Positions 1-64,000 of a DNA stretch of 64,000 bases are shown here, one piece after another (within the stretch, counting starts at the first letter, position 1; every line of letters starts with the position of its first letter). Source of the stretch: an uncultured Bacteroidales bacterium. Its GTDB lineage: Bacteria > Bacteroidota > Bacteroidia > Bacteroidales > P3. Both the position numbers and the translations under genes were made by a program. The stretch spans positions 1 through 64,000 of the forward strand of contig CAMWNM010000006.1 in NCBI GenBank assembly GCA_947175635.1, read 5' to 3'. Under the pieces are notes generated by a model. It saw only the letters and a list, made by a program, of their open reading frames with translations. It had not been told where the DNA came from and ran no database searches.

Positions 1-102
1 CCTTTTTATTATACAACCTCAAAATATTTTATTATCGCAAAGGCACAACAGGGTTATAAAACGTTTTTATATCCACCGCTACTTTATTATGCGCTAGATA
101 CG

Positions 103-110
103 TATCTTTA
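103..110 (+). promoter_or_regulatory. weak -7 promoter-like box upstream of the first T9SS gene
   Basis: TATCTTTA resembles the Bacteroidota -7 element TAnnTTTG and lies about 56 bases before the chosen start at 167. It overlaps a perfect palindrome GATACGTATC (97-106). No convincing -33 TTTG is seen. The first 118 bases are distinctly AT-rich compared with the rest of the window and hold no gene I can support. Confidence 0.35.
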
Positions 111-166
111 CTTATTGGATGGAGTGGGTATCCTTAACTTCTTTAGAAAAACAGAAAACATTGAAA

Positions 167-1780
167 ATGAAACTCATTCGTTTCCTTTTGTGCAGTGCTT
201 CCGTAGGGATGCTCCTGCTGTCTGCATACGGAAAAGACCTCTCCGACGCCAAAGGAGATAGCGTTTCCTACCACTTCGTACTGGTGGAGGAATTCGGCGG
301 CACATGGTGCAACAGTTGCGTAAGCGTTGCCGACAGTCTGTCCGCACTGCACGCCCGGATGGACAACCTTGCCACGATAGGCTACCATATGAGCGAAACC
401 CGTCCTGAAGTAAACTTCCTTTACAACATGGACGCTTACCGGAGAAGCACCTATTACGACACGATACGTTCCCTGCCCACCGTTTTCGTGAACGGCAAGA
501 AACTCGACAAAACCGGCCGGCTCGGAGAAGCCGTGGAAGAAGAAAGGCTCAAAAAAACACCTTATGAATTGGAAATGAGCGTTTCCCACTATCCCGACAG
601 ATTGCATTCCCGCGACAGTTTCGCCATCGGAATACAGATACGGCGCATCGCGCCCGACACCGTCCGTCGCCTCCGCCTGCATATCGCCTTTACACAAGAC
701 CGGTTTTCCTACAATTGGTTTACACAAACGGAAGTGAACCATGCACTTACATTCATGTATCCCAATGGGGAAGGCACGGAAGTGGAACTCGATCCAACGG
801 GAAGCGCTTCCTTTTCATTCGCTTTCGGAATAGATTACGCCAAGAGTTGCTTTCCGGTAAAGAACGGAAGCATAACCGCTTTCATCCAAGACCAGACCGT
901 AGTGGGGTACGATACACTCCATACCGGAACCATTCGTCCGGTAAGGGACAATACCGTGTTGCAAGCCCGGCAAATCTATCTCGGCGAAGGAGCCTACACC
1001 GTGGTGGAAGACGGAGAGGTTTCGGATCCCGATTTCCAGAACCGCAACCCTGAAATAGCCGATGGCGGCACTGCCCGCTTCTACGACAACACCTTTGCAA
1101 CGGCAGACAGCCGCCGTTGGGAATTCGAAGGAGGAGACCCCGCCGAGTCGGAAGAGGAAAATCCGGTGGTCAGATACCCCCTTCCGGGCCGTTATGCGGC
1201 CACGCTCTCGGTTACACGGAACGGGGTGGAACGCAGCATCCGCAAGGAAAACGTGATTTCGGTACTGGACGTGCATCCTAAGTTCCGTATCGTACCGGCA
1301 GTGGCAAAGCCCAACAGAAACATCAAAATCAGCCTGATTTCGGAAGCCGACAGCTGCCGGTGGACTTTTTTCGGCGGCTCGCCTTTCTCGGGTTCCGGAA
1401 AGGAGATTTCGGTTTCTTATCCCAACGAAGGCTCTTATGACGTGCGGGCAACCGTTTTCTATAAAAGTCCTGTAACGGGCACCTCCTATACGTTCGATAC
1501 AACAGCCCGCAACGTTATCGAGATACGGAAAGACGCCGCCACGGGCACCGCAGACAGCCGGATAGCCGTACAAGTGCGGGAAACACGCCCCGGAAGCCAT
1601 CGTTTCGTGATTTCGGGCGCAGACGGAATGGAATATGCCGAAGTCTTCTCGGTAAACGGGAACAGATTGATTCGCACGGCAAAAACCGAATTCGACCTTT
1701 CCTCCTTTCCTTCCGGCTTGTATATCGTAAACATTAAAATGACCGGAAAGCATCCGGTTGCATGCAAAATAAGCAAATAA
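167..1780 (+). CDS. T9SS-secreted thioredoxin-like (CxxC) protein with PKD domains and C-terminal sorting domain
   Basis: Predicted 537-residue secreted protein. An upstream in-frame ATG exists at 119, but the start at 167 begins directly with a Sec signal peptide (MKLIRFLL..., hydrophobic to about residue 22). Next comes a thioredoxin-like/Omp28-like region with the motif TWCNSC (C48, C51), then two PKD-like beta modules (about 300-365 and 378-435), and a T9SS type A C-terminal domain (about 463-537) ending in SSFPSGLYIVNIKM and a basic tail. This domain order implies export across the outer membrane by the type IX system. It is the first of three head-to-tail cargo genes, with 10 bases to the next. 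Whether the CxxC pair is redox-active is not shown by the sequence; the precise function is unknown. Confidence 0.85.
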   Translation: MKLIRFLLCSASVGMLLLSAYGKDLSDAKGDSVSYHFVLVEEFGGTWCNSCVSVADSLSALHARMDNLATIGYHMSETRPEVNFLYNMDAYRRSTYYDTIRSLPTVFVNGKKLDKTGRLGEAVEEERLKKTPYELEMSVSHYPDRLHSRDSFAIGIQIRRIAPDTVRRLRLHIAFTQDRFSYNWFTQTEVNHALTFMYPNGEGTEVELDPTGSASFSFAFGIDYAKSCFPVKNGSITAFIQDQTVVGYDTLHTGTIRPVRDNTVLQARQIYLGEGAYTVVEDGEVSDPDFQNRNPEIADGGTARFYDNTFATADSRRWEFEGGDPAESEEENPVVRYPLPGRYAATLSVTRNGVERSIRKENVISVLDVHPKFRIVPAVAKPNRNIKISLISEADSCRWTFFGGSPFSGSGKEISVSYPNEGSYDVRATVFYKSPVTGTSYTFDTTARNVIEIRKDAATGTADSRIAVQVRETRPGSHRFVISGADGMEYAEVFSVNGNRLIRTAKTEFDLSSFPSGLYIVNIKMTGKHPVACKISK

Positions 1781-1790
1781 CCCTAATATC

Positions 1791-3701
1791 ATGAAACGTT
1801 TCGCATTTTCACTTCTTGCTTCGCTTGCCTTGATCCTGCCGGTTTCGGGGCAAGTGTTATTCCACGACGATTTCCAGAACATCGACATCAACCGTTTCTC
1901 GGTAGGCGATCCGGATGCGTCATGGACCTTGTACAACGACAACAACGAACCCTCCGTCTCCACCCCCGACTTCTCGCATTTCGACAAGGCCTGGAACGTG
2001 TATCTGGACAACGACGGTTCGATGCAGGCAGCTTCTGTTTCCTTTTTCCGTCGTGCCGGAACAGCCGACCGCTGGATGGTAAGTCCGTCTATCGATCTCT
2101 CTTCGACCCAAAAGCCCGTGCTTGTTTTCCGCGCCCGGGCAATGGACGCCCAGAACCGCGACGGATTTGCGGTAAAGCTTTCGGTATCGGGAATTGAAAA
2201 GAGCGATTTCACGGTAGATTTGCAAACCACCCGCAACGCACCGAATGCCTGGACCTATTACGACATAGATCTTTCTGCCTACAAGGGCGAAAGCGTGCAT
2301 CTGGCGTTTGTGCAGAACTCATCCGACAAATACATGATCTGTATCGACGACATAGCCGTTTTCGATTCCGAAGCCGAATCGGCCCTGATGACCGCCGTTT
2401 CCGCACCCGCTTCGATTATCATGCCGGACAACACAGCTTCCGTAACGGCAAACGCCGTCTTGTTCAATACCGGATCCGAACCCATCGTTTCCTATACGCT
2501 CTGCCAACGGCTCGACAATGGAGAAGTATCGCGCACCGAAGTTTCCAACGTGGATATCGCCCCCTTGAAGCCCCTTTCCCTCACGGCGCAAACGGAAGTG
2601 TCTTCGGAAGGCCAGCATACCCTTTTCCTGTGGGCGGAAAACATCAATGGCAAAGACATATCCTCAAACATCGCCCAGGTTTCGGTATACAGCATACGCA
2701 ACGCCTCCCTTCCCAGAAAGAATTTCCTGCTGGAAATCTTTTCCAGCGGCATGTGTTCTTCCTGTGCGCCCTGGAATGCCGTGCTGCATCCGTTCTTTAT
2801 ACAGGAAAACGCCAATGCGGTGGATAACAGCGGCAATTTCTCGGTGGTGAAATATCAGGTGAACATACCTTCGGCCGGAGACCCCACGGTTACCGCACAA
2901 TCTCTGGCGCGTTGCGATTACTACGGCGTGAATTTCGCTCCCTGCTTCTATATGAACGGACGGCTTTTCAGCCTCTCCGATACAGGCACCGTTTTCCGTT
3001 CTTTCCGGGATTCCATCGCCAGTTTCCGGCAAAGAACGGTACCTACGGGACTGAAGGTTTCGTTGGAAAGGAATGAGAATACTTTCAAGGTGCATGCCAC
3101 GGTAACCAATTACCTGACCGATGCCGACGACTACTACCTTGTGGTATGCCTTATCGAAGATTCCATGCACCACATTGTAACCATGCACAATGGAGAGAAA
3201 GACTTCTACAACGTGATGCGTCAGATGCTTCCCGACCATGTGGGCACGCCCGTTTCGATAGAAACACGGGGCGGTATCGTGGAAAAGGATTTCGAATATA
3301 CGTTCAACGAATCCAGCCCCACCATTTACTCAAGCGTGGAGAATATGGGCGCGGTGGTTTTCCTGCAATCGAGAAAGAACAATCAAGTTTCCCAAGCGTT
3401 CTATCTCGCACCCGGCCATTCGGCAGCCATCGAGGACCGGACGGCTTTCAAGCAACAGCTTTCCCTCTATCCCAATCCTGTAAACGATCGGTGTTCGATT
3501 GTCTTCGAGGCCCTCTCATCCGGAGAAGGCAACCTTCAGATTATCGACAACCAAGGCAAGATAGTACGCGATCAAACTATCGGACTTCAGCAAGGACGCA
3601 ACACTTTCTTTATCGAAACCTCCTCATTGGGTTCGGGCATGTACTTTGTAAGAATCCGCAACAACCAAGGGGTGTTCACGCATAAAATGATCAAACGCTA
3701 A
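1791..3701 (+). CDS. T9SS-secreted protein with jelly-roll (MAM/choice-of-anchor-J-like) and CxxC Omp28-like regions
   Basis: 636 residues with a signal peptide (residues 1-20, ending VSGQ). Residues about 24-195 look like a beta-jelly-roll adhesion module (FHDDFQNID near the N-terminus, then a WMVSPSIDLS-type strand), as in choice-of-anchor J proteins. A thioredoxin/Omp28-like part follows with SSGMCSSCAPW (C322, C325). The last about 70 residues are a T9SS sorting domain starting LSLYPNPVNDR and ending GMYFVRIRNNQG. The stop codon overlaps the next start by one base (TAATG), so translational coupling to the subtilisin gene is likely. It shares its architecture with the gene before it, but the two are not obvious recent duplicates. 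Function beyond secretion is unknown. Confidence 0.85.
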   Translation: MKRFAFSLLASLALILPVSGQVLFHDDFQNIDINRFSVGDPDASWTLYNDNNEPSVSTPDFSHFDKAWNVYLDNDGSMQAASVSFFRRAGTADRWMVSPSIDLSSTQKPVLVFRARAMDAQNRDGFAVKLSVSGIEKSDFTVDLQTTRNAPNAWTYYDIDLSAYKGESVHLAFVQNSSDKYMICIDDIAVFDSEAESALMTAVSAPASIIMPDNTASVTANAVLFNTGSEPIVSYTLCQRLDNGEVSRTEVSNVDIAPLKPLSLTAQTEVSSEGQHTLFLWAENINGKDISSNIAQVSVYSIRNASLPRKNFLLEIFSSGMCSSCAPWNAVLHPFFIQENANAVDNSGNFSVVKYQVNIPSAGDPTVTAQSLARCDYYGVNFAPCFYMNGRLFSLSDTGTVFRSFRDSIASFRQRTVPTGLKVSLERNENTFKVHATVTNYLTDADDYYLVVCLIEDSMHHIVTMHNGEKDFYNVMRQMLPDHVGTPVSIETRGGIVEKDFEYTFNESSPTIYSSVENMGAVVFLQSRKNNQVSQAFYLAPGHSAAIEDRTAFKQQLSLYPNPVNDRCSIVFEALSSGEGNLQIIDNQGKIVRDQTIGLQQGRNTFFIETSSLGSGMYFVRIRNNQGVFTHKMIKR

Positions 3702-5863
3702 TGAAAACAGGTTTTTTCCTTTCCCTCTTCGCCCTGGCGGCCTTTGCCGGCACAGATGTGTCCGCACAGGCAAGGCAATACGAGCAAAACGCGCTTTATG
3801 TACGGTTTAAGGAAATCTCCAGCCCCAAACTCTCGGGTACGGGACGTTTTCTGGCGACCGAAAAGGTGGCGCCGCTGCAAAAGTTGCAGGCAGACTACGG
3901 ATTGCACCGAACCATGTTCTGCATGCGTACTTTAGGCCAACCGATATTGGAGCGCACCTTTGAATTGCGTTTCGACAGCATCGCCAAAATCGACAGGCTG
4001 ATAGAAGAACTACAAAACGACAGCCGCATCGAATTCGTGGAACGCATTCCGATAAACTACATACAAGGCATGCCGGCAGGGCAGGCTGGCAAAGACGGCG
4101 CAGACGATCCCTTGTACCAGACCGAATACGGTTCCTGGTTCTTGAAACTCATCAACGCCGAAGCGGCCTGGGAAAAACAGACGGGAAGCGCGGAAGTGAA
4201 GGTGGCGGTGGTGGACAACGCCGTCTGGGGCGACCACCCTGATTTGGGAATCGCACCCGAATACCAGTATAACATTGCCTCGGGTGTAAGCGGAAATTCG
4301 GCACCGCCGAGCAACGTTCCGCAAGACCCGGGATGCAGCAATACCGTGAACTGTCCTTCCTACTACTGGTCGCACGGAACGCATTGCGCAGGTGCCATAG
4401 GCGCCGTACGGAACAACGGCGTGGGAATAGCCTCCATCGGTTCGGGCGTTACACTCATGGGGGTTTCCTGCCCCGGTACGGACGCTTCCGGACAGGAAGT
4501 ACGCAACGGATTTGCAGGCGTCAGCTGGGCGGCTGAAAACGGCGCCGATGTAATCAGCATTTCGTGGGGCAACTATACGATTGCCGAAACCGACCGTGCC
4601 ATCATCCAGGCCTGCATCGACAAAGGCATCGTAGTAGTGGCGGCCGCCGGCAACAACGGATATAAAGACAACCCCATGTATCCAGCCTATCTGCCGGGCG
4701 TGATTTCAGTGGCGGCGGTCAACGACAACAAGCAGCTTTCCTCTTTCTCCAACTATGGCAGCTGGGTCACGGTAGCCGCCCCGGGCGGATATGTCATAAA
4801 AAACAACGCGGAAAGCAAGATCTGCATCCTGAGTTCGACCTATTGCACCTCGCAAAACTATCGGCTCAACGGATATTCCGAATTTAACGGCATGTATTAC
4901 GACGGTATGTACGGCACTTCAATGGCCACGCCCATCGTAAGCGGACTGTGCGGATTGCTCCTTTCGGCAAACCCCGGCCTCTCACCCTATCTCATGCGCG
5001 AAGTGCTGATGGCCTCCGCACAGGCTCTCGACAAGGGCAACAACAAAGACATCTGTCCCGGTTCGGGTGTGATCGATGCGGCGGCGGCACTGCTGTTGCA
5101 GGAAAAGAACGTTGCCCTTCCCGGTTCGTTCGATGCCCGGCGCGTGAACCGCCAGATAGAACTGAGTTGGGAAGCGCCTCAGACAAACAACGAGGTAAGC
5201 CGCTATCAGATTTTTCTCGACAACGCGTTCCTGACCGAGGTGGAAAGTTCGCAACTGAACTTCACCCACGAACTGACAACGAATCAGGAAACCCTGTACC
5301 GTTTCGGCGTACGCGCCTTGTATGCCAATGGAGACACCTCTTTAAGAGCCTGCGCCGATATTTTTGTTCCCGTTCTCTACAATCTGGAAGTGGCCGTACA
5401 GCCCGAAGGCTGCGGCACAATATCGGGAACAGGAGCCTACCCGCTCAATCAAACCGTTTCCCTGGTGGCGCATGCAACAAAAGGATGCACCTTCACGCGT
5501 TGGACGGAAGGCAGTACGGTATTGGGCAGGGACAGCGTGTTGGACTACACCTTGGCTTACAACGCCGAAATCCGCGCCATTTTTTCGGGCTCGCCGGATG
5601 TTGCCAACGATGTCTTTGCCAAAGCTTCCCCTATCCGGATTTACCCCAACCCCGCTTCCAGCCTCATCCGGATCGAAGGGGGCGAGACCTCTTTCTACGC
5701 GGTATCCATCTATTCCGTTACCGGCCGATGCCTGCTGGCCCGGAACTTTGCACAAGGCGTGAAACTGCAAGAAATCGATACTGAATTTCTGCGTACAGGT
5801 ACCTATATCGTGAACGTGCTTACCGATAACGGTTGGTACACCGAAAAACTTACCAAACTCTAA
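3701..5863 (+). CDS. T9SS-secreted S8 family subtilisin-like serine peptidase
   Basis: 720-residue secreted protease. The signal peptide is residues 1-22 and a propeptide-like region precedes the catalytic domain. The catalytic triad is clear: Asp172 in VVDNAVWGDHPDL, His225 in SHGTHCAGAIGA and Ser407 in YGTSMATPIV; the oxyanion region is AAAGNNG. After the peptidase come a fibronectin III-like module (about 478-560), a bacterial-repeat module of the type GCGTISGTG...GCTFTRW (about 565-640) and a T9SS C-terminal domain (YPNPASS to the end). It probably degrades extracellular protein and feeds a peptide-fermenting cell. It is the last gene of the three-gene cargo unit and is followed by a strong terminator. 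Confidence 0.92.
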   Translation: MKTGFFLSLFALAAFAGTDVSAQARQYEQNALYVRFKEISSPKLSGTGRFLATEKVAPLQKLQADYGLHRTMFCMRTLGQPILERTFELRFDSIAKIDRLIEELQNDSRIEFVERIPINYIQGMPAGQAGKDGADDPLYQTEYGSWFLKLINAEAAWEKQTGSAEVKVAVVDNAVWGDHPDLGIAPEYQYNIASGVSGNSAPPSNVPQDPGCSNTVNCPSYYWSHGTHCAGAIGAVRNNGVGIASIGSGVTLMGVSCPGTDASGQEVRNGFAGVSWAAENGADVISISWGNYTIAETDRAIIQACIDKGIVVVAAAGNNGYKDNPMYPAYLPGVISVAAVNDNKQLSSFSNYGSWVTVAAPGGYVIKNNAESKICILSSTYCTSQNYRLNGYSEFNGMYYDGMYGTSMATPIVSGLCGLLLSANPGLSPYLMREVLMASAQALDKGNNKDICPGSGVIDAAAALLLQEKNVALPGSFDARRVNRQIELSWEAPQTNNEVSRYQIFLDNAFLTEVESSQLNFTHELTTNQETLYRFGVRALYANGDTSLRACADIFVPVLYNLEVAVQPEGCGTISGTGAYPLNQTVSLVAHATKGCTFTRWTEGSTVLGRDSVLDYTLAYNAEIRAIFSGSPDVANDVFAKASPIRIYPNPASSLIRIEGGETSFYAVSIYSVTGRCLLARNFAQGVKLQEIDTEFLRTGTYIVNVLTDNGWYTEKLTKL

Positions 5864-5882
5864 TCCGTTTCCGGTAAAAACC

Positions 5883-5923
5883 AAGAAGCCTCGCCGTACA
5901 AAATACGGCGAGGCTTCTTTTTA
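5883..5923 (+). terminator. intrinsic terminator after the T9SS cargo operon
   Basis: A perfect 16-bp inverted repeat (AAGAAGCCTCGCCGTA at 5883-5898 and its complement at 5904-5919) with a five-base loop, followed by a T-run on the plus strand. It ends the subtilisin gene and lies before the convergent regulator gene. Confidence 0.93.
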
Positions 5924-5934
5924 TTTCCCGGTTG

Positions 5935-7749
5935 CTACAGGGAGTTGAGGAACTGCACCAGCTCATCGCTGTTCTCCAGTTTGAGCTTGGCCTTGAGTCT
6001 GAACTTGGCCATGCCCACCGACTGCAAGGTACGGCCGGTGAGATTGGCCACATCACGATTGGTAAGACCCAGATTGAAGAGTACGCAAAGATGCTTTTCG
6101 TTGGGAGTCAGATCGGGATAACGTTCGGAAAGCTTGCGCATAAATTCCTTGTCAACCTGCTCGAAATAAAATTGAAAATCTTTCCATTCACGGTCGGAGG
6201 CAATCTGTTTGGCCAATTCCTCTATTTCGCAAACCACTCTCTTTTCCTTTCCCCGCAAGGTAAAGGCCGTTTTGAGGTGCCTGAGTTCTTTTAAAATGGA
6301 TTCCTGAAGATTGTTGAGCCGCAAAAACTGCAAGGCATTGGTGGCAAGCTCTTTGTTCTTTACCTCTATTTGCTGCTCAACGGTTTTTATCTGTTGACGG
6401 GATTCTTCCTTTATCAATACCGCCGCCTTGCGGAACTTGAACATCCTTTTGGTTACAAATCCCGTTGCCGCCACCAGCAGGACAATACCGATAGAAAGCA
6501 TCATAATCCACAGCACCCTGTTCTGAGAACGGGTCCGGGCCAGTTTGAGTTCATTGGCGATATTGAGGGATTCCTGTTCCTGACGATAGTTATCGTAACG
6601 GTACTGGGCCAGAAGCAACTGTCGGGTATTGTCGAGTGTCATCTGCGAATCGCGCACCACCGTATATTCACGCAGATAACGTAAAGACGCACTCACATCA
6701 TTCTGTTTTTCAGCCACCTCGCTCAAAAGCATCAGCAAATCCACTTGCAAGGCGTACTTTTGATTGCCCCTGATTTGTTGGAGCGCATATTCGGCCACCC
6801 GCCGCGCCTTGGCATACTCACCCAGATTATAGAGATTGCGCGAATAGGACGCATCGGCAAAACCTTCCATGTGGGTAAAATGCTTTTCTTTGGCAATGTT
6901 CACCGCTTCCTCGAAATAAGTGGAGGCGATGTCGTATTTTTCCATTCCCGAATAAATGGAACCCATCGCCAAGGAGGCATAAATAAGCTCTTGCCCGCCA
7001 TAATGCTCGTCGTGCGCGATACGATAGGCGCGGATTCCGTAAGGAAGAGCCTCTTCGTAATAACCTTGCGTTTGAAAATAAGCCACCATATTGGAGCATA
7101 CGGCGAATATCCCGCGTGTATTGCCGGCCAAGGAATACTGTTCCAATGCCGACAGAAGATAATTTTCGGCCAAATCAAACAGTTTGCGATAAGCAAAAAC
7201 CACACCTATACCGTTCAGACACCTCGCATTGATAAGCGGAATGGAGTCGCTTTCAAAGCGCAACAGCATCTTCTGATAAATGCGCATGGCCGAATCGCTG
7301 TTTTCTTTATACATCAGGCTGAGTGCGATTGTGGAATAACACTCCACCAGCAATTCTTTCCATCGGGTTTGTTCCGTTGCTTCCAGCTGCCGCTCTATTT
7401 CCGGTATCAGATACGTATAGAGTTTGATGCAGGAATCGCTTTGATCGGTAGAAAAATACAAGTATCCGCGCTGGATCGCATAGATGTAACTTTTATAAAT
7501 ATCTCCTTTCTCTGTAGCGTATCTTTCTGCTTTTTTGGATATTATTATTTGCTCATGCGCGGAGAGATCGCTTTGAAAAGAAAGCCATTCGTCAAAAACA
7601 ACCAAACTGTCTGTTTCCTGACAAAATGAATTACAGTGTATTGCCATAAACAGTAATGAAAAGACACATGTAAGCCCTCCAAGCGGCAACAAAGGCCTTT
7701 TCCTTACTCCTGATTGCATTTCGTTTGTTTTCGAACGCATGGTTTCCAT
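5935..7749 (-). CDS. TPR-repeat membrane protein with C-terminal LuxR-like helix-turn-helix
   Basis: About 604 residues. An ATG at 7815 would add residues, but that codon lies in a palindromic repeat and a -7-like box (TACTTTCG, about 7779) sits between, so 7749 (or 7740) is preferred. The order is: N-terminal hydrophobic signal/anchor; tetratricopeptide repeats to about residue 390; one transmembrane segment (about 410-430, LWIMMLSIGIVLLVAATGFV); a coiled coil; and a C-terminal HTH of the LuxR/GerE type (LTPNEKHLCVLFNLGLTNRDVANLTG). Bacteroidota encode many such anchored TPR-HTH proteins, thought to be transcription regulators; there is no receiver domain. Targets are unknown. It converges on the T9SS cargo genes. 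Confidence 0.8.
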   Translation of the reverse strand: METMRSKTNEMQSGVRKRPLLPLGGLTCVFSLLFMAIHCNSFCQETDSLVVFDEWLSFQSDLSAHEQIIISKKAERYATEKGDIYKSYIYAIQRGYLYFSTDQSDSCIKLYTYLIPEIERQLEATEQTRWKELLVECYSTIALSLMYKENSDSAMRIYQKMLLRFESDSIPLINARCLNGIGVVFAYRKLFDLAENYLLSALEQYSLAGNTRGIFAVCSNMVAYFQTQGYYEEALPYGIRAYRIAHDEHYGGQELIYASLAMGSIYSGMEKYDIASTYFEEAVNIAKEKHFTHMEGFADASYSRNLYNLGEYAKARRVAEYALQQIRGNQKYALQVDLLMLLSEVAEKQNDVSASLRYLREYTVVRDSQMTLDNTRQLLLAQYRYDNYRQEQESLNIANELKLARTRSQNRVLWIMMLSIGIVLLVAATGFVTKRMFKFRKAAVLIKEESRQQIKTVEQQIEVKNKELATNALQFLRLNNLQESILKELRHLKTAFTLRGKEKRVVCEIEELAKQIASDREWKDFQFYFEQVDKEFMRKLSERYPDLTPNEKHLCVLFNLGLTNRDVANLTGRTLQSVGMAKFRLKAKLKLENSDELVQFLNSL

Positions 7750-7804
7750 TCTTTTACAAGCATATAAAGAAACACGAAAGTACGATTTTTTTTGATAATC
7801 CGGA

Positions 7805-7861
7805 TAAAGGTACATGATGACAGCGATAGCTCTGAGATACTTCAGAATGATGTACCTTTAC
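7805..7861 (+). repeat. dispersed palindromic element, copy 1
   Basis: TAAAGGTACAT (7805-7815) and its exact complement ATGTACCTTTA (7850-7860) flank 34 bases. The same element, diverged inside, recurs in reverse orientation at 53313-53371. Both copies share the tract GCGATAGCT and end just before a gene (rlmI here, the Xaa-Pro aminopeptidase there). TACCTTTA at each end resembles a -7 promoter box, so this copy may act divergently. A short reading frame (7814-7870, 18 codons) runs through it. Confidence 0.75.
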
Positions 7862-7879
7862 AATTCATAAAAAGAGAAG

Positions 7880-9094
7880 ATGTACCCAAAGATCATTCTT
7901 AAGCCCGGGAAAGAAGAATCGCTGAAAAGATTTCACCCCTGGGTTTTTTCCGGTGCCATCGCCGGCGTGGAAGCCGACGGAGAAGCCATTGAAGAGGGAA
8001 GCAAGGCCGTCGTGTACTCTGCCCACAGGCAGTTTCTCGGTGTAGGGCATACACAGGTAGGCGGTATCGCGGTGAGAATACTGTCGTTCACCCCCTGTAC
8101 GATAGATGAAGACTTTTATAGGGAACGGATCCGCCAAGCCTTGCGTTTGCGGCAAAATCTGGGACTTATCCGGCCCGACAACAATACTTTCAGACTGGTG
8201 CACGGAGAGGGAGATTTTCTGCCCGGTCTGGTGGTGGATATCTATGGCGGCACGGCTGTGATGCAGGCGCATTCACCGGGTATGTATCTCGACCGCCACC
8301 TCATCGCCCGGGCCCTCGAAACCGAATGCGGGGATTTTGTCTCGGCTGTCTACGATAAGTCTGAAAATACCCTTCCCTTCAAGGCCGCAATGGATCAAAA
8401 AGACGGTTATCTGTGGCAAAAAGAACGGGGAAAGGCTCCGCACGAGGAGGCCGGACGCCTTGTTGCCTTGGAAAATGGCATCCGGTTTTATCCCAATTGG
8501 ATAGAGGGGCAGAAAACAGGCTTCTTTATCGACCAAAGGGAAAACCGCGCCTTGGTGGAACGCTATGCGGCAGGGAAACGAGTATTGAATATGTTTTGCT
8601 ACACAGGCGGATTTTCGCTGTATGCGCTACGGGCGGGGGCCAAGGAAGTGGTGTCGGTAGACAGCTCGGAAAAGGCCATCGAACTTACACGGAAAAATGT
8701 GGAACTGAATTTCGGCCAAAAAACCGCGCATAAGGCGGTGGCGGAAGACGCCTTTGATTTTTTGGAAAGAGACGGAAAAAATTTCAACCTGATTATCCTC
8801 GACCCGCCGGCTTTCGCCAAACACCGCAACGTAGTCAAACAGGCCTTGCAGGGGTATCGCCGGCTCAACGCCATCGCCTTTAAAAACATCGCCCCCGAAG
8901 GGATTGTGTTTACTTTTTCCTGCTCGCAGGCTGTCAGCAGCGAAGACTTCAGACTGGCTGTTTTCAGTGCGGCGGCACAGAGCGGCCGGAAGGTGAGGAT
9001 TCTGCATCAGCTCACGCAACCGGCCGATCATCCGGTAAACATCTTCCACCCCGAGGGCGAATACTTGAAAGGCTTGGTTTTAGCCGTGGAATAA
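7880..9094 (+). CDS. rlmI: class I SAM-dependent 23S rRNA (cytosine-5) methyltransferase, RlmI-like
   Basis: 404 residues, the normal length of the RlmI/YccW family, which methylates C1962 of 23S rRNA. An N-terminal PUA domain (HPWVFSGAI, residues about 16-24) precedes a Rossmann methyltransferase domain. The SAM-binding motif is VLNMFCYTGGFSLYA, the acidic ribose-binding residue lies in EVVSVDSSE, and the motif IV/VI pieces are LDPPAFAKH and FSCSQ, with the Cys expected for m5C chemistry. It is preceded by the palindromic element at 7805-7861, and its stop lies 4 bases from the convergent atoA stop. The exact target nucleotide is inferred from family membership. Confidence 0.9.
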   Translation: MYPKIILKPGKEESLKRFHPWVFSGAIAGVEADGEAIEEGSKAVVYSAHRQFLGVGHTQVGGIAVRILSFTPCTIDEDFYRERIRQALRLRQNLGLIRPDNNTFRLVHGEGDFLPGLVVDIYGGTAVMQAHSPGMYLDRHLIARALETECGDFVSAVYDKSENTLPFKAAMDQKDGYLWQKERGKAPHEEAGRLVALENGIRFYPNWIEGQKTGFFIDQRENRALVERYAAGKRVLNMFCYTGGFSLYALRAGAKEVVSVDSSEKAIELTRKNVELNFGQKTAHKAVAEDAFDFLERDGKNFNLIILDPPAFAKHRNVVKQALQGYRRLNAIAFKNIAPEGIVFTFSCSQAVSSEDFRLAVFSAAAQSGRKVRILHQLTQPADHPVNIFHPEGEYLKGLVLAVE

Positions 9095-9098
9095 GGTA

Positions 9099-9755
9099 CT
9101 AAAACATCGGTTTGAGTTCGGGCGAAACAATCAGCGTGGCTTCGGTGGCCGCCTGAACGTCTTCGGGCTTGAACTCGGGATTGATTTCTATCAACTCGAT
9201 GCCCTTGGGGGTAACCCGCATCACACCCATTTCGGTAACGATAAGGTTCACCCTACCCTTGGCGGTAAGGGGAAGGGTGCATTTCTTCAAGATTTTCGGT
9301 TTGCCTTTGGCAGTATGTTCCATGGCCAGAATCACCAGCTTGGCACCGGTAAGCAAATCCATGGCACCGCCCATGCCGGGGGTCATCTTGCCGGGAATCA
9401 TCCAGTTGGCCAGATCCCCTTGTTCATCCACCTGCATCGCGCCCAAAACGGTGGCGTCCACATGACCGCCGCGGATAATGGCGAACGAAGTGGCGCTGCT
9501 GAAAGTGCAGGCACCCGTGGCGGGCGAAGTGAAACCGCCGCCGGCATTGATATATTCGGGATCTTCCTTGCCTTCTTCAGGTGTGGGTCCCATACCGAGC
9601 AGACCGTTCTCGGACTGCAAGACAACTTTAACACCGGCAGCCAGATAATTGGGCACCATGGTGGGAAGACCGATACCGAGATTCACCACATCGCCGTTTT
9701 TCAATTCCTTGGCCACACGCCTGGCGATGATTTCACGAATTTGATTCTTATCCAT
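9099..9755 (-). CDS. atoA: CoA-transferase subunit B (acetoacetate/butyrate type)
   Basis: 218 residues, typical for the beta subunit of 3-oxoacid/butyrate-acetoacetate CoA-transferases. The SENG motif (QSENGLLGMGP) holds the catalytic glutamate that forms the glutamyl-CoA thioester; GMGGAMDL and the C-terminal EINPEF are also typical. It lies 108 bases downstream of kamE, which points to the CoA-transferase step that ends lysine fermentation (butyryl-CoA plus acetoacetate). The partner alpha subunit (atoD type) is absent from the window, so the enzyme must be completed from another locus. Alternatives are ScoB or CtfB; substrate specificity cannot be read from the sequence. Confidence 0.85.
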   Translation of the reverse strand: MDKNQIREIIARRVAKELKNGDVVNLGIGLPTMVPNYLAAGVKVVLQSENGLLGMGPTPEEGKEDPEYINAGGGFTSPATGACTFSSATSFAIIRGGHVDATVLGAMQVDEQGDLANWMIPGKMTPGMGGAMDLLTGAKLVILAMEHTAKGKPKILKKCTLPLTAKGRVNLIVTEMGVMRVTPKGIELIEINPEFKPEDVQAATEATLIVSPELKPMF

Positions 9756-9863
9756 TGTTGCAAGTTTTAAACACCAAAAAGCCTGCCGAAACGCGGCAAA
9801 TCGGCTGTGAATTTACAAATTATTTTAGACTCCGCGCCATCAATGGAAGATGGAACCGAAGTA
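9756..9863 (-). promoter_or_regulatory. 108-base spacer between kamE and atoA with a weak hairpin
   Basis: This is the longest gap inside the kam-ato unit. On the minus strand a GCCGA...TCGGC stem is followed by a short T-run (GGCTTTTTGG) shortly before atoA. It might be an attenuator or processing site, but the stem is weak and no good -7 box is seen. Confidence 0.3.
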
Positions 9864-10652
9864 CTATTTTCCCATCCTTTTTGCTATCTCCTGGGCGAGG
9901 TAGGAAGCCACGTCGTCGGCATAGGAGTTCATGCCGAAACCGGCATCGAAACCCAATTCCTTACCCAACTCGTAGGTGATGCGCGGACCGCCGCAACAAA
10001 CGATGAGTTTTCCGCGCAAACCTTCCGCCTCCAGCATTTCCACCATCTGGGTCATATTCTGGATATGGACATCTTTCTGCGTAACGGTCTGCGACACCAA
10101 TACCGCATCGGCGTCAAGCTCAATGGCTTTGGCTATCAACTCCTCGTTGGGAACCTGACTGCCGAGGTTGTAGGCTTCTATCATTTCGTAGCGTTCCAAA
10201 CCGTAATGGCCGGCAAAGCCTTTCATGTTCATGATGGCGTCGATGCCCACCGTATGGGCGTCTGTACCCGTGCTGGCACCCACCACCACGATTTTACGCC
10301 CTATATGTTCCTTGATGAAGGCATCGGTTTCCTCCATGCTCATCACAGTCGATTCCACCTTGGGAACATGAATGGTGGTGTAATCTACCGTATGCGTGCA
10401 GGAACCGTAGGCGTTGAAGAACGTAAAGCCTTCGGTAAGCTCGTGGTAGTAAACGATCTGAGGATTCTCGAATCCCATCTTGCGCAACAGCTGTTTGGCC
10501 GCTTCCACCGCTTCATCGCCGCAGGGAACGGGAAGGGTGAAACTGAGCTGGGTTTTGCCGTCGTTCATCGTGTCGCCGTACGGCTTGATGTTCTTGGGGT
10601 CGTATGTCTTGTCGATTTCTTCGTGCGAAGTTGAATATAATCCGCCGCTCAT
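9864..10652 (-). CDS. kamE: D-lysine 5,6-aminomutase beta subunit (B12- and PLP-binding)
   Basis: 262 residues. This small subunit binds adenosylcobalamin and tethers PLP; with KamD it moves the terminal amino group of D-lysine or L-beta-lysine. The cobalamin motif DAHTVG gives His133, and Lys144 in NMKGF sits exactly where the PLP-imine lysine of the characterised clostridial enzyme lies. A Rossmann B12 domain follows to the C-terminus (CCGGPRITYELGKELGFDAGFG). The start is one base beyond the kamD stop, so the subunits are translated as a pair. Family knowledge: fermentation of lysine to acetate, butyrate and ammonia. Confidence 0.96.
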   Translation of the reverse strand: MSGGLYSTSHEEIDKTYDPKNIKPYGDTMNDGKTQLSFTLPVPCGDEAVEAAKQLLRKMGFENPQIVYYHELTEGFTFFNAYGSCTHTVDYTTIHVPKVESTVMSMEETDAFIKEHIGRKIVVVGASTGTDAHTVGIDAIMNMKGFAGHYGLERYEMIEAYNLGSQVPNEELIAKAIELDADAVLVSQTVTQKDVHIQNMTQMVEMLEAEGLRGKLIVCCGGPRITYELGKELGFDAGFGMNSYADDVASYLAQEIAKRMGK

Positions 10653-10653
10653 C

Positions 10654-12216
10654 TTATGCTCCTTTCTTCATTAATTGAATAAACGGGTTTTCGTAATCGG
10701 GCTGTTTTTCGGCCACGCCCTGCAAGCCTTTGCCACCGTTCTTGGGACGTTTGATATCGGCGAAGATGCCTTTTTCGAGCGCCGTGAAAAGCCCTTCCTT
10801 TTCCATCTGCTGCAAAAGCGCGGTAGCCTTGTCGAGCACTTCGGCCGCACGCCGGCGAATCAGACCGCCTTCCTTGAACTCCATTTCCTCGCCGATGCTT
10901 TTCATGTTGTTGAAGATATAGCGGGCATTTTCGATGGAGAGATAGCGGTCGCTCATAAAGGGCGTATGGATAGCCTCGGTGGGCATCCCCAAAAGCTGAA
11001 GTCCCTGATGCGTCCAGATGCCGATCATATTGAAAAGGGCATCCTGCAAATGGCCGCGGAAGATATTGCCGGTCATGAACTTGGTGGGCGGCATGTATTT
11101 AAGCGGCGCCTTGGGGAATATCTCGCGCAACATCTGCGCCTGGGCCAATTCCATCAAGAAGCCGTTTTCCAGCTTGGGATCCATCTCAAAGGCATGTCCC
11201 AGCCCCATCTGTTCCTCGGGAAGCCCCGCCAGAAGCGCCAGCTGTTCGTTGATGAAATCGGAAGCCAGCACGGTATGGGCTTCGGCCACGGCATCGGCGG
11301 TGGTAAGGTAGTTGTCTTCGCCGGTATTGATGATGACACCTGCAAAACCGTTGATGACCCGCGAGAAATACTGGTCGATCAAGGTGCGCTGCATATTGAT
11401 GTCGCGGAAAAGAATGCCGTAGAGCGCATCGTTGAGCATCACATCCAGACCTTCCAAAGCCCCCATGACTGCGATTTCGGGCATACACAGACCCGAGCAG
11501 TAGTTGCACAAACGGATGTAACGGCCTACTTCCTCTCCCACTTCATCCAAGGCCTTGCGCATGATGCGGAAGTTTTCCTGAGTGGCCATCGTGCCCCCAA
11601 AACCTTCGGTAGTGGCGCCGTAAGGCACATAATCGAGCAGACTTTGGCCGGTGGTGCGGATAACGGCGATGATGTCGGCTCCCTGACGGGCGGCGGCCTG
11701 CGCCTGGGTAACGTCTTCGTAGATATTGCCGGTGGCCACGATTACGTAGAGATACGGCTTGGGGCCTTCCCCTATCGTGCGCAGGTATTCCTCGCGGCGG
11801 GCGCGGCGGGTACGGATGCGGTTCATGGAATCGTCCACATAGGATTGCAAGGCGCTACGGCGTTTATCAGCCGCAGCGACGGGCGTCTTGCCGAGATCGT
11901 ATTTGCCTGCGCCTACCGCTTCAGCTATCTGCTGCGGGGTCTTACCCGTATCGCAAACGGCGTTGCCCATTACGAACATCACGCCCTTGCCCAACAAACC
12001 GGCTTCCTTAAGGGCATCCACCACTACATTGGGGTAAGGCACGCCATCTTCGGTTACACCGTCTATTCCCAAAAGACGGGCTATGGTCCTTTCCGTGGCC
12101 ACGGTGGTATAGCCGTCAACAAAATTCTGAACCTGACCGGCAATGTTGCCGGCGGCGGTCCGGGCCTGTTTCACCTTTTCGAAATCAAGACCCAATTTAC
12201 TTTGCGTTCGGATCAT
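10654..12216 (-). CDS. kamD: D-lysine 5,6-aminomutase alpha subunit
   Basis: 520 residues, the usual size of the large (TIM-barrel) subunit of lysine 5,6-aminomutase. The sequence is highly family-like throughout (TVATERTIARLLGI near the N-terminus, LYVIVATGNIYEDVTQAQAA, RLCNYCSGLCMPEIA, GLGHAFEMDP). It pairs with KamE, one base downstream, and starts 19 bases after kamC. The barrel holds the PLP-substrate radical chemistry while KamE carries B12. Placement after kamB and kamC matches lysine fermentation clusters in Fusobacterium and Porphyromonas. Later pathway genes (kdd, kce, kal) and kamA are not in the window. Confidence 0.96.
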   Translation of the reverse strand: MIRTQSKLGLDFEKVKQARTAAGNIAGQVQNFVDGYTTVATERTIARLLGIDGVTEDGVPYPNVVVDALKEAGLLGKGVMFVMGNAVCDTGKTPQQIAEAVGAGKYDLGKTPVAAADKRRSALQSYVDDSMNRIRTRRARREEYLRTIGEGPKPYLYVIVATGNIYEDVTQAQAAARQGADIIAVIRTTGQSLLDYVPYGATTEGFGGTMATQENFRIMRKALDEVGEEVGRYIRLCNYCSGLCMPEIAVMGALEGLDVMLNDALYGILFRDINMQRTLIDQYFSRVINGFAGVIINTGEDNYLTTADAVAEAHTVLASDFINEQLALLAGLPEEQMGLGHAFEMDPKLENGFLMELAQAQMLREIFPKAPLKYMPPTKFMTGNIFRGHLQDALFNMIGIWTHQGLQLLGMPTEAIHTPFMSDRYLSIENARYIFNNMKSIGEEMEFKEGGLIRRRAAEVLDKATALLQQMEKEGLFTALEKGIFADIKRPKNGGKGLQGVAEKQPDYENPFIQLMKKGA

Positions 12217-12235
12217 TTTATACTATCTTATTGTT

Positions 12236-13732
12236 TTATTCTTGTTTACTTTGCGCGTAATATCGCTTGGCCCGCGCCAACACATCGGCATCGAAACCCA
12301 ACAGAGCGGCGATGCGCAACGCTTCGGCAGGAGGTGTGGCATGAAGGTCTTCTTCCACCACCGAATAGTCCATACAAGCCTGAATCCGCGAAATATCGAA
12401 AGCCCGGGCACCGGAATCCGGAAAATTTCCGGCGTTTTTCTCCTCGCTGAATCCGCGTATGCGAAGCCGGCGCACCGGATTGGGAATGGCTCCGTAATGC
12501 GTGCTGACAACGCTTACGCAACAAGCTGCGGCCAGGCTTTCCAGCACCGCGCTCACAATGGCTTTTCCCTCCTCGGGATTGGTGGTGCGGGCCAGTTCGT
12601 CGATAAAAACCAAAAGCCTGCCGCCTGCCGCCAAAAGCCGAAGCACTTCGTTGAGACGCTGCATTTCCGCACCGAACGAAGACAGGCCGCGGGTTTCGTT
12701 CTGTTCATCCTGCACCAGAAGTTCCACGCTGTCGAAAAGAAACATCGATGCTTTTTCGGCCGGAACCGGAAAACCGAATTGCAACAGGCACTGCGCAAGG
12801 GCGAGGCTTTTGAGCAAAACGGTCTTTCCGCTCATATTCGCCCCTGTAAGCAAACAAGTGCCTTTCTGCAAGGCTATGTCGAGGCTTTGATAACGATGGC
12901 CTTTTTCTTCCAGCGTGTGTTTTACCATGGGGTGAAACAGCCCCTGATAGCGCAATGTCTCCGTGGAATTTTTCCAAACGTCTTTATGCAAGAGGGGCAC
13001 GATAAGCCCTTCCCGGGCGGCCAACTCTGCCTTGGCCAACAGCAGATCCCAGTAGGCGATTCTTTCCATGGCCTCTTTCAGTGCGGGGACATGCGGTCTG
13101 AGACGGAGGGCCAAGTCCTCCCTCACCTGCCGTTCCAGTGCCTCACATTCGGCCTGCAAACGGGCAATTTCATCTTTGAGGGAAGGTTCTCCTTTTGCAT
13201 CCTCAGGCTCCAGCCGGGCTTCAAGGCGAAGCATTTCCTTGCGTTTCTGCGTCAGTTCAACGCTGTATTCATCGTAGATGTAGAAAGTGGGCAGACCTTC
13301 TTTGCGCGGGTCCAAAACAGACACCACGGCCGAAAGGTCGGGAAAACCGGCCGGGGCGGGATGAAAGGCGCAGGCCTGAATCAGATCGGCCACATAAACC
13401 GAAGCATCGCCTATCAGGAGCGAGAAGCGCTTGAGTTCAAAAAGCTGCACATCGTCTACGGCCTCTTTGGCAAGCAGAGCGAACGTGCCGCGGATATCCA
13501 GCACTTGGGAAAACTTAAGCTTGAGTTTGTTGACGGCTACGCTCTTTCCCTCGCCGATAAAGCCTTTGAGCACATCGATACGCTGCAATTCCCGCATCAG
13601 GTCATCTTCCTGACCGATACCGTACCACGCTTGGCCGGAAAGCAATTCCCTGCCCACGCCCGACTGTAGATCCAACCGCAGCAGCATATACTCGAAACCG
13701 CTTATCCGTTGCCTCGCCTCATTTATCCGCAT
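12236..13732 (-). CDS. kamC: MutS-like ATPase of the lysine 5,6-aminomutase cluster (KamC, presumed reactivase ATPase)
   Basis: 498 residues with the C-terminal ATPase of the MutS superfamily: Walker A GANMSGKTVL (about residues 297-304), an SSFGAEM stretch, Walker B LLVFIDELART (about 373-383) and an STHYG switch motif. The N-terminal mismatch-recognition domain of MutS1 is absent, so a role in mismatch repair is unlikely. It lies 19 bases upstream of kamD and after kamB, which fits KamC, the ATPase thought to help reactivate lysine 5,6-aminomutase after loss of damaged cobalamin. That role comes from family naming and neighbourhood, not from motifs. A -7 promoter box ends 6 bases before the ATG. 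Confidence 0.85.
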   Translation of the reverse strand: MRINEARQRISGFEYMLLRLDLQSGVGRELLSGQAWYGIGQEDDLMRELQRIDVLKGFIGEGKSVAVNKLKLKFSQVLDIRGTFALLAKEAVDDVQLFELKRFSLLIGDASVYVADLIQACAFHPAPAGFPDLSAVVSVLDPRKEGLPTFYIYDEYSVELTQKRKEMLRLEARLEPEDAKGEPSLKDEIARLQAECEALERQVREDLALRLRPHVPALKEAMERIAYWDLLLAKAELAAREGLIVPLLHKDVWKNSTETLRYQGLFHPMVKHTLEEKGHRYQSLDIALQKGTCLLTGANMSGKTVLLKSLALAQCLLQFGFPVPAEKASMFLFDSVELLVQDEQNETRGLSSFGAEMQRLNEVLRLLAAGGRLLVFIDELARTTNPEEGKAIVSAVLESLAAACCVSVVSTHYGAIPNPVRRLRIRGFSEEKNAGNFPDSGARAFDISRIQACMDYSVVEEDLHATPPAEALRIAALLGFDADVLARAKRYYAQSKQE

Positions 13733-13738
13733 AACTTA

Positions 13739-13746
13739 CAAAGTTA
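13739..13746 (-). promoter_or_regulatory. -7 promoter box for kamC
   Basis: TAACTTTG on the minus strand matches TAnnTTTG exactly. Only six bases separate it from the kamC ATG (13732), so a transcript starting at the usual distance would have essentially no leader. No clear -33 TTTG at the right spacing. Confidence 0.6.
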
Positions 13747-13856
13747 ATGCTTTTTCGGTATAATACGTGAAGAACAGGCCTTTCCCGACAGGCTTTGTCT
13801 AATTGCCCTGTTTCTCCGCCCATCCCCCCTCCGTTCTCGAAAAAAGAGAAAAAACT

Positions 13857-14885
13857 TTACCCCAGTATATCGTACACTTCGGTCTGAAGGGCTTCCGCCA
13901 TTTTCTCACGTAGTTCGGCCGAATCGAGACGGTAACCGTCCGGGGAGGTTGGATTTACGCAAACCCCCAGGATATGCGGTTGCTGCAATACCCAGACACG
14001 CGAACCTGATCGGAGAAACTTACGATAGGCGGCCTCGGAAAAGAAAAACTTGGTAAAATCACTCACGATAAGGTCGGGGCGCTGTTTACGGGCGGAAAGA
14101 AAATCCAGAAAAGGATCGTTTACCAAACCGGCGATATAGAGAAACGCACCGTTCCGACAATACGGTTCTATTTTCTGGCGGTGTTTGTCTATCTGCAAAA
14201 GCGAGGGGATCGCCAAGTCTTCGATCCGGCCGTCGGCATCCACGCCATGCACGCCTGTTTTCAAACTTTCAAGCAAGGTTCTCCGGGTTTGATCCAAAAG
14301 CCCGAAAACCGGCATGTTCATCAAACTATGACGGAAAGCGGTCTGACGCACCAGTTCCTCCATATTTTTGGAAAAGGCCGCGCCTGTGCAGAGAATCATG
14401 GCCCGGGACACAAAGGGCGAAGCGAGGCTCATACGCGACAATGCGCCGTCTATAATAGCCGTTCTGGCACCGAAAGCGTGAACCTGACGGATATATTCCC
14501 GCAAGCCTTGCGTATAAGCGTACCCCGAAAGGATAAGTTTTCCAGGTGTTTTCACCCGCGCCGTCACCAGACGTCCGCAAGCAGTATTCTCACGGCTCAC
14601 ATCCAGGATTTCGGCCGAAAGATGTCGTTTGAAGAAATAGTTTTCGGCTGTCTGCACCACCATTCCCGGATAAAAATCAAGTTCGGGTTTGGCGGTTTTG
14701 TAAACGATATCCGTGCTTTCTCCATCGGTTCCGATAGAGGTTACAGCCAACATGGCAGCCTTTTCAGGCTCCCGGTAATGATGCAGCAAGGCCCGCAGGC
14801 AAACCGTTTTGCCCACATTCTTGGCCATTCCCACCACTGAAAGGCTTTCGTACCGGGTTATCTGATCAAAAAAAGCAGGTACCAT
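13857..14885 (-). CDS. kamB: P-loop protein of the lysine 5,6-aminomutase cluster (KamB, presumed reactivase subunit)
   Basis: 342 residues from the ATG at 14885. A longer frame to 14927 would run into the promoter and the tandem repeat. Near the N-terminus a Walker A-like loop GMAKNVGKT (residues 19-27) suggests nucleotide binding; a Walker B-like segment TAIIDGALSR occurs mid-protein. I do not recognise other domains. Gene order kamB-kamC-kamD-kamE supports assignment as KamB, the partner of the MutS-like KamC. The biochemical role, keeping the B12 aminomutase active, is an inference from cluster conservation. It is separated from kamC by 124 bases and has its own promoter. Confidence 0.78.
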   Translation of the reverse strand: MVPAFFDQITRYESLSVVGMAKNVGKTVCLRALLHHYREPEKAAMLAVTSIGTDGESTDIVYKTAKPELDFYPGMVVQTAENYFFKRHLSAEILDVSRENTACGRLVTARVKTPGKLILSGYAYTQGLREYIRQVHAFGARTAIIDGALSRMSLASPFVSRAMILCTGAAFSKNMEELVRQTAFRHSLMNMPVFGLLDQTRRTLLESLKTGVHGVDADGRIEDLAIPSLLQIDKHRQKIEPYCRNGAFLYIAGLVNDPFLDFLSARKQRPDLIVSDFTKFFFSEAAYRKFLRSGSRVWVLQQPHILGVCVNPTSPDGYRLDSAELREKMAEALQTEVYDILG

Positions 14886-14892
14886 ACGTAAA

Positions 14893-14924
14893 CAAAGATA
14901 CGGTAAGTCGAGGGCAGAAACAAA
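14893..14924 (-). promoter_or_regulatory. kamB promoter embedded in tandem repeat unit 1
   Basis: On the minus strand TTTG (14924-14921), a 20-base spacer and TATCTTTG (14900-14893) match the Bacteroidota -33/-7 consensus. The -33 lies in a hairpin arm of the repeat and the -7 at its edge. The kamB ATG is 7 bases after the -7 box. Unit 2 repeats the arrangement with TTTG (15005-15002), N20 and TATCTTTA. Confidence 0.75.
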
Positions 14925-15055
14925 CAATCCTCCTTGTTTGTTTCCGCCGAGACGGAAGTATCTTCAATGAAATTAAAGATACGGCAAGTCGAGGGCAGAA
15001 ACAAACGGTTCTCCTTGTTTGTTTCCGCCGAGACGGAAGTATCTTCAATGTGATT
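14894..15055. repeat. two tandem copies of an 81-bp palindromic repeat
   Basis: Units 14894-14974 and 14975-15055 differ at only a few bases; a third unit begins but breaks off (AAAGA at 15056). Each unit folds: unit 1 has GAAACAAACAA paired with TTGTTTGTTTC across TCCTCC, inside outer arms AAGATAC (14895) and GTATCTT (14958). The period equals 27 codons, so the minus strand reads as a repeating peptide, but nothing else suggests coding. Each unit carries promoter-like boxes in both directions. Confidence 0.88.
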
Positions 15056-15075
15056 AAAGAAAGAAATTATCTTGG

Positions 15076-15083
15076 TATATTTG
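15076..15083 (+). promoter_or_regulatory. -7 promoter box for the MATE gene
   Basis: TATATTTG matches TAnnTTTG and lies 18 bases before the MATE start at 15102, which argues against the in-frame upstream start at 15072. No strong -33 element is visible. Confidence 0.55.
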
Positions 15084-15101
15084 GGCCGTCAAAAATATCC
15101 C

Positions 15102-16442
15102 ATGGCAACCGCTTCCGACCCTCATGAATTAGAAACCGAACCCATTCCCAAACTGCTTTGGAAGTTCGCTCTGCCGGCGGTCATCACCACGCTGACCACC
15201 TCTCTCTATAACCTCATCGACCGTATCTTTATCGGTCAGGGAGCAGGCGCGCTGGCCATTTCCGGACTGGCCTTGAGCCTGCCCATCATGAACTTCCTGC
15301 AGGCTTTCGGTACATTGGTGGGCGTAGGGGCTTCCACCCGTGTTTCGATTGTGCTGGGGATGCACGACCGCGACTGGGCCGAACGCATTTTGGGCAACGC
15401 CCTGGTACTTACCTTTATCATCTGGGCTTTCCTCAGCCTGTTGTGTCTGGCCTTGCTGCATCCTCTTCTCACCACTTTCGGGGGCAGCGAAAACACCATC
15501 CCCTACGCAGCCGACTATCTGAAAATCATTATTCCCGGCTATATCTTCAGCAACCTTGCCTACAGCTTCTGCAATATCATCCGGGCTTCGGGCGCACCCA
15601 GAATGTCGATGAACATCATGCTGGTCGGGGTAGCGGTGAATCTGGTGCTCGACCCGCTGTTTATCTTCGGTTTCAAATGGGGCATACAGGGCGCGGCTGT
15701 CGCCACGGTACTGTCGATGTTCGTATCGTCGATTTTCACCATGTACCATTTTCTGCGGCACGATGCCTATATCCGATTTACCCGCTCCACGATGAAACTG
15801 AAGGCCTCCATCGTAAAGAATATCCTCTCTATCGGCATGTCGCCCTTTTTGATGAACGTGGCCGCCAGCATAGTGGCCGTTATCCTCAATACCCGGCTTT
15901 TCAAATATGGGGGAGATCTGGCCGTGGGTGCCTACGGCATCATCAACGGCTACGCCATCCTTTTCGTGATGTTCGTGATCGGCCTTTGCCAGGGAATGCA
16001 ACCTATTGTGGGTTATAACTACGGGGCAAAAAAGATGGACCGTTCCAAACAAGCCTTTTTTCTCTCCGTAAAGGCCGGATCGGTCATTACCGTTTTCGGC
16101 TTCCTGCTGATGGAACTTTTTCCCGGCATGGCCGCCAGAGCCTTTACCCCCGATATTGAACTGATAGGTATCGCCAAAAACGGTTTCAGATTTATCTTCC
16201 TGATGTTTCCTTTCGTGGGATTCCAGATTGTAACCAGCAACTTTTTCCAGTCTTTGGGAAAAGTGCACCTGTCTATTTTCTTAAGCCTTACCCGGCAGGT
16301 GCTGTTTCTGATTCCGGCCCTTTTCCTCTGTTCACGGTTCTGGGGGCTGAACGGGGTTTGGGCCGCCACACCGGTGGCCGATTGCCTATCGATTCTGGTA
16401 ACGATTTTTATTCTCTCCCGGCAGATAAAACGCCTGAAATAG
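15102..16442 (+). CDS. MATE family multidrug/cation antiporter
   Basis: 446 residues with about 12 hydrophobic segments, the size and layout of MATE (NorM/DinF-type) exporters, which expel organic cations in exchange for Na+ or H+. The first half has LYNLIDRIFIGQGAGALAI, a common MATE signature, and the second half repeats the motif region around FVIGLCQGMQPIVGYNYGA, which is typical of the bacterial MepA-like branch. The start at 15102 is chosen because it lies after the -7 box. The gene reads away from kamB and converges on copA with 15 bases between stops. Substrate unknown. Confidence 0.92.
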   Translation: MATASDPHELETEPIPKLLWKFALPAVITTLTTSLYNLIDRIFIGQGAGALAISGLALSLPIMNFLQAFGTLVGVGASTRVSIVLGMHDRDWAERILGNALVLTFIIWAFLSLLCLALLHPLLTTFGGSENTIPYAADYLKIIIPGYIFSNLAYSFCNIIRASGAPRMSMNIMLVGVAVNLVLDPLFIFGFKWGIQGAAVATVLSMFVSSIFTMYHFLRHDAYIRFTRSTMKLKASIVKNILSIGMSPFLMNVAASIVAVILNTRLFKYGGDLAVGAYGIINGYAILFVMFVIGLCQGMQPIVGYNYGAKKMDRSKQAFFLSVKAGSVITVFGFLLMELFPGMAARAFTPDIELIGIAKNGFRFIFLMFPFVGFQIVTSNFFQSLGKVHLSIFLSLTRQVLFLIPALFLCSRFWGLNGVWAATPVADCLSILVTIFILSRQIKRLK

Positions 16443-16457
16443 GAATCCCTCTCTTTT

Positions 16458-18719
16458 CTATTGGAGCCTGACCCATTTGAGCCGCAGGCTGTTGGCCACC
16501 ACCGACACCGAACTGAAAGCCATAGCCGCACTGGCTATCATGGGATTTAAGGTGATTCCCCAGAAAGGGAAGAGCAAACCGCTTGCCAACACAAGGCCGG
16601 CCACATTGTAGATAAAAGCCCAGAAGAGATTGCCTTTGATGATGCCGTATGTTTTTCGGGAAAGCAGAATGGCGGTGGGAATGGCGGCGATATCGGTTTT
16701 CTCGTTGCCGATAAGCACTACCGAGGCCACATTGGCGGCAATGTCGGTTCCCCGTTTCAAGGCGATGCTTACATCGGCCCTTGCAAGAGCCTGACTGTCG
16801 TTGATACCGTCGCCCACCATGGCCACCCTACGCCCTTCTTGCTGCAACCGTTTGATGTATTCTTCTTTGTGGGAGGGCAACATACCGGCCTCGTAATTAC
16901 CGATGCCGAGTCTGGAGGCCAAGGCGGAAGCGGCCCTTTGATGGTCTCCGGTAAGCATATACACCTCCACGCCCGCTTTCTGCAAGCGGACTACAGTTTC
17001 TTGCGCACAAGGTTTCACCTCATCCGAGATACCCAGATAGAGCAAAGGGTGTTCATCCTTTCCGAACACCACTATGCTGTAGGCTTTCTCCACCCAGTCC
17101 GACACCAATTCCTGCTGGGCGGGAATCAATGCGGGGATTTTTTCGGAAAGCAACGAAAGACCGCCAATCCAATAAGATTGGCCACGGTAATTAAATTGCA
17201 ACCCTTTTCCGGTAAGGCTTTCAAGATTCTCCATTTCCCGGAAAATTTCCGCAACCGGCGCGGCCCCGGACGTTTCTTTCAAGGTATCGGTCCATTGCAC
17301 GGCGGCTTGCGCCAAAGGATGTTCGCTTTTTTCTTCGGCGGCACGGAAAAGTCCGATCCATTCGCCGAGCGATTGGTTTTCGGGTACAAAATAGGCGCTT
17401 ACCACGGGTTTTCCGCAAGTAAGCGTGCCTGTTTTGTCCATCACCACGGCGTCTACCTGCGAGAGGGATTCAAGCGCGGAAGCGTCTTTGATGAGAATAT
17501 GGTTGCGGGCCGCCCGCCCCATGCCCACCATCAGGGCTGTGGGCGTAGCCAGACCCAAAGCACAGGGACAGGCTATCACCAGCACCGACAAGGCGCACAG
17601 CAAGGCATAGTGAAAACAGGCCGTACCGCCTATCAGCAGCCACAACACAAACGTAAGCGCCGCCAAAAGCAGTATCACCGGAACAAACACGGCCGCCACC
17701 TTATCGGCAATACGTTGCACGGGAGCTTTGCTGCCTTGGGCTTCCCGCACCATACGCACGATTCCTGCCAACACCGTATCGGCTCCCGAAGCGGTGATTT
17801 CCACTTCCAGACCGCCTTTCTGATTGATGGTACCGGCCACCACACGACTTTCCGGCGTTTTGAGTACCGGAACCGGCTCACCGGTAATCATGCTTTCATC
17901 CACATAGGAAGAACCGGTTCTCACCACCCCGTCGGCCGGCAGTTGCGAACCGGGGTGTACGCTCACCCTGTCGCCGGGGCGAAGAACGGATACAGGAACC
18001 TGTTTTTCTCCGTTTTCAGTAAGCAGAAACGCCGTGTCGGGCTGTAGGTGCACCAATTCGCGCAAGGCCGCCGAAGTGCCGTTTTTGGCACGGCCTTCCA
18101 ACAGTTTCCCTAAAAGCACAAAGGCGATAATCATACCCGATGCCTCGAAATACACATGGGAACCCAAGCCGTTTTTTTGCCAGAATTCCGGAAAACAAAG
18201 CGTAAACACACTGAAAAGAAACGAAACCAGGGTACTTACGGCCACCAGCGTATCCATGTTGGCACTCCACTGTCTGGCCAAACGGAAAGCGTTCCGGATA
18301 AAGTCGCGGCCACCGATATAGAGGATAAAAAAAGACAGCCACATCATCGCCACATCCTTGCCAGGAAAATGCCAGGCATGAGCCATTCCCAACACCATAA
18401 GCGGCAAGGCCAATATCCATACAACTAACACGCGCTTTTTCAATGCCGCATAAACTTTCGCGTTTTCCTTTTCCTGCTCGGCAAAGGGATCGGGACTGTT
18501 TATAATCAGGTCATATCCTGCATCCTGTATGGCTTTTTGCAAGGATACGGCATCGAAATCCTCGTTGTATTCCACATGGAGAAGGGAGGCGGCAAAATTG
18601 GCCGAAGCCTTTTTTACGCCCCGCTGGGAGGCGGCGATACCTTCTGCCCGTTGCGCGCAACCGGCACAATGAAGATTAAGCAAGGGATAGTCGGCGGTAT
18701 GAAGTTTTGCAGTCATCAT
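16458..18719 (-). CDS. copA: heavy-metal translocating P-type ATPase, copper type
   Basis: About 753 residues. The start at 18719 (or 18716) follows a -7 box and gives MMTAKLHT, directly before the metal-binding domain; a start at 18782 would add an unrelated hydrophobic stretch. One HMA domain with HCAGC (Cys-x-x-Cys) is followed by eight membrane segments. P-ATPase motifs are complete: TGEPVPV, the membrane CPC motif ACPCALG, phosphorylation site DKTGTLT, EHPLAQA, MLTGDH and GDGINDSQAL. The CPC motif and single HMA domain favour Cu(I) export from the cytoplasm; silver or other metals remain possible. Confidence 0.93.
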   Translation of the reverse strand: MMTAKLHTADYPLLNLHCAGCAQRAEGIAASQRGVKKASANFAASLLHVEYNEDFDAVSLQKAIQDAGYDLIINSPDPFAEQEKENAKVYAALKKRVLVVWILALPLMVLGMAHAWHFPGKDVAMMWLSFFILYIGGRDFIRNAFRLARQWSANMDTLVAVSTLVSFLFSVFTLCFPEFWQKNGLGSHVYFEASGMIIAFVLLGKLLEGRAKNGTSAALRELVHLQPDTAFLLTENGEKQVPVSVLRPGDRVSVHPGSQLPADGVVRTGSSYVDESMITGEPVPVLKTPESRVVAGTINQKGGLEVEITASGADTVLAGIVRMVREAQGSKAPVQRIADKVAAVFVPVILLLAALTFVLWLLIGGTACFHYALLCALSVLVIACPCALGLATPTALMVGMGRAARNHILIKDASALESLSQVDAVVMDKTGTLTCGKPVVSAYFVPENQSLGEWIGLFRAAEEKSEHPLAQAAVQWTDTLKETSGAAPVAEIFREMENLESLTGKGLQFNYRGQSYWIGGLSLLSEKIPALIPAQQELVSDWVEKAYSIVVFGKDEHPLLYLGISDEVKPCAQETVVRLQKAGVEVYMLTGDHQRAASALASRLGIGNYEAGMLPSHKEEYIKRLQQEGRRVAMVGDGINDSQALARADVSIALKRGTDIAANVASVVLIGNEKTDIAAIPTAILLSRKTYGIIKGNLFWAFIYNVAGLVLASGLLFPFWGITLNPMIASAAMAFSSVSVVANSLRLKWVRLQ

Positions 18720-18740
18720 CCATCTGTTTTGAAAAACGTA

Positions 18741-18748
18741 CAAAAATA
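18741..18748 (-). promoter_or_regulatory. -7 promoter box for copA
   Basis: TATTTTTG on the minus strand fits TAnnTTTG and is 21 bases before the preferred copA start (18719). No -33 TTTG at the usual spacing. Confidence 0.5.
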
Positions 18749-18806
18749 GAAAACATCCGATGCATCCGGATTGCAAAAACAACCGCGTCCGACAGGGTAA
18801 AACGGT

Positions 18807-20117
18807 TTACTTGGATTTGTCGCGGAAGAAAATCTTCATCGGAACACCGGAAAAATTCCAGATCCTGCGCAACTGGTTCTCCACAAAACGTTTGTATGGT
18901 TCTTTCACGTATTGGGGAAGATTGCAGAAAAAAACGAAGACCGGATATTCGCCGGGCAGTTGGGTGATATATTTAATCTTGACCGACTTACCTTTATATA
19001 TTGGCGGCGGGGTCTGCTTAAGGATGGGCAGAAGCGTTTCGTTGAGTTCGGAGGTAGGAATGCGGCGAACACGGTTGTCGTACACCTCCTTCACTTTTTC
19101 CAAAGCCTGGTAGATACGTTGCTTGTTGATAACGGAGGTAAAAACGACGGGAACATCGTTGTCGGGCGCCAAACGCTCTTTTACAAAAGCTTCATATTGC
19201 TTGAGTGTGTTGCTTTCTTTTTCTATCAGATCCCATTTGTTCACCACTACCACCACGCCTTTGTTGTTGCGGCGGCAAAGTCCGAACAGGTTCAGGTCCT
19301 GGGCTTCCAGACCGGCCGAAGCATCCAGCATCAGCACGCAGACATCGCTGTTTTCAATGGCACGGATGGAGCGCATCACGGAATAGAACTCGATGTTTTC
19401 GGTTACTTTCTGCTTGCGGCGGATACCGGCGGTATCCACCAGATAGAAGTCGAAATCAAAGCGATTGTAGCGTGTGAAAACCGTGTCGCGCGTGGTGCCG
19501 GCAATGGGCGTTACGATATTGCGTTCCTCTCCGATAAAAGCGTTGATGATGGAAGACTTGCCTACATTGGGGCGACCGATAACGGTAACGCGGGGAAGGT
19601 CGTCGGGAACAATCTGTTTCTGATTGTCCATATCTCGCACCACTTCGTCTAAAAGTTCGCCCGTACCGCTACCGTTGGCAGAAGAAAGGGTAAAAAGCCT
19701 GTCGAATCCCAAGGCGTAGAACTCGCCGGCCGCCGGTTCTTTGTCGGCCGAATCTATTTTGTTCACCACCAGCAACACCGGTTTGTCGGTTCTCCGCAAA
19801 AGCTGCGCCACGTCCTCATCCATGGGCGTGAGCCCTTCCTTACCGTCCACCAGAAACAGAATCACATCGGCTTCATCAACGGCCAGGGAAACCTGTTTGC
19901 GGATCTCGCTGTTGAAAGAATCTTCGTTGTCGAGCAGATAGCCTCCGGTATCGATTACCGAAAACTCCTTGCCGTTCCAATCGCCGGTTCCGTAGTTGCG
20001 GTCGCGGGTAACGCCGCTGGTCTCGTCCACAATGGCATCGCGCGATTCGGTAAGACGGTTGAAGAGCGTGGATTTACCAACATTGGGACGGCCCACGATA
20101 GCTATAATATTCCGCAT
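18807..20117 (-). CDS. der: ribosome biogenesis GTPase Der (EngA)
   Basis: 436 residues from the ATG at 20117; a GTG one codon upstream is possible. Two tandem GTPase domains define Der: G1 [10 protein letters not shown] near the N-terminus and a second [10 protein letters not shown] at about residue 181; G3 DTGGY and DTAGI; G4 NKID and NKWD. A C-terminal KH-like domain follows (about 350-436). It acts in 50S subunit assembly. It starts just below the tRNA terminator and may also be reached by read-through. It is a conserved, ordinary member of its family. Confidence 0.97.
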
Positions 20118-20134
20118 CACAATAGGTTTTTACG

Positions 20135-20170
20135 AAAAAAGGCCTGCCCAAACCTCTTGTGCAAGCCTTT
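20135..20170 (-). terminator. terminator after tRNA-fMet
   Basis: On the minus strand an imperfect 14-bp stem (AAAGGCTTGCACAA with TTGGGCAGGCCTTT) ends in a run of T, directly after the tRNA and before der. Confidence 0.8.
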
Positions 20171-20181
20171 ATTTTTTTTAG

Positions 20182-20253
20182 TAGCGGGGGCAGGATTCGA
20201 ACCTACGACCTCCGGGTTATGAGCCCGACGAGCTGCCTCTGCTCTACCCCGCA
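20182..20253 (-). tRNA. initiator tRNA-Met (CAT)
   Basis: A 72-base cloverleaf: anticodon loop CTCATAA closed by three G-C pairs (GGG/CCC) and a T-loop TTCGAAT. Positions 1 and 72 are both T and cannot pair. An unpaired 1:72 position and the GGG/CCC anticodon stem are the marks of an initiator tRNA. Discriminator A; CCA is not encoded. Confidence 0.94.
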
Positions 20254-20262
20254 ATGTGATTG

Positions 20263-20293
20263 CAAAGGTACTGTTTTTTTATTTAAATACAAA
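20263..20293 (-). promoter_or_regulatory. promoter of the initiator tRNA gene
   Basis: On the minus strand TTTG (20293-20290), 19 bases, then TACCTTTG (20270-20263): a full match to the Bacteroidota consensus, 9 bases before the tRNA 5' end. Confidence 0.85.
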
Positions 20294-20367
20294 ATGGGCG
20301 AAAGAGAGACCGGCAAAACCGTGTTTCAAAACAGATAGCGCCACACTTTTCATGTCAAAGTGCCTGC

Positions 20368-20742
20368 TCATTCCCATCCCGAACCCTTGAAATCGTCTAT
20401 CTCGCGGCGTTCGCGTTTGGTGGGACGGCCGGTGCGGGGGTCGCGCCTTTCGAAAGAGGGCGCTTGCTGCATGGCCAGTTTGGCCTTTTCTTCGGAAGAG
20501 GTTACATCGACGATATAATCCGCCACCTTGGCCGCCCCCACCCTGTTTTTGAGAAGTTCCTTCACCTGATAGGAAAACGTTACCCCGTGGCGGCTCAGAT
20601 GAAAAACATCGTTTTCCTTTATCTCCTTGGCCGCCTTCACGATATCCTCGCCTATGCGGACCCGCCCCAGCCGACAGGCCTCCGAAGCTTCCGAACGGGT
20701 CTTGAACAAACGAACCGCCCAAAGAAATTTATCTATCCGCAT
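20368..20742 (-). CDS. hslR: S4-domain RNA-binding protein, Hsp15 (HslR) family
   Basis: 124 residues. The S4 domain fills the first half (MRIDKFLWAVRLFKTRSEAS, GRVRIG), followed by the short beta segment and a basic, charged tail (RTGRPTKRERREIDDF) typical of Hsp15. In other bacteria Hsp15 binds stalled 50S subunits that carry nascent chains. The start is 13 bases after thiL, so it is probably the last gene of the run that begins at 25.1 kb. Confidence 0.9.
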   Translation of the reverse strand: MRIDKFLWAVRLFKTRSEASEACRLGRVRIGEDIVKAAKEIKENDVFHLSRHGVTFSYQVKELLKNRVGAAKVADYIVDVTSSEEKAKLAMQQAPSFERRDPRTGRPTKRERREIDDFKGSGWE

Positions 20743-20755
20743 ACCTTGCTTTCTT

Positions 20756-21820
20756 CTATCTTTTGTCGAACGCCTGCCAACCCTGCGCGGTAAGCGGAAC
20801 CAAGGTGCCGTTTTCCGGCACGAGGAAATTGCCTTGCGCGGCCTCGGTCATATAACCGATAACCTTTACCTGATGGCAATCCTTTATTTTTTCATAGTCG
20901 GCCTGTTTTACGGTAAACAGCAGCTCGTAATCTTCCCCTCCGCTCAAGGCCGCCACTTCCGGCAGAATCTTGAACATCTCAAGCGCCTTGCAGGTTTCCA
21001 GATCCACCGGTATCTTACTTTCGTGCAACATGCAGCCGCATCCCGATTCCTTGCTCAAGTGCAGGATTTCCGAGGCCAGACCGTCTGAAACATCAATCAT
21101 CGAAGTAGGCACCACCCCTATTTTCTCCAACAAATCCACTATATCCAGCCGCGGTTCGGGCTTCAACTGGCGTTCCAGCACATAGGAAAAATCCTTGAAG
21201 TCGGGCTGCATCGCGGGATTTGCCAAAAACTCGCGCTTTTCCCTCTCCAGCAAAAGCAATCCCGCATAGGCACCGCCCAAATCGCCCGACACGCAAAGCA
21301 AATCGTTTTCTTTCGCCCCGCTGCGATAGGCCACCCTTTCAGGCCGGGCCGAACCCAATACCGTTACCGAAATACACAAACCGGAAGCGCTCGAAGTGGT
21401 ATCGCCTCCCACCAGGTCCACACCGTAACGCTCGCAACAAAGCCGCATTCCGGCGTAAAGTTCTTCCAATGCCTCTAATGAATAACGGTTCGAAACGGCG
21501 ATGCCCACCAGCACCTGCAAAGGCTTGGCGTTCATGGCCGCTATATCCGAAAGGTTCACTGCAATGGCCTTGTATCCCAAATGCTTGAGCGGGCAATAGG
21601 TCATGTCGAAATGCACCCCTTCTATCAAAAGATCTTTCGACACCAACTGCACATGCCCTTCGGGAATCCGGAGCACCGCCGCATCATCGCCTACTGCCTT
21701 GAGCGTATTTTGAGGATGATGTATCGGCAAATCCTGCGTGAGCCGCTCTATCAACCCGAATTCGCCCAGTTTTTCCAGTTCTGTGCGGCCTTGGCCGCCT
21801 TTATTTTCAATTTCTTCCAT
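20756..21820 (-). CDS. thiL: thiamine-monophosphate kinase
   Basis: 354 residues, usual for ThiL, which phosphorylates thiamine monophosphate to thiamine diphosphate, the last step of cofactor synthesis. AIR synthase-like fold with GDDAAVL, the metal-binding region VSKDLLIEGVHFD, LVGGDTT, IDVSDGLASE and SGGEDYELLFT in the expected order. The N-terminus has about 15 extra charged residues before the conserved LGEFGLIERL. No other thiamine genes lie nearby. 13 bases to hslR, 23 from the exporter gene upstream. Confidence 0.96.
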   Translation of the reverse strand: MEEIENKGGQGRTELEKLGEFGLIERLTQDLPIHHPQNTLKAVGDDAAVLRIPEGHVQLVSKDLLIEGVHFDMTYCPLKHLGYKAIAVNLSDIAAMNAKPLQVLVGIAVSNRYSLEALEELYAGMRLCCERYGVDLVGGDTTSSASGLCISVTVLGSARPERVAYRSGAKENDLLCVSGDLGGAYAGLLLLEREKREFLANPAMQPDFKDFSYVLERQLKPEPRLDIVDLLEKIGVVPTSMIDVSDGLASEILHLSKESGCGCMLHESKIPVDLETCKALEMFKILPEVAALSGGEDYELLFTVKQADYEKIKDCHQVKVIGYMTEAAQGNFLVPENGTLVPLTAQGWQAFDKR

Positions 21821-21843
21821 GTTTTCTGTCTTTTTAACGGGCC

Positions 21844-22362
21844 TTAGGCGCCGATGTCCGTCCTGTCTTTTTTCCTATTGCGGTAACGGGTAAGCGAGGT
21901 GGCGCGACGCGACAAAATAAACATAGGCAGCGAGGCGCCTACCGTCATACAAAGGATCACCGTTACGGTAATGATCACATTCAGGAAAAAATTGTTCAGA
22001 TAGAGAAAAGCCTCTGCCTGTGTGCCCAGATTCTGCATAAACAGAATGATTGAAAACACCGCCTTATAGGCATACATCCCCGGCACCATGGGCAAAAGGG
22101 CCGGAATGTAAAGCGTTGTCATGGGGCAATGCACCACCGAACCCAGCCAAAGGCTGCCGAATCCCATCAATAAAGCCGCCGCCAAGGTGGAAGTGGCGAT
22201 ATCCCAACCGGCAAGCTGCATCAACACGTAGCGCACCGCATAACCCACGGCGGCCAAAATCATAATACCCGGCAAAGACTTCCGGGATGGATTCGACACT
22301 GCCCCGAATCCCAAGGCGGCGAAGGCGGCGCAAACGGCACGTATCAGAGTTTCCTCTATCAT
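21844..22362 (-). CDS. threonine/serine exporter-like small subunit (ThrE C-terminal half, DUF3815 type)
   Basis: 172 residues from the ATG at 22362, which overlaps the upstream stop (ATGA). A strongly hydrophobic protein with about five membrane spans and the signature WLGSVVHCPMTTLYIPALLPMVPG, typical of the second half of ThrE exporters. Together with the preceding gene it makes a split two-gene ThrE transporter, as in many Firmicutes and Bacteroidota. Probable substrates are threonine and serine, but this is by family only. Confidence 0.87.
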   Translation of the reverse strand: MIEETLIRAVCAAFAALGFGAVSNPSRKSLPGIMILAAVGYAVRYVLMQLAGWDIATSTLAAALLMGFGSLWLGSVVHCPMTTLYIPALLPMVPGMYAYKAVFSIILFMQNLGTQAEAFLYLNNFFLNVIITVTVILCMTVGASLPMFILSRRATSLTRYRNRKKDRTDIGA

Positions 22363-23129
22363 AGCAAACTTCCTTGAAATATCACCATCGAAATCGAAAG
22401 CCCCACAGCCAGACAAAGCACAATCAGCAATGCACGCATCAAACGGGCAAAACCTATGAGGATATGGTTTTCGATAATATCAATCACACCGGTAATCATG
22501 GGAACGCCCGGTATCATGAAGAGCACACTGGTAGCCACCGCTATAGTGGCATCGACCTGACTGAAACACAACATGAACGATGCCAGAAAAGAGGAGACGA
22601 ACGACACCAGGATTACGGCCAGAAAATGGTCAACCCCTTTTTTCTTAAGCCATCTCAGCAGTCTGAATCCCACGAAAGTACTGAAGAACACCACCAACAT
22701 ACCTTTCCAATCCCCATCGAACAGGCGGCAGAAACAAGCGTTGGCCACCGATACCAACAATGTGACCAGCCAGGAATTCATGCGCGGCTTATCACACAAT
22801 GCCTTGAATTCCCGCCGCAAGTCGGCCACACTTTCATGTCGGTCGTGTACTTTCCAGCTCAAGGCGCTCAGTTCCGAATTAAGCTCGAAACTTACCGGAA
22901 GCTGATGGATCGGCACCACTTCGGTACAAATCTCTTCGGTTTGAGGATCCACAAGCGTAAGGATGATGCTCGAAGCCAGAATCATCATGCTCACTTCCAT
23001 GTCGTAGGCTTCGCAGATGCGCCGCGAATTGCGCACCACCCGCGTGCAATGTACGCCCGACCCCAACAATACCGAGGCGTAATCGGCAATAAAGGCCGTG
23101 AGTTCCTTCAGTTTCAAAGACTGGTTCAT
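22359..23129 (-). CDS. threonine/serine exporter-like large subunit (ThrE N-terminal half, DUF1212 type)
   Basis: 256 residues from the ATG at 23129, which overlaps the phosphatase stop (ATGA); upstream in-frame codons lie within the preceding gene. The soluble N-terminal part has the family motif LLGSGVHCTRV, and five membrane segments follow (from about residue 120, with FMIPGVPMITGVIDI). It pairs with the next gene as a split amino-acid exporter of the inner membrane. Both coupling overlaps point to co-translation. Confidence 0.87.
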   Translation of the reverse strand: MNQSLKLKELTAFIADYASVLLGSGVHCTRVVRNSRRICEAYDMEVSMMILASSIILTLVDPQTEEICTEVVPIHQLPVSFELNSELSALSWKVHDRHESVADLRREFKALCDKPRMNSWLVTLLVSVANACFCRLFDGDWKGMLVVFFSTFVGFRLLRWLKKKGVDHFLAVILVSFVSSFLASFMLCFSQVDATIAVATSVLFMIPGVPMITGVIDIIENHILIGFARLMRALLIVLCLAVGLSISMVIFQGSLL

Positions 23130-23797
23130 CCTTGCCCCTCTTTTACGATTTCGTTTATCTCTTCCGCTCGATCCACTATCTTCCATGCGCCCCCCGAGAC
23201 CAATTCTTCCCGGGTCCTGAAGCCCCAGCTCACCCCCACCGCACGGAGGCCGGCGTTAGATGCCGTTTGCATATCCACTTCCGAATCTCCCACCAACAAC
23301 ACTTCCTGTGCTTTCAAACCCAACGTACGGCAAATATGATATACCGCATCGGGTTCAGGTTTGAGGGGAAACTCAGTACCCGCCCCCAGCACACAGTCGA
23401 AAGAACACGCGGAAAAAAGGCCGTCCATAATCTTTCGCGTAATGGAATCGGGTTTATTCGACAACAGGCCCAACTTCACCCCTTGCCTTTCAAGTTCGCT
23501 CAGCATCGGAGCGATACCTTCGTAAAGGCGTGTCTTCACCGCATAGTTTTTTCCGTAATCGGCCAGAATCTTTTCACGGCATCGTTCCACCGTGGCTTCG
23601 TCCCGGCCGTTTTCGGGCAAGGCGTTCCATACCAGATTCCTGATGCCGCGTCCGAGAAAAAGCCCGTAACTTTCCACCGGCCACACAGGAAACCCTTCTT
23701 CGGCAAGCGTACGGTTGGTGGCATCGGCCAAATCCTCTTTCGAATCGATAAGCGTACCGTCCAAATCGAATATCACGCCCTTGATGGTTGCCTTCAC
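23126..23797 (-). CDS. HAD-family hydrolase, phosphoglycolate phosphatase-like
   Basis: 223 residues if started at the GTG at 23797, which overlaps the regulator stop (GTGA). An upstream ATG at 23944 would place about 49 non-homologous residues inside the regulator gene and is rejected. HAD motifs: I FDLDGTLIDS, II LLSNKPD, III with a conserved Lys (PLKPEPD), IV GDSEVDMQTA. The small helical cap between motifs I and II fits the Gph/beta-phosphoglucomutase subclass. The likely substrate is a small phosphorylated metabolite such as 2-phosphoglycolate. Confidence 0.88.
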   Translation of the reverse strand: MKATIKGVIFDLDGTLIDSKEDLADATNRTLAEEGFPVWPVESYGLFLGRGIRNLVWNALPENGRDEATVERCREKILADYGKNYAVKTRLYEGIAPMLSELERQGVKLGLLSNKPDSITRKIMDGLFSACSFDCVLGAGTEFPLKPEPDAVYHICRTLGLKAQEVLLVGDSEVDMQTASNAGLRAVGVSWGFRTREELVSGGAWKIVDRAEEINEIVKEGQG

Positions 23798-24408
23798 GCC
23801 GACAGCCCTCCCTTGCCCTTGACTTCTTCCAGTTTCACCAACTTGTTCATGATGGCATAAATGGTGAGGCCGGCCGAACTGTGCACCTGCAACTTGGTGG
23901 CGATATTGCGCCGGTGCGTTATCACTGTATGTTTCGAAAGACACAACTTTTCGGCTATCTGCGTATTGGTAAAACCTTTCACCACATACGAAACAATCTC
24001 TTTCTCACGCTGGCTGAGCGATTTTTCGGAATCGCCCGCACCGGCTTCACGGGGCGTGAGCCGCGAGATTTTCTCCTCTATCTGCCTGCTCTCGTCAAAA
24101 AGGGAAATGGTTTCATCAAAACCCTGCATGTGCTGCATGTCCCGCAATTCGGTCACCAACCCTACCAGAATCAGCTCGGAACGATTGAGTCTGGTCCGTA
24201 GCCCGGACGGGCTGTCCATACCGATAAAGGCCATGTTGACAACCAGTACATCGGGACGTTCGGCCACAACCTGATTGACGAGCTGATGGATTTCCTTCAC
24301 TCTCGAAATCCTGTATTCGGCACCGATTTTGCCTATAACGGCCGCCAAGCCCTCAAACACCAGATCGGAGGTTTCGGCGATAGTGAATCTAAGCATCTTT
24401 TTCATCAT
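23794..24408 (-). CDS. LuxR/NarL-type regulator with degenerate receiver domain
   Basis: 204 residues. The N-terminal part resembles a response-regulator receiver but lacks key residues: the acidic pair is replaced (IAETSD) and the expected phospho-acceptor aspartate is Asn58 (VLVVNMAF). The C-terminal LuxR helix-turn-helix is intact (LSQREKEIVSYVVKGFTNTQIAEKL, here split: LSQREKEIV then GFTNTQIAEKLCLSKHTV). It starts 6 bases after the RIC-like gene, so the two are likely co-expressed. Regulation is probably by protein level, ligand or redox state, not by phosphorylation. Targets unknown. Confidence 0.85.
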   Translation of the reverse strand: MMKKMLRFTIAETSDLVFEGLAAVIGKIGAEYRISRVKEIHQLVNQVVAERPDVLVVNMAFIGMDSPSGLRTRLNRSELILVGLVTELRDMQHMQGFDETISLFDESRQIEEKISRLTPREAGAGDSEKSLSQREKEIVSYVVKGFTNTQIAEKLCLSKHTVITHRRNIATKLQVHSSAGLTIYAIMNKLVKLEEVKGKGGLSA

Positions 24409-24414
24409 CGCCTT

Positions 24415-25098
24415 TTACTTTTCAAGCCTTTCGATAAGGGGCACCAGCAAAACGTCTTCAAGTGCATTATGCTGGCGGAGATCTTCGGCACAAGTGAAAA
24501 TATCGAAGAGCACGGCATTGAAATCGTGTCCTGTCTTGCCGGTATAATATTTAAGCAGGATATCTCGCAACTCCGTGAGCTGACTTTCAATTTGATTATG
24601 TTGCTTACGGAAAATGGAGATGTGGTAATCCTTTCCCGCCTTTCCCTGCACCAAAGCGCGGATATACGGAAAAACGGTCTGTTCCTCGTATTGCATGTGT
24701 TTTTTCACTTCCGCCACATAATCGTCGTAAAAACGCATCACGGCCACAGCCACATCATGCTGATCCTTGTCGCTGATGGCATCCAGAAGCCGGGTGCGGA
24801 TGGAAGGCAAGCGGTAATCGAGAAAATATTCGTGGGAATTATGCAGGTAGCGCACTATTTCTTCGGGGATCAGCACCTTCTCGATTTCTTTAGAACCGGT
24901 TTCTCCATTCAGGTTCATGTTGACTACCGCCAGAAATGTACGGGTATCTATGCCGTTGCGGCGACAAACCTCTCCGATGGAGCTTTCCCCGAATCCCATC
25001 GGAATACCGAAACGACTCAAAACAAACAGCATGTAATAATTCTGGCATACCAATGCGCTCATCTTGTCGTTCTCTGCGTATTTCATCTTGGTATTCAT
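24415..25098 (-). CDS. hemerythrin-like di-iron protein, RIC/ScdA/YtfE family
   Basis: 227 residues. A ScdA_N-like N-terminal part (SSIGEVCRRNGIDTRTF, Cys45) is followed by a four-helix hemerythrin-like domain. The six metal ligands fall where E. coli YtfE has them: His89, His134, Glu138, His167, His210 and Glu214, with near-identical spacing. RIC proteins repair or reload iron in iron-sulfur proteins after nitric oxide or oxidative damage. The gene leads a seven-gene minus-strand run and is paired with the LuxR-type regulator. An alternative is an oxygen or NO sensor role. Confidence 0.88.
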   Translation of the reverse strand: MNTKMKYAENDKMSALVCQNYYMLFVLSRFGIPMGFGESSIGEVCRRNGIDTRTFLAVVNMNLNGETGSKEIEKVLIPEEIVRYLHNSHEYFLDYRLPSIRTRLLDAISDKDQHDVAVAVMRFYDDYVAEVKKHMQYEEQTVFPYIRALVQGKAGKDYHISIFRKQHNQIESQLTELRDILLKYYTGKTGHDFNAVLFDIFTCAEDLRQHNALEDVLLVPLIERLEK

Positions 25099-25171
25099 CT
25101 CTTTTCTTCGTTATTTTGCGAAATTCCCGTTGCATCGCCAGGCCTATGAGGGAAACGGTGCGGCGGAAATG

Positions 25172-25179
25172 CAAATTTA
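25172..25179 (-). promoter_or_regulatory. -7 promoter box upstream of the RIC-like gene
   Basis: TAAATTTG on the minus strand matches TAnnTTTG, about 73 bases before the start at 25098. It sits in the short divergent region shared with the Nif3-like gene. Confidence 0.5.
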
Positions 25180-25191
25180 GGAATTTCACAG

Positions 25192-26304
25192 ATGCAAAAA
25201 AACGAAAACCTGCCGCTGAAAACACTCTTGCTGGCCTTGGAGGAATGGGCTCCGGCCGCATGGCAGGAAAGCTACGACAACGCCGGCCTTGTACTGGGGC
25301 GCAGCGGTAAAGATCTGAGCCGGGTCCTGATTTGTTTCGACCTTACGCCGGATGTGGTGGACGAAGCCATCCAGAAGAACGTCCAGCTGATTATTTCCCA
25401 TCATCCGCCCATTTTCAGAGGCATCAAGAAGATACACCCCGATTCCCGCACGGGGTATATGCTGAAACGTTCCCTGCAACACGACATAGCCTGGTACAGC
25501 ATGCACACCAATCTGGACAATACCCTGAGCGGTGTAAACCGGTTTCTTTCCCGGCAACTGGAACTGCAGGCCGCAAAACCGCTCGTTCCGCTCAAGGGCG
25601 TGTACCGGAAATTGCAGGTATATGTGCCCTCTTCCCACGCACCGGCCCTGGCCCAGGCCTTGGCCGAAGCCGGTTGCGGAGCGTATCGGAACTACGACTC
25701 CTGTCATTGGGAATGTGCGGGCACAGGCACTTTCCGTGCGCTTGAAAACGCCCGTCCCTTTGTGGGAGCCCCCGGAAAACCGCACACGGAAGCCGAGACC
25801 AAACTTGAATTCATCTATCCCGCCCACAAGCAACGGCAGGTTATCGGTTGCATCGAAAAAAATCACCCTTACGAAGAACCCGCCTTCGACCTCTTCTGCC
25901 TCGAAAACGAAAGCATGACCGAAGGTGCAGGCGTTATCGGCACCCTGCCCGTCCCCCTCTCCGAACAACAGCTCTTAGACAAGCTCAAATCGCTTACGGG
26001 CGTACCCTGTATCCGCCATTCGGGCTTTGCGGGCAGAAACATCCGAACCCTCGCCCTTTGCGGGGGAAGCGGCAGTGCCTTTATCGGAGCGGCGCAGACA
26101 CAGAAAGCAGATGTGTATGTTACCGGAGATCTCAAATATCACGACTTTACCGATGCCGAACCCGGTACCTGGTTGGTGGATATAGGACATTTCGAGAGCG
26201 AACAGTTCGTGAAAGAACTCATATATGAGTACATTACCGAAAAATTTCCTAACTTTGCCGCCCATATTTCGGAACGGTCGTCAAACCCCGTTTCGTTTTA
26301 CTAA
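25192..26304 (+). CDS. Nif3-like dinuclear metal centre protein (DUF34)
   Basis: 370 residues, the long Nif3 form with an inserted domain of about 130 residues between the two halves of the metal site. First half: WQESYDNAGLVLG and IISHHPPIF, with the paired His ligands. Second half: TGDLKYHDF and VDIGHFESEQ, with further His and Glu ligands. Members are related to GTP cyclohydrolase I type 2, but their function is unsettled. The gene is followed 14 bases later by a zinc-ribbon coiled-coil gene, a pairing common in Bacteroidota. Confidence 0.93.
   Translation: MQKNENLPLKTLLLALEEWAPAAWQESYDNAGLVLGRSGKDLSRVLICFDLTPDVVDEAIQKNVQLIISHHPPIFRGIKKIHPDSRTGYMLKRSLQHDIAWYSMHTNLDNTLSGVNRFLSRQLELQAAKPLVPLKGVYRKLQVYVPSSHAPALAQALAEAGCGAYRNYDSCHWECAGTGTFRALENARPFVGAPGKPHTEAETKLEFIYPAHKQRQVIGCIEKNHPYEEPAFDLFCLENESMTEGAGVIGTLPVPLSEQQLLDKLKSLTGVPCIRHSGFAGRNIRTLALCGGSGSAFIGAAQTQKADVYVTGDLKYHDFTDAEPGTWLVDIGHFESEQFVKELIYEYITEKFPNFAAHISERSSNPVSFY
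26250..26257 (+). promoter_or_regulatory. possible internal -7 box for the zinc-ribbon gene
   Basis: TAACTTTG matches TAnnTTTG inside the 3' end of the Nif3-like gene, 61 bases before the next start. There is no clear -33, so it may be chance. Confidence 0.35.
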
Positions 26305-26318
26305 ACCGATTTGATATC

Positions 26319-27170
26319 ATGAAAGAAAAAGCCGGAGCCAAAGCAGAAAAGAAAACAGCAACCAAAACCGCGGCGGCCAAAACCGCTCCCGTTGCCGCAC
26401 CTGAAGAACGGGATGCTGCCGTTGAACAGAAACTGGTTTCTCTCTATGCCTTGCAAAGTGTAGATTCCGCCATAGACAATATCCGTATCCTCCGGGGCGA
26501 ACTTCCCTTGGAAGTGCAGGATTTGGAAGACGACATCGCCGGTTACAAGGCCCGGATCGAAAAAATCACGGGCGATATGGATGAAATAAACCGGAACATC
26601 GCCGAACGAAAATCCGCCATTACCGATATCAAGGCGCAAATCAAGAAATACGAAAAGCAGCTGCGCGAAGTAAAGAACAGCCGCGAATACGATGCCCTGA
26701 ACAAGGAAATCGAGTATCAGACGCTTGAAAACCAGTTGCACGAAAAGCGCATCCGCGAAGCTACCGCCCATCTGGAAAAGAAAAAAGCCGATTTGGAACG
26801 CATCGAGACCGCTTGTACCGAACGCGAAAAAGACCTTGAGGTAAAGAAAAACGAACTCAACGAAATCGTGGCTGAAACCGAAAAGGACGAAAAGGCGCTG
26901 ATGAAGAAATCGGATGAATACAAGACCCATATCGAACCGCGGTGGCTCCGTCTTTACGAACGTATCCGCAACAACGCTCACAACGGCCTGGCGGTGGTTT
27001 GCCTCGACAGGGATGCCTGCGGTGGCTGTTTCAGCAAGATTCCGCCCCAACGCACCATCGATATCAGCATGCACAAGAAAATCATCTCCTGCGAATATTG
27101 CGGCCGCTTCCTCGTGGATGAATCCATCAAGGAAAAGGCTTTGGATTTCATAGAGAAAGACAAGAAGTAA
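26319..27170 (+). CDS. coiled-coil protein with C4 zinc ribbon (CT398/DUF164 family)
   Basis: 283 residues. An Ala/Lys-rich N-terminus of about 30 residues precedes a long antiparallel coiled coil (about 45-200, heptad-rich in Glu, Lys and Leu). A C-terminal zinc ribbon follows, with CGGC and CEYC (four Cys). The family is widespread (Chlamydia CT398, Helicobacter HP0958) and has been linked to RNA polymerase sigma-54 or flagellar partners in some groups, but no such partner is evident here. Linked to the Nif3-like gene and ended by a strong terminator. Confidence 0.9.
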   Translation: MKEKAGAKAEKKTATKTAAAKTAPVAAPEERDAAVEQKLVSLYALQSVDSAIDNIRILRGELPLEVQDLEDDIAGYKARIEKITGDMDEINRNIAERKSAITDIKAQIKKYEKQLREVKNSREYDALNKEIEYQTLENQLHEKRIREATAHLEKKKADLERIETACTEREKDLEVKKNELNEIVAETEKDEKALMKKSDEYKTHIEPRWLRLYERIRNNAHNGLAVVCLDRDACGGCFSKIPPQRTIDISMHKKIISCEYCGRFLVDESIKEKALDFIEKDKK

Positions 27171-27232
27171 GCAATTATTCCCCGGGATCTAACCGCCGCC
27201 CGACAAATCGGGTTCTTGCGCAAGATCTCATC

Positions 27233-27278
27233 AAAAAGGCTGCATGGAAAAACAAAACCATGCAGCCTTTTTCTTTTT
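27233..27278. terminator. bidirectional intrinsic terminator
   Basis: A 15-bp perfect stem (AAAAAGGCTGCATGG at 27233-27247 and its complement at 27258-27272) flanked by T-runs on both strands. It ends the zinc-ribbon gene and the minus-strand run that finishes with the glycosyltransferase. Confidence 0.93.
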
Positions 27279-27293
27279 TATCAAGAAACCGAG

Positions 27294-28085
27294 TCAAGCC
27301 GTATAATCCCGTCCGGCAGGCCAGAAGGCCCGCAACAGAATAAGGGCGTGAAACCACAACGTGGACGGCACACCGAAATGAATGCACATGATACGGAAAC
27401 GTTCCTTCCAGGAAAGCAACAGCATCTGTCGGGATTTCCCCCCCTTGAGGTAACAGGCCATGATACGGTGGGTGTAAACAATGCCGCGGGCCGCTTCAAG
27501 GGCCTGCAACACCCAGTTGTAATCGGCCGAACACCGGTAGCGCAGATCATATTCTGCGGCGATGCGCCGCCGCACCAATATGGACTGATGGCACACCAGC
27601 ATCCCCCATCGGAAACTCTTGGGCGTAAGCTTTCGGGGAGCGCGCAAACGCCTCATTCCCGCCGGTTTCCATTCGGCATCCACCAATTGGGTCTGTCCGT
27701 AATACACATCCGCCCAACCGTCTTCACTGCCGGCGCGTGTTTCTTCCTGCGTTCTTCCGGTAGGGAAAACTTCTGCCAGAAACTTGTCCGAATAGATAAA
27801 GTCGCCGGCATTCAGAAACCACACGAAATCACCCGAAGCCATTTTCAGCCCCTTGTTCATCGCATCGTAAATGCCCTTGTCGGGTTCGGATATCCAACGA
27901 TCCACCACATCTTCGTTCCGGGAGATCAGATCCCGGGTTCCGTCTTTCGAAGATCCGTCCACCACGATATATTCTATCCTTGCGTAATGCGCCTTTTGCG
28001 CACGCACGCTCGCAATGGTCCTGCTCAGAGCTTCTCTGGCGTTGTACACTACCGTAACGATGGAAACAAGCGGTTGCGGTTCCAT
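27294..28085 (-). CDS. family 2 glycosyltransferase
   Basis: 263 residues. GT-A fold with the GT2 opening VSIVTVVYNAREAL, the nucleotide-binding VVDGSSKDGT, and EPDKGIYDAMNKG, which is typical of the WcaE/WcaA-like polysaccharide branch. The DxD-like acidic motif is replaced by FLNAGDF, as often in this branch. No membrane anchor. It probably transfers a sugar to surface polysaccharide or LPS. It lies 3 bases after dpp11, last in a long minus-strand run; the link to lpxK is only positional. Confidence 0.9.
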   Translation of the reverse strand: MEPQPLVSIVTVVYNAREALSRTIASVRAQKAHYARIEYIVVDGSSKDGTRDLISRNEDVVDRWISEPDKGIYDAMNKGLKMASGDFVWFLNAGDFIYSDKFLAEVFPTGRTQEETRAGSEDGWADVYYGQTQLVDAEWKPAGMRRLRAPRKLTPKSFRWGMLVCHQSILVRRRIAAEYDLRYRCSADYNWVLQALEAARGIVYTHRIMACYLKGGKSRQMLLLSWKERFRIMCIHFGVPSTLWFHALILLRAFWPAGRDYTA

Positions 28086-28088
28086 ATT

Positions 28089-30296
28089 CTATTCGATAAT
28101 ATCCATCTCTTCGACCAAGCGCGTGGCACCGGCAAATTTGTCGATGATAAACAAACAATAGCGGATGTCGAGCATGATATTGCGGCACATTTCGGAGTCG
28201 TAACGGATATCGCTCATGGTACCTTCCCAGCAACGGTCAAAATTGATGCCGATCAGATTGCCTTCCCCATTGAGCACCGGACTTCCCGAATTGCCGCCCG
28301 TGGTGTGGTTGGTACCCACAAAAGCCACCGGCATCTCGCCCAACGCATTGGCATACCGGCCGTAATCCTTGTTGGCATAAAGTTCCTTCAGCCTGTCTTC
28401 CACCACATAATCGTAGATACCGGGGTCTTCTTTTTCCATAATCCCCTCGATGGTGGTGTAGGGACGGTAATATACCGCATCGGCCGGCGAAAATCCCGCC
28501 ACCTTTCCGTAAGCCACCCGTAAAGTGAAGTTGGCATCGGGATAAAGCTGTTCGCTGCCTACGTTGCGCAACGGACCAACCGGTTTGAGGCCCACCCGCA
28601 TCACGGTAGCGAAATCCCCGCTTTCGGTCAGTGCCATCTGCCCTTTCATGTAAAGACGTTGCAGGCTGTCTATCTGTTTTTGGCATTGCAAGACAAGCGG
28701 CCGCACCGCATGGAGATAACGGCCGTAAACCTCATCGGCATATTTGAAAAGCGGATCTTTTTCTATTTCCTTATATGATGCGGCATTGTAGCGGTTCAAA
28801 AAAGACCGGAGCCGATCAGGATCGGTAAAAAGCGACTTGCCGTAAAAGGTTTCCATCGCTTTCCCAACGTTCTTGTCGGGAAAGTCGATTACCTGCGTGA
28901 AGCTTCCATCGGCATGTGTCTGGAAAATCATCCTTTCAAAAATAGCCCGATCCACCTCCGCATTGTAGTCCTTAAAGAATTTTTCCGCCTTTCGTTCACA
29001 CTCGGCAAGCGCTTCCTCAAGCTTCATTCCGGTTTCCTCACCCTTCGAGACACGGCAGAGTTTCTTGAAAGAATAGGCGAACCCCACCGCTTCGGGTGCA
29101 AGGATATGTTCCTGAAAAACGATGGCCTCCGTCTGGCAGACCGCCATTTCCTCATAAGCCTTTTTCAATGCCGGAAGCACGCCTGCGTAAGGTTCTCCGT
29201 TCAAGGATTGTGTCCAGTCTTCGAAGATCTTTTCATAATCCTGTTTACTGCCGATAACGTTGAGTCTTTGGATGCCTTTGACTTCACCTATCCATTTTTT
29301 CCAACCGTTGGCGATACCGGCCGCCTTGGCCGCGTATTGAATCCTCACCGCCGGATCTTTTTCCATGGCGGCCTTGATTACTTCCAGACGGGCGGTGCGG
29401 GCAGCGATCCGCATCGGGTCTTCCTGTTCCAGAATCTGTCTGACCCCGAACGAACTGAGGTACTCCTGCGTACGGCCGGGATAGCCGAAAACGAAAGTGA
29501 AGTCCCCCTCTTCATAACCGCGCAGATCTATCTTCAGATACCTGAGGGGTTTGTATGGTTTGTTATCCGGACTATACGGAGCGGGGGTATTGTCCTTTCC
29601 GGCATAGATGCGGAACACCGAGAAATCTCCCGTATGCCGCGGCCACATCCAATTGTCGGTGTCTCCGCCGAATTTGCCGATATTGGAGGGAGGCGCACCC
29701 ACCAGACGCACATCGGTAAACACTTCGTAAATGAACATATAATACTGGTTGCCGTAATAAAACGGCACCACCTTCACTTCCGTTTTCCCTTCCTGGGAAA
29801 AGGCCTCCGACAAACGTTTGCCGCGGGCCTGAATACTGTCGCGGCGCTGGTTTTCGGTATAGCGCGCATCGATACCGTCCAACATGCTGTGGGTTACATC
29901 CCGCATTTCTTTCAGAAAACGCACCGCCAAACCGGGGCAAGGCAGTTCTTCATCCATCGTGGCCGCCCAAAATCCGTTGGTCAGATAATCATGTTCTACC
30001 GAAGAATGGTATTGGATATAACTGAACCCACAGTGATGGTTGGTAAGCACCAACCCTTGATCGGAAACCACCTCACCCGTACACCCGCCGCCGAATATCA
30101 CAACGGCGTCCTTGAGCGAGGAATGGTTGATACTGTAGATGTCGTCGGCCGTAAGTTGCAACCCCAGACGTTGCATCTGCGCCTGATTCCGCTGCAAAAG
30201 AAGCGGAACCCACATACCTTCATCGGCCCTGACCGTTCCCCCCATCGCAATGAGGGCACAGGAAAAAAGAATCGTTTTCTGTAAAAAAATTTTCAT
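28089..30296 (-). CDS. dpp11: S46 family dipeptidyl-peptidase 11 (Asp/Glu-specific)
   Basis: 735 residues from the ATG at 30296 (another ATG at 30302), starting with a signal peptide (FSCALIAMGGTVRA). Chymotrypsin-like triad: His in TNHHCG, Asp in GGDTDNWMWPRH and Ser670 in GNSGSPV. The residue 18 positions after the catalytic serine is Arg (INFDRCWEG, Arg688), which in Porphyromonas DPP11 sets preference for acidic P1 residues; DPP7 has Gly there. It is a periplasmic enzyme that releases Xaa-Asp and Xaa-Glu dipeptides for import, fitting an amino-acid-fermenting cell. It lies between porQ and the glycosyltransferase. Confidence 0.93.
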   Translation of the reverse strand: MKIFLQKTILFSCALIAMGGTVRADEGMWVPLLLQRNQAQMQRLGLQLTADDIYSINHSSLKDAVVIFGGGCTGEVVSDQGLVLTNHHCGFSYIQYHSSVEHDYLTNGFWAATMDEELPCPGLAVRFLKEMRDVTHSMLDGIDARYTENQRRDSIQARGKRLSEAFSQEGKTEVKVVPFYYGNQYYMFIYEVFTDVRLVGAPPSNIGKFGGDTDNWMWPRHTGDFSVFRIYAGKDNTPAPYSPDNKPYKPLRYLKIDLRGYEEGDFTFVFGYPGRTQEYLSSFGVRQILEQEDPMRIAARTARLEVIKAAMEKDPAVRIQYAAKAAGIANGWKKWIGEVKGIQRLNVIGSKQDYEKIFEDWTQSLNGEPYAGVLPALKKAYEEMAVCQTEAIVFQEHILAPEAVGFAYSFKKLCRVSKGEETGMKLEEALAECERKAEKFFKDYNAEVDRAIFERMIFQTHADGSFTQVIDFPDKNVGKAMETFYGKSLFTDPDRLRSFLNRYNAASYKEIEKDPLFKYADEVYGRYLHAVRPLVLQCQKQIDSLQRLYMKGQMALTESGDFATVMRVGLKPVGPLRNVGSEQLYPDANFTLRVAYGKVAGFSPADAVYYRPYTTIEGIMEKEDPGIYDYVVEDRLKELYANKDYGRYANALGEMPVAFVGTNHTTGGNSGSPVLNGEGNLIGINFDRCWEGTMSDIRYDSEMCRNIMLDIRYCLFIIDKFAGATRLVEEMDIIE

Positions 30297-30344
30297 GAAC
30301 ATCGCTCAGAAAGTGATTTTATCTTGTTTTGGAGATTCAAACGC

Positions 30345-31451
30345 TCAAAGGGCGTCAGCCTTTTCAAAAGCCCGTGTGGCCTTGGTGGTTCTGCGTTTGT
30401 TGAACGCATCCAGATCAAGGGTGAGGCTGATGTAATTGGGCGACCCCAGTTTATGGAATTTGGAACGGGAATAGCTGAAATTAAACTTGGAGATACGGAA
30501 TCCCACACCCCACGAGAAGCCTACCATCCCGGGCTTGGAGGGAAGCATCATATCGCGGGAACGCATGTAGTTGTAGGATGCCCTGATATAGAAACCACGG
30601 TAGGGAATCAATTCCAGCCCCACCACGATATGCCGCGCCAGATTATCGAAAAAATCGGCCGCCCCGCCCCGTGTCTTTGCCTGACCCGTTATCAAATCCT
30701 GCTCGGCATAAGGATCTTCGTAGTTCAGTTTCCATTTCTGGAGGTTGGGAAATTCAAAAAAGACCCGCAAGGGCGTGTGGGGAATACGTTGGGAGAGAGC
30801 CACGGCCACTTCAAAAGGCATCAGCGTGCTTCCTTCCGCCGAATAGGACTTGAGGGCACCGCCCATATTGCGCAACAACAGCGAAACGGCAAACAGCCGG
30901 GAAGTATTGGCGTAGGTGGCCGAAACATCCACCCCCATACCGAAAGCATGGTAGGATTCGATTTGGGAGTAAATCATCTTGAAATTGGCCCCGATGGTGA
31001 AATGGCTGTCGAGTTCCCGGCCCCAACCCACAATCAAGGCCGCGTCGTTGGCCGAAGCCGTGCCGTATTCGTTGCCGGCGGCATCGGTTACATAAATCTT
31101 ACCGTAGTTGCCGAACTGGGCGTGAACGGCAAAACTGCCCACCTTCTCAAAGGTGCGGCTATAGGAAGCAAAACCGTAATTAGTTCCGTTGAAATAATTA
31201 ACGTAATTAAATGCCAGATGATTGTGAATTTCACTGGTAATCAAGGAAGGATTGGCGAGAGAGAGGGTGATGTCGGCATCCCGGACCGACAGGAATTCAG
31301 CCCCCATGGCACCGATACGTGCCGAATTGGCCATATCCAAAAAGGTAAAGGAAGAACGACCGAACTGCGCCCGCAAACCGGAACCGCAACCCAAAAGTGC
31401 GGCCATAAACAAAAACAACGCCCGTCTGGTATTTCCTCTCATCCTTTTCAT
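30345..31451 (-). CDS. porQ: type IX secretion system protein PorQ
   Basis: 368 residues with a signal peptide (LFLFMAALLGCGSGLRAQ), then an outer-membrane beta-barrel-like sequence of the PorQ/PorV relatives (FTFLDMANSARIGAMGAEF, SLANPSLI). PorQ belongs to the T9SS attachment machinery, with PorU, PorV and PorZ. This agrees with the five T9SS cargo proteins in the window; no other secretion component is encoded here. A TTG codon just upstream is not preferred over the ATG at 31451. A -7 box ends 7 bases before the ATG. Confidence 0.92.
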   Translation of the reverse strand: MKRMRGNTRRALFLFMAALLGCGSGLRAQFGRSSFTFLDMANSARIGAMGAEFLSVRDADITLSLANPSLITSEIHNHLAFNYVNYFNGTNYGFASYSRTFEKVGSFAVHAQFGNYGKIYVTDAAGNEYGTASANDAALIVGWGRELDSHFTIGANFKMIYSQIESYHAFGMGVDVSATYANTSRLFAVSLLLRNMGGALKSYSAEGSTLMPFEVAVALSQRIPHTPLRVFFEFPNLQKWKLNYEDPYAEQDLITGQAKTRGGAADFFDNLARHIVVGLELIPYRGFYIRASYNYMRSRDMMLPSKPGMVGFSWGVGFRISKFNFSYSRSKFHKLGSPNYISLTLDLDAFNKRRTTKATRAFEKADAL

Positions 31452-31458
31452 CAAAGGT

Positions 31459-31466
31459 CAAATTTA
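31459..31466 (-). promoter_or_regulatory. -7 promoter box for porQ
   Basis: TAAATTTG on the minus strand matches TAnnTTTG. The porQ ATG lies only 7 bases further, which suggests a leaderless or near-leaderless mRNA. The box sits just after the stop of the PPDK-like gene. Confidence 0.6.
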
Positions 31467-31480
31467 CAAAAATAAAAGAT

Positions 31481-34192
31481 TCATCGCTCCTCCTGTCCGG
31501 GCAACGGAAAACCGCTTTCTTCACAGATTTTCTGCAAACGGGCCAAACGCCACGGTTTACCATAATCGAACAATTCTCCATACGTCCGGGTCAACATATC
31601 GGCCAACAAAAGGGTTTCGCGCTGGCTATTGAACATTCCCGAACATATCTCCCGGATCTTTTTCCAATCCGGACGCGTCAGTTTAAGCGATATGAAAGTG
31701 TCTGCCTCATGTATCGCCGTCTCGATGGCGGCGATTTCGTCCGAAAGAATCCGCGCCTTGGCCTTGGCGATCTGCTGTTCGCCCACCTCGCGCAACACGT
31801 TGAGGTATTTTTCGTAAAGCACGTATTCGTTGAGCATGAAGGCTATTTCCTCTTCCTGAAACGATTGCCAAAACGAGTGCGGGAGCGGCATGGCCAAAAA
31901 ACGGCCCAACATGAAGGAACCCGCATCGAGACCGGAACGGCGGTTTTGACGACAATAGGCGCATGCCTTTCCGAAAAACGCCGTTTTGGCCGGAAGAGAA
32001 AGCAGCTCATAAACCCGGTACTGGTCTTGGTGAGAGCCCATATTGCTTTCCATCAGCTGCGATACATATTCCGACATATTGGCCGCAAACCATTTGTTCA
32101 CGATATCGCGCCCCACATCGGGACGGTCGGTCAAATCGTTGCGGATAAGACGAGTCAGGGTGTTGAGATCCACTATGTCGGGCACTTTTATCGAATCGAT
32201 GATGGCTGTATATTTTTCGTAGGCATTTTTCATGTTGACAAAAACCCGCTCCTCTTTGGCATTCATCTCCAGTTTCGCCCCATGCAGGTAATCGTAAAAA
32301 CGCGAAGGTTTGTATCGGGCGTCCCCCTTATAGACGGACGCCGTTTTGCTGGAAAGCGTGATCCATTCGAATTCACCGATACGCATGCCGTCCGCGTTCA
32401 CCAATGAATTTCCTTCCATACGGATACCGTTTTTCTCCAGATTCAGGAAAGCCGGAATCCCGTAACCGCGACAAGCGGTAACCACGTGTATCGCCGCCGG
32501 GGTCATGCTTAGAATGGCATCCATCTCATTGAGCACAATGGTGTCTTCGGGCAGGAACTTTTCTTTGCAAAGACAAACTTTCTCGTTGCCTTTCTGCTTG
32601 AGATCAAGCGCGGCCGCCGTACTGAAACAAATCTTGGCCGAAACAGCCGAACGGGGCAAGACGTTGACGCCCTTTCCAAAAAAGCGGAGGGTATTGAAAG
32701 AAGCATCGTCTATGCTTTCCGAAAAAATCTGCCGGCGGTGGTAAGGCCGCACCAATTCGCTCACCCTTTCTTTCGTGATAAGCCCCTGTTCATAAAGATG
32801 GATCGAGGAAAGCAACGCCGCCCGGCCGGTAAGTTCGGATTCGTTGATTTGCAGAACGGCAAACAAATCGGCCTTACCCGGTATGTTTTCCGCACCGAAC
32901 TCCACCGTTACGGGCGAAGCCAGACGCTTTTCGAGCTTGGGCAAGAGCGGATCGAAGTGGTAAATGGCCGGAAAACTTTCCTTGATCTGGGCGCGGTCGA
33001 AATATTCATAGTCTTTGGAGGAAAGATTGCCTGTCATGATTTCCTCCCCGAATATATCGGGATAGCTTTCTATCTGCACGCCCAGACCGGTGCGCGAATG
33101 GCGGCTGTACAACACACCCGGATAAGCGAAGTCGTTGCCGATGGTCCATACCATTTTCTGCAACAACAAAGACGGGTAGGCAATCCGGCCCTGCATGAAA
33201 GTAGCCAGCAAAGAACGGTTGTTGCCGTAAAAACGGCGGATATGGAGAAAATAAAAAAATATCTGCTCGAAAGCATCCTCAAGAATGACCTTGCCTTGCG
33301 GACAAGCCTCTATGCGGCGCTCCACCTCAACAATCAAATCTTTGCGGGCCGCAATGTTTCTTTCTTCAATGCCGGTTTCATACTCGCAGGCCTCCCCGTA
33401 AAGCATCTTGTAAAGGTTCATCAGATTGTTCCAGTAGATGCGGGTGGCCATCTTTTCGGGAAAACGCCGCAAGAGACAGGCATATACCTCTTTGGTTACG
33501 CCGGCGTTGAGGATGGTGGGCATCAGGCCCGGAATATACTGGGGCATGGTGCTGCGCAAGGCGAGTATGAGGGGTGAGGCACCTCCGCCCAAGGTACTCT
33601 CGGTCATGATTTCAAGATTGCGCAAAGCTTGGCGGAGATGCCGTCTTTCCCTTTCCTCGGTCAGGGAACTTTCCGGATCATGAAACGAAGCCTCGAAAAA
33701 GCGGGCGGTGAGGATGCTGAAATCGGGAACGGCATAACCGGCGCGCATCAGGTCCACCAGCATCACACCCTTGTGGCTTATCTCGTTCACGGTGTATGTA
33801 TGCGGGGAAAGCGCGGACGTAACGTATTCGTTTTCGGTAAGCGGATTTTCCTTCACGTACCGCCTGCAGCTTTCATAAAAATCCTTGCGTATCTTCTCCA
33901 GTTTTTCCACCGAATCCGCACGGCCATCCCGTTCCTCAATCAACAGCCGGAGAAAATCTCCCGCCCGGGCATGATCGGCGCGCAACATAAAATACAGGTC
34001 GTACCAACGCGGCGCTATCTCCCATTTTTGCGCGTGGCCGGAAAAGGAATAAATCACCGTGCCCGGCTTGTTGCCTTCCGGTTCACGGTCTTTTTCGAAT
34101 TCCCGCCAACCTTTCTCCACAAAAAGATTCAGGATATGGTAATTGGGATAACTTCCCCGAATCTTGAACTCGATATCCGGATGCGCCTCCAT
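31481..34192 (-). CDS. divergent pyruvate phosphate dikinase-like protein lacking a recognisable PEP/pyruvate barrel
   Basis: 903 residues; function unknown. An N-terminal extension of about 120 residues precedes a region that follows the PPDK ATP-grasp domain: HKGVMLVDLMRAGYAVPDF (Lys141) matches GGKGANLAEM, and LALRSTMPQYIPGLMPTIL (Arg213) matches the VRSG...MPGMMDT motif. Then come PGVLYSRHSRTG, VTVEFGAEN (Glu431 kept; the neighbouring Asp seems replaced by Thr) and YEQGLITKERV. A phosphohistidine-like domain follows with IHVVTACRGYGIP, His569 in the place of the catalytic His. Spacing Lys-Arg-His resembles PPDK. Residues about 640-903 lack PPDK barrel motifs and look helical. It may transfer phosphate to an unknown acceptor or be a pseudo-enzyme. 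Confidence 0.7.
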   Translation of the reverse strand: MEAHPDIEFKIRGSYPNYHILNLFVEKGWREFEKDREPEGNKPGTVIYSFSGHAQKWEIAPRWYDLYFMLRADHARAGDFLRLLIEERDGRADSVEKLEKIRKDFYESCRRYVKENPLTENEYVTSALSPHTYTVNEISHKGVMLVDLMRAGYAVPDFSILTARFFEASFHDPESSLTEERERRHLRQALRNLEIMTESTLGGGASPLILALRSTMPQYIPGLMPTILNAGVTKEVYACLLRRFPEKMATRIYWNNLMNLYKMLYGEACEYETGIEERNIAARKDLIVEVERRIEACPQGKVILEDAFEQIFFYFLHIRRFYGNNRSLLATFMQGRIAYPSLLLQKMVWTIGNDFAYPGVLYSRHSRTGLGVQIESYPDIFGEEIMTGNLSSKDYEYFDRAQIKESFPAIYHFDPLLPKLEKRLASPVTVEFGAENIPGKADLFAVLQINESELTGRAALLSSIHLYEQGLITKERVSELVRPYHRRQIFSESIDDASFNTLRFFGKGVNVLPRSAVSAKICFSTAAALDLKQKGNEKVCLCKEKFLPEDTIVLNEMDAILSMTPAAIHVVTACRGYGIPAFLNLEKNGIRMEGNSLVNADGMRIGEFEWITLSSKTASVYKGDARYKPSRFYDYLHGAKLEMNAKEERVFVNMKNAYEKYTAIIDSIKVPDIVDLNTLTRLIRNDLTDRPDVGRDIVNKWFAANMSEYVSQLMESNMGSHQDQYRVYELLSLPAKTAFFGKACAYCRQNRRSGLDAGSFMLGRFLAMPLPHSFWQSFQEEEIAFMLNEYVLYEKYLNVLREVGEQQIAKAKARILSDEIAAIETAIHEADTFISLKLTRPDWKKIREICSGMFNSQRETLLLADMLTRTYGELFDYGKPWRLARLQKICEESGFPLPGQEER

Positions 34193-34206
34193 AATCGGAA
34201 TTTGTT

Positions 34207-34749
34207 TTATGGCTGAAGATAGGCCCCGAAAGCCTGCCAGAGCACGATGCCTGCCGTAACCGAAATATTGAACGAATGTTTGGTACCGAACTGCGGGATT
34301 TCCACCGCGCCGTGGCAGGCATCCACCACTTCCTGACGAACACCTTCCACTTCGTTGCCGAAAACGAAAGCTGTTTTCCGGCCTGCCTCCGGCTTGAACG
34401 TCTGCAAGGGGATACTGCCATGCACCTGTTCCACGGCATAAACTTCATAGCCTTCTGCCTTGAGTCTTTCCACAACAAGACAGGTGTCCTGACAGTATTC
34501 CCAATCCACGCTCAACGTGGCGCCGAGCGCGGCTTTTTCTATTTCGCGGTGCGGCGGAACGGCAGTGATGCCGCACAAGAACAGCTTCTCCAACCGAAAA
34601 GCGTCGCAGGTACGGAAACATGCGCCTATATTGTGCATGCTCCGTACATTGTCGAGTACAACGCAGAAAGGAAATTTCTCGGATTCCTTGAACCGGTCAA
34701 CGCTCATGCGCCCCAGTTCCTGCATGGTCTTAAGCTTATGTTCCGTCAT
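34207..34749 (-). CDS. TrmH/SpoU family RNA 2'-O-methyltransferase
   Basis: 180 residues, a minimal SPOUT methyltransferase. Motif 1 is LDNVRSMHNIGACFRTCDAF, motif 2 VFGNEVEGV, motif 3 IPQFGTKHSFNISVTAGI, which together form the trefoil-knot SAM site and catalytic Arg. There is no extra RNA-binding domain, so it is like TrmL/TrmH short forms that act on tRNA, but the target cannot be fixed from the sequence. Short gaps (6 and 14 bases) place it in the lpxK-pnp-trmH-PPDK-like run. Confidence 0.93.
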   Translation of the reverse strand: MTEHKLKTMQELGRMSVDRFKESEKFPFCVVLDNVRSMHNIGACFRTCDAFRLEKLFLCGITAVPPHREIEKAALGATLSVDWEYCQDTCLVVERLKAEGYEVYAVEQVHGSIPLQTFKPEAGRKTAFVFGNEVEGVRQEVVDACHGAVEIPQFGTKHSFNISVTAGIVLWQAFGAYLQP

Positions 34750-34755
34750 AACGGA

Positions 34756-35577
34756 TCAGAGCGTTTCCAGAATTTCCTTCACCAAGCCCACCAATACGGG
34801 CACGGTTTTCTCTACCGCCGCCAATACTTCCTCGTGGCTAACCTCAAGCGTTATCTCCCCGCCGCCGAGGTCGGAAATCACCGACAGACCCATCACCTTC
34901 ATCCCCAGATAATTGGCCACAATGGTCTCGGGCACGGTGCTCATGCCCACCGCATCGCCGCCTATGATGCGGAAATAACGGTATTCGGAAGGGGTTTCAA
35001 AGGTGGGTCCCGTTGTACCTACGTAAACACCTTGCTGAACCTGTATTCCCAAACGGGCGGCAGTGGCAAGGCCGTGTTTGAGCAAATCCTTGTCGTAGGC
35101 ATTGTGCATGCTCGGAAAACGTTCGCCGAAACGTTCGTCGTTGGGGCCCAACAACGGATTGGGCAGAAGGTTGATCTGGTCGTTGATGAACATGATGTCG
35201 CCCACCTTGAAACCGGGATTCATGCCGCCGGCTGCATTTGAAACCAACATGGTCCTGACCCCGAGGGCTTTCATCACGAATACGGGAAAAGTTACCTCGC
35301 TCATCGCATAGCCTTCGTAAAAATGGAAACGACCCTGCATCACCACCACTTTCTTGCCGCTCTTCAGACGGGCAAAGAGAAGCTGCCCTTTGTGTCCGGC
35401 CACCGTGGAAACGGGGAAATGCGGAATATCCTTATACGAAACGGTTTTCTCGATATCGAGTTCGTTTACCAGATTACCCAGACCCGAGCCGAGGATGACG
35501 CCGATTTCCGGGCCGTAGTTGCCGGTGGCCTGATTGATATAGGCCGCCGTTTCCTGAATTTTTTCAAACATATCCAT
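34756..35577 (-). CDS. purine nucleoside phosphorylase (trimeric type)
   Basis: 273 residues from the ATG at 35577, 13 bases after the lpxK stop; upstream in-frame codons overlap lpxK and are rejected. PNP family motifs: VILGSGLGNLV (phosphate site), AGHKGQL, QGRFHFYEGY, VSNAAGGMNPGF, GPTFETPSEYR and GMSTVPE (Met of the base site). It cleaves inosine, guanosine and deoxy forms to base plus (deoxy)ribose-1-phosphate for purine salvage. The second ATG (35571) is an equal start candidate. Confidence 0.95.
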   Translation of the reverse strand: MDMFEKIQETAAYINQATGNYGPEIGVILGSGLGNLVNELDIEKTVSYKDIPHFPVSTVAGHKGQLLFARLKSGKKVVVMQGRFHFYEGYAMSEVTFPVFVMKALGVRTMLVSNAAGGMNPGFKVGDIMFINDQINLLPNPLLGPNDERFGERFPSMHNAYDKDLLKHGLATAARLGIQVQQGVYVGTTGPTFETPSEYRYFRIIGGDAVGMSTVPETIVANYLGMKVMGLSVISDLGGGEITLEVSHEEVLAAVEKTVPVLVGLVKEILETL

Positions 35578-35590
35578 CTTGATTGCTTTT

Positions 35591-36658
35591 TTATTTTCGT
35601 TGAACATAGGTTCGGATGCGCCGATCGAAATCCGCCTCCCCGCCGAAAAGGAATTCGGTACGGACAGGCAATACGTAAACCGGAATACCGGCAAGCATAT
35701 CCAGGTGGGGATGACCGGCAAGCCGCGCGGAATCCTTCTCTGTGGTGATCAGGCAAGCGCTGCCTGCGCAAGCGCGGACAAGACGGCGGAAGTCTTCCTT
35801 ATCATAGGCATGGTGATCGCCGAAGCGAAAATGTTTCCGGATCACGACGCCTTTCCCGCGCAAGTATTCCTCCATCGGTGCGGGACGGGCGATACCGGTA
35901 AAAAGCACCGCTTCGGCCTTTTCCGGAAAAGGAGGCGCCATGCCGACAGGCTTTATTTCATCGTAACCGATACAGCTGAAATACACCGCCTGTCCCGGCA
36001 ACGGTCTGCACTTTTTCAAGAAAGCGTCTCTCTGGTTTTCCGACAGAGAGGGCGGACATTTTGTCACCACAATGATATGGGCGCGGCCACTGCCTTTCCG
36101 GCTCTCACGCAAAGATCCCAAAGGGAGCGGACAATCCTGGAAATAAGGTTTCCGATATTCGGTAAGCAGGATATTGAGTCCGGCTCGTACAGGGCGATAC
36201 TGATAGGCATCGTCCAAGATTACAACACCGCAACCGGGCGCAAGGGCCTTGAGTTCCTCGATACCCTGACGGCGGTCAACCGCCAGATAAAGCGAAAAAC
36301 CTTGCCGCAGAGAGCCGAACTTCTGCAGGTACTGCATCGGTTCGTCGCCGGTCTGCATGGCCGTCATGCTTTCTTCCGCCAGCAGGTTGCTCCTGGTTTT
36401 ACGGCCATAACCGCGGCTCACCACACCCACATGACAGGTATCGGAAAGCAGACGTACGAGATATTCGGTCATCGGCGTTTTGCCGCTTCCGCCGGCACAG
36501 AGGTTGCCCACGCAAATCACCGGAAAAGGGTATTCCCGTTCCGACAGGAACCCGCCATCGTACAAACGATTGCGCAAAGCGGCCGCAAACGCGTAAAAAG
36601 GCGTGAAAGGAGCCGCTAGAAAGCGAAAAAGTCGGACATGGTTCTCTATGAACGGCAT
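35591..36658 (-). CDS. lpxK: tetraacyldisaccharide 4'-kinase
   Basis: 355 residues. LpxK phosphorylates the lipid A disaccharide at the 4' position on the inner face of the inner membrane. A short hydrophobic N-terminal segment is followed by the P-loop VGNLCAGGSGKTPMTEYL (about residues 50-65), GVVSRGYGR and ILDDAYQYRPV, all in family order. It is transcribed from a consensus promoter divergent from the next gene and leads a long minus-strand run. Confidence 0.95.
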   Translation of the reverse strand: MPFIENHVRLFRFLAAPFTPFYAFAAALRNRLYDGGFLSEREYPFPVICVGNLCAGGSGKTPMTEYLVRLLSDTCHVGVVSRGYGRKTRSNLLAEESMTAMQTGDEPMQYLQKFGSLRQGFSLYLAVDRRQGIEELKALAPGCGVVILDDAYQYRPVRAGLNILLTEYRKPYFQDCPLPLGSLRESRKGSGRAHIIVVTKCPPSLSENQRDAFLKKCRPLPGQAVYFSCIGYDEIKPVGMAPPFPEKAEAVLFTGIARPAPMEEYLRGKGVVIRKHFRFGDHHAYDKEDFRRLVRACAGSACLITTEKDSARLAGHPHLDMLAGIPVYVLPVRTEFLFGGEADFDRRIRTYVQRK

Positions 36659-36682
36659 CGGGGCTTACTAAAAATCCAAAAG

Positions 36683-36714
36683 CGAAGTTACATAAAATCG
36701 AACGCCTCTACAAA
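36683..36714 (-). promoter_or_regulatory. lpxK promoter (divergent pair)
   Basis: On the minus strand TTTG (36714-36711), 20 bases, then TAACTTCG (36690-36683), near-consensus. It is 24 bases before the lpxK start. Confidence 0.78.
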
Positions 36715-36745
36715 GAACGGGCGTGTTCCCTCTTTATCGGAATTG

Positions 36746-36775
36746 TTGCAAAACGTCGGGAAAAATGTAACTTCG
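36746..36775 (+). promoter_or_regulatory. promoter of the TPR-like gene (divergent pair)
   Basis: TTG (36746-36748), 19 bases, then TAACTTCG (36768-36775), the same -7 box as lpxK on the other strand. The next ATG is 10 bases away, so the mRNA leader would be only a few bases. Confidence 0.72.
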
Positions 36776-36785
36776 CATTCTGATT

Positions 36786-37568
36786 ATGAGCAAAAAATTT
36801 TCTTTATATCCCGCCGCGCCCCTCAACGAGGACACGCTTTTGGAATACAAGGAAGCCTTGAGCCGCTATCCGTATTGCCAATACGCCCGGCTTATGTTCC
36901 TGCTCAACCTCCGGCAAACCGACGACGGGGAAAGCTATCGCCTTGCCCTGCCGGCCACAGCCATCAACCTGCCCGACCGCATACGGCTCAAAGAACAGGT
37001 GGAGGGTCTCCGCACTCCCGCTAAAATCCAAAGGGAATCCGCCCCGGCGCCCGATTGGCGGAACAACGCCCTGCCCCGGCGGAAAACCGAAAGCTTTTCT
37101 CCGTGGAGTCAGGCATTGCCCCGTACCGGTTCCGTCCGTCCTGAAAAAACCCCGCACAGGAATCCGCAGCCTGCACCTCAACCCGCCGAACGGCCTGCTT
37201 TCAGACCGGTTGTGGACAGTGCCGCTCCCCGTACCGTAAATGTGGATACGGTGCGCACCCTGCTCAACAAACGCGCCAGGGAACAGGCGGAGGCCAATTC
37301 GATTATAGACCGTTTTCTCAACGGTGGCGAACACCACATCAAAGTGGACGAACGTTTCGATTACACCGCTTTCGATCCCGACACGGGACACAGCACGCGG
37401 GAAGACTTCACGCTGGGCAGCGAAACCCTTGCCGAGATGTATCTGCGCAACAACGCCCCCCAAAAGGCAATTGCGGTTTATGAAAACCTTTGCTTGAAAT
37501 TTCCCGAAAAAAGTCGTTACTTTGCCAACCTTATACGTAAGGTTAAAAAGGATTATTCCATCAAATAA
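36786..37568 (+). CDS. conserved Bacteroidota protein with C-terminal TPR-like motif, upstream of secG
   Basis: 260 residues; no enzyme motif recognised. The N-terminal 60 residues are helical (ALSRYPYCQYARLMFLLNL). A Pro/Arg-rich, low-complexity linker occupies about residues 85-145. The C-terminal part has a helix pair like a single TPR (LAEMYLRNNAPQKAIAVYENLCLKFPEKSRYF). No signal peptide or membrane segment, so probably cytoplasmic. It lies 12 bases upstream of secG and is probably co-transcribed with it. Function unknown; the context allows a link to protein export but does not show one. Confidence 0.8.
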   Translation: MSKKFSLYPAAPLNEDTLLEYKEALSRYPYCQYARLMFLLNLRQTDDGESYRLALPATAINLPDRIRLKEQVEGLRTPAKIQRESAPAPDWRNNALPRRKTESFSPWSQALPRTGSVRPEKTPHRNPQPAPQPAERPAFRPVVDSAAPRTVNVDTVRTLLNKRAREQAEANSIIDRFLNGGEHHIKVDERFDYTAFDPDTGHSTREDFTLGSETLAEMYLRNNAPQKAIAVYENLCLKFPEKSRYFANLIRKVKKDYSIK

Positions 37569-37580
37569 CAATAACTTAAA

Positions 37581-37937
37581 ATGGGCTTTTACATTTTTAT
37601 CTCGGTCTTGATCATTGTTGTCTGCGTTTTGTTGGGACTTATTGTCCTGATTCAAAACCCCAAGGGGGGCGGACTTTCTTCCACTTTCGGCGGTCAGGGC
37701 AATCAAATCATGGGCGTCCGCAAAACGGCCGACTTTCTGGAAAAAGGCACTTGGATACTTTCCATCGTGTTGCTTTTCCTCAGCCTCATCGCCGCTTATT
37801 CCATTCCCAAACATCAGGACAACGGCGGCGCTCCCCAAACGGAACTTACCGTAGATCAATCTTCGGTATTGCCTACCCAGCTGCCCGCGGCGCAACCTGT
37901 CGCCACCGGCAACGAACAGCTCCCCGTTGAAGAATAA
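37581..37937 (+). CDS. secG: preprotein translocase subunit SecG
   Basis: 118 residues. Two transmembrane helices (about 3-22 and 56-74) separated by the Gly-rich cytosolic loop IQNPKGGGLSSTFGGQG, the SecG hallmark. The C-terminal tail of about 40 residues is longer than in E. coli and Pro/Gln-rich, as usual in Bacteroidota. It helps SecYEG/SecA translocation in the inner membrane. Confidence 0.95.
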   Translation: MGFYIFISVLIIVVCVLLGLIVLIQNPKGGGLSSTFGGQGNQIMGVRKTADFLEKGTWILSIVLLFLSLIAAYSIPKHQDNGGAPQTELTVDQSSVLPTQLPAAQPVATGNEQLPVEE

Positions 37938-37984
37938 CAATCAACATAGAAGCGGATTGCGTTCTTTCCGTTTTTCTTTATCGA

Positions 37985-38032
37985 AAAGACCTTGCCTTGC
38001 GTAAAAGATACGGAAAGCAGGGTCTTTTTTTT
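37985..38032 (+). terminator. intrinsic terminator after secG
   Basis: Stem AAAGACCTTGC (37985-37995) with GCAGGGTCTTT (38017-38027), 11 pairs including one G-T, followed by eight T. Confidence 0.88.
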
Positions 38033-38060
38033 GTAAACATCTATTAAAAACCAAATAGAC

Positions 38061-39263
38061 ATGGCAGTATTATCAAAACGCGTGCTGGAAATGGTTCCCT
38101 CCGCCACTCTGGGCATGAGCAAACGCAGCCGCACGATGCAGGAACAAGGTATCGACGTTATCAACCTCAGCGTCGGAGAACCCGATTTCGACACCCCCCA
38201 AGTAATCAAAGAAGCCGGTATCGAGGCTATCAACAACAACTTTACCCACTATCCTCCCGTACCCGGTTTTCTGGATCTGAGAAAAGCCGTCTGCACCAAA
38301 CTGTTGCGCGACAACGGGCTGTCTTATTCGCCCGACCAGATTGTGGTAGGCAACGGCGGCAAACACGCTATCATGAACGTATTGATGGCGATGGTGGATC
38401 CCGGCGACGAAGTGGTGATTCCCGCTCCCTGCTGGGTTTCCTATCCCGAAATGGTGAAGTTTACCGAAGGGGTGCCCGTTTTGGTTACCGCCGGTATCGA
38501 AGACAACTTCAAGATCACCCCCGCCAAACTTGAAGCGGCCATCACGCCCAAAACCAAACTGGTGATCTTCAACAGCCCGAGCAACCCTACCGGTATGGTT
38601 TACAACCGCGAAGAACTGAAAGCCATTGCCGGTGTCCTGGCCAAATATCCGCACGTTCACATCCTTTCGGATGAGATTTACGAACTCATCACCTTTGAAG
38701 GCAAATTTGAAAGCCTCTCCCAATTTGAAGAAATCCGCAACCGGATTATCATCGTCAACGGAGTTTCCAAAGGTTTTGCCATGACCGGCTGGCGTATCGG
38801 TTATATCGCCGCGCCTACCGAAATCGCGGCCGCCTGCAACAAAATCCAAGGCCAGATGACTTCGGCGGCGTCCTCCATCGCCCAAAAGGCTTCGGTGGCG
38901 GCGCTCCTGCAGGATCCGCAGAAATCCGAAGAACTCAAAGGCATGGTGGCCACTTTCCGCAAACGTCGCGACATGATGCTGGAACTTCTGCGCGAAATTC
39001 CGGGCCTGAAAGTGAATGTGCCCACGGGCGCCTTCTATATCTTCCCCAACATCAAACAATTGATTGGAAAGAAATTCAACGGAAAGGAAATCACCTGCGG
39101 CGACGATCTGGCCAACTTCCTTCTGGATGAAGCCCATGTGGCCTTGGTCGGCGGCGACTCGTTCGGCGATCCCGAGAGCATCCGTATCTCCTACGCCACA
39201 AGCGAAGACAAGCTTCGTGAAAGCGCCAGACGCATCAAGGAGGCGGTGGCCAAACTGCAATAA
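38061..39263 (+). CDS. PLP-dependent class I aminotransferase (aspartate aminotransferase-like)
   Basis: 400 residues, fold type I aminotransferase of the Igamma/Ib AspC-like group. INLSVGEPDFDTP near the N-terminus, NSPSNPTGMVY (PLP/substrate Asn), LSDEIYELI (PLP-binding Asp and Tyr) and the Schiff-base Lys237 in NGVSKGFAMTGWRIGY. The C-terminal Arg for the substrate carboxylate is in ESIRISYA. The likely reaction is aspartate plus 2-oxoglutarate to oxaloacetate plus glutamate, but related enzymes act on aromatic or branched substrates. Single-gene unit between two terminators. Confidence 0.93.
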   Translation: MAVLSKRVLEMVPSATLGMSKRSRTMQEQGIDVINLSVGEPDFDTPQVIKEAGIEAINNNFTHYPPVPGFLDLRKAVCTKLLRDNGLSYSPDQIVVGNGGKHAIMNVLMAMVDPGDEVVIPAPCWVSYPEMVKFTEGVPVLVTAGIEDNFKITPAKLEAAITPKTKLVIFNSPSNPTGMVYNREELKAIAGVLAKYPHVHILSDEIYELITFEGKFESLSQFEEIRNRIIIVNGVSKGFAMTGWRIGYIAAPTEIAAACNKIQGQMTSAASSIAQKASVAALLQDPQKSEELKGMVATFRKRRDMMLELLREIPGLKVNVPTGAFYIFPNIKQLIGKKFNGKEITCGDDLANFLLDEAHVALVGGDSFGDPESIRISYATSEDKLRESARRIKEAVAKLQ

Positions 39264-39292
39264 CTTCCTGTTTTGGGAAAATCCCTGAAAGC

Positions 39293-39352
39293 AAATCCTG
39301 CCTGGATCCGAAAAGCCGAATGCCGGTTGCCGGAATCAGGCAGGATTTTTTT
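39293..39352 (+). terminator. intrinsic terminator after the aminotransferase
   Basis: Outer stem AAATCCTGCCTG (39293-39304) with its perfect complement (39337-39348) followed by T; the 32-base loop can fold further (CCGG pairs). Confidence 0.88.
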
Positions 39353-39390
39353 AAAAACGGTTTCTATATCGAAACCCGGAGGCTGAAATT

Positions 39391-40599
39391 ATGAGAAACA
39401 CTTCTTTCTTTAGGAAAATCGGATTGCTGGGATATATCGTTATCGCAATGATACTCGGCGTTCTGGCCGGTTGGTACCTGCCCGATTGGGGCGCACGCAT
39501 TTTCATCACCTTCAACGCCGTGTTCAGTCAGTTTTTAGGTTTCATCATCCCGCTGTTGATTCTGGGATTGGTGGCGCCCGCCATCATCGAAATCGGAAAC
39601 GGTGCAGGAAAGATGCTGCTCTTCACCGTAGCCCTGGCCTATGCGGCCACGCTCCTGTCGGGTCTTTTAGCCTACTTTACCGGCGATACCCTCTTTCCTG
39701 AACTCATCGGCAGGAACGAATACGTAACCGCCGTAGAAGAAGCCGCCTCGCCGACCCCTTTCTTCACCCTTGAAATCACACCGGTAATGACAGTTACATC
39801 GGCTCTTGTGCTGGCTTTCGTACTGGGGCTGTGCGTAACCCATCTCAAGACCACAGCCCTGCGCAATGTGCTGCTCGATTTCCGCGAGGTAATCGTCCGC
39901 GTGATAAAATCGGTTATCGTGCCGCTCCTTCCGCTTTATATATTCGGCATATTCACCGATATGGCCCACAGCGGCAAGGTTATCGCCATCATGTCCACCT
40001 TCATCAAGGTGATCGGGGTGATATTCGTGCTGCATGTGCTTTTGCTGGTGGTGCTCTACATCATCGGAGGTCTGGCGGACAGAAAAAATCCTTTCAAATG
40101 CCTGCAGACCATGTTGCCCGCCTATCTGACAGCTTTGGGAACAGCCTCTTCGGCAGCCACGATTCCGGTAACGCTCAAGCAAGTGAAGAAAATGGGCGTC
40201 TCACCGGCCGTGGCGGATTTCACCGTGCCGCTCTGCGCCACCATCCATCTGTCCGGAAGCACACTCAAGATTGTATCTTGCGCCCTGGCCCTGATGATAT
40301 TGCAAGGACACGCCTACAATTTTCCCATGTTCATGGGCTTTATCGCCATGCTGGGAATCACGATGATTGCCGCTCCGGGCGTACCGGGCGGAGCGGTCAT
40401 GGCGGCCCTGGGGCTTTTCTCTTCCATGCTGGGATTCACACAAGAAGACAACGCGCTGATGATTGCCCTCTATATCGTGATGGACAGCTTCGGAACCGCC
40501 TGCAACGTTACGGGCGACGGGGCAATCTCACTCATCGTGAACCGCGTTTTCGGCCATAAAGAAACAAAGTACCGGAAACCTGCGGCCCTTCACCGATGA
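39391..40599 (+). CDS. dicarboxylate/amino acid:cation symporter (DAACS family)
   Basis: 402 residues, the GltP/SstT/GltPh fold. Eight membrane helices with re-entrant loops: HP1 serine-rich tip GTASSAATIPVT and the second-half motif DSFGTACNVTGDGA, which replaces the NMDGT-type signature elsewhere. GGAVMAALGLFSSMLG is the HP2 region. It probably imports glutamate, aspartate, serine/threonine or C4-dicarboxylates with Na+ or H+. A GGAGG sequence precedes the start. The exact substrate is open. Confidence 0.93.
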   Translation: MRNTSFFRKIGLLGYIVIAMILGVLAGWYLPDWGARIFITFNAVFSQFLGFIIPLLILGLVAPAIIEIGNGAGKMLLFTVALAYAATLLSGLLAYFTGDTLFPELIGRNEYVTAVEEAASPTPFFTLEITPVMTVTSALVLAFVLGLCVTHLKTTALRNVLLDFREVIVRVIKSVIVPLLPLYIFGIFTDMAHSGKVIAIMSTFIKVIGVIFVLHVLLLVVLYIIGGLADRKNPFKCLQTMLPAYLTALGTASSAATIPVTLKQVKKMGVSPAVADFTVPLCATIHLSGSTLKIVSCALALMILQGHAYNFPMFMGFIAMLGITMIAAPGVPGGAVMAALGLFSSMLGFTQEDNALMIALYIVMDSFGTACNVTGDGAISLIVNRVFGHKETKYRKPAALHR

Positions 40600-40632
40600 A
40601 GAAAGGCGGAAAAACTGAAGTCCGGCAGCCTT

Positions 40633-41271
40633 CTATAGCGGGCTTGCGCTTGCAAGAATCAACGAAGCTTCGGGGCCGGTGTTGAACAGCAGGTCAAGCA
40701 CACTCACATGCCCCAAGGGTACGGCCGACAGAAAGGTTTGCAGATAAGTATCGAAACGGTATAGGGGCGGTGTCTTGGGCGTGAAATCAAGGGGGGGCAC
40801 GTAACCACCGCCTTCCGGTAAACGCTGTGCTTCCAACCGATCCGACGCCAGAAGCCGCCTTACCGGCAATTTCAGTTTGGCGATAAAAAAATCGGTAAGC
40901 GCATTGTTCAGTTCCGGCAAAGTCTGCCGGGAACAATGTAAAACCGCCTCCAGTTCATCGCGGTAATAGAGAAAGAAAGGCGATTTGTTGTAGGCCGTGC
41001 AGATACTGCGCCAATGGTGCCGTTGCCATTTCTTCCGATTGTCTATCTCCACTTCCTCCACCGGAGTGTGGTTGCCCTTTGTCTTGATGCAGGGTACCGA
41101 CAGCATCTGCACCCCCTGGGAGGTAACGATCAACGTACGGTTGCGGAAAGTCTGCTTGCGGTAGGTTTCGGCTGTATCCACCTCAAATGTTTCTTCCTTC
41201 AACAAGGAGGCAAAATAGTCGAGCGGCGGCATATAGGCCGTGCAAAGCCGTAACGGCGGATGTTGTTCCAT
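40633..41271 (-). CDS. WbqC-like family protein
   Basis: 212 residues from the ATG at 41271. A TTG at 41277 that overlaps the upstream stop is also possible. The sequence fits the WbqC-like family: an N-terminal AYMPPLDYF in the place of QPxFFPwxGYF, RKQTFRNRTLI, and the strong NRKKWQRHHWRSICTAYNKSPFF segment (here in pieces: NRKKWQRHHW, TAYNKSPFF). Members occur in polysaccharide loci and across Bacteroidota, and their activity is unclear. It is placed directly after the FG-GAP secreted protein. Confidence 0.88.
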   Translation of the reverse strand: MEQHPPLRLCTAYMPPLDYFASLLKEETFEVDTAETYRKQTFRNRTLIVTSQGVQMLSVPCIKTKGNHTPVEEVEIDNRKKWQRHHWRSICTAYNKSPFFLYYRDELEAVLHCSRQTLPELNNALTDFFIAKLKLPVRRLLASDRLEAQRLPEGGGYVPPLDFTPKTPPLYRFDTYLQTFLSAVPLGHVSVLDLLFNTGPEASLILASASPL

Positions 41272-41273
41272 CT

Positions 41274-43559
41274 TCAATATTTAATCACTTTCAGGCTGCC
41301 GCCGCCCGTTTTCCCCTCGTACCGCCACAGATACACGCCCGTCGGCAAGCCGCTTATATCCACATAGTGCCTGCCCGCGGAATGCGAAAAGCGGCGGAGT
41401 GTCCGTCCGCGGACATCACACAAAAAGGCCGTTGTCTCAAAATCCGTCTCCACATAGAATCCCGCACCGGTAGGATTGGGATAAAGGCGGCAAGAAGACA
41501 GGCCGGGTACCGGTTGGACGGCGAGGGGCTTTTCCGGGGCCGCCTCCAAAAACCTGCCGTCGAAATACTGCAAGCCCCCGCATTGGTTGCCGGCAATCAA
41601 TTCGGGATACCCGTCTCCGTTGAAATCGAACAGCAAGGGAGAAGCGTGAATGCCTACCCGTATGGTTTCCGTGGCCTCTCCATTCTTTACGGCCGCACGC
41701 CCCAGATAGCGGAAACCGCCGTTTAAATTGCCTTCTATGCTGTCGTAAAGATACACTTCCCCGCTTTCACTTCCGCATGCCAGATAAATCCGCCCGTCGC
41801 CCCCCTTCCAAAAACATGGCCGGGAATAGCCGAAATTCGAGAAATCAGGGTCTATCACATCCACCCCGCCCAAACTATCGGTTTTCAAAACAAAGGCCGG
41901 GAAAACGCCCCGTTCGTCTCCGGCTTCCATTCCCGTGTTTTCAAAATAACACAGGCTGCCCTTGGTGAGGCGATGAGGAAACGCCCCCCACACGTGCTGC
42001 CGTTCACCTATAATCAAATCGGTTCGGCCATCGCCGTTCAGATCGAAAAGTACCGGGGCCGAAAAGCCGCTCGAAGACACATTCAGAAAGGCCGAATCCA
42101 ACAGCGCGGCCACCATTCCACCGCTTTCAAGGCGAAAAAGCCACAACCGCCCGTCTTCCATTCCCAACACCATTTCATCGCGCCCGTCGCCGTCCAAATC
42201 GGCAAACGCCGGATGCAAGGCACATAAACCGAAAGCCGACAGACCTAAATAATCATCGGTCTTCCATTCAAAAACAGGCGCTGTCTCCGTGCCGATATTC
42301 TCAAAAAGGCTTAGAGAAGCCCGCATACGGGTTTTCCAGCTTCCCCCTTGGAAAAAGGCATCCGCCCGGATGCCGTAATTCCCCACCACCAGATCCGTTT
42401 TGCCGTCGTGATTGTAATCGTAGGCCACCGGCACCGCACCCGTACCGAAATCCAACATATCCCGTTGCAGAAAATCCTTTTCCCGCAACTTGCCGTAAAC
42501 GGCCCCGCCCCCTGTGTCGGCATAGCGCCACATGCTTTGAATCCCCTCGGCATTGAAAGGGTCGGTCTCGAAAGGCGAAAGAATATACGAAAGCGTATCG
42601 CGGTAAACCACCGGCGACAAAACGGGGAAATTATACAGCCGCACCGGCTCGGTAATCGGGAAAACGGTATCATAACTTGTTATACGCGCCTTTTGCGGCG
42701 TGCCGCCGTTACGAAGATAAAACAAGCCGGGATAACCCACATCGCCCAGCACAAGGTCATAGAGCCGGGTTTGCGGATTATGTACGGCAAACATCGTGGA
42801 ACCCGCGTGCTTGGCGGCTTTCTCCGGCATTTCGCCCAAAACGGGATTACGGGTACTGCAACTGTCCAGAATCACCTGGTTCGATTCCTCGTTTTCCACA
42901 AAGCACCCCCAGCTCCAATCGTCCAATTTCAAACAGAAAGTATCGCTGCGGCCGAGTTCTTCCTGCGCAAAATTGCGGTAATAAAGCAAAAAATCGCCCG
43001 AAGAGGGTACCCAGAAATTCAACACATCCAGATCCCCGTCGCCGTCAATGTCGGCTATCACGGGATAATCGGTGTCCGTGCAGTAAACCGGCGTGGCGTT
43101 GCCGAACATCAGGGCAGGAAGCCCCTTGTCGGCCAGAACAAAGCAAAGGTGATAGACGCCGGCATCCCAGAAAGATTCGTTTCGGTAAACGGCTATACCC
43201 GAAATACCGTTGAAAGTAAAGAGGTCTTTGCGGCCGTCGCCGTTATAATCGCATGCCTGCACCCAGGAACGCAGAGGCGGCAAGGCGGAAAGCCCCGTCG
43301 GAAGCGGCTCCCAATCGGCGGAAAAGCATGTAACGCGGTCTCCTGTACGGTCAAAGGCTATATAATCGTCGCGGCCGTCGCCATCTAAATCAACGGCGGC
43401 GAAATGGCAGGCGTTCAGACCGCCCGTCCATGGAAAGGGCAACCAACGGCCGTCTTTTTTCACGGCCGGCGGCGTGCTTTCTTTCTCAAAAAGCAATCCT
43501 TGGGAATAAAGGCGGCCCAACAGAAAAAACAAAAGGAGGACAATTCCTCCTTTCCTCAT
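41274..43559 (-). CDS. T9SS-secreted FG-GAP/VCBS repeat protein
   Basis: 761 residues from the ATG at 43559 (43577 is an alternative). Longer starts run into the tRNA terminator and are rejected. Signal peptide GGIVLLLFFLLGRLYSQ. At least seven calcium-binding FG-GAP blades of the form D-x-(D/N)-x-D-G-x-x-(D/E), for example DLDGDGRDDY, DYNGDGRKDL, DIDGDGDLDV, DLNGDGRTDL and DFNGDGYPEL, predict one or two beta-propellers. The T9SS sorting domain is at the end (RLYPNPTGAGF to GSLKVIKY). Probably surface-exposed or secreted; adhesion or substrate binding is a guess. Confidence 0.88.
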   Translation of the reverse strand: MRKGGIVLLLFFLLGRLYSQGLLFEKESTPPAVKKDGRWLPFPWTGGLNACHFAAVDLDGDGRDDYIAFDRTGDRVTCFSADWEPLPTGLSALPPLRSWVQACDYNGDGRKDLFTFNGISGIAVYRNESFWDAGVYHLCFVLADKGLPALMFGNATPVYCTDTDYPVIADIDGDGDLDVLNFWVPSSGDFLLYYRNFAQEELGRSDTFCLKLDDWSWGCFVENEESNQVILDSCSTRNPVLGEMPEKAAKHAGSTMFAVHNPQTRLYDLVLGDVGYPGLFYLRNGGTPQKARITSYDTVFPITEPVRLYNFPVLSPVVYRDTLSYILSPFETDPFNAEGIQSMWRYADTGGGAVYGKLREKDFLQRDMLDFGTGAVPVAYDYNHDGKTDLVVGNYGIRADAFFQGGSWKTRMRASLSLFENIGTETAPVFEWKTDDYLGLSAFGLCALHPAFADLDGDGRDEMVLGMEDGRLWLFRLESGGMVAALLDSAFLNVSSSGFSAPVLFDLNGDGRTDLIIGERQHVWGAFPHRLTKGSLCYFENTGMEAGDERGVFPAFVLKTDSLGGVDVIDPDFSNFGYSRPCFWKGGDGRIYLACGSESGEVYLYDSIEGNLNGGFRYLGRAAVKNGEATETIRVGIHASPLLFDFNGDGYPELIAGNQCGGLQYFDGRFLEAAPEKPLAVQPVPGLSSCRLYPNPTGAGFYVETDFETTAFLCDVRGRTLRRFSHSAGRHYVDISGLPTGVYLWRYEGKTGGGSLKVIKY

Positions 43560-43603
43560 GTGGATTCGATTCCTCATCCGTTTCCGTGCTTGTTCTCCCA
43601 TAC

Positions 43604-43632
43604 AAAAAACGTCGGATAAAAGTCCGACGTTT
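43604..43632 (-). terminator. terminator of the tRNA-Pro/tRNA-Thr unit
   Basis: Perfect 10-bp stem (AAACGTCGGA at 43607-43616 with its complement at 43623-43632) and six T on the minus strand. It lies after tRNA-Thr and just before the FG-GAP gene start. Confidence 0.88.
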
Positions 43633-43664
43633 CTTTCCGGAACCTGTTTCCGGTTTGAATGGAG

Positions 43665-43736
43665 AGCCTCGCAAGAGATTTGAACTCTCGACCTGCTCAT
43701 TACGAGTGAGCTGCTCTACCGCTGAGCTAACGAGGC
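43665..43736 (-). tRNA. tRNA-Thr (CGT)
   Basis: 72-base cloverleaf on the minus strand: acceptor GCCTCGT with GCGAGGC, anticodon stem GCTCA/TGAGC, loop CTCGTAA (anticodon CGT), T-loop TTCAAAT. CCA is not encoded. It lies 3 bases after the encoded CCA of tRNA-Pro, so the two are one transcript. Confidence 0.93.
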
Positions 43737-43739
43737 TTC

Positions 43740-43815
43740 TGGTCGGGATGACAAGATTCGAACTTGCGACCTCAACGTCCCGAACGTTGCACGCTACCAA
43801 CTGCGCTACATCCCG
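43740..43815 (-). tRNA. tRNA-Pro (CGG)
   Basis: 73-base body (43743-43815) plus an encoded CCA (43740-43742). Acceptor CGGGATG with CATCCCG, anticodon stem CAACG/CGTTG, loop TTCGGGA (anticodon CGG), T-loop TTCGAAT. Confidence 0.94.
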
Positions 43816-43846
43816 AAAAACATCACTTGTGTAATGTTTTGGGCGG

Positions 43847-43854
43847 CAAAGATA
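43847..43854 (-). promoter_or_regulatory. -7 promoter box of the tRNA-Pro/Thr unit
   Basis: TATCTTTG on the minus strand, a consensus TAnnTTTG, 31 bases before the tRNA-Pro 5' end. A T-rich stretch at the -33 distance is not a clean TTTG. Confidence 0.65.
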
Positions 43855-43942
43855 GCATTTTTTTGTGAACGATAAAAATTTCACACCCGCTGTCCGGCAA
43901 AGAACCGTTCGGTCTTTTTCCGGACAGGGATGCGGATTGGTT

Positions 43943-45034
43943 TTATCGAACCATCAACTTGCCTACCGCCAGACTGGAACCGTTTTCTTCCACACTGTAG
44001 AAATACAGGCCGGAACTGATGCCGGCAAGACTCATGGTAATTTCTTCCGAACCGTTCACGGTCGTCTTCCGAACCGTTTTTCCGGTAAGGTCGCGCAAAA
44101 CCACGGAAGAACCGCCCTTCACGTTGTCAAGGCGGAAACGCACCTGCCCGGCAGCCGGGTTGGGATAAGCGGCGATAGCCGCCTTGGCAAAGGTTTCGCT
44201 AGCCAAATCCTGGGGCGCGAAATGAAGTTTGAAAGTCAAGATATAACCGGATGTTTCGTCCTTGACTGTAACCGTAGTGGTGTAATCGTCAAAAGCAGCG
44301 TTCGTGGTATAGGCGATATCCAACGGATCCGTATCGGAACCGCCTGTTCCATTGGCCTCTATGGTGCCGTCCGCAAAGTTGCCGACCCGACAACCGCCAA
44401 AACCACATATGGTCAGTTCCGTACCTTCGGGCATATTCTCGTTGCTGAAACCAATCCATACGTTCATGGCCGAATCCGTAAGGTTCTTCATTTCAAAATA
44501 CTGCGTTATGGTTTTTGTCCCGCCCGTCACTTCCAGCGTCGAGCCTTCCGAGATCTGGACACGGCCGGCCATCATGTCGAAAGTGGCATGTTGGGGTACG
44601 AAATGAACAAAAAAGCGTAAGGTGTCCGCTTGGGTCTGGTTGATGACCCGGACAGCCGTGGTGTATTCGCTGTAAGCCTCGTTTACGGTATAGGCAAGAT
44701 CTAACGGATCTTTTTCGCTGCCGGCAACCGCACCCGCGGCCAGTTCATCTTCCAGGAAATTACCCACACGGCAACCGCCAAAACCGCATATGGCCAATTC
44801 CGCACCTTCAGGCATATCGTCAATGGTGAAATCCAGACGAACCTTCATCGCTTCCTCGGTAAGATTGGTCATGACGAAATACTGCTTGATTTCATGATCT
44901 ACCGGTACGCCTTTCACTTCTATCGTTTCATCTTCGGTAATCGTTTTACCGTTGGCTTCCACCTTGAAGGTCTGCGCCCAAGCCATTCCCATACCGAGAA
45001 CGGCGGCAATTACTAAAACGGCAATCTTTTTCAT
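43943..45034 (-). CDS. T9SS-secreted protein with an internal duplication
   Basis: 363 residues with a signal peptide (IAVLVIAAVLGMGMAWAQ). Two modules of about 127 residues repeat: residues 74-93 and 201-220 share MPEG-x-EL-x-ICGFGGCRVGNF almost exactly, including two cysteines each (C83/C88 and C210/C215), and both continue to DPLD(L/I)AYT. A T9SS C-terminal domain follows (AYPNPAAGQ to the end). The modules look like beta-sandwich domains but I recognise no named family. It is the last gene of the tlpA-DUF6029-omp28 unit, 19 bases after omp28, so a link with that thiol-related set is likely. Confidence 0.85.
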   Translation of the reverse strand: MKKIAVLVIAAVLGMGMAWAQTFKVEANGKTITEDETIEVKGVPVDHEIKQYFVMTNLTEEAMKVRLDFTIDDMPEGAELAICGFGGCRVGNFLEDELAAGAVAGSEKDPLDLAYTVNEAYSEYTTAVRVINQTQADTLRFFVHFVPQHATFDMMAGRVQISEGSTLEVTGGTKTITQYFEMKNLTDSAMNVWIGFSNENMPEGTELTICGFGGCRVGNFADGTIEANGTGGSDTDPLDIAYTTNAAFDDYTTTVTVKDETSGYILTFKLHFAPQDLASETFAKAAIAAYPNPAAGQVRFRLDNVKGGSSVVLRDLTGKTVRKTTVNGSEEITMSLAGISSGLYFYSVEENGSSLAVGKLMVR

Positions 45035-45053
45035 GTTATTCTGTTGTTAAAAT

Positions 45054-45896
45054 TTATTTACTTAAGTGTGCATAAGCGGCCTGCAGCACTTCTCTGGTGG
45101 AGAGATTCACCACCAAGGCCACCAAAGCCAGATTTTGCGTTTGCCAACTTTCATCAAGAACGGCCGTGTATTGCTTATCAAAAGAGGTTCCTTCCGTGGG
45201 AAAGGCATCCAGAATCCCATCACCCCAGATGTCCTCGCTGATAACAGCACGCAACACGTGGTTGTGGATATAGTCGGGATTTGTGCCTCCGCCCATCGTC
45301 TCCGGCATCAATTGCTCAGCCTTGATATCATCTTCCACCACCATGGCGACGATTCCGATATCGCCGTTCACATCATAATCTTTTTTGAAATTTCCGGTGA
45401 TGCCAACCTCCATGTTCGTACCGCTCAAACGCGCGGTTGCCGACAAATTCACGCAATCGGACGCCGTATCGTCAAACACATCCTGAATTTTTCCGCCCCA
45501 GGCCTGAAAAGTCGAGGGATCGCCCTTGCGGTTTATCATACCCATCGGATATTGAGGAATCTGAAATTCGGTAGCATAGGTTTGCGCAACTTCCGTACGC
45601 AGGTCAGGAGAACCATCGTACGGCCTGGTCAAGCCGGAGGGATTCTGGGGATATATGCCCACCACGATCAGATTGCTGCCGTAAGCGGCCTGCAACAATT
45701 TGATTTCAGCCGCCGCGTTCGGACAATTGACACACCTCACCCCCGTGTAGTCTTCCAGAAGTACGCACCGTTCGCTTTTTACTTCCACAATACCTTGGTC
45801 TATCAGACGATCCTTCTCCTTTATATCGTCGCACGACACGAAAGCAAGCGCCAACACGATTCCGACAAGTCCGCCTGTATATTTTATCGTTTTCAT
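45054..45896 (-). CDS. Omp28-related outer-membrane lipoprotein
   Basis: 280 residues. A lipoprotein signal peptide ends at VLALAFVSC (lipobox Cys22). The mature part has the Omp28-like sequence CVLLEDYTGVRCVNCPNAAAEI, with a thioredoxin-type CVNC pair, and GIYPQNPSGL, QYPMGMINR. Omp28 family proteins are surface lipoproteins of Porphyromonas and relatives. The CxxC pair and the tlpA gene in the same unit suggest a redox partner relationship (inference). Gaps of 19-21 bases on both sides support co-transcription. Confidence 0.88.
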   Translation of the reverse strand: MKTIKYTGGLVGIVLALAFVSCDDIKEKDRLIDQGIVEVKSERCVLLEDYTGVRCVNCPNAAAEIKLLQAAYGSNLIVVGIYPQNPSGLTRPYDGSPDLRTEVAQTYATEFQIPQYPMGMINRKGDPSTFQAWGGKIQDVFDDTASDCVNLSATARLSGTNMEVGITGNFKKDYDVNGDIGIVAMVVEDDIKAEQLMPETMGGGTNPDYIHNHVLRAVISEDIWGDGILDAFPTEGTSFDKQYTAVLDESWQTQNLALVALVVNLSTREVLQAAYAHLSK

Positions 45897-45917
45897 GAAT
45901 TTTTTTGTTAAACGGTT

Positions 45918-47630
45918 TTAAAACGAGGAACTTATAGTCAACATCACCCCATTGGAAGCCGGCATCGTGCGACATACGCCGCCGGCACACATGATACCCT
46001 CGCGAATCTTGCCATAGGAAAGGGCGATACGGGTGGCATCGTGTATATAACCGGCCGAAACATAGTAATAATGCAGACGCAGGTTCTTGTCATTGTTGCC
46101 CACATTCCACTGGTCGGAAACCGACACGAACCAAGTGGGGGCAAACGTGTATTCGAGCGTTCCCATCAACCAGTCCTGTTCCAGCTGCTTGGTGTGCAGG
46201 TACTGCAATTCCAGACGCAGGGCGTGCTTCTTGAGGAACATGTAGGTGAAGTCGCCCACCACGGTATGCATATAGGCCTTATGTTCGCCGTGCCCTTCCA
46301 CCACGTACTGATTATAACGCTCAAACATATACATCAAGGTCATCTTGAAGTTCTTGTTGAACTTGTGCGATACCTCCAGATTGGCGTCGATAAAATACAC
46401 CTCGTCGGGATTCATGTGGAACATCCGGCTTTTGTAGCCATAGGTTCCCATATCCGGCGTAAGCGAACCCGTGGAACTGGTGATATCGGTTCTTTCGGGC
46501 GCGAACGCAACCGAAGCATTCAATTTGAGATCGGTGCCGTATTTGCCGCCCAAAGCCGTACCGCGCTTGAATTTATACTGGAGGTCTGCCTGAAAGGCAA
46601 CTTCTCCCAACGACTGGCAGGCGTAAGGATAAAGGGAAGGCAGACTATATACATGCTGACGGGTAAGCGCCGGCATATAGTTGATAAGGCCGAAATTGCC
46701 CTGTTCGGTGCGGTCGGCGCGGAAGCCCATATTATCCACACTCTTGGCCTGCAACAGAATGCCGAAACCTTTCATGGAGTAACCTGCATTGAGCAAAAGG
46801 GCCTGACCGGAACGGAAAATGTAATTGTTCTCCCCCGAAGGATCGTTGGCCTTATAGACATATTCACCGCCTACGTTAAAGCCCTGGCTTTCCACATTCA
46901 GACGCACCGCGGCCGAACCAACGTTTTTGGGAACGCTCACTTTGTATGTGTGCATGCCGTCATCTTCCTGACGCATGGCCGTAATGGTCTGCTCTTCCTG
47001 ATATTTGGAAACGAAACTGCCGCCCAAGGTGATGCGGGTACCCCAGTCTTCCATGGGCTTTATCATATCGTTGAAAGCCAAGTCGAGGTCAACCCCGCGC
47101 ACCAAGCCCACATAATCCCAGAAATGACGCTCGGTTCCCACCAAACCCTTGATGGTGATACCCTTATAAGGACGGATAATGGCCCGTACCCCGCTGATGG
47201 CGTTGTCGATACCCAGATTCCAATCCTGGTAGGAACGAAGAATCATGCCCGAACCGAACTGTTCATAGAAAGAACCGGCGGTAATGTCGATGATGTCTCC
47301 GCTGAAACGGGCAAAATAGTAGGGAACGCCCCAACCGTCCAAACGGTCATCATATCCCAACATGGGCTTGAAATAACCTTCGAAACGCGCGCCCAAGGTA
47401 AACTTGCCGTTGGTGTATTGCAGATAGGCGAAACTGTTGCTGCGGAATTTCTCCGGCACTTCGGGAGATCCGATAAGGGAGTCTTTGAAGTACATCTGGG
47501 CATCAATCTGAATATTGCCCGAAAGCGTACCCCGCCCCATCACCTCCTCGAACTTGCTTTGCGCCGAAGCGGTGGCGGCAATTCCTGCACAAGCCAAGAA
47601 AGCAACCGAAACCAGTGCTTTTAATTTCAT
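45918..47630 (-). CDS. DUF6029 family outer-membrane beta-barrel protein
   Basis: 570 residues with a signal peptide (VSVAFLACAGIAATASAQ). Alternating aromatic/polar strands throughout and a C-terminal MLTISSSF strand ending in Phe predict a porin-like outer-membrane barrel; GSFYEQFGSGMILRSYQDWNLGIDNA is typical of DUF6029 (written here as GSFYEQFGSGMILR and NLGIDNA). Function is unknown. It sits between tlpA and omp28, an arrangement I have the impression is common in Bacteroidales. Confidence 0.82.
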   Translation of the reverse strand: MKLKALVSVAFLACAGIAATASAQSKFEEVMGRGTLSGNIQIDAQMYFKDSLIGSPEVPEKFRSNSFAYLQYTNGKFTLGARFEGYFKPMLGYDDRLDGWGVPYYFARFSGDIIDITAGSFYEQFGSGMILRSYQDWNLGIDNAISGVRAIIRPYKGITIKGLVGTERHFWDYVGLVRGVDLDLAFNDMIKPMEDWGTRITLGGSFVSKYQEEQTITAMRQEDDGMHTYKVSVPKNVGSAAVRLNVESQGFNVGGEYVYKANDPSGENNYIFRSGQALLLNAGYSMKGFGILLQAKSVDNMGFRADRTEQGNFGLINYMPALTRQHVYSLPSLYPYACQSLGEVAFQADLQYKFKRGTALGGKYGTDLKLNASVAFAPERTDITSSTGSLTPDMGTYGYKSRMFHMNPDEVYFIDANLEVSHKFNKNFKMTLMYMFERYNQYVVEGHGEHKAYMHTVVGDFTYMFLKKHALRLELQYLHTKQLEQDWLMGTLEYTFAPTWFVSVSDQWNVGNNDKNLRLHYYYVSAGYIHDATRIALSYGKIREGIMCAGGVCRTMPASNGVMLTISSSF

Positions 47631-47716
47631 GTGGATTATGTTTTAAACTATCTGCCTTGAACCGATTCCCGCTTTCTCTTACGGTCTCCGGCCCCCCAAA
47701 TAGCATTATATAACGT

Positions 47717-48223
47717 TCATTTCTGTTTAACTTCCTCTCCTGCGTTCAGACGGCGAACCACTTCGATAAGTTCCTGTTCGCTGCCGTCGGAATATCCGTT
47801 GTGTTGGAACACTATGTTGCCCTTGCCGTCGATAACGAACACGTGCGGAGGATTGGCCACATTCATGGCGCGTTTGAAATCACCGTTTTCATCGAGAAAC
47901 ACATCGAACTCCCAATCGCGGGCGTTTACCATGGTCTTCACCGTGGAAGCGGTACGGGCATCATCGATCGAGATGGCGTACATCTTCACGCCCGTTTCTT
48001 CCACCCAATCCGGATAAACATCGTTGATAGCGGTCATTTCTTTGATACAGGGCTTGCACCATGTGGCCCAGAAATTGATGATCATCGGTTTGCCGTCGTT
48101 GTTCAAGTCGGCCGTATTGATTTGTTTTCCGTTCAAGGCCTTGATGTTTACCGAAGGCAGTTGCTGGGCGAAGCCGGCGCATACGGCCAAGGAAAGAACC
48201 GCTAAGAGAAAAAACTTTTTCAT
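47717..48223 (-). CDS. TlpA-like periplasmic thiol-disulfide oxidoreductase
   Basis: 168 residues with a signal peptide (FLLAVLSLAVCAGFAQ). A compact thioredoxin fold with the active site WATWCKPC and the cis-Pro region NPPHVFVID, as in the TlpA/ResA group that reduces periplasmic disulfides. First gene of a four-gene unit with DUF6029, Omp28-like and the duplicated T9SS protein. The CxxC proteins downstream are plausible partners. Confidence 0.92.
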   Translation of the reverse strand: MKKFFLLAVLSLAVCAGFAQQLPSVNIKALNGKQINTADLNNDGKPMIINFWATWCKPCIKEMTAINDVYPDWVEETGVKMYAISIDDARTASTVKTMVNARDWEFDVFLDENGDFKRAMNVANPPHVFVIDGKGNIVFQHNGYSDGSEQELIEVVRRLNAGEEVKQK

Positions 48224-48300
48224 GGTTGTATGTATTGTCTGGTTTGTCTTAAAGGATTCGGGGCGATCGGCCTCCTGCCGAACCTTTTTCTATCGGAGCG

Positions 48301-48330
48301 CGAATCTAACAAAAAAAGCCCAAACACAAA
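48301..48330 (-). promoter_or_regulatory. tlpA operon promoter overlapping the upstream gene's terminator
   Basis: On the minus strand TTTG (48330-48327), 18 bases, then TAGATTCG (48308-48301). The -33 lies inside the hairpin that ends the RlmL-like gene. Confidence 0.65.
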
Positions 48331-48344
48331 AGCCTGAGGCTTTT
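48328..48344 (-). terminator. short terminator hairpin after the RlmL-like gene
   Basis: AAAAGCC and GGCTTTT (7 pairs, 3-base loop) directly at the stop codon of the RlmL-like gene, ending in TTTT on the minus strand. Weak, and overlaps the tlpA -33 box. Confidence 0.55.
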
Positions 48345-49474
48345 TATTGTATTTTATACCCGTAAAAACGGGCTTCGGTTTTGGTTTCCCAAACGGATTT
48401 CTTGGCAAAGGGTTTAAGCCCCACGAACTTGATGGCGTCGATATCGGTGCCAAACACCCAGGCCGTAGCACCGGCGTACTGACGCTTAAGCACATTGCCC
48501 ACCTCGGTATAAAAATCCTCGGCATCAAAGTTCTGCGGGGTGCCGAAAGCGGGCATCCGGACAAGGATATGCCATTGCGCGGCATCTTCCATGCCTTGGG
48601 GTTTTCCGGAGGCCATAAAATCAAACAGCCGCAGGTCGATATCGTGATGCAGCCGGATTCCCTTGAGAAACGATTCGGCCTTTTCTATGGCAAGACCGTC
48701 GGCATCCACGGCCATAATCTCCCCTTCCGGATCGCGGATGGCCTTCTGGGCATCTTCCTTGATTTCCCGCCAGAGATTGGGATCGTAATCGTTCCAATAC
48801 TGAAACGAGTAACCCTTGCGATAGTAGCCGGCAGGCATATCGCTGGCTTTCATGGCGGCTTCCACGGCCAAGATACCGTTGCCGCAAAACGGCAACAGCA
48901 AGTTCCGGGAAGGTGTCCAGCCGCTCAGGGCCAACAAGCCGGAAGCCAACACTTCGTTGAAGGCCTCTGAATTGGGCCTGCGGTAGCCCCTGTTGTGGAG
49001 AGAAAGACCCGAGGCATCCAACAGCAGCTCGCAATGGTTCTGCCGCATGAATACTTCGATACGGATGGTGTAATACTCGTTGTCAACAGAAGGTCGTTGG
49101 CCGAAGATGCGGCGGAACCTATCCACAATGGCATCCTTTACCCGTTGGGAAGCGTAGCGGGTATGGGAAAACACCGAATCCACACAAGTTGCGCTGATGG
49201 TAAGAAGGGCATCCACCGGGAAGATCTTCTCCCACGGCACGTCATACACCTGCTCGTAAAGATCGTCTTGCTTCTCGATATCGAACACCTTGAGGGTTTT
49301 CAGAATCCGCAATGCCGTGCGGCAAAGATAATTGGCTTTATAAAGCACGTCTTGGCCTCCTTCGAAAAGAACGGCACGGTTGGCTATCTCCACCTGGGTG
49401 GCGCCGAGGGAGGTAAGCTCTTCCGCCAAAACGGATTCCAATCCCTGCAAGGTTTTGGCTATGTAGGTTGACAT
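48344..49474 (-). CDS. THUMP-domain RlmL-like RNA methyltransferase with degenerate catalytic motifs
   Basis: 376 residues, like the N-terminal half of RlmKL (m2G2445 of 23S rRNA): a THUMP/ferredoxin-like region (about 1-160), then LDASGLSLHNRGYR (family core) and a Rossmann domain. Motif I reads LLPFCGNGILAVEAA (195-206), where DP(M/F)CGSGT is usual, and motif IV reads VRMPAFG (305-311) where NPPYG is expected. The NPPY residues hold the guanine amino group in N2-G methylases, so activity may be lost or altered. The fold is otherwise complete with no frameshift. It may be an RNA-binding pseudo-enzyme. Confidence 0.8.
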   Translation of the reverse strand: MSTYIAKTLQGLESVLAEELTSLGATQVEIANRAVLFEGGQDVLYKANYLCRTALRILKTLKVFDIEKQDDLYEQVYDVPWEKIFPVDALLTISATCVDSVFSHTRYASQRVKDAIVDRFRRIFGQRPSVDNEYYTIRIEVFMRQNHCELLLDASGLSLHNRGYRRPNSEAFNEVLASGLLALSGWTPSRNLLLPFCGNGILAVEAAMKASDMPAGYYRKGYSFQYWNDYDPNLWREIKEDAQKAIRDPEGEIMAVDADGLAIEKAESFLKGIRLHHDIDLRLFDFMASGKPQGMEDAAQWHILVRMPAFGTPQNFDAEDFYTEVGNVLKRQYAGATAWVFGTDIDAIKFVGLKPFAKKSVWETKTEARFYGYKIQ

Positions 49475-49494
49475 ATCGTAAAAATTATTTCAAG

Positions 49495-49905
49495 CTAAGG
49501 TCTTTTTTCGCACTTCTTCTTGTTTTCTTCGGCTTTCTGCATAAAAGGCTCCGCCAACACCGAAAAACGTTCGTGGCGGGCCGTTCCCACCACCGACAGG
49601 GCATCGCGCACTTCGATATCGAACACCGTCTTGCGCCCCTCCACCTGCACGAGTGTGGCGGTGCAGATCAGTTGCATGCCGCAAAGGCTGGCCTTGAGGT
49701 GTTGGAGATTGAGGGAAACGCCCACCGTGGTCTCACCCTCTTCCATATAGGGTTCGAGCAGAACGCAGGCGGTCTTTTCCATAAGCGCCGCCATGGCGGG
49801 TGTGGCATACACTTGCAGCGAACCCGAACCGTGAACGCTGGCAAAGTCTTTTTGCTCCACCGTTCTTTCCACGGAGGCCGTGGTTCCTTTGGCGATGTCT
49901 TTCAT
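49495..49905 (-). CDS. hotdog-fold thioesterase family protein (fluoroacetyl-CoA thioesterase-like)
   Basis: 136 residues, single hotdog domain. It follows the FlK/YbgC-like pattern: VYATPAMAALMEKTA (helix with the acidic residue), VGVSLNLQHLKAS (His of the active site), VVGTARHER near the end. Such proteins cleave acyl-CoA thioesters or remove toxic CoA derivatives. The C-terminus is Lys/Glu-rich. It has its own promoter, nested in the terminator of kbl, and precedes the RlmL-like gene by 20 bases. Confidence 0.85.
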   Translation of the reverse strand: MKDIAKGTTASVERTVEQKDFASVHGSGSLQVYATPAMAALMEKTACVLLEPYMEEGETTVGVSLNLQHLKASLCGMQLICTATLVQVEGRKTVFDIEVRDALSVVGTARHERFSVLAEPFMQKAEENKKKCEKRP

Positions 49906-49945
49906 CTTTTCTTTCTTTATTTATTTTGCCGGCATCTGCCATGTA

Positions 49946-49996
49946 ATAAAAAAGCCGGCAACCACAAAAGTAGCAACCGGCTTCCAATATTGCAAA
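49946..49996 (-). promoter_or_regulatory. thioesterase promoter nested in the kbl terminator
   Basis: On the minus strand TTTG (49996-49993), 20 bases, TACTTTTG (49972-49965): a full consensus promoter. The same stretch holds the kbl terminator, stem AAGCCGG (49983-49977) with CCGGCTT (49958-49952) and TTTTTT (49953-49948). The -7 box is in the terminator loop and one stem arm is in the spacer. Confidence 0.8.
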
Positions 49997-50004
49997 AGGA
50001 ATTC

Positions 50005-51195
50005 CTATTTAAGCACGCCCAGTTCCTTGCCAACCTTGGTAAAGGCCTGGATGCACTTGTCGAGGTGCGCCCTTTCGTGGCCGGCCGAAAGCTGTACACG
50101 GATACGGGCCTGGCCCTTGGGAACCACCGGATAGTAGAAACCGGTTACATAGATTCCTTCGTCAAGCAGTTTGGCGGCGAATTCCTGCGACAGTTTGGCA
50201 TCGTAGAGCATCACCGCGCAAATGGCACTCTGCGTGGGCTTGATGTCGAAACCGGCCTCTTTCATCTTGCCGATGAAATACTCGGTATTGGCATGAAGCT
50301 TGTCTTGCAGTTCGTTGGTTTCGCTCATCATGTCGAACATCTGGATGGCGGCGGCGGCCACCATCGGAGGAATCGAGTTGGAGAACAGGTAGGGACGCGA
50401 ACGCTGGCGCAGCATGTCGATGATTTCCTTGCGACCCGTGGTGAATCCGCCCACCGCGCCGCCGAAAGCTTTGCCAAGCGTGCCGGTGAGGATATCCACC
50501 TTACCGCGACAGTTGTATTGCTCGGTAACCCCACGGCCGGTCTTGCCCACCACGCCTGCCGAATGGCTTTCGTCCACCATCACCAAAGCTTCGTATTTGT
50601 CTGCCAAAGCCAGGATCTTGTCGAGCGGAGCCACGTTGCCGTCCATTGAGAAAACGCCGTCGGTAACCACGATGCGGAAACGCTGTGCCTGGGCTTCCTT
50701 CAGACAATTTTCGAGTTCGGCCATATCACCGTTGGCATAACGGTAGCGTTTGGCCTTGCAAAGGCGCACGCCGTCGATGATGGATGCATGGTTGAGTGCA
50801 TCGGAGATAATGGCGTCTTCTTCACCCAGAAGCGGTTCGAATACCCCGCCGTTGGCATCGAAGCAAGCCGCATAGAGAATGGCGTCTTCGGTGCCGAAGA
50901 AGTCGGAAATCTTGCGTTCCAGTTCTTTGTGCAGGTCTTGCGTTCCGCAAATGAAACGCACCGAACTCATCCCGTAGCCTCTCTCATCGAGCGCCTTCTT
51001 GGCGGCGGCGATCAGTTTGGGATTGTTGGAAAGACCCAGATAGTTGTTGGCGCAGAAATTAAGCACTTCCTGCCCCGTCTTTACCTTGATGTCGGCTTTC
51101 TGAGGGGTAACGATGACCCGTTCTTCCTTGTAAAGGCCGGCTTCGCGGATTCCCTTCAGTTCATCCTGAAGGAAATCCTGAAATTTACCGTACAT
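50005..51195 (-). CDS. kbl: 2-amino-3-ketobutyrate CoA ligase (glycine C-acetyltransferase)
   Basis: 396 residues from the ATG at 51195 (MYGKFQDFLQDEL), the normal Kbl length. Alpha-oxoamine synthase family, PLP fold type I: VMVDESHSAGVVG (PLP Asp/His) and the Schiff-base Lys in TGTLGKAFGGAVGG. It converts 2-amino-3-oxobutyrate plus CoA to glycine and acetyl-CoA, the second step of threonine breakdown. The partner threonine dehydrogenase is not in the window. Related SPT/BioF enzymes are less likely given length and close family match. Confidence 0.94.
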   Translation of the reverse strand: MYGKFQDFLQDELKGIREAGLYKEERVIVTPQKADIKVKTGQEVLNFCANNYLGLSNNPKLIAAAKKALDERGYGMSSVRFICGTQDLHKELERKISDFFGTEDAILYAACFDANGGVFEPLLGEEDAIISDALNHASIIDGVRLCKAKRYRYANGDMAELENCLKEAQAQRFRIVVTDGVFSMDGNVAPLDKILALADKYEALVMVDESHSAGVVGKTGRGVTEQYNCRGKVDILTGTLGKAFGGAVGGFTTGRKEIIDMLRQRSRPYLFSNSIPPMVAAAAIQMFDMMSETNELQDKLHANTEYFIGKMKEAGFDIKPTQSAICAVMLYDAKLSQEFAAKLLDEGIYVTGFYYPVVPKGQARIRVQLSAGHERAHLDKCIQAFTKVGKELGVLK

Positions 51196-51277
51196 GATTA
51201 TTCTATTTTTAAACGTTGTTTCAACAAACACGAGCCTTGGCTTCTCTTATAAGACTTTGCCCGGCTCACCGCTTGTC

Positions 51278-51850
51278 TTAAAATTTGAAATTTACACCGA
51301 GGTTCACCCATGCCTGTTCCCAGTTACCGAAGTCAAATTCAAGGTTAACTCCGATGTTCTGGGTGAAGTTGTAGGACGTACCGAGAATGAAAGCTCCGGA
51401 AAAGAAACCGTAACTGCTTTCGGCTTTCATATCAGTAGGAAAACCGCCACCTGTAGCCTTATGGTTGTATAAACAAACACCGCCACCAAGGCCCACACCG
51501 GCATATACTTCCCACTCGGGAACCACCACATTCAAACGGTACGTAGTCCTTACTTTGAAATCTAACTTGTTCCAATTCCACTTGTCCTTCATTCCGCCGA
51601 TATATTTGGTAGATCCACCTTCCCACATATAACCCACGGTCCCACCTATTGTAAAAGTACCTTTCCAAACACGGGCAAGCGCATAGTCATAGGTAACATT
51701 TGCCCCTACCATATTGACAAGACCTATACGGGCACCGAGAATGGAAGAACCCGGAGCCACCCCTTCGTAAACCCCACCTGCCTTTGCCGTGCTTTGTGTT
51801 GAGAATCCAAAAGCAACGACTGATAGCAAAATCAACAATTTCTTTTTCAT
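51278..51850 (-). CDS. putative outer-membrane beta-barrel protein
   Basis: 190 residues with a signal peptide (LLILLSVVAFGFSTQSTAKA). About eight amphipathic strands rich in Gly and aromatic residues, ending with VNLGVNFKF, a C-terminal Phe typical of small OmpA/OmpX-like barrels. Not assigned to a named family. Codon use and GC are slightly more AT-rich than its neighbours. It lies between the aminopeptidase and kbl and may be co-transcribed with them. Confidence 0.78.
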   Translation of the reverse strand: MKKKLLILLSVVAFGFSTQSTAKAGGVYEGVAPGSSILGARIGLVNMVGANVTYDYALARVWKGTFTIGGTVGYMWEGGSTKYIGGMKDKWNWNKLDFKVRTTYRLNVVVPEWEVYAGVGLGGGVCLYNHKATGGGFPTDMKAESSYGFFSGAFILGTSYNFTQNIGVNLEFDFGNWEQAWVNLGVNFKF

Positions 51851-51877
51851 ATCTATCTATTTTTAACGTTAGTCTTT

Positions 51878-53272
51878 CTACTCGGTGCGCGCGCAGGCTT
51901 CCTCCACCTCGGCCACCGTCTTGGGGATGGGCTGCCCCAACAACTTGCCGCCTTTTTCGGTAATCAGCACGTCGTCTTCGATGCGGATACCGCCGAAATC
52001 CTTATAGGCTTCCACCTTGTCGTAGTTGATGTATTGGGTAAACTTGTCCTTGCTTTTCCACAGGTCGATGAGCGCCGGAATAAAGTAGATGCCCGGTTCC
52101 ACCGTAAGCACGAAACCGGGTTGCAGACGGCGGCCCAGACGCAGGTAGGAAAGGCCGAATTGGTCGGAACGCTTTATCTCGTCATCGTACCCGAAAAGGT
52201 TTTCTCCCATGTTTTCCATATCGTGCACATCCAGGCCCATCATGTGCCCCAGTCCATGAGGCATGAACATAGCATGCGCGCCTTCCTGCACGGCCTGCTC
52301 CACATCGCCTTTCATCAAACCGAGATCTTTCAGCCCCTGGGCGATGATCTTGCAGGCGGCGATATGGTAGTCGCGGTAGGGCAAACCGGGCTTAAGCGTT
52401 TCTATAACGCTCGTATTGGCTTTGAGAACAATCTCGTAGATTTCTTTCTGACGGGTGCTGAACTTGCCGCCCACCGGTGTGGTGCGCGTGATATCGGAAC
52501 AATAATTGCTGTGCGCCTCCGCCCCTACGTCGGCCACCATCATGCGGCCTTCCTTAAGCAGGTTGCTGTGGTTGTGGTTGTGGAGGGTCTGCCCGTTCAT
52601 CGAAACGATGGGCGCGAACGACATCGAACCGTGGTGCTGCAAGGCGATGCCTTCCATCGTGCCGCAAATCTTGTATTCGTGCGTGCCGGGCTTGCACATG
52701 CGCATGGCGGTGGTGTGCATCTTGTAGGCGATATCCATCGCGATTTCAATTTCCGCCAGTTCTTCCTTGCCCTTTACCGAACGTTGTTCGGAAATAGCCT
52801 TGATAAGTTCCACCGACTGGCTTTCCTTAAGCCTGGCCACCGCAATTCCCATCCATTCGGACATCTGCTGCGCCACCTGCATGTTGTAGGGTGCCACAAA
52901 ATGAATCTTGCGGCGGCTCAATACAGCCTGATGCAAAAGACTCTTGAGTTCCGACACCGGAGCGGTTTCGGAAATGCCCACTTCAGAAGCCATTTCCGAC
53001 ACGGAGGGAAGATGCCCCATCCAGATGATGTCATCCATGGTGAGGTCGTCGGCGTAGAGAAAGTCCTTGTCTGCGTCCAGGTCGATGAGCCCGTACATAT
53101 CCGGTTTCTGCAGACCGAAGAAGTAAAGGAAATTGCTGTCTTGGCGGAAAGGATAGGTGTTGCCGGCGTAATTGCAGGGAACTTCCGGGTTTCCGGGAAA
53201 GAGAACGATGCCGCCTTGCAGGCTCTGCCTGAGTTTCTCGCGGCGGGCACGGTAAATTTTCTTATCGAACAT
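51878..53272 (-). CDS. Xaa-Pro aminopeptidase (M24B, aminopeptidase P-like)
   Basis: 464 residues from the ATG at 53272. The open frame continues up to 53362 through the palindromic element, but those residues resemble the element, not the family. N-terminal creatinase-like domain, then the pita-bread metallopeptidase domain with ligands Asp in VADVGAEAHSNY, Asp in CSDITRT, His in HGLGHMMGLDVHD, Glu in TVEPGIY and Glu in RIEDDV. It removes N-terminal residues before proline, part of peptide use. No signal peptide, so cytoplasmic. Confidence 0.93.
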   Translation of the reverse strand: MFDKKIYRARREKLRQSLQGGIVLFPGNPEVPCNYAGNTYPFRQDSNFLYFFGLQKPDMYGLIDLDADKDFLYADDLTMDDIIWMGHLPSVSEMASEVGISETAPVSELKSLLHQAVLSRRKIHFVAPYNMQVAQQMSEWMGIAVARLKESQSVELIKAISEQRSVKGKEELAEIEIAMDIAYKMHTTAMRMCKPGTHEYKICGTMEGIALQHHGSMSFAPIVSMNGQTLHNHNHSNLLKEGRMMVADVGAEAHSNYCSDITRTTPVGGKFSTRQKEIYEIVLKANTSVIETLKPGLPYRDYHIAACKIIAQGLKDLGLMKGDVEQAVQEGAHAMFMPHGLGHMMGLDVHDMENMGENLFGYDDEIKRSDQFGLSYLRLGRRLQPGFVLTVEPGIYFIPALIDLWKSKDKFTQYINYDKVEAYKDFGGIRIEDDVLITEKGGKLLGQPIPKTVAEVEEACARTE

Positions 53273-53312
53273 AGGAATATCTATAAAGGCGTTTCCGCCT
53301 ATTGCAAAGTAG

Positions 53313-53371
53313 TAAAGGTACATCTTTTTTTTCACATAGCGAAAAGCTATCGCCGTCTTCATGTACCTTCA
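53313..53371 (-). repeat. dispersed palindromic element, copy 2
   Basis: Ends ATGTACCTT (53361-53369, plus strand) and TAAAGGTACAT (53313-53323) flank 37 bases. Read on the minus strand it aligns with the copy at 7805-7861: shared outer arms, GCGATAGCT and GATGTACCTTTAC, with a small inner stem ATAGC/GCTAT here. It lies 40 bases upstream of the aminopeptidase start in the same relative orientation as copy 1 to rlmI. Confidence 0.75.
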
Positions 53372-53419
53372 CGGACGCTTCCTGTGTCGGTAAAGTATCT
53401 GCAAACCGAAAAGAAAACC

Positions 53420-55900
53420 CTATAAGAAAAATCCCCCTATCCGGAACACGAGAAACGACACAATCCAGGCCACCGCCGTGGTATAGACGGCGGTGAAGGC
53501 CGCCCATTTCCAGCTGCCGCTCTCCCTTCCGATGGCCGAGAACACCGCCACGCAGGGGAAATACAGCAATACGAAAGCGATAAAGGAAAGTGCGCTTAGA
53601 GGCGTAAAGGTTTCGGCAGGGTCCATGATGACGCTCATGGTGCTCACCACCACTTCTTTTGCCGAAATGCCGGCCAGCAGACAGATACCCATCTGCCAGT
53701 TCATGCCCAAAGGACGGATAACGGGCTCGATGAACTTGCCGATTCTGCCCAGATAGGAGTTTTCCATATGCAGTTTCTCGGCATCGGCCTGCATCAACCC
53801 GGCGGTCTGCTTCGAAACACCTTCGGGAAGGCTCACTTCGGGCGAAATAGGGAAATAACCCAACGCCCACACGATAACGGAGGCAATCAGGATAACGCCT
53901 CCCATTTTCTTAAGATACTGCATGGTGCGCGTTCCAAGACTCTGCCCTACCGAACGCCAGGTAGGCCAGCGGTAAGGCGGCATTTCCATCACGAAAGGGC
54001 TGTCGAAAGCCCTGAGTATCGTGTGCCGGAACAACAAGGCCGAAAGAATGGAAAGAAGAATGCCGAAAAGATAGATCAGAAAGATAACCGTACCTGCCTT
54101 GGCACCGAAAAACATACCGGTAAGCAACACATACACCGGAAGCCGCGCACTGCACGACATAAAGGGCAGGATAAGCATCGTGATAAGGCGGTCTTTCTTG
54201 TTTTCGATGGTACGGGTGGCCATGATGGCCGGCACATTGCAGCCGAATCCGATGATAAGGGGAATGAACGACTTGCCGTGCAGGCCGATGGTATGCATGA
54301 GTTTGTCCATGATGAACGCCACCCTTGCCATGTATCCGGTAGCCTCCATCAGGGAAATGAAGAGGAAAAGGATAAGGATATTGGGCAGGAAAACCAAAAC
54401 GCCGCCCACTCCCTGTATGATGCCGTCCACCAATACGGCACGCAGAATATTGTCGGGCATAACACTGTTGAGCCATGCGGCCAAGGCCTCCACGCCGGAT
54501 TCGATCCAGTCCATCGGATACTGCCCGAGAGTGAAGGTGGCCTGGAACATCATCCACAGAAAAGCCAGAAAGATAGGGAAACTCCAGATTCTATGCGTAA
54601 GAAGGTTGTCTAAACGGGCGGTGATGCGGCCGCGTACAGCCAAGGCGTTCCGTTCCCTTGTGCGGTACAGACGACGCGCACGGTGACGGACGGCCCGACC
54701 GTGGCGGCATGTGCGATGCGGAGAACGACGCCGACGCGTGTATAAAGCCGCAGGGCGGTAACATTCTTTCAACGCACCCCGTACAAAAGCGTAGCGGTAG
54801 TCGGCAAATACCTGATCGATGTCTTCACCGTACATCTTCTGCAAACGGTTGCGCTCAGCCTCAGCCATCTGCTTGAACCTGTCGGCATTTTCCAACACAT
54901 TGGCCCGGTCAATCCACTCGGTATCGCCTTCCAGCAACTTGATGGCAAGATAACGCGAAGAATAGATATTGTCGTACCAGGGATCCTGCCAGATGGCCTC
55001 CTGCAAGTCGCGCAGACTGCGTTCCATCTCCTCCGAATAGGGAATGTGGGTATGACGCACGGTCTGGTCGCGGTCTTCGTTTACATCGATAACCTTGTCC
55101 AGAAGCGCCCCGGTACCTGTCTGGGTGCGACCTACGGTAGGCACAACCGGTATCCCGAGCAATTTACCCAGATATTCATATTGCAGGTCGGCGCCCGAGG
55201 CCTGAAGCTCATCGTACATATTGAGGGCCATCACCACCCGATAATCCATATCGATAAGCTGGGTGGTCATGTAGAGGTTGCGTTCCAGATTGGAGGCATC
55301 CACCACATTCACGATCACATCGGGGCGCCGTTCCAGAAGCTGTTCCATCACCACCCTTTCCTCGGGCGAATAGGGCGAGAAAGAATAGGTGCCGGGCAGG
55401 TCGGTGAGACGGATGCGGTGGCCTTTATACACAAACTCGGCGGTTTTGGCATCCACCGTTACCCCGCTGTAGTTCCCCACATGTTCGGAACTGCCCGAAA
55501 GGGCATTGTAGAGAGAAGTTTTTCCAGTATTGGGATTTCCCACCATGCAGACTTCGATAACCGAACTGCTGTCGAGTTTCTTTTCAAGGGGATCCTCTTG
55601 CGGATTGCCGTGGCAACGGTCTTTTTCAAACGTACGGACAGGCTTCAGGGCGGCATATTCCCGTGCCTCCTCCATACTGCAGACCAGCACTTCTATTTGG
55701 GACGCCTCCGCCCTGCGGAGCGATACCTCGCTGTCTAAAATGCGGAAAACCACAGGGTCCTTGAGCGGTGCCGACCGCAAGACCCTTACCGTCTGCCCGC
55801 GCACGAAACCCAGTTCGATAATTCTATGCCGGAAAGTACCCCGGCCCCTAATCTTGAGGATGATCGCTTGCTGGCCTTCTTTTAAATCGTTTAACGTCAT
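53420..55900 (-). CDS. feoB: FeoA-FeoB fusion ferrous iron transporter
   Basis: 826 residues. Residues 1-75 are a FeoA SH3-like domain (GRGTFRHRIIELGFVRGQ). Next comes the FeoB G domain: G1 VGNPNTGKTSLYNAL (about 122), G2/G3 NYSGVTVD and LTDLPGTYS, G4 NMYD. A GDI region and about eight membrane helices follow, with the Gate motifs GFGCNVPA and LPFMSCSARLPVY. Fe(II) import through the inner membrane. Odd: residues 388-427, just before the first helix, hold about 16 Arg in 40 (TRRRRSPHRTCRHGRAVRH...), unlike most FeoB. The reading frame is intact across it. Confidence 0.94.
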   Translation of the reverse strand: MTLNDLKEGQQAIILKIRGRGTFRHRIIELGFVRGQTVRVLRSAPLKDPVVFRILDSEVSLRRAEASQIEVLVCSMEEAREYAALKPVRTFEKDRCHGNPQEDPLEKKLDSSSVIEVCMVGNPNTGKTSLYNALSGSSEHVGNYSGVTVDAKTAEFVYKGHRIRLTDLPGTYSFSPYSPEERVVMEQLLERRPDVIVNVVDASNLERNLYMTTQLIDMDYRVVMALNMYDELQASGADLQYEYLGKLLGIPVVPTVGRTQTGTGALLDKVIDVNEDRDQTVRHTHIPYSEEMERSLRDLQEAIWQDPWYDNIYSSRYLAIKLLEGDTEWIDRANVLENADRFKQMAEAERNRLQKMYGEDIDQVFADYRYAFVRGALKECYRPAALYTRRRRSPHRTCRHGRAVRHRARRLYRTRERNALAVRGRITARLDNLLTHRIWSFPIFLAFLWMMFQATFTLGQYPMDWIESGVEALAAWLNSVMPDNILRAVLVDGIIQGVGGVLVFLPNILILFLFISLMEATGYMARVAFIMDKLMHTIGLHGKSFIPLIIGFGCNVPAIMATRTIENKKDRLITMLILPFMSCSARLPVYVLLTGMFFGAKAGTVIFLIYLFGILLSILSALLFRHTILRAFDSPFVMEMPPYRWPTWRSVGQSLGTRTMQYLKKMGGVILIASVIVWALGYFPISPEVSLPEGVSKQTAGLMQADAEKLHMENSYLGRIGKFIEPVIRPLGMNWQMGICLLAGISAKEVVVSTMSVIMDPAETFTPLSALSFIAFVLLYFPCVAVFSAIGRESGSWKWAAFTAVYTTAVAWIVSFLVFRIGGFFL

Positions 55901-56053
55901 AGGGATTTTCTTCTCTCCCGGAACAGACAGCGCCTGCCCTCCGGACGTGTTTTTTTCTTTTCCTTGCCTGTTTTGTCCCGAGACATATCAAAAGAAAAGA
56001 ATGTATTGCTCGCCGGCCGGCACGGAAACTGCATCTCCGGCCGGAACCGAAGG

Positions 56054-56061
56054 CAAAATTA
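56054..56061 (-). promoter_or_regulatory. -7 promoter box upstream of feoAB
   Basis: TAATTTTG on the minus strand matches TAnnTTTG, about 150 bases before the feoAB start. The 231-base gap between glmS and feoAB otherwise holds only the palindrome at 56083-56102. Confidence 0.45.
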
Positions 56062-56082
56062 CGATGCCTGAACGGGGATAAG

Positions 56083-56102
56083 AATACCTACAAATAGGTA
56101 TT
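56083..56102. repeat. 8-bp inverted repeat upstream of feoAB
   Basis: AATACCTA and TAGGTATT with a 4-base loop, 22-41 bases upstream of the feoAB -7 box and 30 bases after the glmS stop. On the minus strand it is not followed by a T-run, so an operator is as likely as a glmS terminator. Confidence 0.5.
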
Positions 56103-56131
56103 TTTATCATAGAAGAAATATAAATGACTGA

Positions 56132-57985
56132 TTATTCTACTGTTACGGATTTTGCAAGATTCCGGGGCTGATCAACATTGCAACCTTTCTGCACGGCAAT
56201 ATGATAAGCCATCAACTGCAAGGGAATACAAGCGATGATGGTGGAAAGAATGGCTTCCGTACGGGGAATCTCAATCGAAAAGTCAGACAAGGCCTTCACC
56301 TCCGTATCGCCTTCGTTCACGATAGAGATGATACGGCCTTTGCGGGCTTTCACTTCCTGTATGTTGCTTACTATTTTCTCATAGTTGCCCCGATTGGTGG
56401 CAATCACCACAACCGGCATCTCGGCATCGATAAGGGCGATGGGACCATGCTTCATCTCTGCCGCGGGATATCCTTCGGCATGGATATATGAAATTTCCTT
56501 GAGTTTCAACGCCCCCTCGAGCGCCAGGGGATAATTGTAGCCACGGCCCAGATAGAGGAAATTCCTGGAATAGGTAAAGATTTTCACCACATCGGCTATC
56601 TGCGGATCTTTTTTCAATACCTGTTCTATCTTTTCGGGTAATTCGTACATGGCCCGGACAATTTGTTCCAAAGACGATTTCTTGATCATCTTCTTTTCTT
56701 TGGCCAAAGCCAAAGCCAACAGCATCAGCACACTTACCTGCGCCGTAAAAGCTTTGGTGGATGCCACCCCGATTTCAGGTCCGGCATGCATGTAACTTCC
56801 GCTGTCGGAAGCCCTCGCGATGGAAGACCCCACCACATTGCAGATACCGTAAACGAAAGCGCCGTTTTTCTTGGCGATCTTAACGGCGGCCAAGGTATCG
56901 GCCGTCTCGCCCGATTGGGAAACGGCAATCACCACATCGTCGGGATAGATAATCGGATTGCGGTAACGGAACTCGGAGGCATATTCCACCTCAACCGGAA
57001 TACGCGCCAGCTCTTCGATGGCGTATTCGCCCACCAGCCCCGCATGCCAGGAAGTACCGCATCCCACAATGATAATGCGGCGCGCCTTGAGAAATTTCTC
57101 TTTATGGTCTATCACGCCCGAAAGCGCCACCGTGTTGAGCTCCATATTGATGCGGCCGCTCAGACTGTCCCGTATCGTTTGCGGTTGCTCATAGATTTCC
57201 TTGAGCATGAAATGCGGATAACCGTTTTTCTCAAGGGAAGAAAGATTCATCTCCAATTTCTGAATCAACGGCACCTTCTTCACGTTCTTGAGATTGGTGA
57301 TCTCCATCTTGGGTTTCCCTTTGGCCGAAAGCGACAGAACGGCTATCTCCTCATCCTCAAGATACACCACTTCATTGGTGTATTCCACAATCGGAGAAGC
57401 GTCGGAAGCGGCAAAAAACTCGTCCTTCCCGATTCCGATCACCAACGGACTGCCTTTCCTTGCCACGATAATGCTGCGGGGGGATTCTTTCGACATCACC
57501 GCCACCGCATAAGCACCCACCACCTGACTCAAAGCCTGATGCACGGCTTCGGTCAAAGATATCCGGCTGCTTACCCGGATATAATCTATCAGCTGCACCA
57601 ACACCTCGGTGTCGGTTTCACTATAGAACGTGCGGCCCTGTTTGATCAATTCTTTCTTGAGCGTCTGGTAGTTTTCGATGATGCCGTTGTGAATCAGGGC
57701 CAAATCCTCAAACTGAGAATAGTGGGGATGGGCGTTGTGCTGGTTGGGTTCGCCATGTGTGGCCCAGCGGGTATGGGCGATGCCCACGGTACCGCTTACA
57801 TCCTTGTCTTTCACAAACTCTTCCAAATCGGAAACCTTACCGCGTTTCTTATAAATATTGAGGCGATTGTGATTATAGATACAGATGCCGGCACTGTCAT
57901 ATCCCCTGTATTCGAGGCGATGCAACCCTTTCATCAAAATGGGGAAAACAGGCTGCTTCCCTATATATGCAACGATTCCGCACAT
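56132..57985 (-). CDS. glmS: glutamine--fructose-6-phosphate aminotransferase (isomerizing)
   Basis: 617 residues, the standard GlmS length. The N-terminal glutaminase starts with the catalytic Cys2 (MCGIVAYIG) and includes YRGYDSAG and ARWATHG (here HTRWATHGEPN). Two SIS isomerase domains follow (CGTSWHAG, SQSGETADT, and the second half with LGRGYNYPLALEGALKLKE). The C-terminal DQPRNLAKSVTVE is the family's conserved end. It makes glucosamine-6-phosphate for peptidoglycan and LPS. Last gene of the glgA-DUF4270-glmS unit, 7 bases after DUF4270. Confidence 0.97.
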   Translation of the reverse strand: MCGIVAYIGKQPVFPILMKGLHRLEYRGYDSAGICIYNHNRLNIYKKRGKVSDLEEFVKDKDVSGTVGIAHTRWATHGEPNQHNAHPHYSQFEDLALIHNGIIENYQTLKKELIKQGRTFYSETDTEVLVQLIDYIRVSSRISLTEAVHQALSQVVGAYAVAVMSKESPRSIIVARKGSPLVIGIGKDEFFAASDASPIVEYTNEVVYLEDEEIAVLSLSAKGKPKMEITNLKNVKKVPLIQKLEMNLSSLEKNGYPHFMLKEIYEQPQTIRDSLSGRINMELNTVALSGVIDHKEKFLKARRIIIVGCGTSWHAGLVGEYAIEELARIPVEVEYASEFRYRNPIIYPDDVVIAVSQSGETADTLAAVKIAKKNGAFVYGICNVVGSSIARASDSGSYMHAGPEIGVASTKAFTAQVSVLMLLALALAKEKKMIKKSSLEQIVRAMYELPEKIEQVLKKDPQIADVVKIFTYSRNFLYLGRGYNYPLALEGALKLKEISYIHAEGYPAAEMKHGPIALIDAEMPVVVIATNRGNYEKIVSNIQEVKARKGRIISIVNEGDTEVKALSDFSIEIPRTEAILSTIIACIPLQLMAYHIAVQKGCNVDQPRNLAKSVTVE

Positions 57986-57992
57986 AAAATGT

Positions 57993-59426
57993 CTAATTTT
58001 CGATCGTGTCGCCTATTATGGTGTAAATCACCTCCAGGCGCATCTTACGTTCCGGTGCACCGGGACCATAGAGCACCACCCGCGTGGGCTGTTCGTAACG
58101 CTCATCTGTCTGGGGCACCAAATCGAGATAATTTTCAAAAAGCTTACGGTTGGCCGTATCCACCGTGGTGAGGTAGGCCAAACGCTGAAGATAACGCGTG
58201 ATATTGACCCTGTATTGTCCTTTGGTACTGCTGTATGTTCCTCCCGGATTTATTTCATCGAGAATCTCCGCCTCCGTACCCCGGTTGTAATAGCGTATGC
58301 AGTGCAACTGTGCCGGAACATCGATATCGGACGTGATGTCGCTGTTGACGTTTTCCGCCACCAGCACGGCCTGGTTGATCACCACCCTGCCCGACACCAC
58401 GTTTTGGAAACCGGGAATCCGGAAACGCACGCGGCTGCCTCCCGAACCTTCTATGTAAAGCCTTTGGGCGCCCGAAGCGGTATCCCCTTCGGTTTCCATC
58501 TGTTTTTTGTATAAATCGTCTGTGGAGAGGCTGCGGTCGCGCACCACCTGCGTAAAGCGCATGGGCCCCAGAATAAATTTCTGGTACGCGGTACTGTATA
58601 CTCCCTCCGACATTTCCATCCCGTCGAAATACACCGTGAGTTCAGCCCCCATTGAAAAGAGGTTGGATACTGAAAAAACAATGCTCTCATCCTCCTTGGC
58701 GCAAGGTTCCATCTTGAAATAAAGCCCCTTGAAGACCGCAGGCAAAGAGGCCAGGTCGGCACGTTCCTCCTCTGTCATTCCAAGCACATATCCCAAAAGC
58801 TCCCTACCGAAATCCTTGCTGAGGTAGGCCTTGAGCGGAGCCACCTTTTTGTACCCCAGCACCGAATCGTAAACGGTATCGAAAGGCTTGGGGTAAACCG
58901 TTATCAAATCGCCGATCTGTCTGGAATAGGCCACTTCATGATTTACCGAATAGGCGCTGTCGTATCCCTGTCCGTCCACCAGCTCTTCGGCCACCTCATA
59001 GATCCGGAAACTGAGTCTGCGCCCGTCCATGGATCCGTAAAGAGGGAAAACACCCGAATAAGGCAGGGAAAGAACCACCGAATCCACCGAATTGAGAGAA
59101 GATTCGTTCAGATAGCCCGAATAGTAGGTATAACTGTCGTCTCCGTCGATACGGAGGGTAAGAAGCTGCACAATCAGATTGTAGGAGGCCGATCCGAATG
59201 TCGGACTGAAAGACGTACCCAGAAGCACCGAACTGGAATTCTGCACAATCAACGAATCATCAATCACGCTGAAGGCTTCTATCTGAAACATCGTATCGTA
59301 TTTCGCCACCAGATCATCCGTTCCGTAAAGATGGTTGCCCAGAATGGCGTTCGGGTCGCGCTTGCACGCGAAGCCCGCCCACAGAATAAAAGCAAGCGCG
59401 ATTATCCGCCCTATTGCACGAAACAT
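57993..59426 (-). CDS. DUF4270 family lipoprotein
   Basis: 477 residues. A lipoprotein signal peptide ends with ILWAGFAC (Cys21). The long beta-rich body matches the Bacteroidota DUF4270 family: YDTMFQIEAFSVIDDSLI near the N-terminus, VLLGTSFSPTFG, and near the C-terminus INITRYLQRL-type text (here VNITRYLQRL). Such genes commonly sit between a short glycogen synthase and glmS, as here (3 and 7 base gaps). The function is unknown; anchoring in the outer membrane is inferred. Confidence 0.9.
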   Translation of the reverse strand: MFRAIGRIIALAFILWAGFACKRDPNAILGNHLYGTDDLVAKYDTMFQIEAFSVIDDSLIVQNSSSVLLGTSFSPTFGSASYNLIVQLLTLRIDGDDSYTYYSGYLNESSLNSVDSVVLSLPYSGVFPLYGSMDGRRLSFRIYEVAEELVDGQGYDSAYSVNHEVAYSRQIGDLITVYPKPFDTVYDSVLGYKKVAPLKAYLSKDFGRELLGYVLGMTEEERADLASLPAVFKGLYFKMEPCAKEDESIVFSVSNLFSMGAELTVYFDGMEMSEGVYSTAYQKFILGPMRFTQVVRDRSLSTDDLYKKQMETEGDTASGAQRLYIEGSGGSRVRFRIPGFQNVVSGRVVINQAVLVAENVNSDITSDIDVPAQLHCIRYYNRGTEAEILDEINPGGTYSSTKGQYRVNITRYLQRLAYLTTVDTANRKLFENYLDLVPQTDERYEQPTRVVLYGPGAPERKMRLEVIYTIIGDTIEN

Positions 59427-59429
59427 TGT

Positions 59430-60251
59430 TTATTTCCTGTCTTTGAGAAATTTTCCGAAAAATTCATTCACTTTTTCCACATAGCCCTCCTCGCCGGGAA
59501 AAGCCAATGCAGGCTTCTGGGCAGTCTTGACATGCTTCTTAAGCCAGGCCAGATCCGCCACATCCTTGTCGGAATACACCACCCCGTCGGAATAATCCAC
59601 CGCCAGACGGGTAAGGTCTTCAAAACCGAACTTGCCGTATTGCTTTATGTCTTCGGGAGAGAAACTGTCGAACAACAGCTTGTCGGCAAAGGATGCGGGG
59701 AAATGCCCCGTAAAACCTTCCTTGTACAACCCCGTAATGATTTTGGCGTTGGCGAAAACAGGACTGTCCTTATAGATTTTACGCACATACATCGGCAACA
59801 GGGACGTGAACCAGCCGCTGCAGTAGATGATATCGGGCGCCCAAGCCAGTTTCTTTACGGTTTCCAACACGCCCCTTGCGAAAAAAATGCACTTTTCGTC
59901 ATTGTCGGCGTAGAACTTGCCCGCATTGTCGAGAAACATGTTCTTTTTGTGAAAGAATTCCTCGTTGTCTATGAAATAGATCTGCATCCGAGCCGCCTGA
60001 ATAGAAGCCACCTTGATAATCAGCGGATAATCCGTATCGTTGATAATCATGTTGATACCCGACAGCCGGATGACCTCATGCAGTTGGTTCCGTCTTTCGT
60101 TGATGGTACCGTAACGCGGCATGAACGTCCTTATCTCGTTACCCTGCTCCTGAATGCCCTGTGGCAGATACCTGCCGGTTTTCGACATCAGGGTCATCCG
60201 GGTATAGGGATATATTTCCTGACTGACAAACAATATTTTTGGCTTCTCCAT
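59430..60251 (-). CDS. short glycogen/starch synthase-like protein (GT5 N-terminal domain only)
   Basis: 273 residues from the ATG at 60251 (MEKPKILFVSQEIYPY); the upstream in-frame ATG at 60317 lies inside the promoter and is rejected. Only the N-terminal Rossmann domain of GT5 is present: the start, ALIYCSGWF-type acceptor region (here IIYCSGWFTSLLP) and GVVYSDKDV. The ADP-glucose-binding C-terminal domain is missing, and the usual KTGGL motif near the N-terminus reads MSKTGRYLP. Bacteroidota often keep this short form in a unit with DUF4270 and glmS. Catalytic activity is doubtful; a regulatory role is possible. Confidence 0.87.
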   Translation of the reverse strand: MEKPKILFVSQEIYPYTRMTLMSKTGRYLPQGIQEQGNEIRTFMPRYGTINERRNQLHEVIRLSGINMIINDTDYPLIIKVASIQAARMQIYFIDNEEFFHKKNMFLDNAGKFYADNDEKCIFFARGVLETVKKLAWAPDIIYCSGWFTSLLPMYVRKIYKDSPVFANAKIITGLYKEGFTGHFPASFADKLLFDSFSPEDIKQYGKFGFEDLTRLAVDYSDGVVYSDKDVADLAWLKKHVKTAQKPALAFPGEEGYVEKVNEFFGKFLKDRK

Positions 60252-60314
60252 CGGAAACTGTTTTTGCGTCTTCCGCTTTCCCTGCACCCATAGGCACAGA
60301 CCGCGCAAAACATG

Positions 60315-60345
60315 CAAAGTTACAAAAAAAATGTCAGTCTGTCAA
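60315..60345 (-). promoter_or_regulatory. promoter of the glgA-DUF4270-glmS unit
   Basis: On the minus strand TTG (60345-60343, within TTGACA), 20 bases, then TAACTTTG (60322-60315). The start codon is 63 bases further. Confidence 0.8.
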
Positions 60346-60444
60346 GTCCAGTCTCCCTGTTCGACCGAGAAACAAACCCAAAAAAATCAAATATTTACTC
60401 TTCCGGAAAAGCACGGATTCCCTATTCTGACCTGCTTTTCCGCA

Positions 60445-60476
60445 TTTGTTTCCCAGCGAAAAAAAAGCTACCTTTG
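60445..60476 (+). promoter_or_regulatory. recJ promoter
   Basis: TTTG (60445-60448), 20 bases, TACCTTTG (60469-60476): full Bacteroidota consensus, divergent from the glgA promoter. The recJ start is 70 bases downstream. Confidence 0.85.
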
Positions 60477-60546
60477 TTGTTTGCCGGAGTTTGTTTTTTT
60501 ACGGCCTCGCCCCATCGGGCGCACACGGAATGATTAAACGCTTAAC

Positions 60547-62340
60547 ATGAATAAAATATGGGTTACCAAGCAAGTAAACGAGACCATACCTGACAGCCTC
60601 CACCCCAATCCGCATATCGCCAAGCTCCTCCGGCAACGGGGCGTCAGAACCCCTGAGGAAGCCGAGCGGTTCTTCCATCCTTCTTTGGATCATCTCTATG
60701 ATCCTTTCATGATGAAAGACATGGATAAGGCGGTGGAAAGGATTAAACGCGCCGTGGCCGACAAAGAGAAAATCTGCGTATACGGCGACTACGATGTGGA
60801 CGGCATCACGGCCGTTGCTTTGGTTTACAGTTTCTTGGAAAAAATAATGCAAGACCCCGAAGATCTCGGGTTCTTTGTTCCCGACCGCTATCTGGACGGT
60901 TACGGGCTTTCCAAACGGGGCATCGACTATGCCTACGAAAATCAGGTCTCGCTCATGATCGTGCTCGACTGCGGCATCAAAGCCAACAAAGAGGTGCTTT
61001 ATGCCAAAGAAAAAGGCATCGATGTGATTGTGTGCGACCACCACTTGGCTGAAGGAGAGATTCCTCAAGCCTATGCCGTGCTCGACCCCAAACGGGAAGA
61101 CTGCGCCTACCCCTGCAAGGAACTTTCCGGTTGCGGCGTAGGTTTTAAACTGGTGTGCGCCTATTGCCTTCAAAACGGTATGAGCTTGCGCCAATACGCC
61201 TACCCGCTGCTGGATCTGACGGCGATGAGCATTGCTTCCGACATCGTGCCCATTCTGGGAGAAAACCGCGTGCTTTCCTACTACGGATTGATTTTGCTGA
61301 ACACCATGCCCCGGCCGGGCGTAAAGATGTTGCTCCAATACGCCAACATACACCCTTACAATCCGCTCAAAAACCGTCACCGCCCCGCTCCGATGGCCAA
61401 AGGTTGCCAGAAACCGCGTTTCTTCGACAGGGAAATAACCAACAACGACCTTGTGTTCTCTCTCGGACCGAGGCTGAACGCCGCCGGACGCGTACAAGAC
61501 GGAAAGAACGCCGTACGCCTGTTGCTTTGCAAGGATTTCGCCTCCGCCGAAGAAATGGCCAGGCTCATCAACGAAAACAACGCCACCCGCAAAGACCTTG
61601 ACCATCAGGCCACAGAAGAGGCGCTCGAACTTATAAAAGATCATCCCGAGGCGGCTTCCACCATCGTGTTCAGGGATTCATGGAACCAAGGCATCATCGG
61701 TATCGTGGCTTCAAGGTTGATCGAAACCTATTACCGCCCCACCATCGTGTTCACCACCACGGCCAACGGCGATAAAAACATGTTGGTGGGCTCTGCCCGC
61801 TCGGTGAAGAATTTCAATATCTACGACGCCATTTCCGCCTGCGGCGACTTGCTGGAACATTACGGCGGACACAAATATGCGGCCGGACTTACCATCAAAC
61901 TCGAAAATCTCGAGAAATTCAAGGCCGCGTTTGAGAAAACGGTACGGGAATCGTTCAACAGCGAGGAATCCCAGCAGGAAATAGAGATAGACGAAGAATT
62001 ATTGTTCGAGGACATTACGGCCGAACTGGTGGCCACCCTCAAGGAATTCGCGCCTTTCGGCCCGCTCAATCCGAATCCCCTTTTCATGAGTACGCATATC
62101 AAGGACGCGGGCGACACCAAGCACGTAGGCAGCGGAAAGAAACATCTCAAGCTGTCGCTTTTCCAAACCAAATCGCGCTCCTACTCCATCAACGGCATCG
62201 CCTTTCAACAAGGGGAGGCTTTGGCGGAAATAAAAAAGGGAAGGTCTTTCGACATCTGCTACCATCTGGAAGAAAACACTTTCAACGGCAACACAGCCAT
62301 CCAACTGAACGTGAAAGACATCCATTTCCCCGATAAGTAA
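60547..62340 (+). CDS. recJ: single-stranded-DNA-specific exonuclease RecJ
   Basis: 597 residues. DHH/DHHA1 family: motif I YGDYDVDGITAVAL, motif II IVLDCGIKA, motif III VCDHHLAEGE (DHH) and motif IV region SGCGVGFKL. The DHHA1 half includes NQGIIGIVASRL and the GGHKYAAG end motif (EHYGGHKYAAGLTI). An OB-fold follows (about 470-597). It degrades ssDNA 5' to 3' in recombination and repair. Single gene from its own consensus promoter. Confidence 0.96.
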   Translation: MNKIWVTKQVNETIPDSLHPNPHIAKLLRQRGVRTPEEAERFFHPSLDHLYDPFMMKDMDKAVERIKRAVADKEKICVYGDYDVDGITAVALVYSFLEKIMQDPEDLGFFVPDRYLDGYGLSKRGIDYAYENQVSLMIVLDCGIKANKEVLYAKEKGIDVIVCDHHLAEGEIPQAYAVLDPKREDCAYPCKELSGCGVGFKLVCAYCLQNGMSLRQYAYPLLDLTAMSIASDIVPILGENRVLSYYGLILLNTMPRPGVKMLLQYANIHPYNPLKNRHRPAPMAKGCQKPRFFDREITNNDLVFSLGPRLNAAGRVQDGKNAVRLLLCKDFASAEEMARLINENNATRKDLDHQATEEALELIKDHPEAASTIVFRDSWNQGIIGIVASRLIETYYRPTIVFTTTANGDKNMLVGSARSVKNFNIYDAISACGDLLEHYGGHKYAAGLTIKLENLEKFKAAFEKTVRESFNSEESQQEIEIDEELLFEDITAELVATLKEFAPFGPLNPNPLFMSTHIKDAGDTKHVGSGKKHLKLSLFQTKSRSYSINGIAFQQGEALAEIKKGRSFDICYHLEENTFNGNTAIQLNVKDIHFPDK

Positions 62341-62384
62341 ACCCTTGTTCCTGCAACCCGCGCAATACGGAACATAGCCTCGGA

Positions 62385-64000
62385 TCACTGAAGCCGGGCG
62401 GCGATCTGCATACACTGCCGGGCGGCATCTGTCTCTCCGGCGGCCTGGTAAATCTGCGCCATCATTTGGTAAGCCTGTGCATTGGGTTGCTTTTCTACAA
62501 GCGCTTGCAATTCGTTTAATGCCAGTTGGAGATTGTTCATCCTCAGATAGCTATGGGCTGCGTACCAGTGGCCGGAAATGTCATCGGGCGCAGCTTTTTT
62601 AAGAAGGCCTGCCGCGGCCAAGGCTCCCTGATAATCATTTTTAACCAAAAGGACGTTGGCCAAAAGGGAAAGGGCCGCAGTGTTGGAGGGCACATTCCGC
62701 ACCCAGAAAGAAGCCAGTATCAAGGCACTGTCGGCATTACCCTGCCGGAGATAGATCTCAGTCAAGTTCTCAATGGCCTGCTCGTTGTAGGGATTGTATT
62801 CCAACGCACGGCGGAAAAACATCTTGGCCGAATCGGTACGGCCTTGCTTCATGGCCTGATAGCCGTAGAAATCATGCTTGTCGGTTCTTTCCAGAACCAC
62901 ACAGATCGGAACGCCGTCCACTTCCTCCACATGAACGGTGTTCAAGGGCGGAAAACAGGCTTTGTTGGTGATCCAGTCGGGATTCATGCCCGTGATGGTG
63001 AACACGGCATAATCCCAATCATTGTTGCCCATCTGATGGATGCGTGAAAACACGGGCTGAAAGTGCGCCGTATCCTTGAGATAATTGGCTACAGAAGAAA
63101 TATGCCAGGTGGCCACCCTGTATTTTCGGCCTTCCGGGAGTTTGGAAAGGTCGGCATGCGCCATCACCCATTCGGTGGCCTTGCGCGTGGAATGGTAGTA
63201 GTAGTCCATTTCGTAGCGGCCGTAAGCTTTTTTGATACCGCCCGAAAGTTCGTTGAAATAAACGTATTGGTAGGGATGGTTGGCAAAGATATGGCGGGCT
63301 GGACCGATTAAAAGCACCAGGGGAAGGGCCACACCCAAGCCCCAGCGGAGAAGGGGGTGGGTGAATTTTTCAAAGAGCGAGTGAAAACCCAAACCGGCCA
63401 TCGCCACCAAGGTGGGATAAACGAACATCGAATGCCGCCAGCCGCCGTAAACGTTGGCCTTGGTATAGATAATCCAGAAAATGGGAAAAACGAAACAAAA
63501 AAGCAGGAAAGCGGTAAAAAAGCGGCGATCCTTGCCCCAGCCCGTAAACAGATATACCAAAGCCCCTGTCATCACGGCCACGGGAACGGTCATAAAGATA
63601 AACTTGGGCGTGTAGTACCACGGCAGGGCGCTGCTCCACTGCATACGTCCCTCGAACACCTGACGGATGCTTATGGCAAAAGCATTCATGGAAGAAAGCG
63701 ATCCGAAAACATGGTTCACCGGCGCGCGCATGGCGTAGGGCCAAAGCAGAACGCACAGCAGATATCCGCCCAAGGAAACGGCCAGACCGTACTTTACAAG
63801 ACGACCGAATCCCTGCCCTTTGGTAAGGCCGTCCAAACCGCCCCTACGGGCCAGCATGAAATACCGCAGAAGACCGAAAAGGCCGAAGTAAGCAATCAGT
63901 ATCAGACCACCCACACGCACGGCCATGGCCAAACCGATACTCACGGCCAGCATCGCCATCGTGGAAATCTTTACCTTGGGGAAGTCCTGCAGGAAAACGG
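62385..64000 (-). CDS. membrane glycosyltransferase-like protein with C-terminal TPRs (5' part beyond the window)
   Basis: Incomplete: the frame stays open to the window edge, so the true start lies past 64000; the first ATG visible (63959) is internal, within a membrane segment. The visible part has at least seven hydrophobic segments (AVRVGGLILIAYF resembles the GT39/ArnT R-x-GG motif), a soluble domain (WHISSVANYLK, NNDWDYAVFTITG), then about four TPRs (from about AMKQGRTDSAKMFFRRALEYNP). It may be a polyprenyl-phosphate-sugar-dependent glycosyltransferase, but the catalytic N-terminal acidic residues are outside the window. Confidence 0.78.
   Translation of the reverse strand, partial: VFLQDFPKVKISTMAMLAVSIGLAMAVRVGGLILIAYFGLFGLLRYFMLARRGGLDGLTKGQGFGRLVKYGLAVSLGGYLLCVLLWPYAMRAPVNHVFGSLSSMNAFAISIRQVFEGRMQWSSALPWYYTPKFIFMTVPVAVMTGALVYLFTGWGKDRRFFTAFLLFCFVFPIFWIIYTKANVYGGWRHSMFVYPTLVAMAGLGFHSLFEKFTHPLLRWGLGVALPLVLLIGPARHIFANHPYQYVYFNELSGGIKKAYGRYEMDYYYHSTRKATEWVMAHADLSKLPEGRKYRVATWHISSVANYLKDTAHFQPVFSRIHQMGNNDWDYAVFTITGMNPDWITNKACFPPLNTVHVEEVDGVPICVVLERTDKHDFYGYQAMKQGRTDSAKMFFRRALEYNPYNEQAIENLTEIYLRQGNADSALILASFWVRNVPSNTAALSLLANVLLVKNDYQGALAAAGLLKKAAPDDISGHWYAAHSYLRMNNLQLALNELQALVEKQPNAQAYQMMAQIYQAAGETDAARQCMQIAARLQ

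Follow-up and report, generated by a model that had tools for sequence, protein, structure and literature searches.

The present study analyzes a gene in a 64,000-nucleotide stretch of DNA from an uncultured Bacteroidales bacterium (the window), the product of which resembles pyruvate phosphate dikinase (PPDK, EC 2.7.9.1) in its ATP-grasp and phosphohistidine regions and lacks the PEP/pyruvate barrel. The question raised by this locus is what such a protein would do with a phosphoryl group. It could be passed to a different acceptor, to a barrel encoded elsewhere, or to a partner protein under regulation, or the gene could be a PPDK that has decayed or become a sensor. An earlier note on the same DNA had proposed that the phosphate would go to a different acceptor, on the helical C-terminus or on a partner, or that the protein is regulatory.

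A PPDK-type core without the barrel

The gene is complete, its ATG lying 14 nt past the trmH stop, and the lpxK-pnp-trmH run that precedes it is as the earlier note described (Table 1). No PPDK domain was recognized by Pfam in the 903-aa protein, and PPDK_N was recognized in only 9 of 25 family members, so the family is largely invisible to Pfam and easily overlooked; weak Pfam matches to UPF0175, RFX_DNA_binding, and DUF1376 differed from member to member and were discarded. The NCBIfam PPDK model TIGR01828 did match residues 136–647 (4.1e-27), far under its 843-bit cut-off. A search of PDB sequences aligned PPDKs with residues 136–627 (the single sequence gave 1.6e-16, the family profile 1.9e-32), and in both searches PPDKs were the only solved chains significant by sequence. 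The AlphaFold2 (AF2) model of the whole protein (mean pLDDT 83) agrees, superposing on PPDK 1dik with a VIA-align Z of 29.6 and rmsd of 4.5 over 501 residues (model range 121–668, covering both core domains), with the swivel domain matching the PPDK phosphoryl carrier domain 2fm4 at Z 15.5 (rmsd 2.2, 125 residues). Because the model fits 1dik much better than the alternative PPDK conformer 2r82 (rmsd 4.5 vs. 12.1), the His domain would be swung away from ATP, as though facing the C-terminal domain.

Table 1. Positions in the window of the barrel-less gene, its domains, and the two genes downstream
Feature	Residues	Coordinates	Strand	Description or basis
Whole gene		31481..34192	(-)	Encodes 903 aa; phosphotransferase-like protein derived from PPDK, lacking the PEP/pyruvate barrel
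N-terminal extension (~125 aa)	1-127	33812..34192	(-)	AF2 model, own profile
ATP-grasp (PPDK_N-like) domain	128-496	32705..33811	(-)	Profile, PDB and fold matches, alignment
Phosphohistidine (swivel) domain	497-627	32312..32704	(-)	PPDK carrier-domain match 2fm4, alignment
C-terminal all-helical domain (~275 aa), in the barrel's place	628-903	31484..32311	(-)	AF2
PorV/PorQ-like outer-membrane protein gene		30345..31454	(-)	Directly downstream of the 903-aa gene
S46-type peptidase gene		28089..30302	(-)	Downstream of the PorV/PorQ-like gene

The absence of a barrel, also claimed in the earlier note, is borne out by Pfam, which found no match to PF02896 in the C-terminus of the 903-aa protein or of its 24 homologues, and by the AF2 model, in which residues 631–893 form helices only and no PEP-binding TIM barrel is seen. 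The PPDK-type core and the missing barrel are real, far beyond chance. Modelled alone, the C-terminal domain reached a pLDDT of 84.6 and is predicted to be all-helical, with no convincing match to a known family or solved fold: Foldseek returned nothing below an E of 0.08 in the PDB and at best 0.17 in viral models, and the best VIA match (Z 7.2, rmsd 4.1, 150 residues) is of the size commonly seen as background with helical models. The N-terminal extension, which had likewise been noticed earlier, is modelled as two to three strands followed by three helices (63–115); it has no convincing PDB match, and its only invariant residues are Tyr15 and Asn17.

Distribution, selection, and genomic context

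The protein belongs to an apparently undescribed family, so far known only from Bacteroidales; no description was found in open-access literature searches, which are weak evidence of absence. Full-length homologues, with 43–78% identity across the full length, occur in eight of the 13 genomes of the window's genus (its own genome counted) and in other genera of its taxonomic family, and the 25 aligned members span about a dozen taxonomic families. With the family profile at E<=1e-60, 16 of 295 sampled Bacteroidales genomes were positive. A profile of the C-terminal domain found 18 of 393, always fused to the core, and the N-terminal profile (A5) found the fused gene only, again in 18 of 393 Bacteroidales genomes, apart from one weak match in G157 to a TPR-like lipoprotein that was dismissed as chance. 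A phylum-wide sample of 395 genomes yielded no homologue outside Bacteroidales, the only match being the window's own genome, and a single global scan returned near relatives only. In the gene tree members cluster by genus and mostly by family, a pattern consistent with an old gene inherited vertically and lost many times. A protein with 78% identity and the same lpxK-pnp neighbors is found on a contig titled Ruminococcus flavefaciens (L003, JAMPAI010000016.1), a metagenome-assembled genome that is probably mislabelled.

The gene is under strong purifying selection, dN/dS being 0.04–0.11 for the whole gene and low in every domain across five homologue pairs, and the additional N- and C-terminal domains are present in 25 of 25 members. 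Given this selection, and since neither domain was met apart from the core, the protein represents one stable architecture rather than a damaged PPDK; simple decay of a PPDK is ruled out by the conservation and by selection on all domains. An apparent natural fission of the gene in one genome (G234) was also rejected, as its two fragments both lie at contig ends. Within the genus the gene looks dispensable, because it is missing from five of the 13 genomes (G003, G004, G006, G008, and G012), all of them small assemblies of 1.2–2.0 Mb.

Of 31 positive genomes, 30 have a PF02896 match, which nearly always falls at another locus, in a frame as long as a complete PPDK; the host thus retains a normal PPDK separate from the barrel-less gene, with no separate barrel partner apparent. 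In three genomes (G025, G175, and G130) the frame with PF02896 is short, perhaps because a contig or the reading frame is interrupted there, and no stand-alone barrel family was seen among the 31. A phosphohistidine domain would require an acceptor domain, and for this reason a split PPDK or PEP synthase paired with a separate barrel protein had to be weighed, but the presence of the barrel almost always within PPDK-sized frames, and the fact that the C-terminal place is already taken by a conserved domain, make it highly improbable.

No neighbor gene is common to family members beyond the genus, and PADLOC and plasmid searches returned nothing. Within the genus the surroundings are partly kept, with lpxK, pnp, and trmH before the gene and the PorV/PorQ-like gene and S46-type peptidase after it. 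The order of putative kinase gene, PorV/PorQ-like gene, and S46-type peptidase recurs in another contig of the genus (L075), and because this order is kept the gene may be co-transcribed with the envelope genes there.

Catalytic residues and the phosphoryl acceptor

Residues were compared in an alignment of the 25 family members with 12 PPDK-type sequences. Six counterparts of PPDK catalytic residues never vary among the 25 members, despite identity down to 43%: Lys141, Arg213, Glu375, Glu431, Gln448, and His569, equivalent to PPDK Lys22, Arg92, Glu271, Glu323, Gln335, and His455. The earlier note had named Lys141, Arg213, Glu431, and His569, and both these assignments and the spacings it gave (72 and 356 residues, vs. 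70 and 363 in PPDK) proved correct. What it overlooked, besides the family-specific nature of the N- and C-terminal domains and the complete PPDK elsewhere in the host, is that other catalytic residues have been replaced. PPDK Asp321 is Thr in every member (Thr429 in the 903-aa protein), Arg337 is Asn in 24 and Asp in one (here Asn450), and the Pi-side Arg135 is Arg in none of the 25, while all three are kept in 12 of 12 of the PPDK set. The GGMTSH loop before the catalytic His is one residue shorter in the family and reads TPAAIH or similar (TPAAIHV vs. GGMTSHA), and Arg367 and Pro358 are newly invariant.

In PPDK, mutants of Asp321 are reportedly inactive and those of Arg337 and Arg135 impaired, and PPDK truncated before the barrel is said still to catalyze the first two partial reactions. 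The position of Asn450 is that of the metal-binding Asn in other ATP-grasp enzymes. Judged from the alignment, the residues suggest an ATP site that is active but altered. Because Asp321, Arg337, Arg135, and the GGMTSH loop have been replaced, the phosphotransfer chemistry may differ from that of PPDK, and loss of the three residues in particular suggests an ATP-site step that departs from the PPDK scheme, where Pi serves as second acceptor. The same replacements and the lost loop could also mean that the protein is a PPDK derivative with little or no catalytic activity left, kept as a nucleotide sensor or scaffold. We consider this unlikely, as invariance of His569 and five ATP-site residues in all 25 members is hard to explain without phosphotransfer, and with Asn450 at a metal-binding position the change from Arg337 to Asn need not inactivate the enzyme.

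The best reading, and one that we believe about as readily as we doubt, is that the protein would be a stand-alone PPDK-derived ATP-dependent phosphotransferase. We infer its catalytic activity as follows: ATP would be bound by the ATP-grasp domain (Lys141, Arg213, Glu431, and Gln448), this domain would phosphorylate His569 on the swivel domain, and the swivel would deliver the phosphate to an acceptor on the helical C-terminal domain, which occupies the place of the PEP/pyruvate barrel. Alongside the six invariant residues, the low dN/dS, the fold match to both PPDK core domains, and the better superposition on 1dik than on 2r82, this is favored by conservation of the C-terminal domain, which is never found without the core, has a mean column identity of 0.57 (vs. 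0.62 in the ATP-grasp domain), and contains five invariant charged residues, Glu647, His721, Arg764, Glu789, and Lys795. These five are what a candidate binding or reaction site would resemble and are no proof of one. Precedents are two proteins described below, VadK, which autophosphorylates on its His although it has no barrel, and rifampin phosphotransferase, which pairs the two core domains with another acceptor domain. Against it stand the replaced Asp321, Arg337, and Arg135, the changed loop, and a neighborhood that is not conserved. The acceptor at the helical C-terminus that the earlier note proposed is retained as the best reading, and a separate barrel protein as partner is disfavored. 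Neither finding that the note named as refuting it was obtained, as the model shows no barrel and Lys141 and His569 vary in none of the 25 members. More tentatively, the family may be a Bacteroidales-specific phosphotransferase class with a remodelled acceptor domain and remodelled ATP-site chemistry: it lacks Asp321, Arg337, and Arg135, has the new conserved Arg367 and Asn450, and may transfer a single phosphoryl group from ATP by way of His569 to some new metabolite or protein on the helical domain.

Relation to known PPDK derivatives

PPDK itself (TIGR01828; C. symbiosum 1DIK) has the same order of ATP-grasp and then phosphohistidine domain and shares the six catalytic residues, but it has the barrel, Asp321, Arg337, Arg135, and Thr453-Ser454. 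In the family these residues are replaced, the barrel is absent, and an N-terminal extension and a helical C-terminal domain are present. Barrel-less relatives of PPDK are already known, and the family is a further variant of them. VadK (Rv1127c) of M. tuberculosis, which derives from PPDK and lacks the barrel, phosphorylates itself on its His in an ATP/Mg-dependent manner, contacts methylcitrate-cycle enzymes, and regulates that cycle (PMC13400623). The family resembles it in being PPDK-derived and barrel-less with ATP-binding and His domains, but VadK is actinobacterial and stops after the His domain, while the family adds the N-terminal ~125 aa and the helical C-terminus. By analogy, the protein could be a regulatory histidine kinase that autophosphorylates on His569 and uses the helical C-terminus and N-terminal extension to dock a partner protein that it controls or phosphorylates. 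The likenesses of the C-terminal model, mostly to helical-repeat binding folds (TOG, PUF, MIF4G, and TPR), would suit docking, but all lie within noise, no better than the helical background, and VadK has no such additional domains. Nor do profiles place the protein among VadK orthologues: NF004531, which to judge by length and name is probably the VadK-type model, gave 73 bits (cut-off 456), less than TIGR01828. A VadK-like regulator is consequently somewhat improbable.

Rifampin phosphotransferase (RPH) has the same two domains with a different acceptor domain (PMC4844700), and in HpeHI, too, an ATP-grasp and a swivelling His domain go together with an acceptor domain other than the barrel (PMC12167813). 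Both match the family ATP-grasp domain in fold (Z 17–18, rmsd 3.2–3.3, about 240 residues), but in sequence the family is nearer to PPDK than to either. In RPH the order is ATP-grasp, acceptor (RIF-binding), and His domain, vs. ATP-grasp, His, and helical domain in the family, and the RIF-binding domain did not appear among the matches listed for the C-terminal model, which leaves room for such a fold.

Phage proteins of phrog_18609, annotated as “PEP-utilizing enzyme” or “pyruvate phosphate dikinase” (647–688 aa), also have a PPDK-like core without a full barrel. Unlike the family, they retain Asp321, Arg337, Arg135, and the GG.TSH loop, have a short C-terminus of another kind, and lack the N-terminal extension. 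In two unrelated phages, Vibrio phage 1.215.A (L084:3874-6960) and Stenotrophomonas phage DLP_3 (L087:2995-6571), a PPDK-like kinase that lacks the barrel but has the complete set of catalytic residues is encoded within ~0.5–1.2 kb of a gene annotated as tyrosine phosphatase-like, possibly as a kinase/phosphatase pair. Two other sequences filed as phage, OR846604.1 (L086, “Enterococcus phage Efs 1-1-1”) and MT839606.1 (L085), encode a canonical PPDK that is full-length or nearly so, the former also an apparent PPDK regulatory protein and chromosomal-type genes, and both contigs are probably bacterial.

From PPDK, VadK, RPH, HpeHI, and the phage proteins alike, the family is set apart by its two additional domains and its changed catalytic signature. 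Barrel-less PPDK derivatives have only now been recognized as regulators and small-molecule kinases (RPH in 2016, HpeHI in 2025, and VadK in 2026), and the family would add to these independently, bringing a new acceptor domain and changes at catalytic positions. The alignment and residue list offer a basis for testing phosphohistidine transfer to a new acceptor, and a PPDK-like annotation need not mean PEP metabolism.
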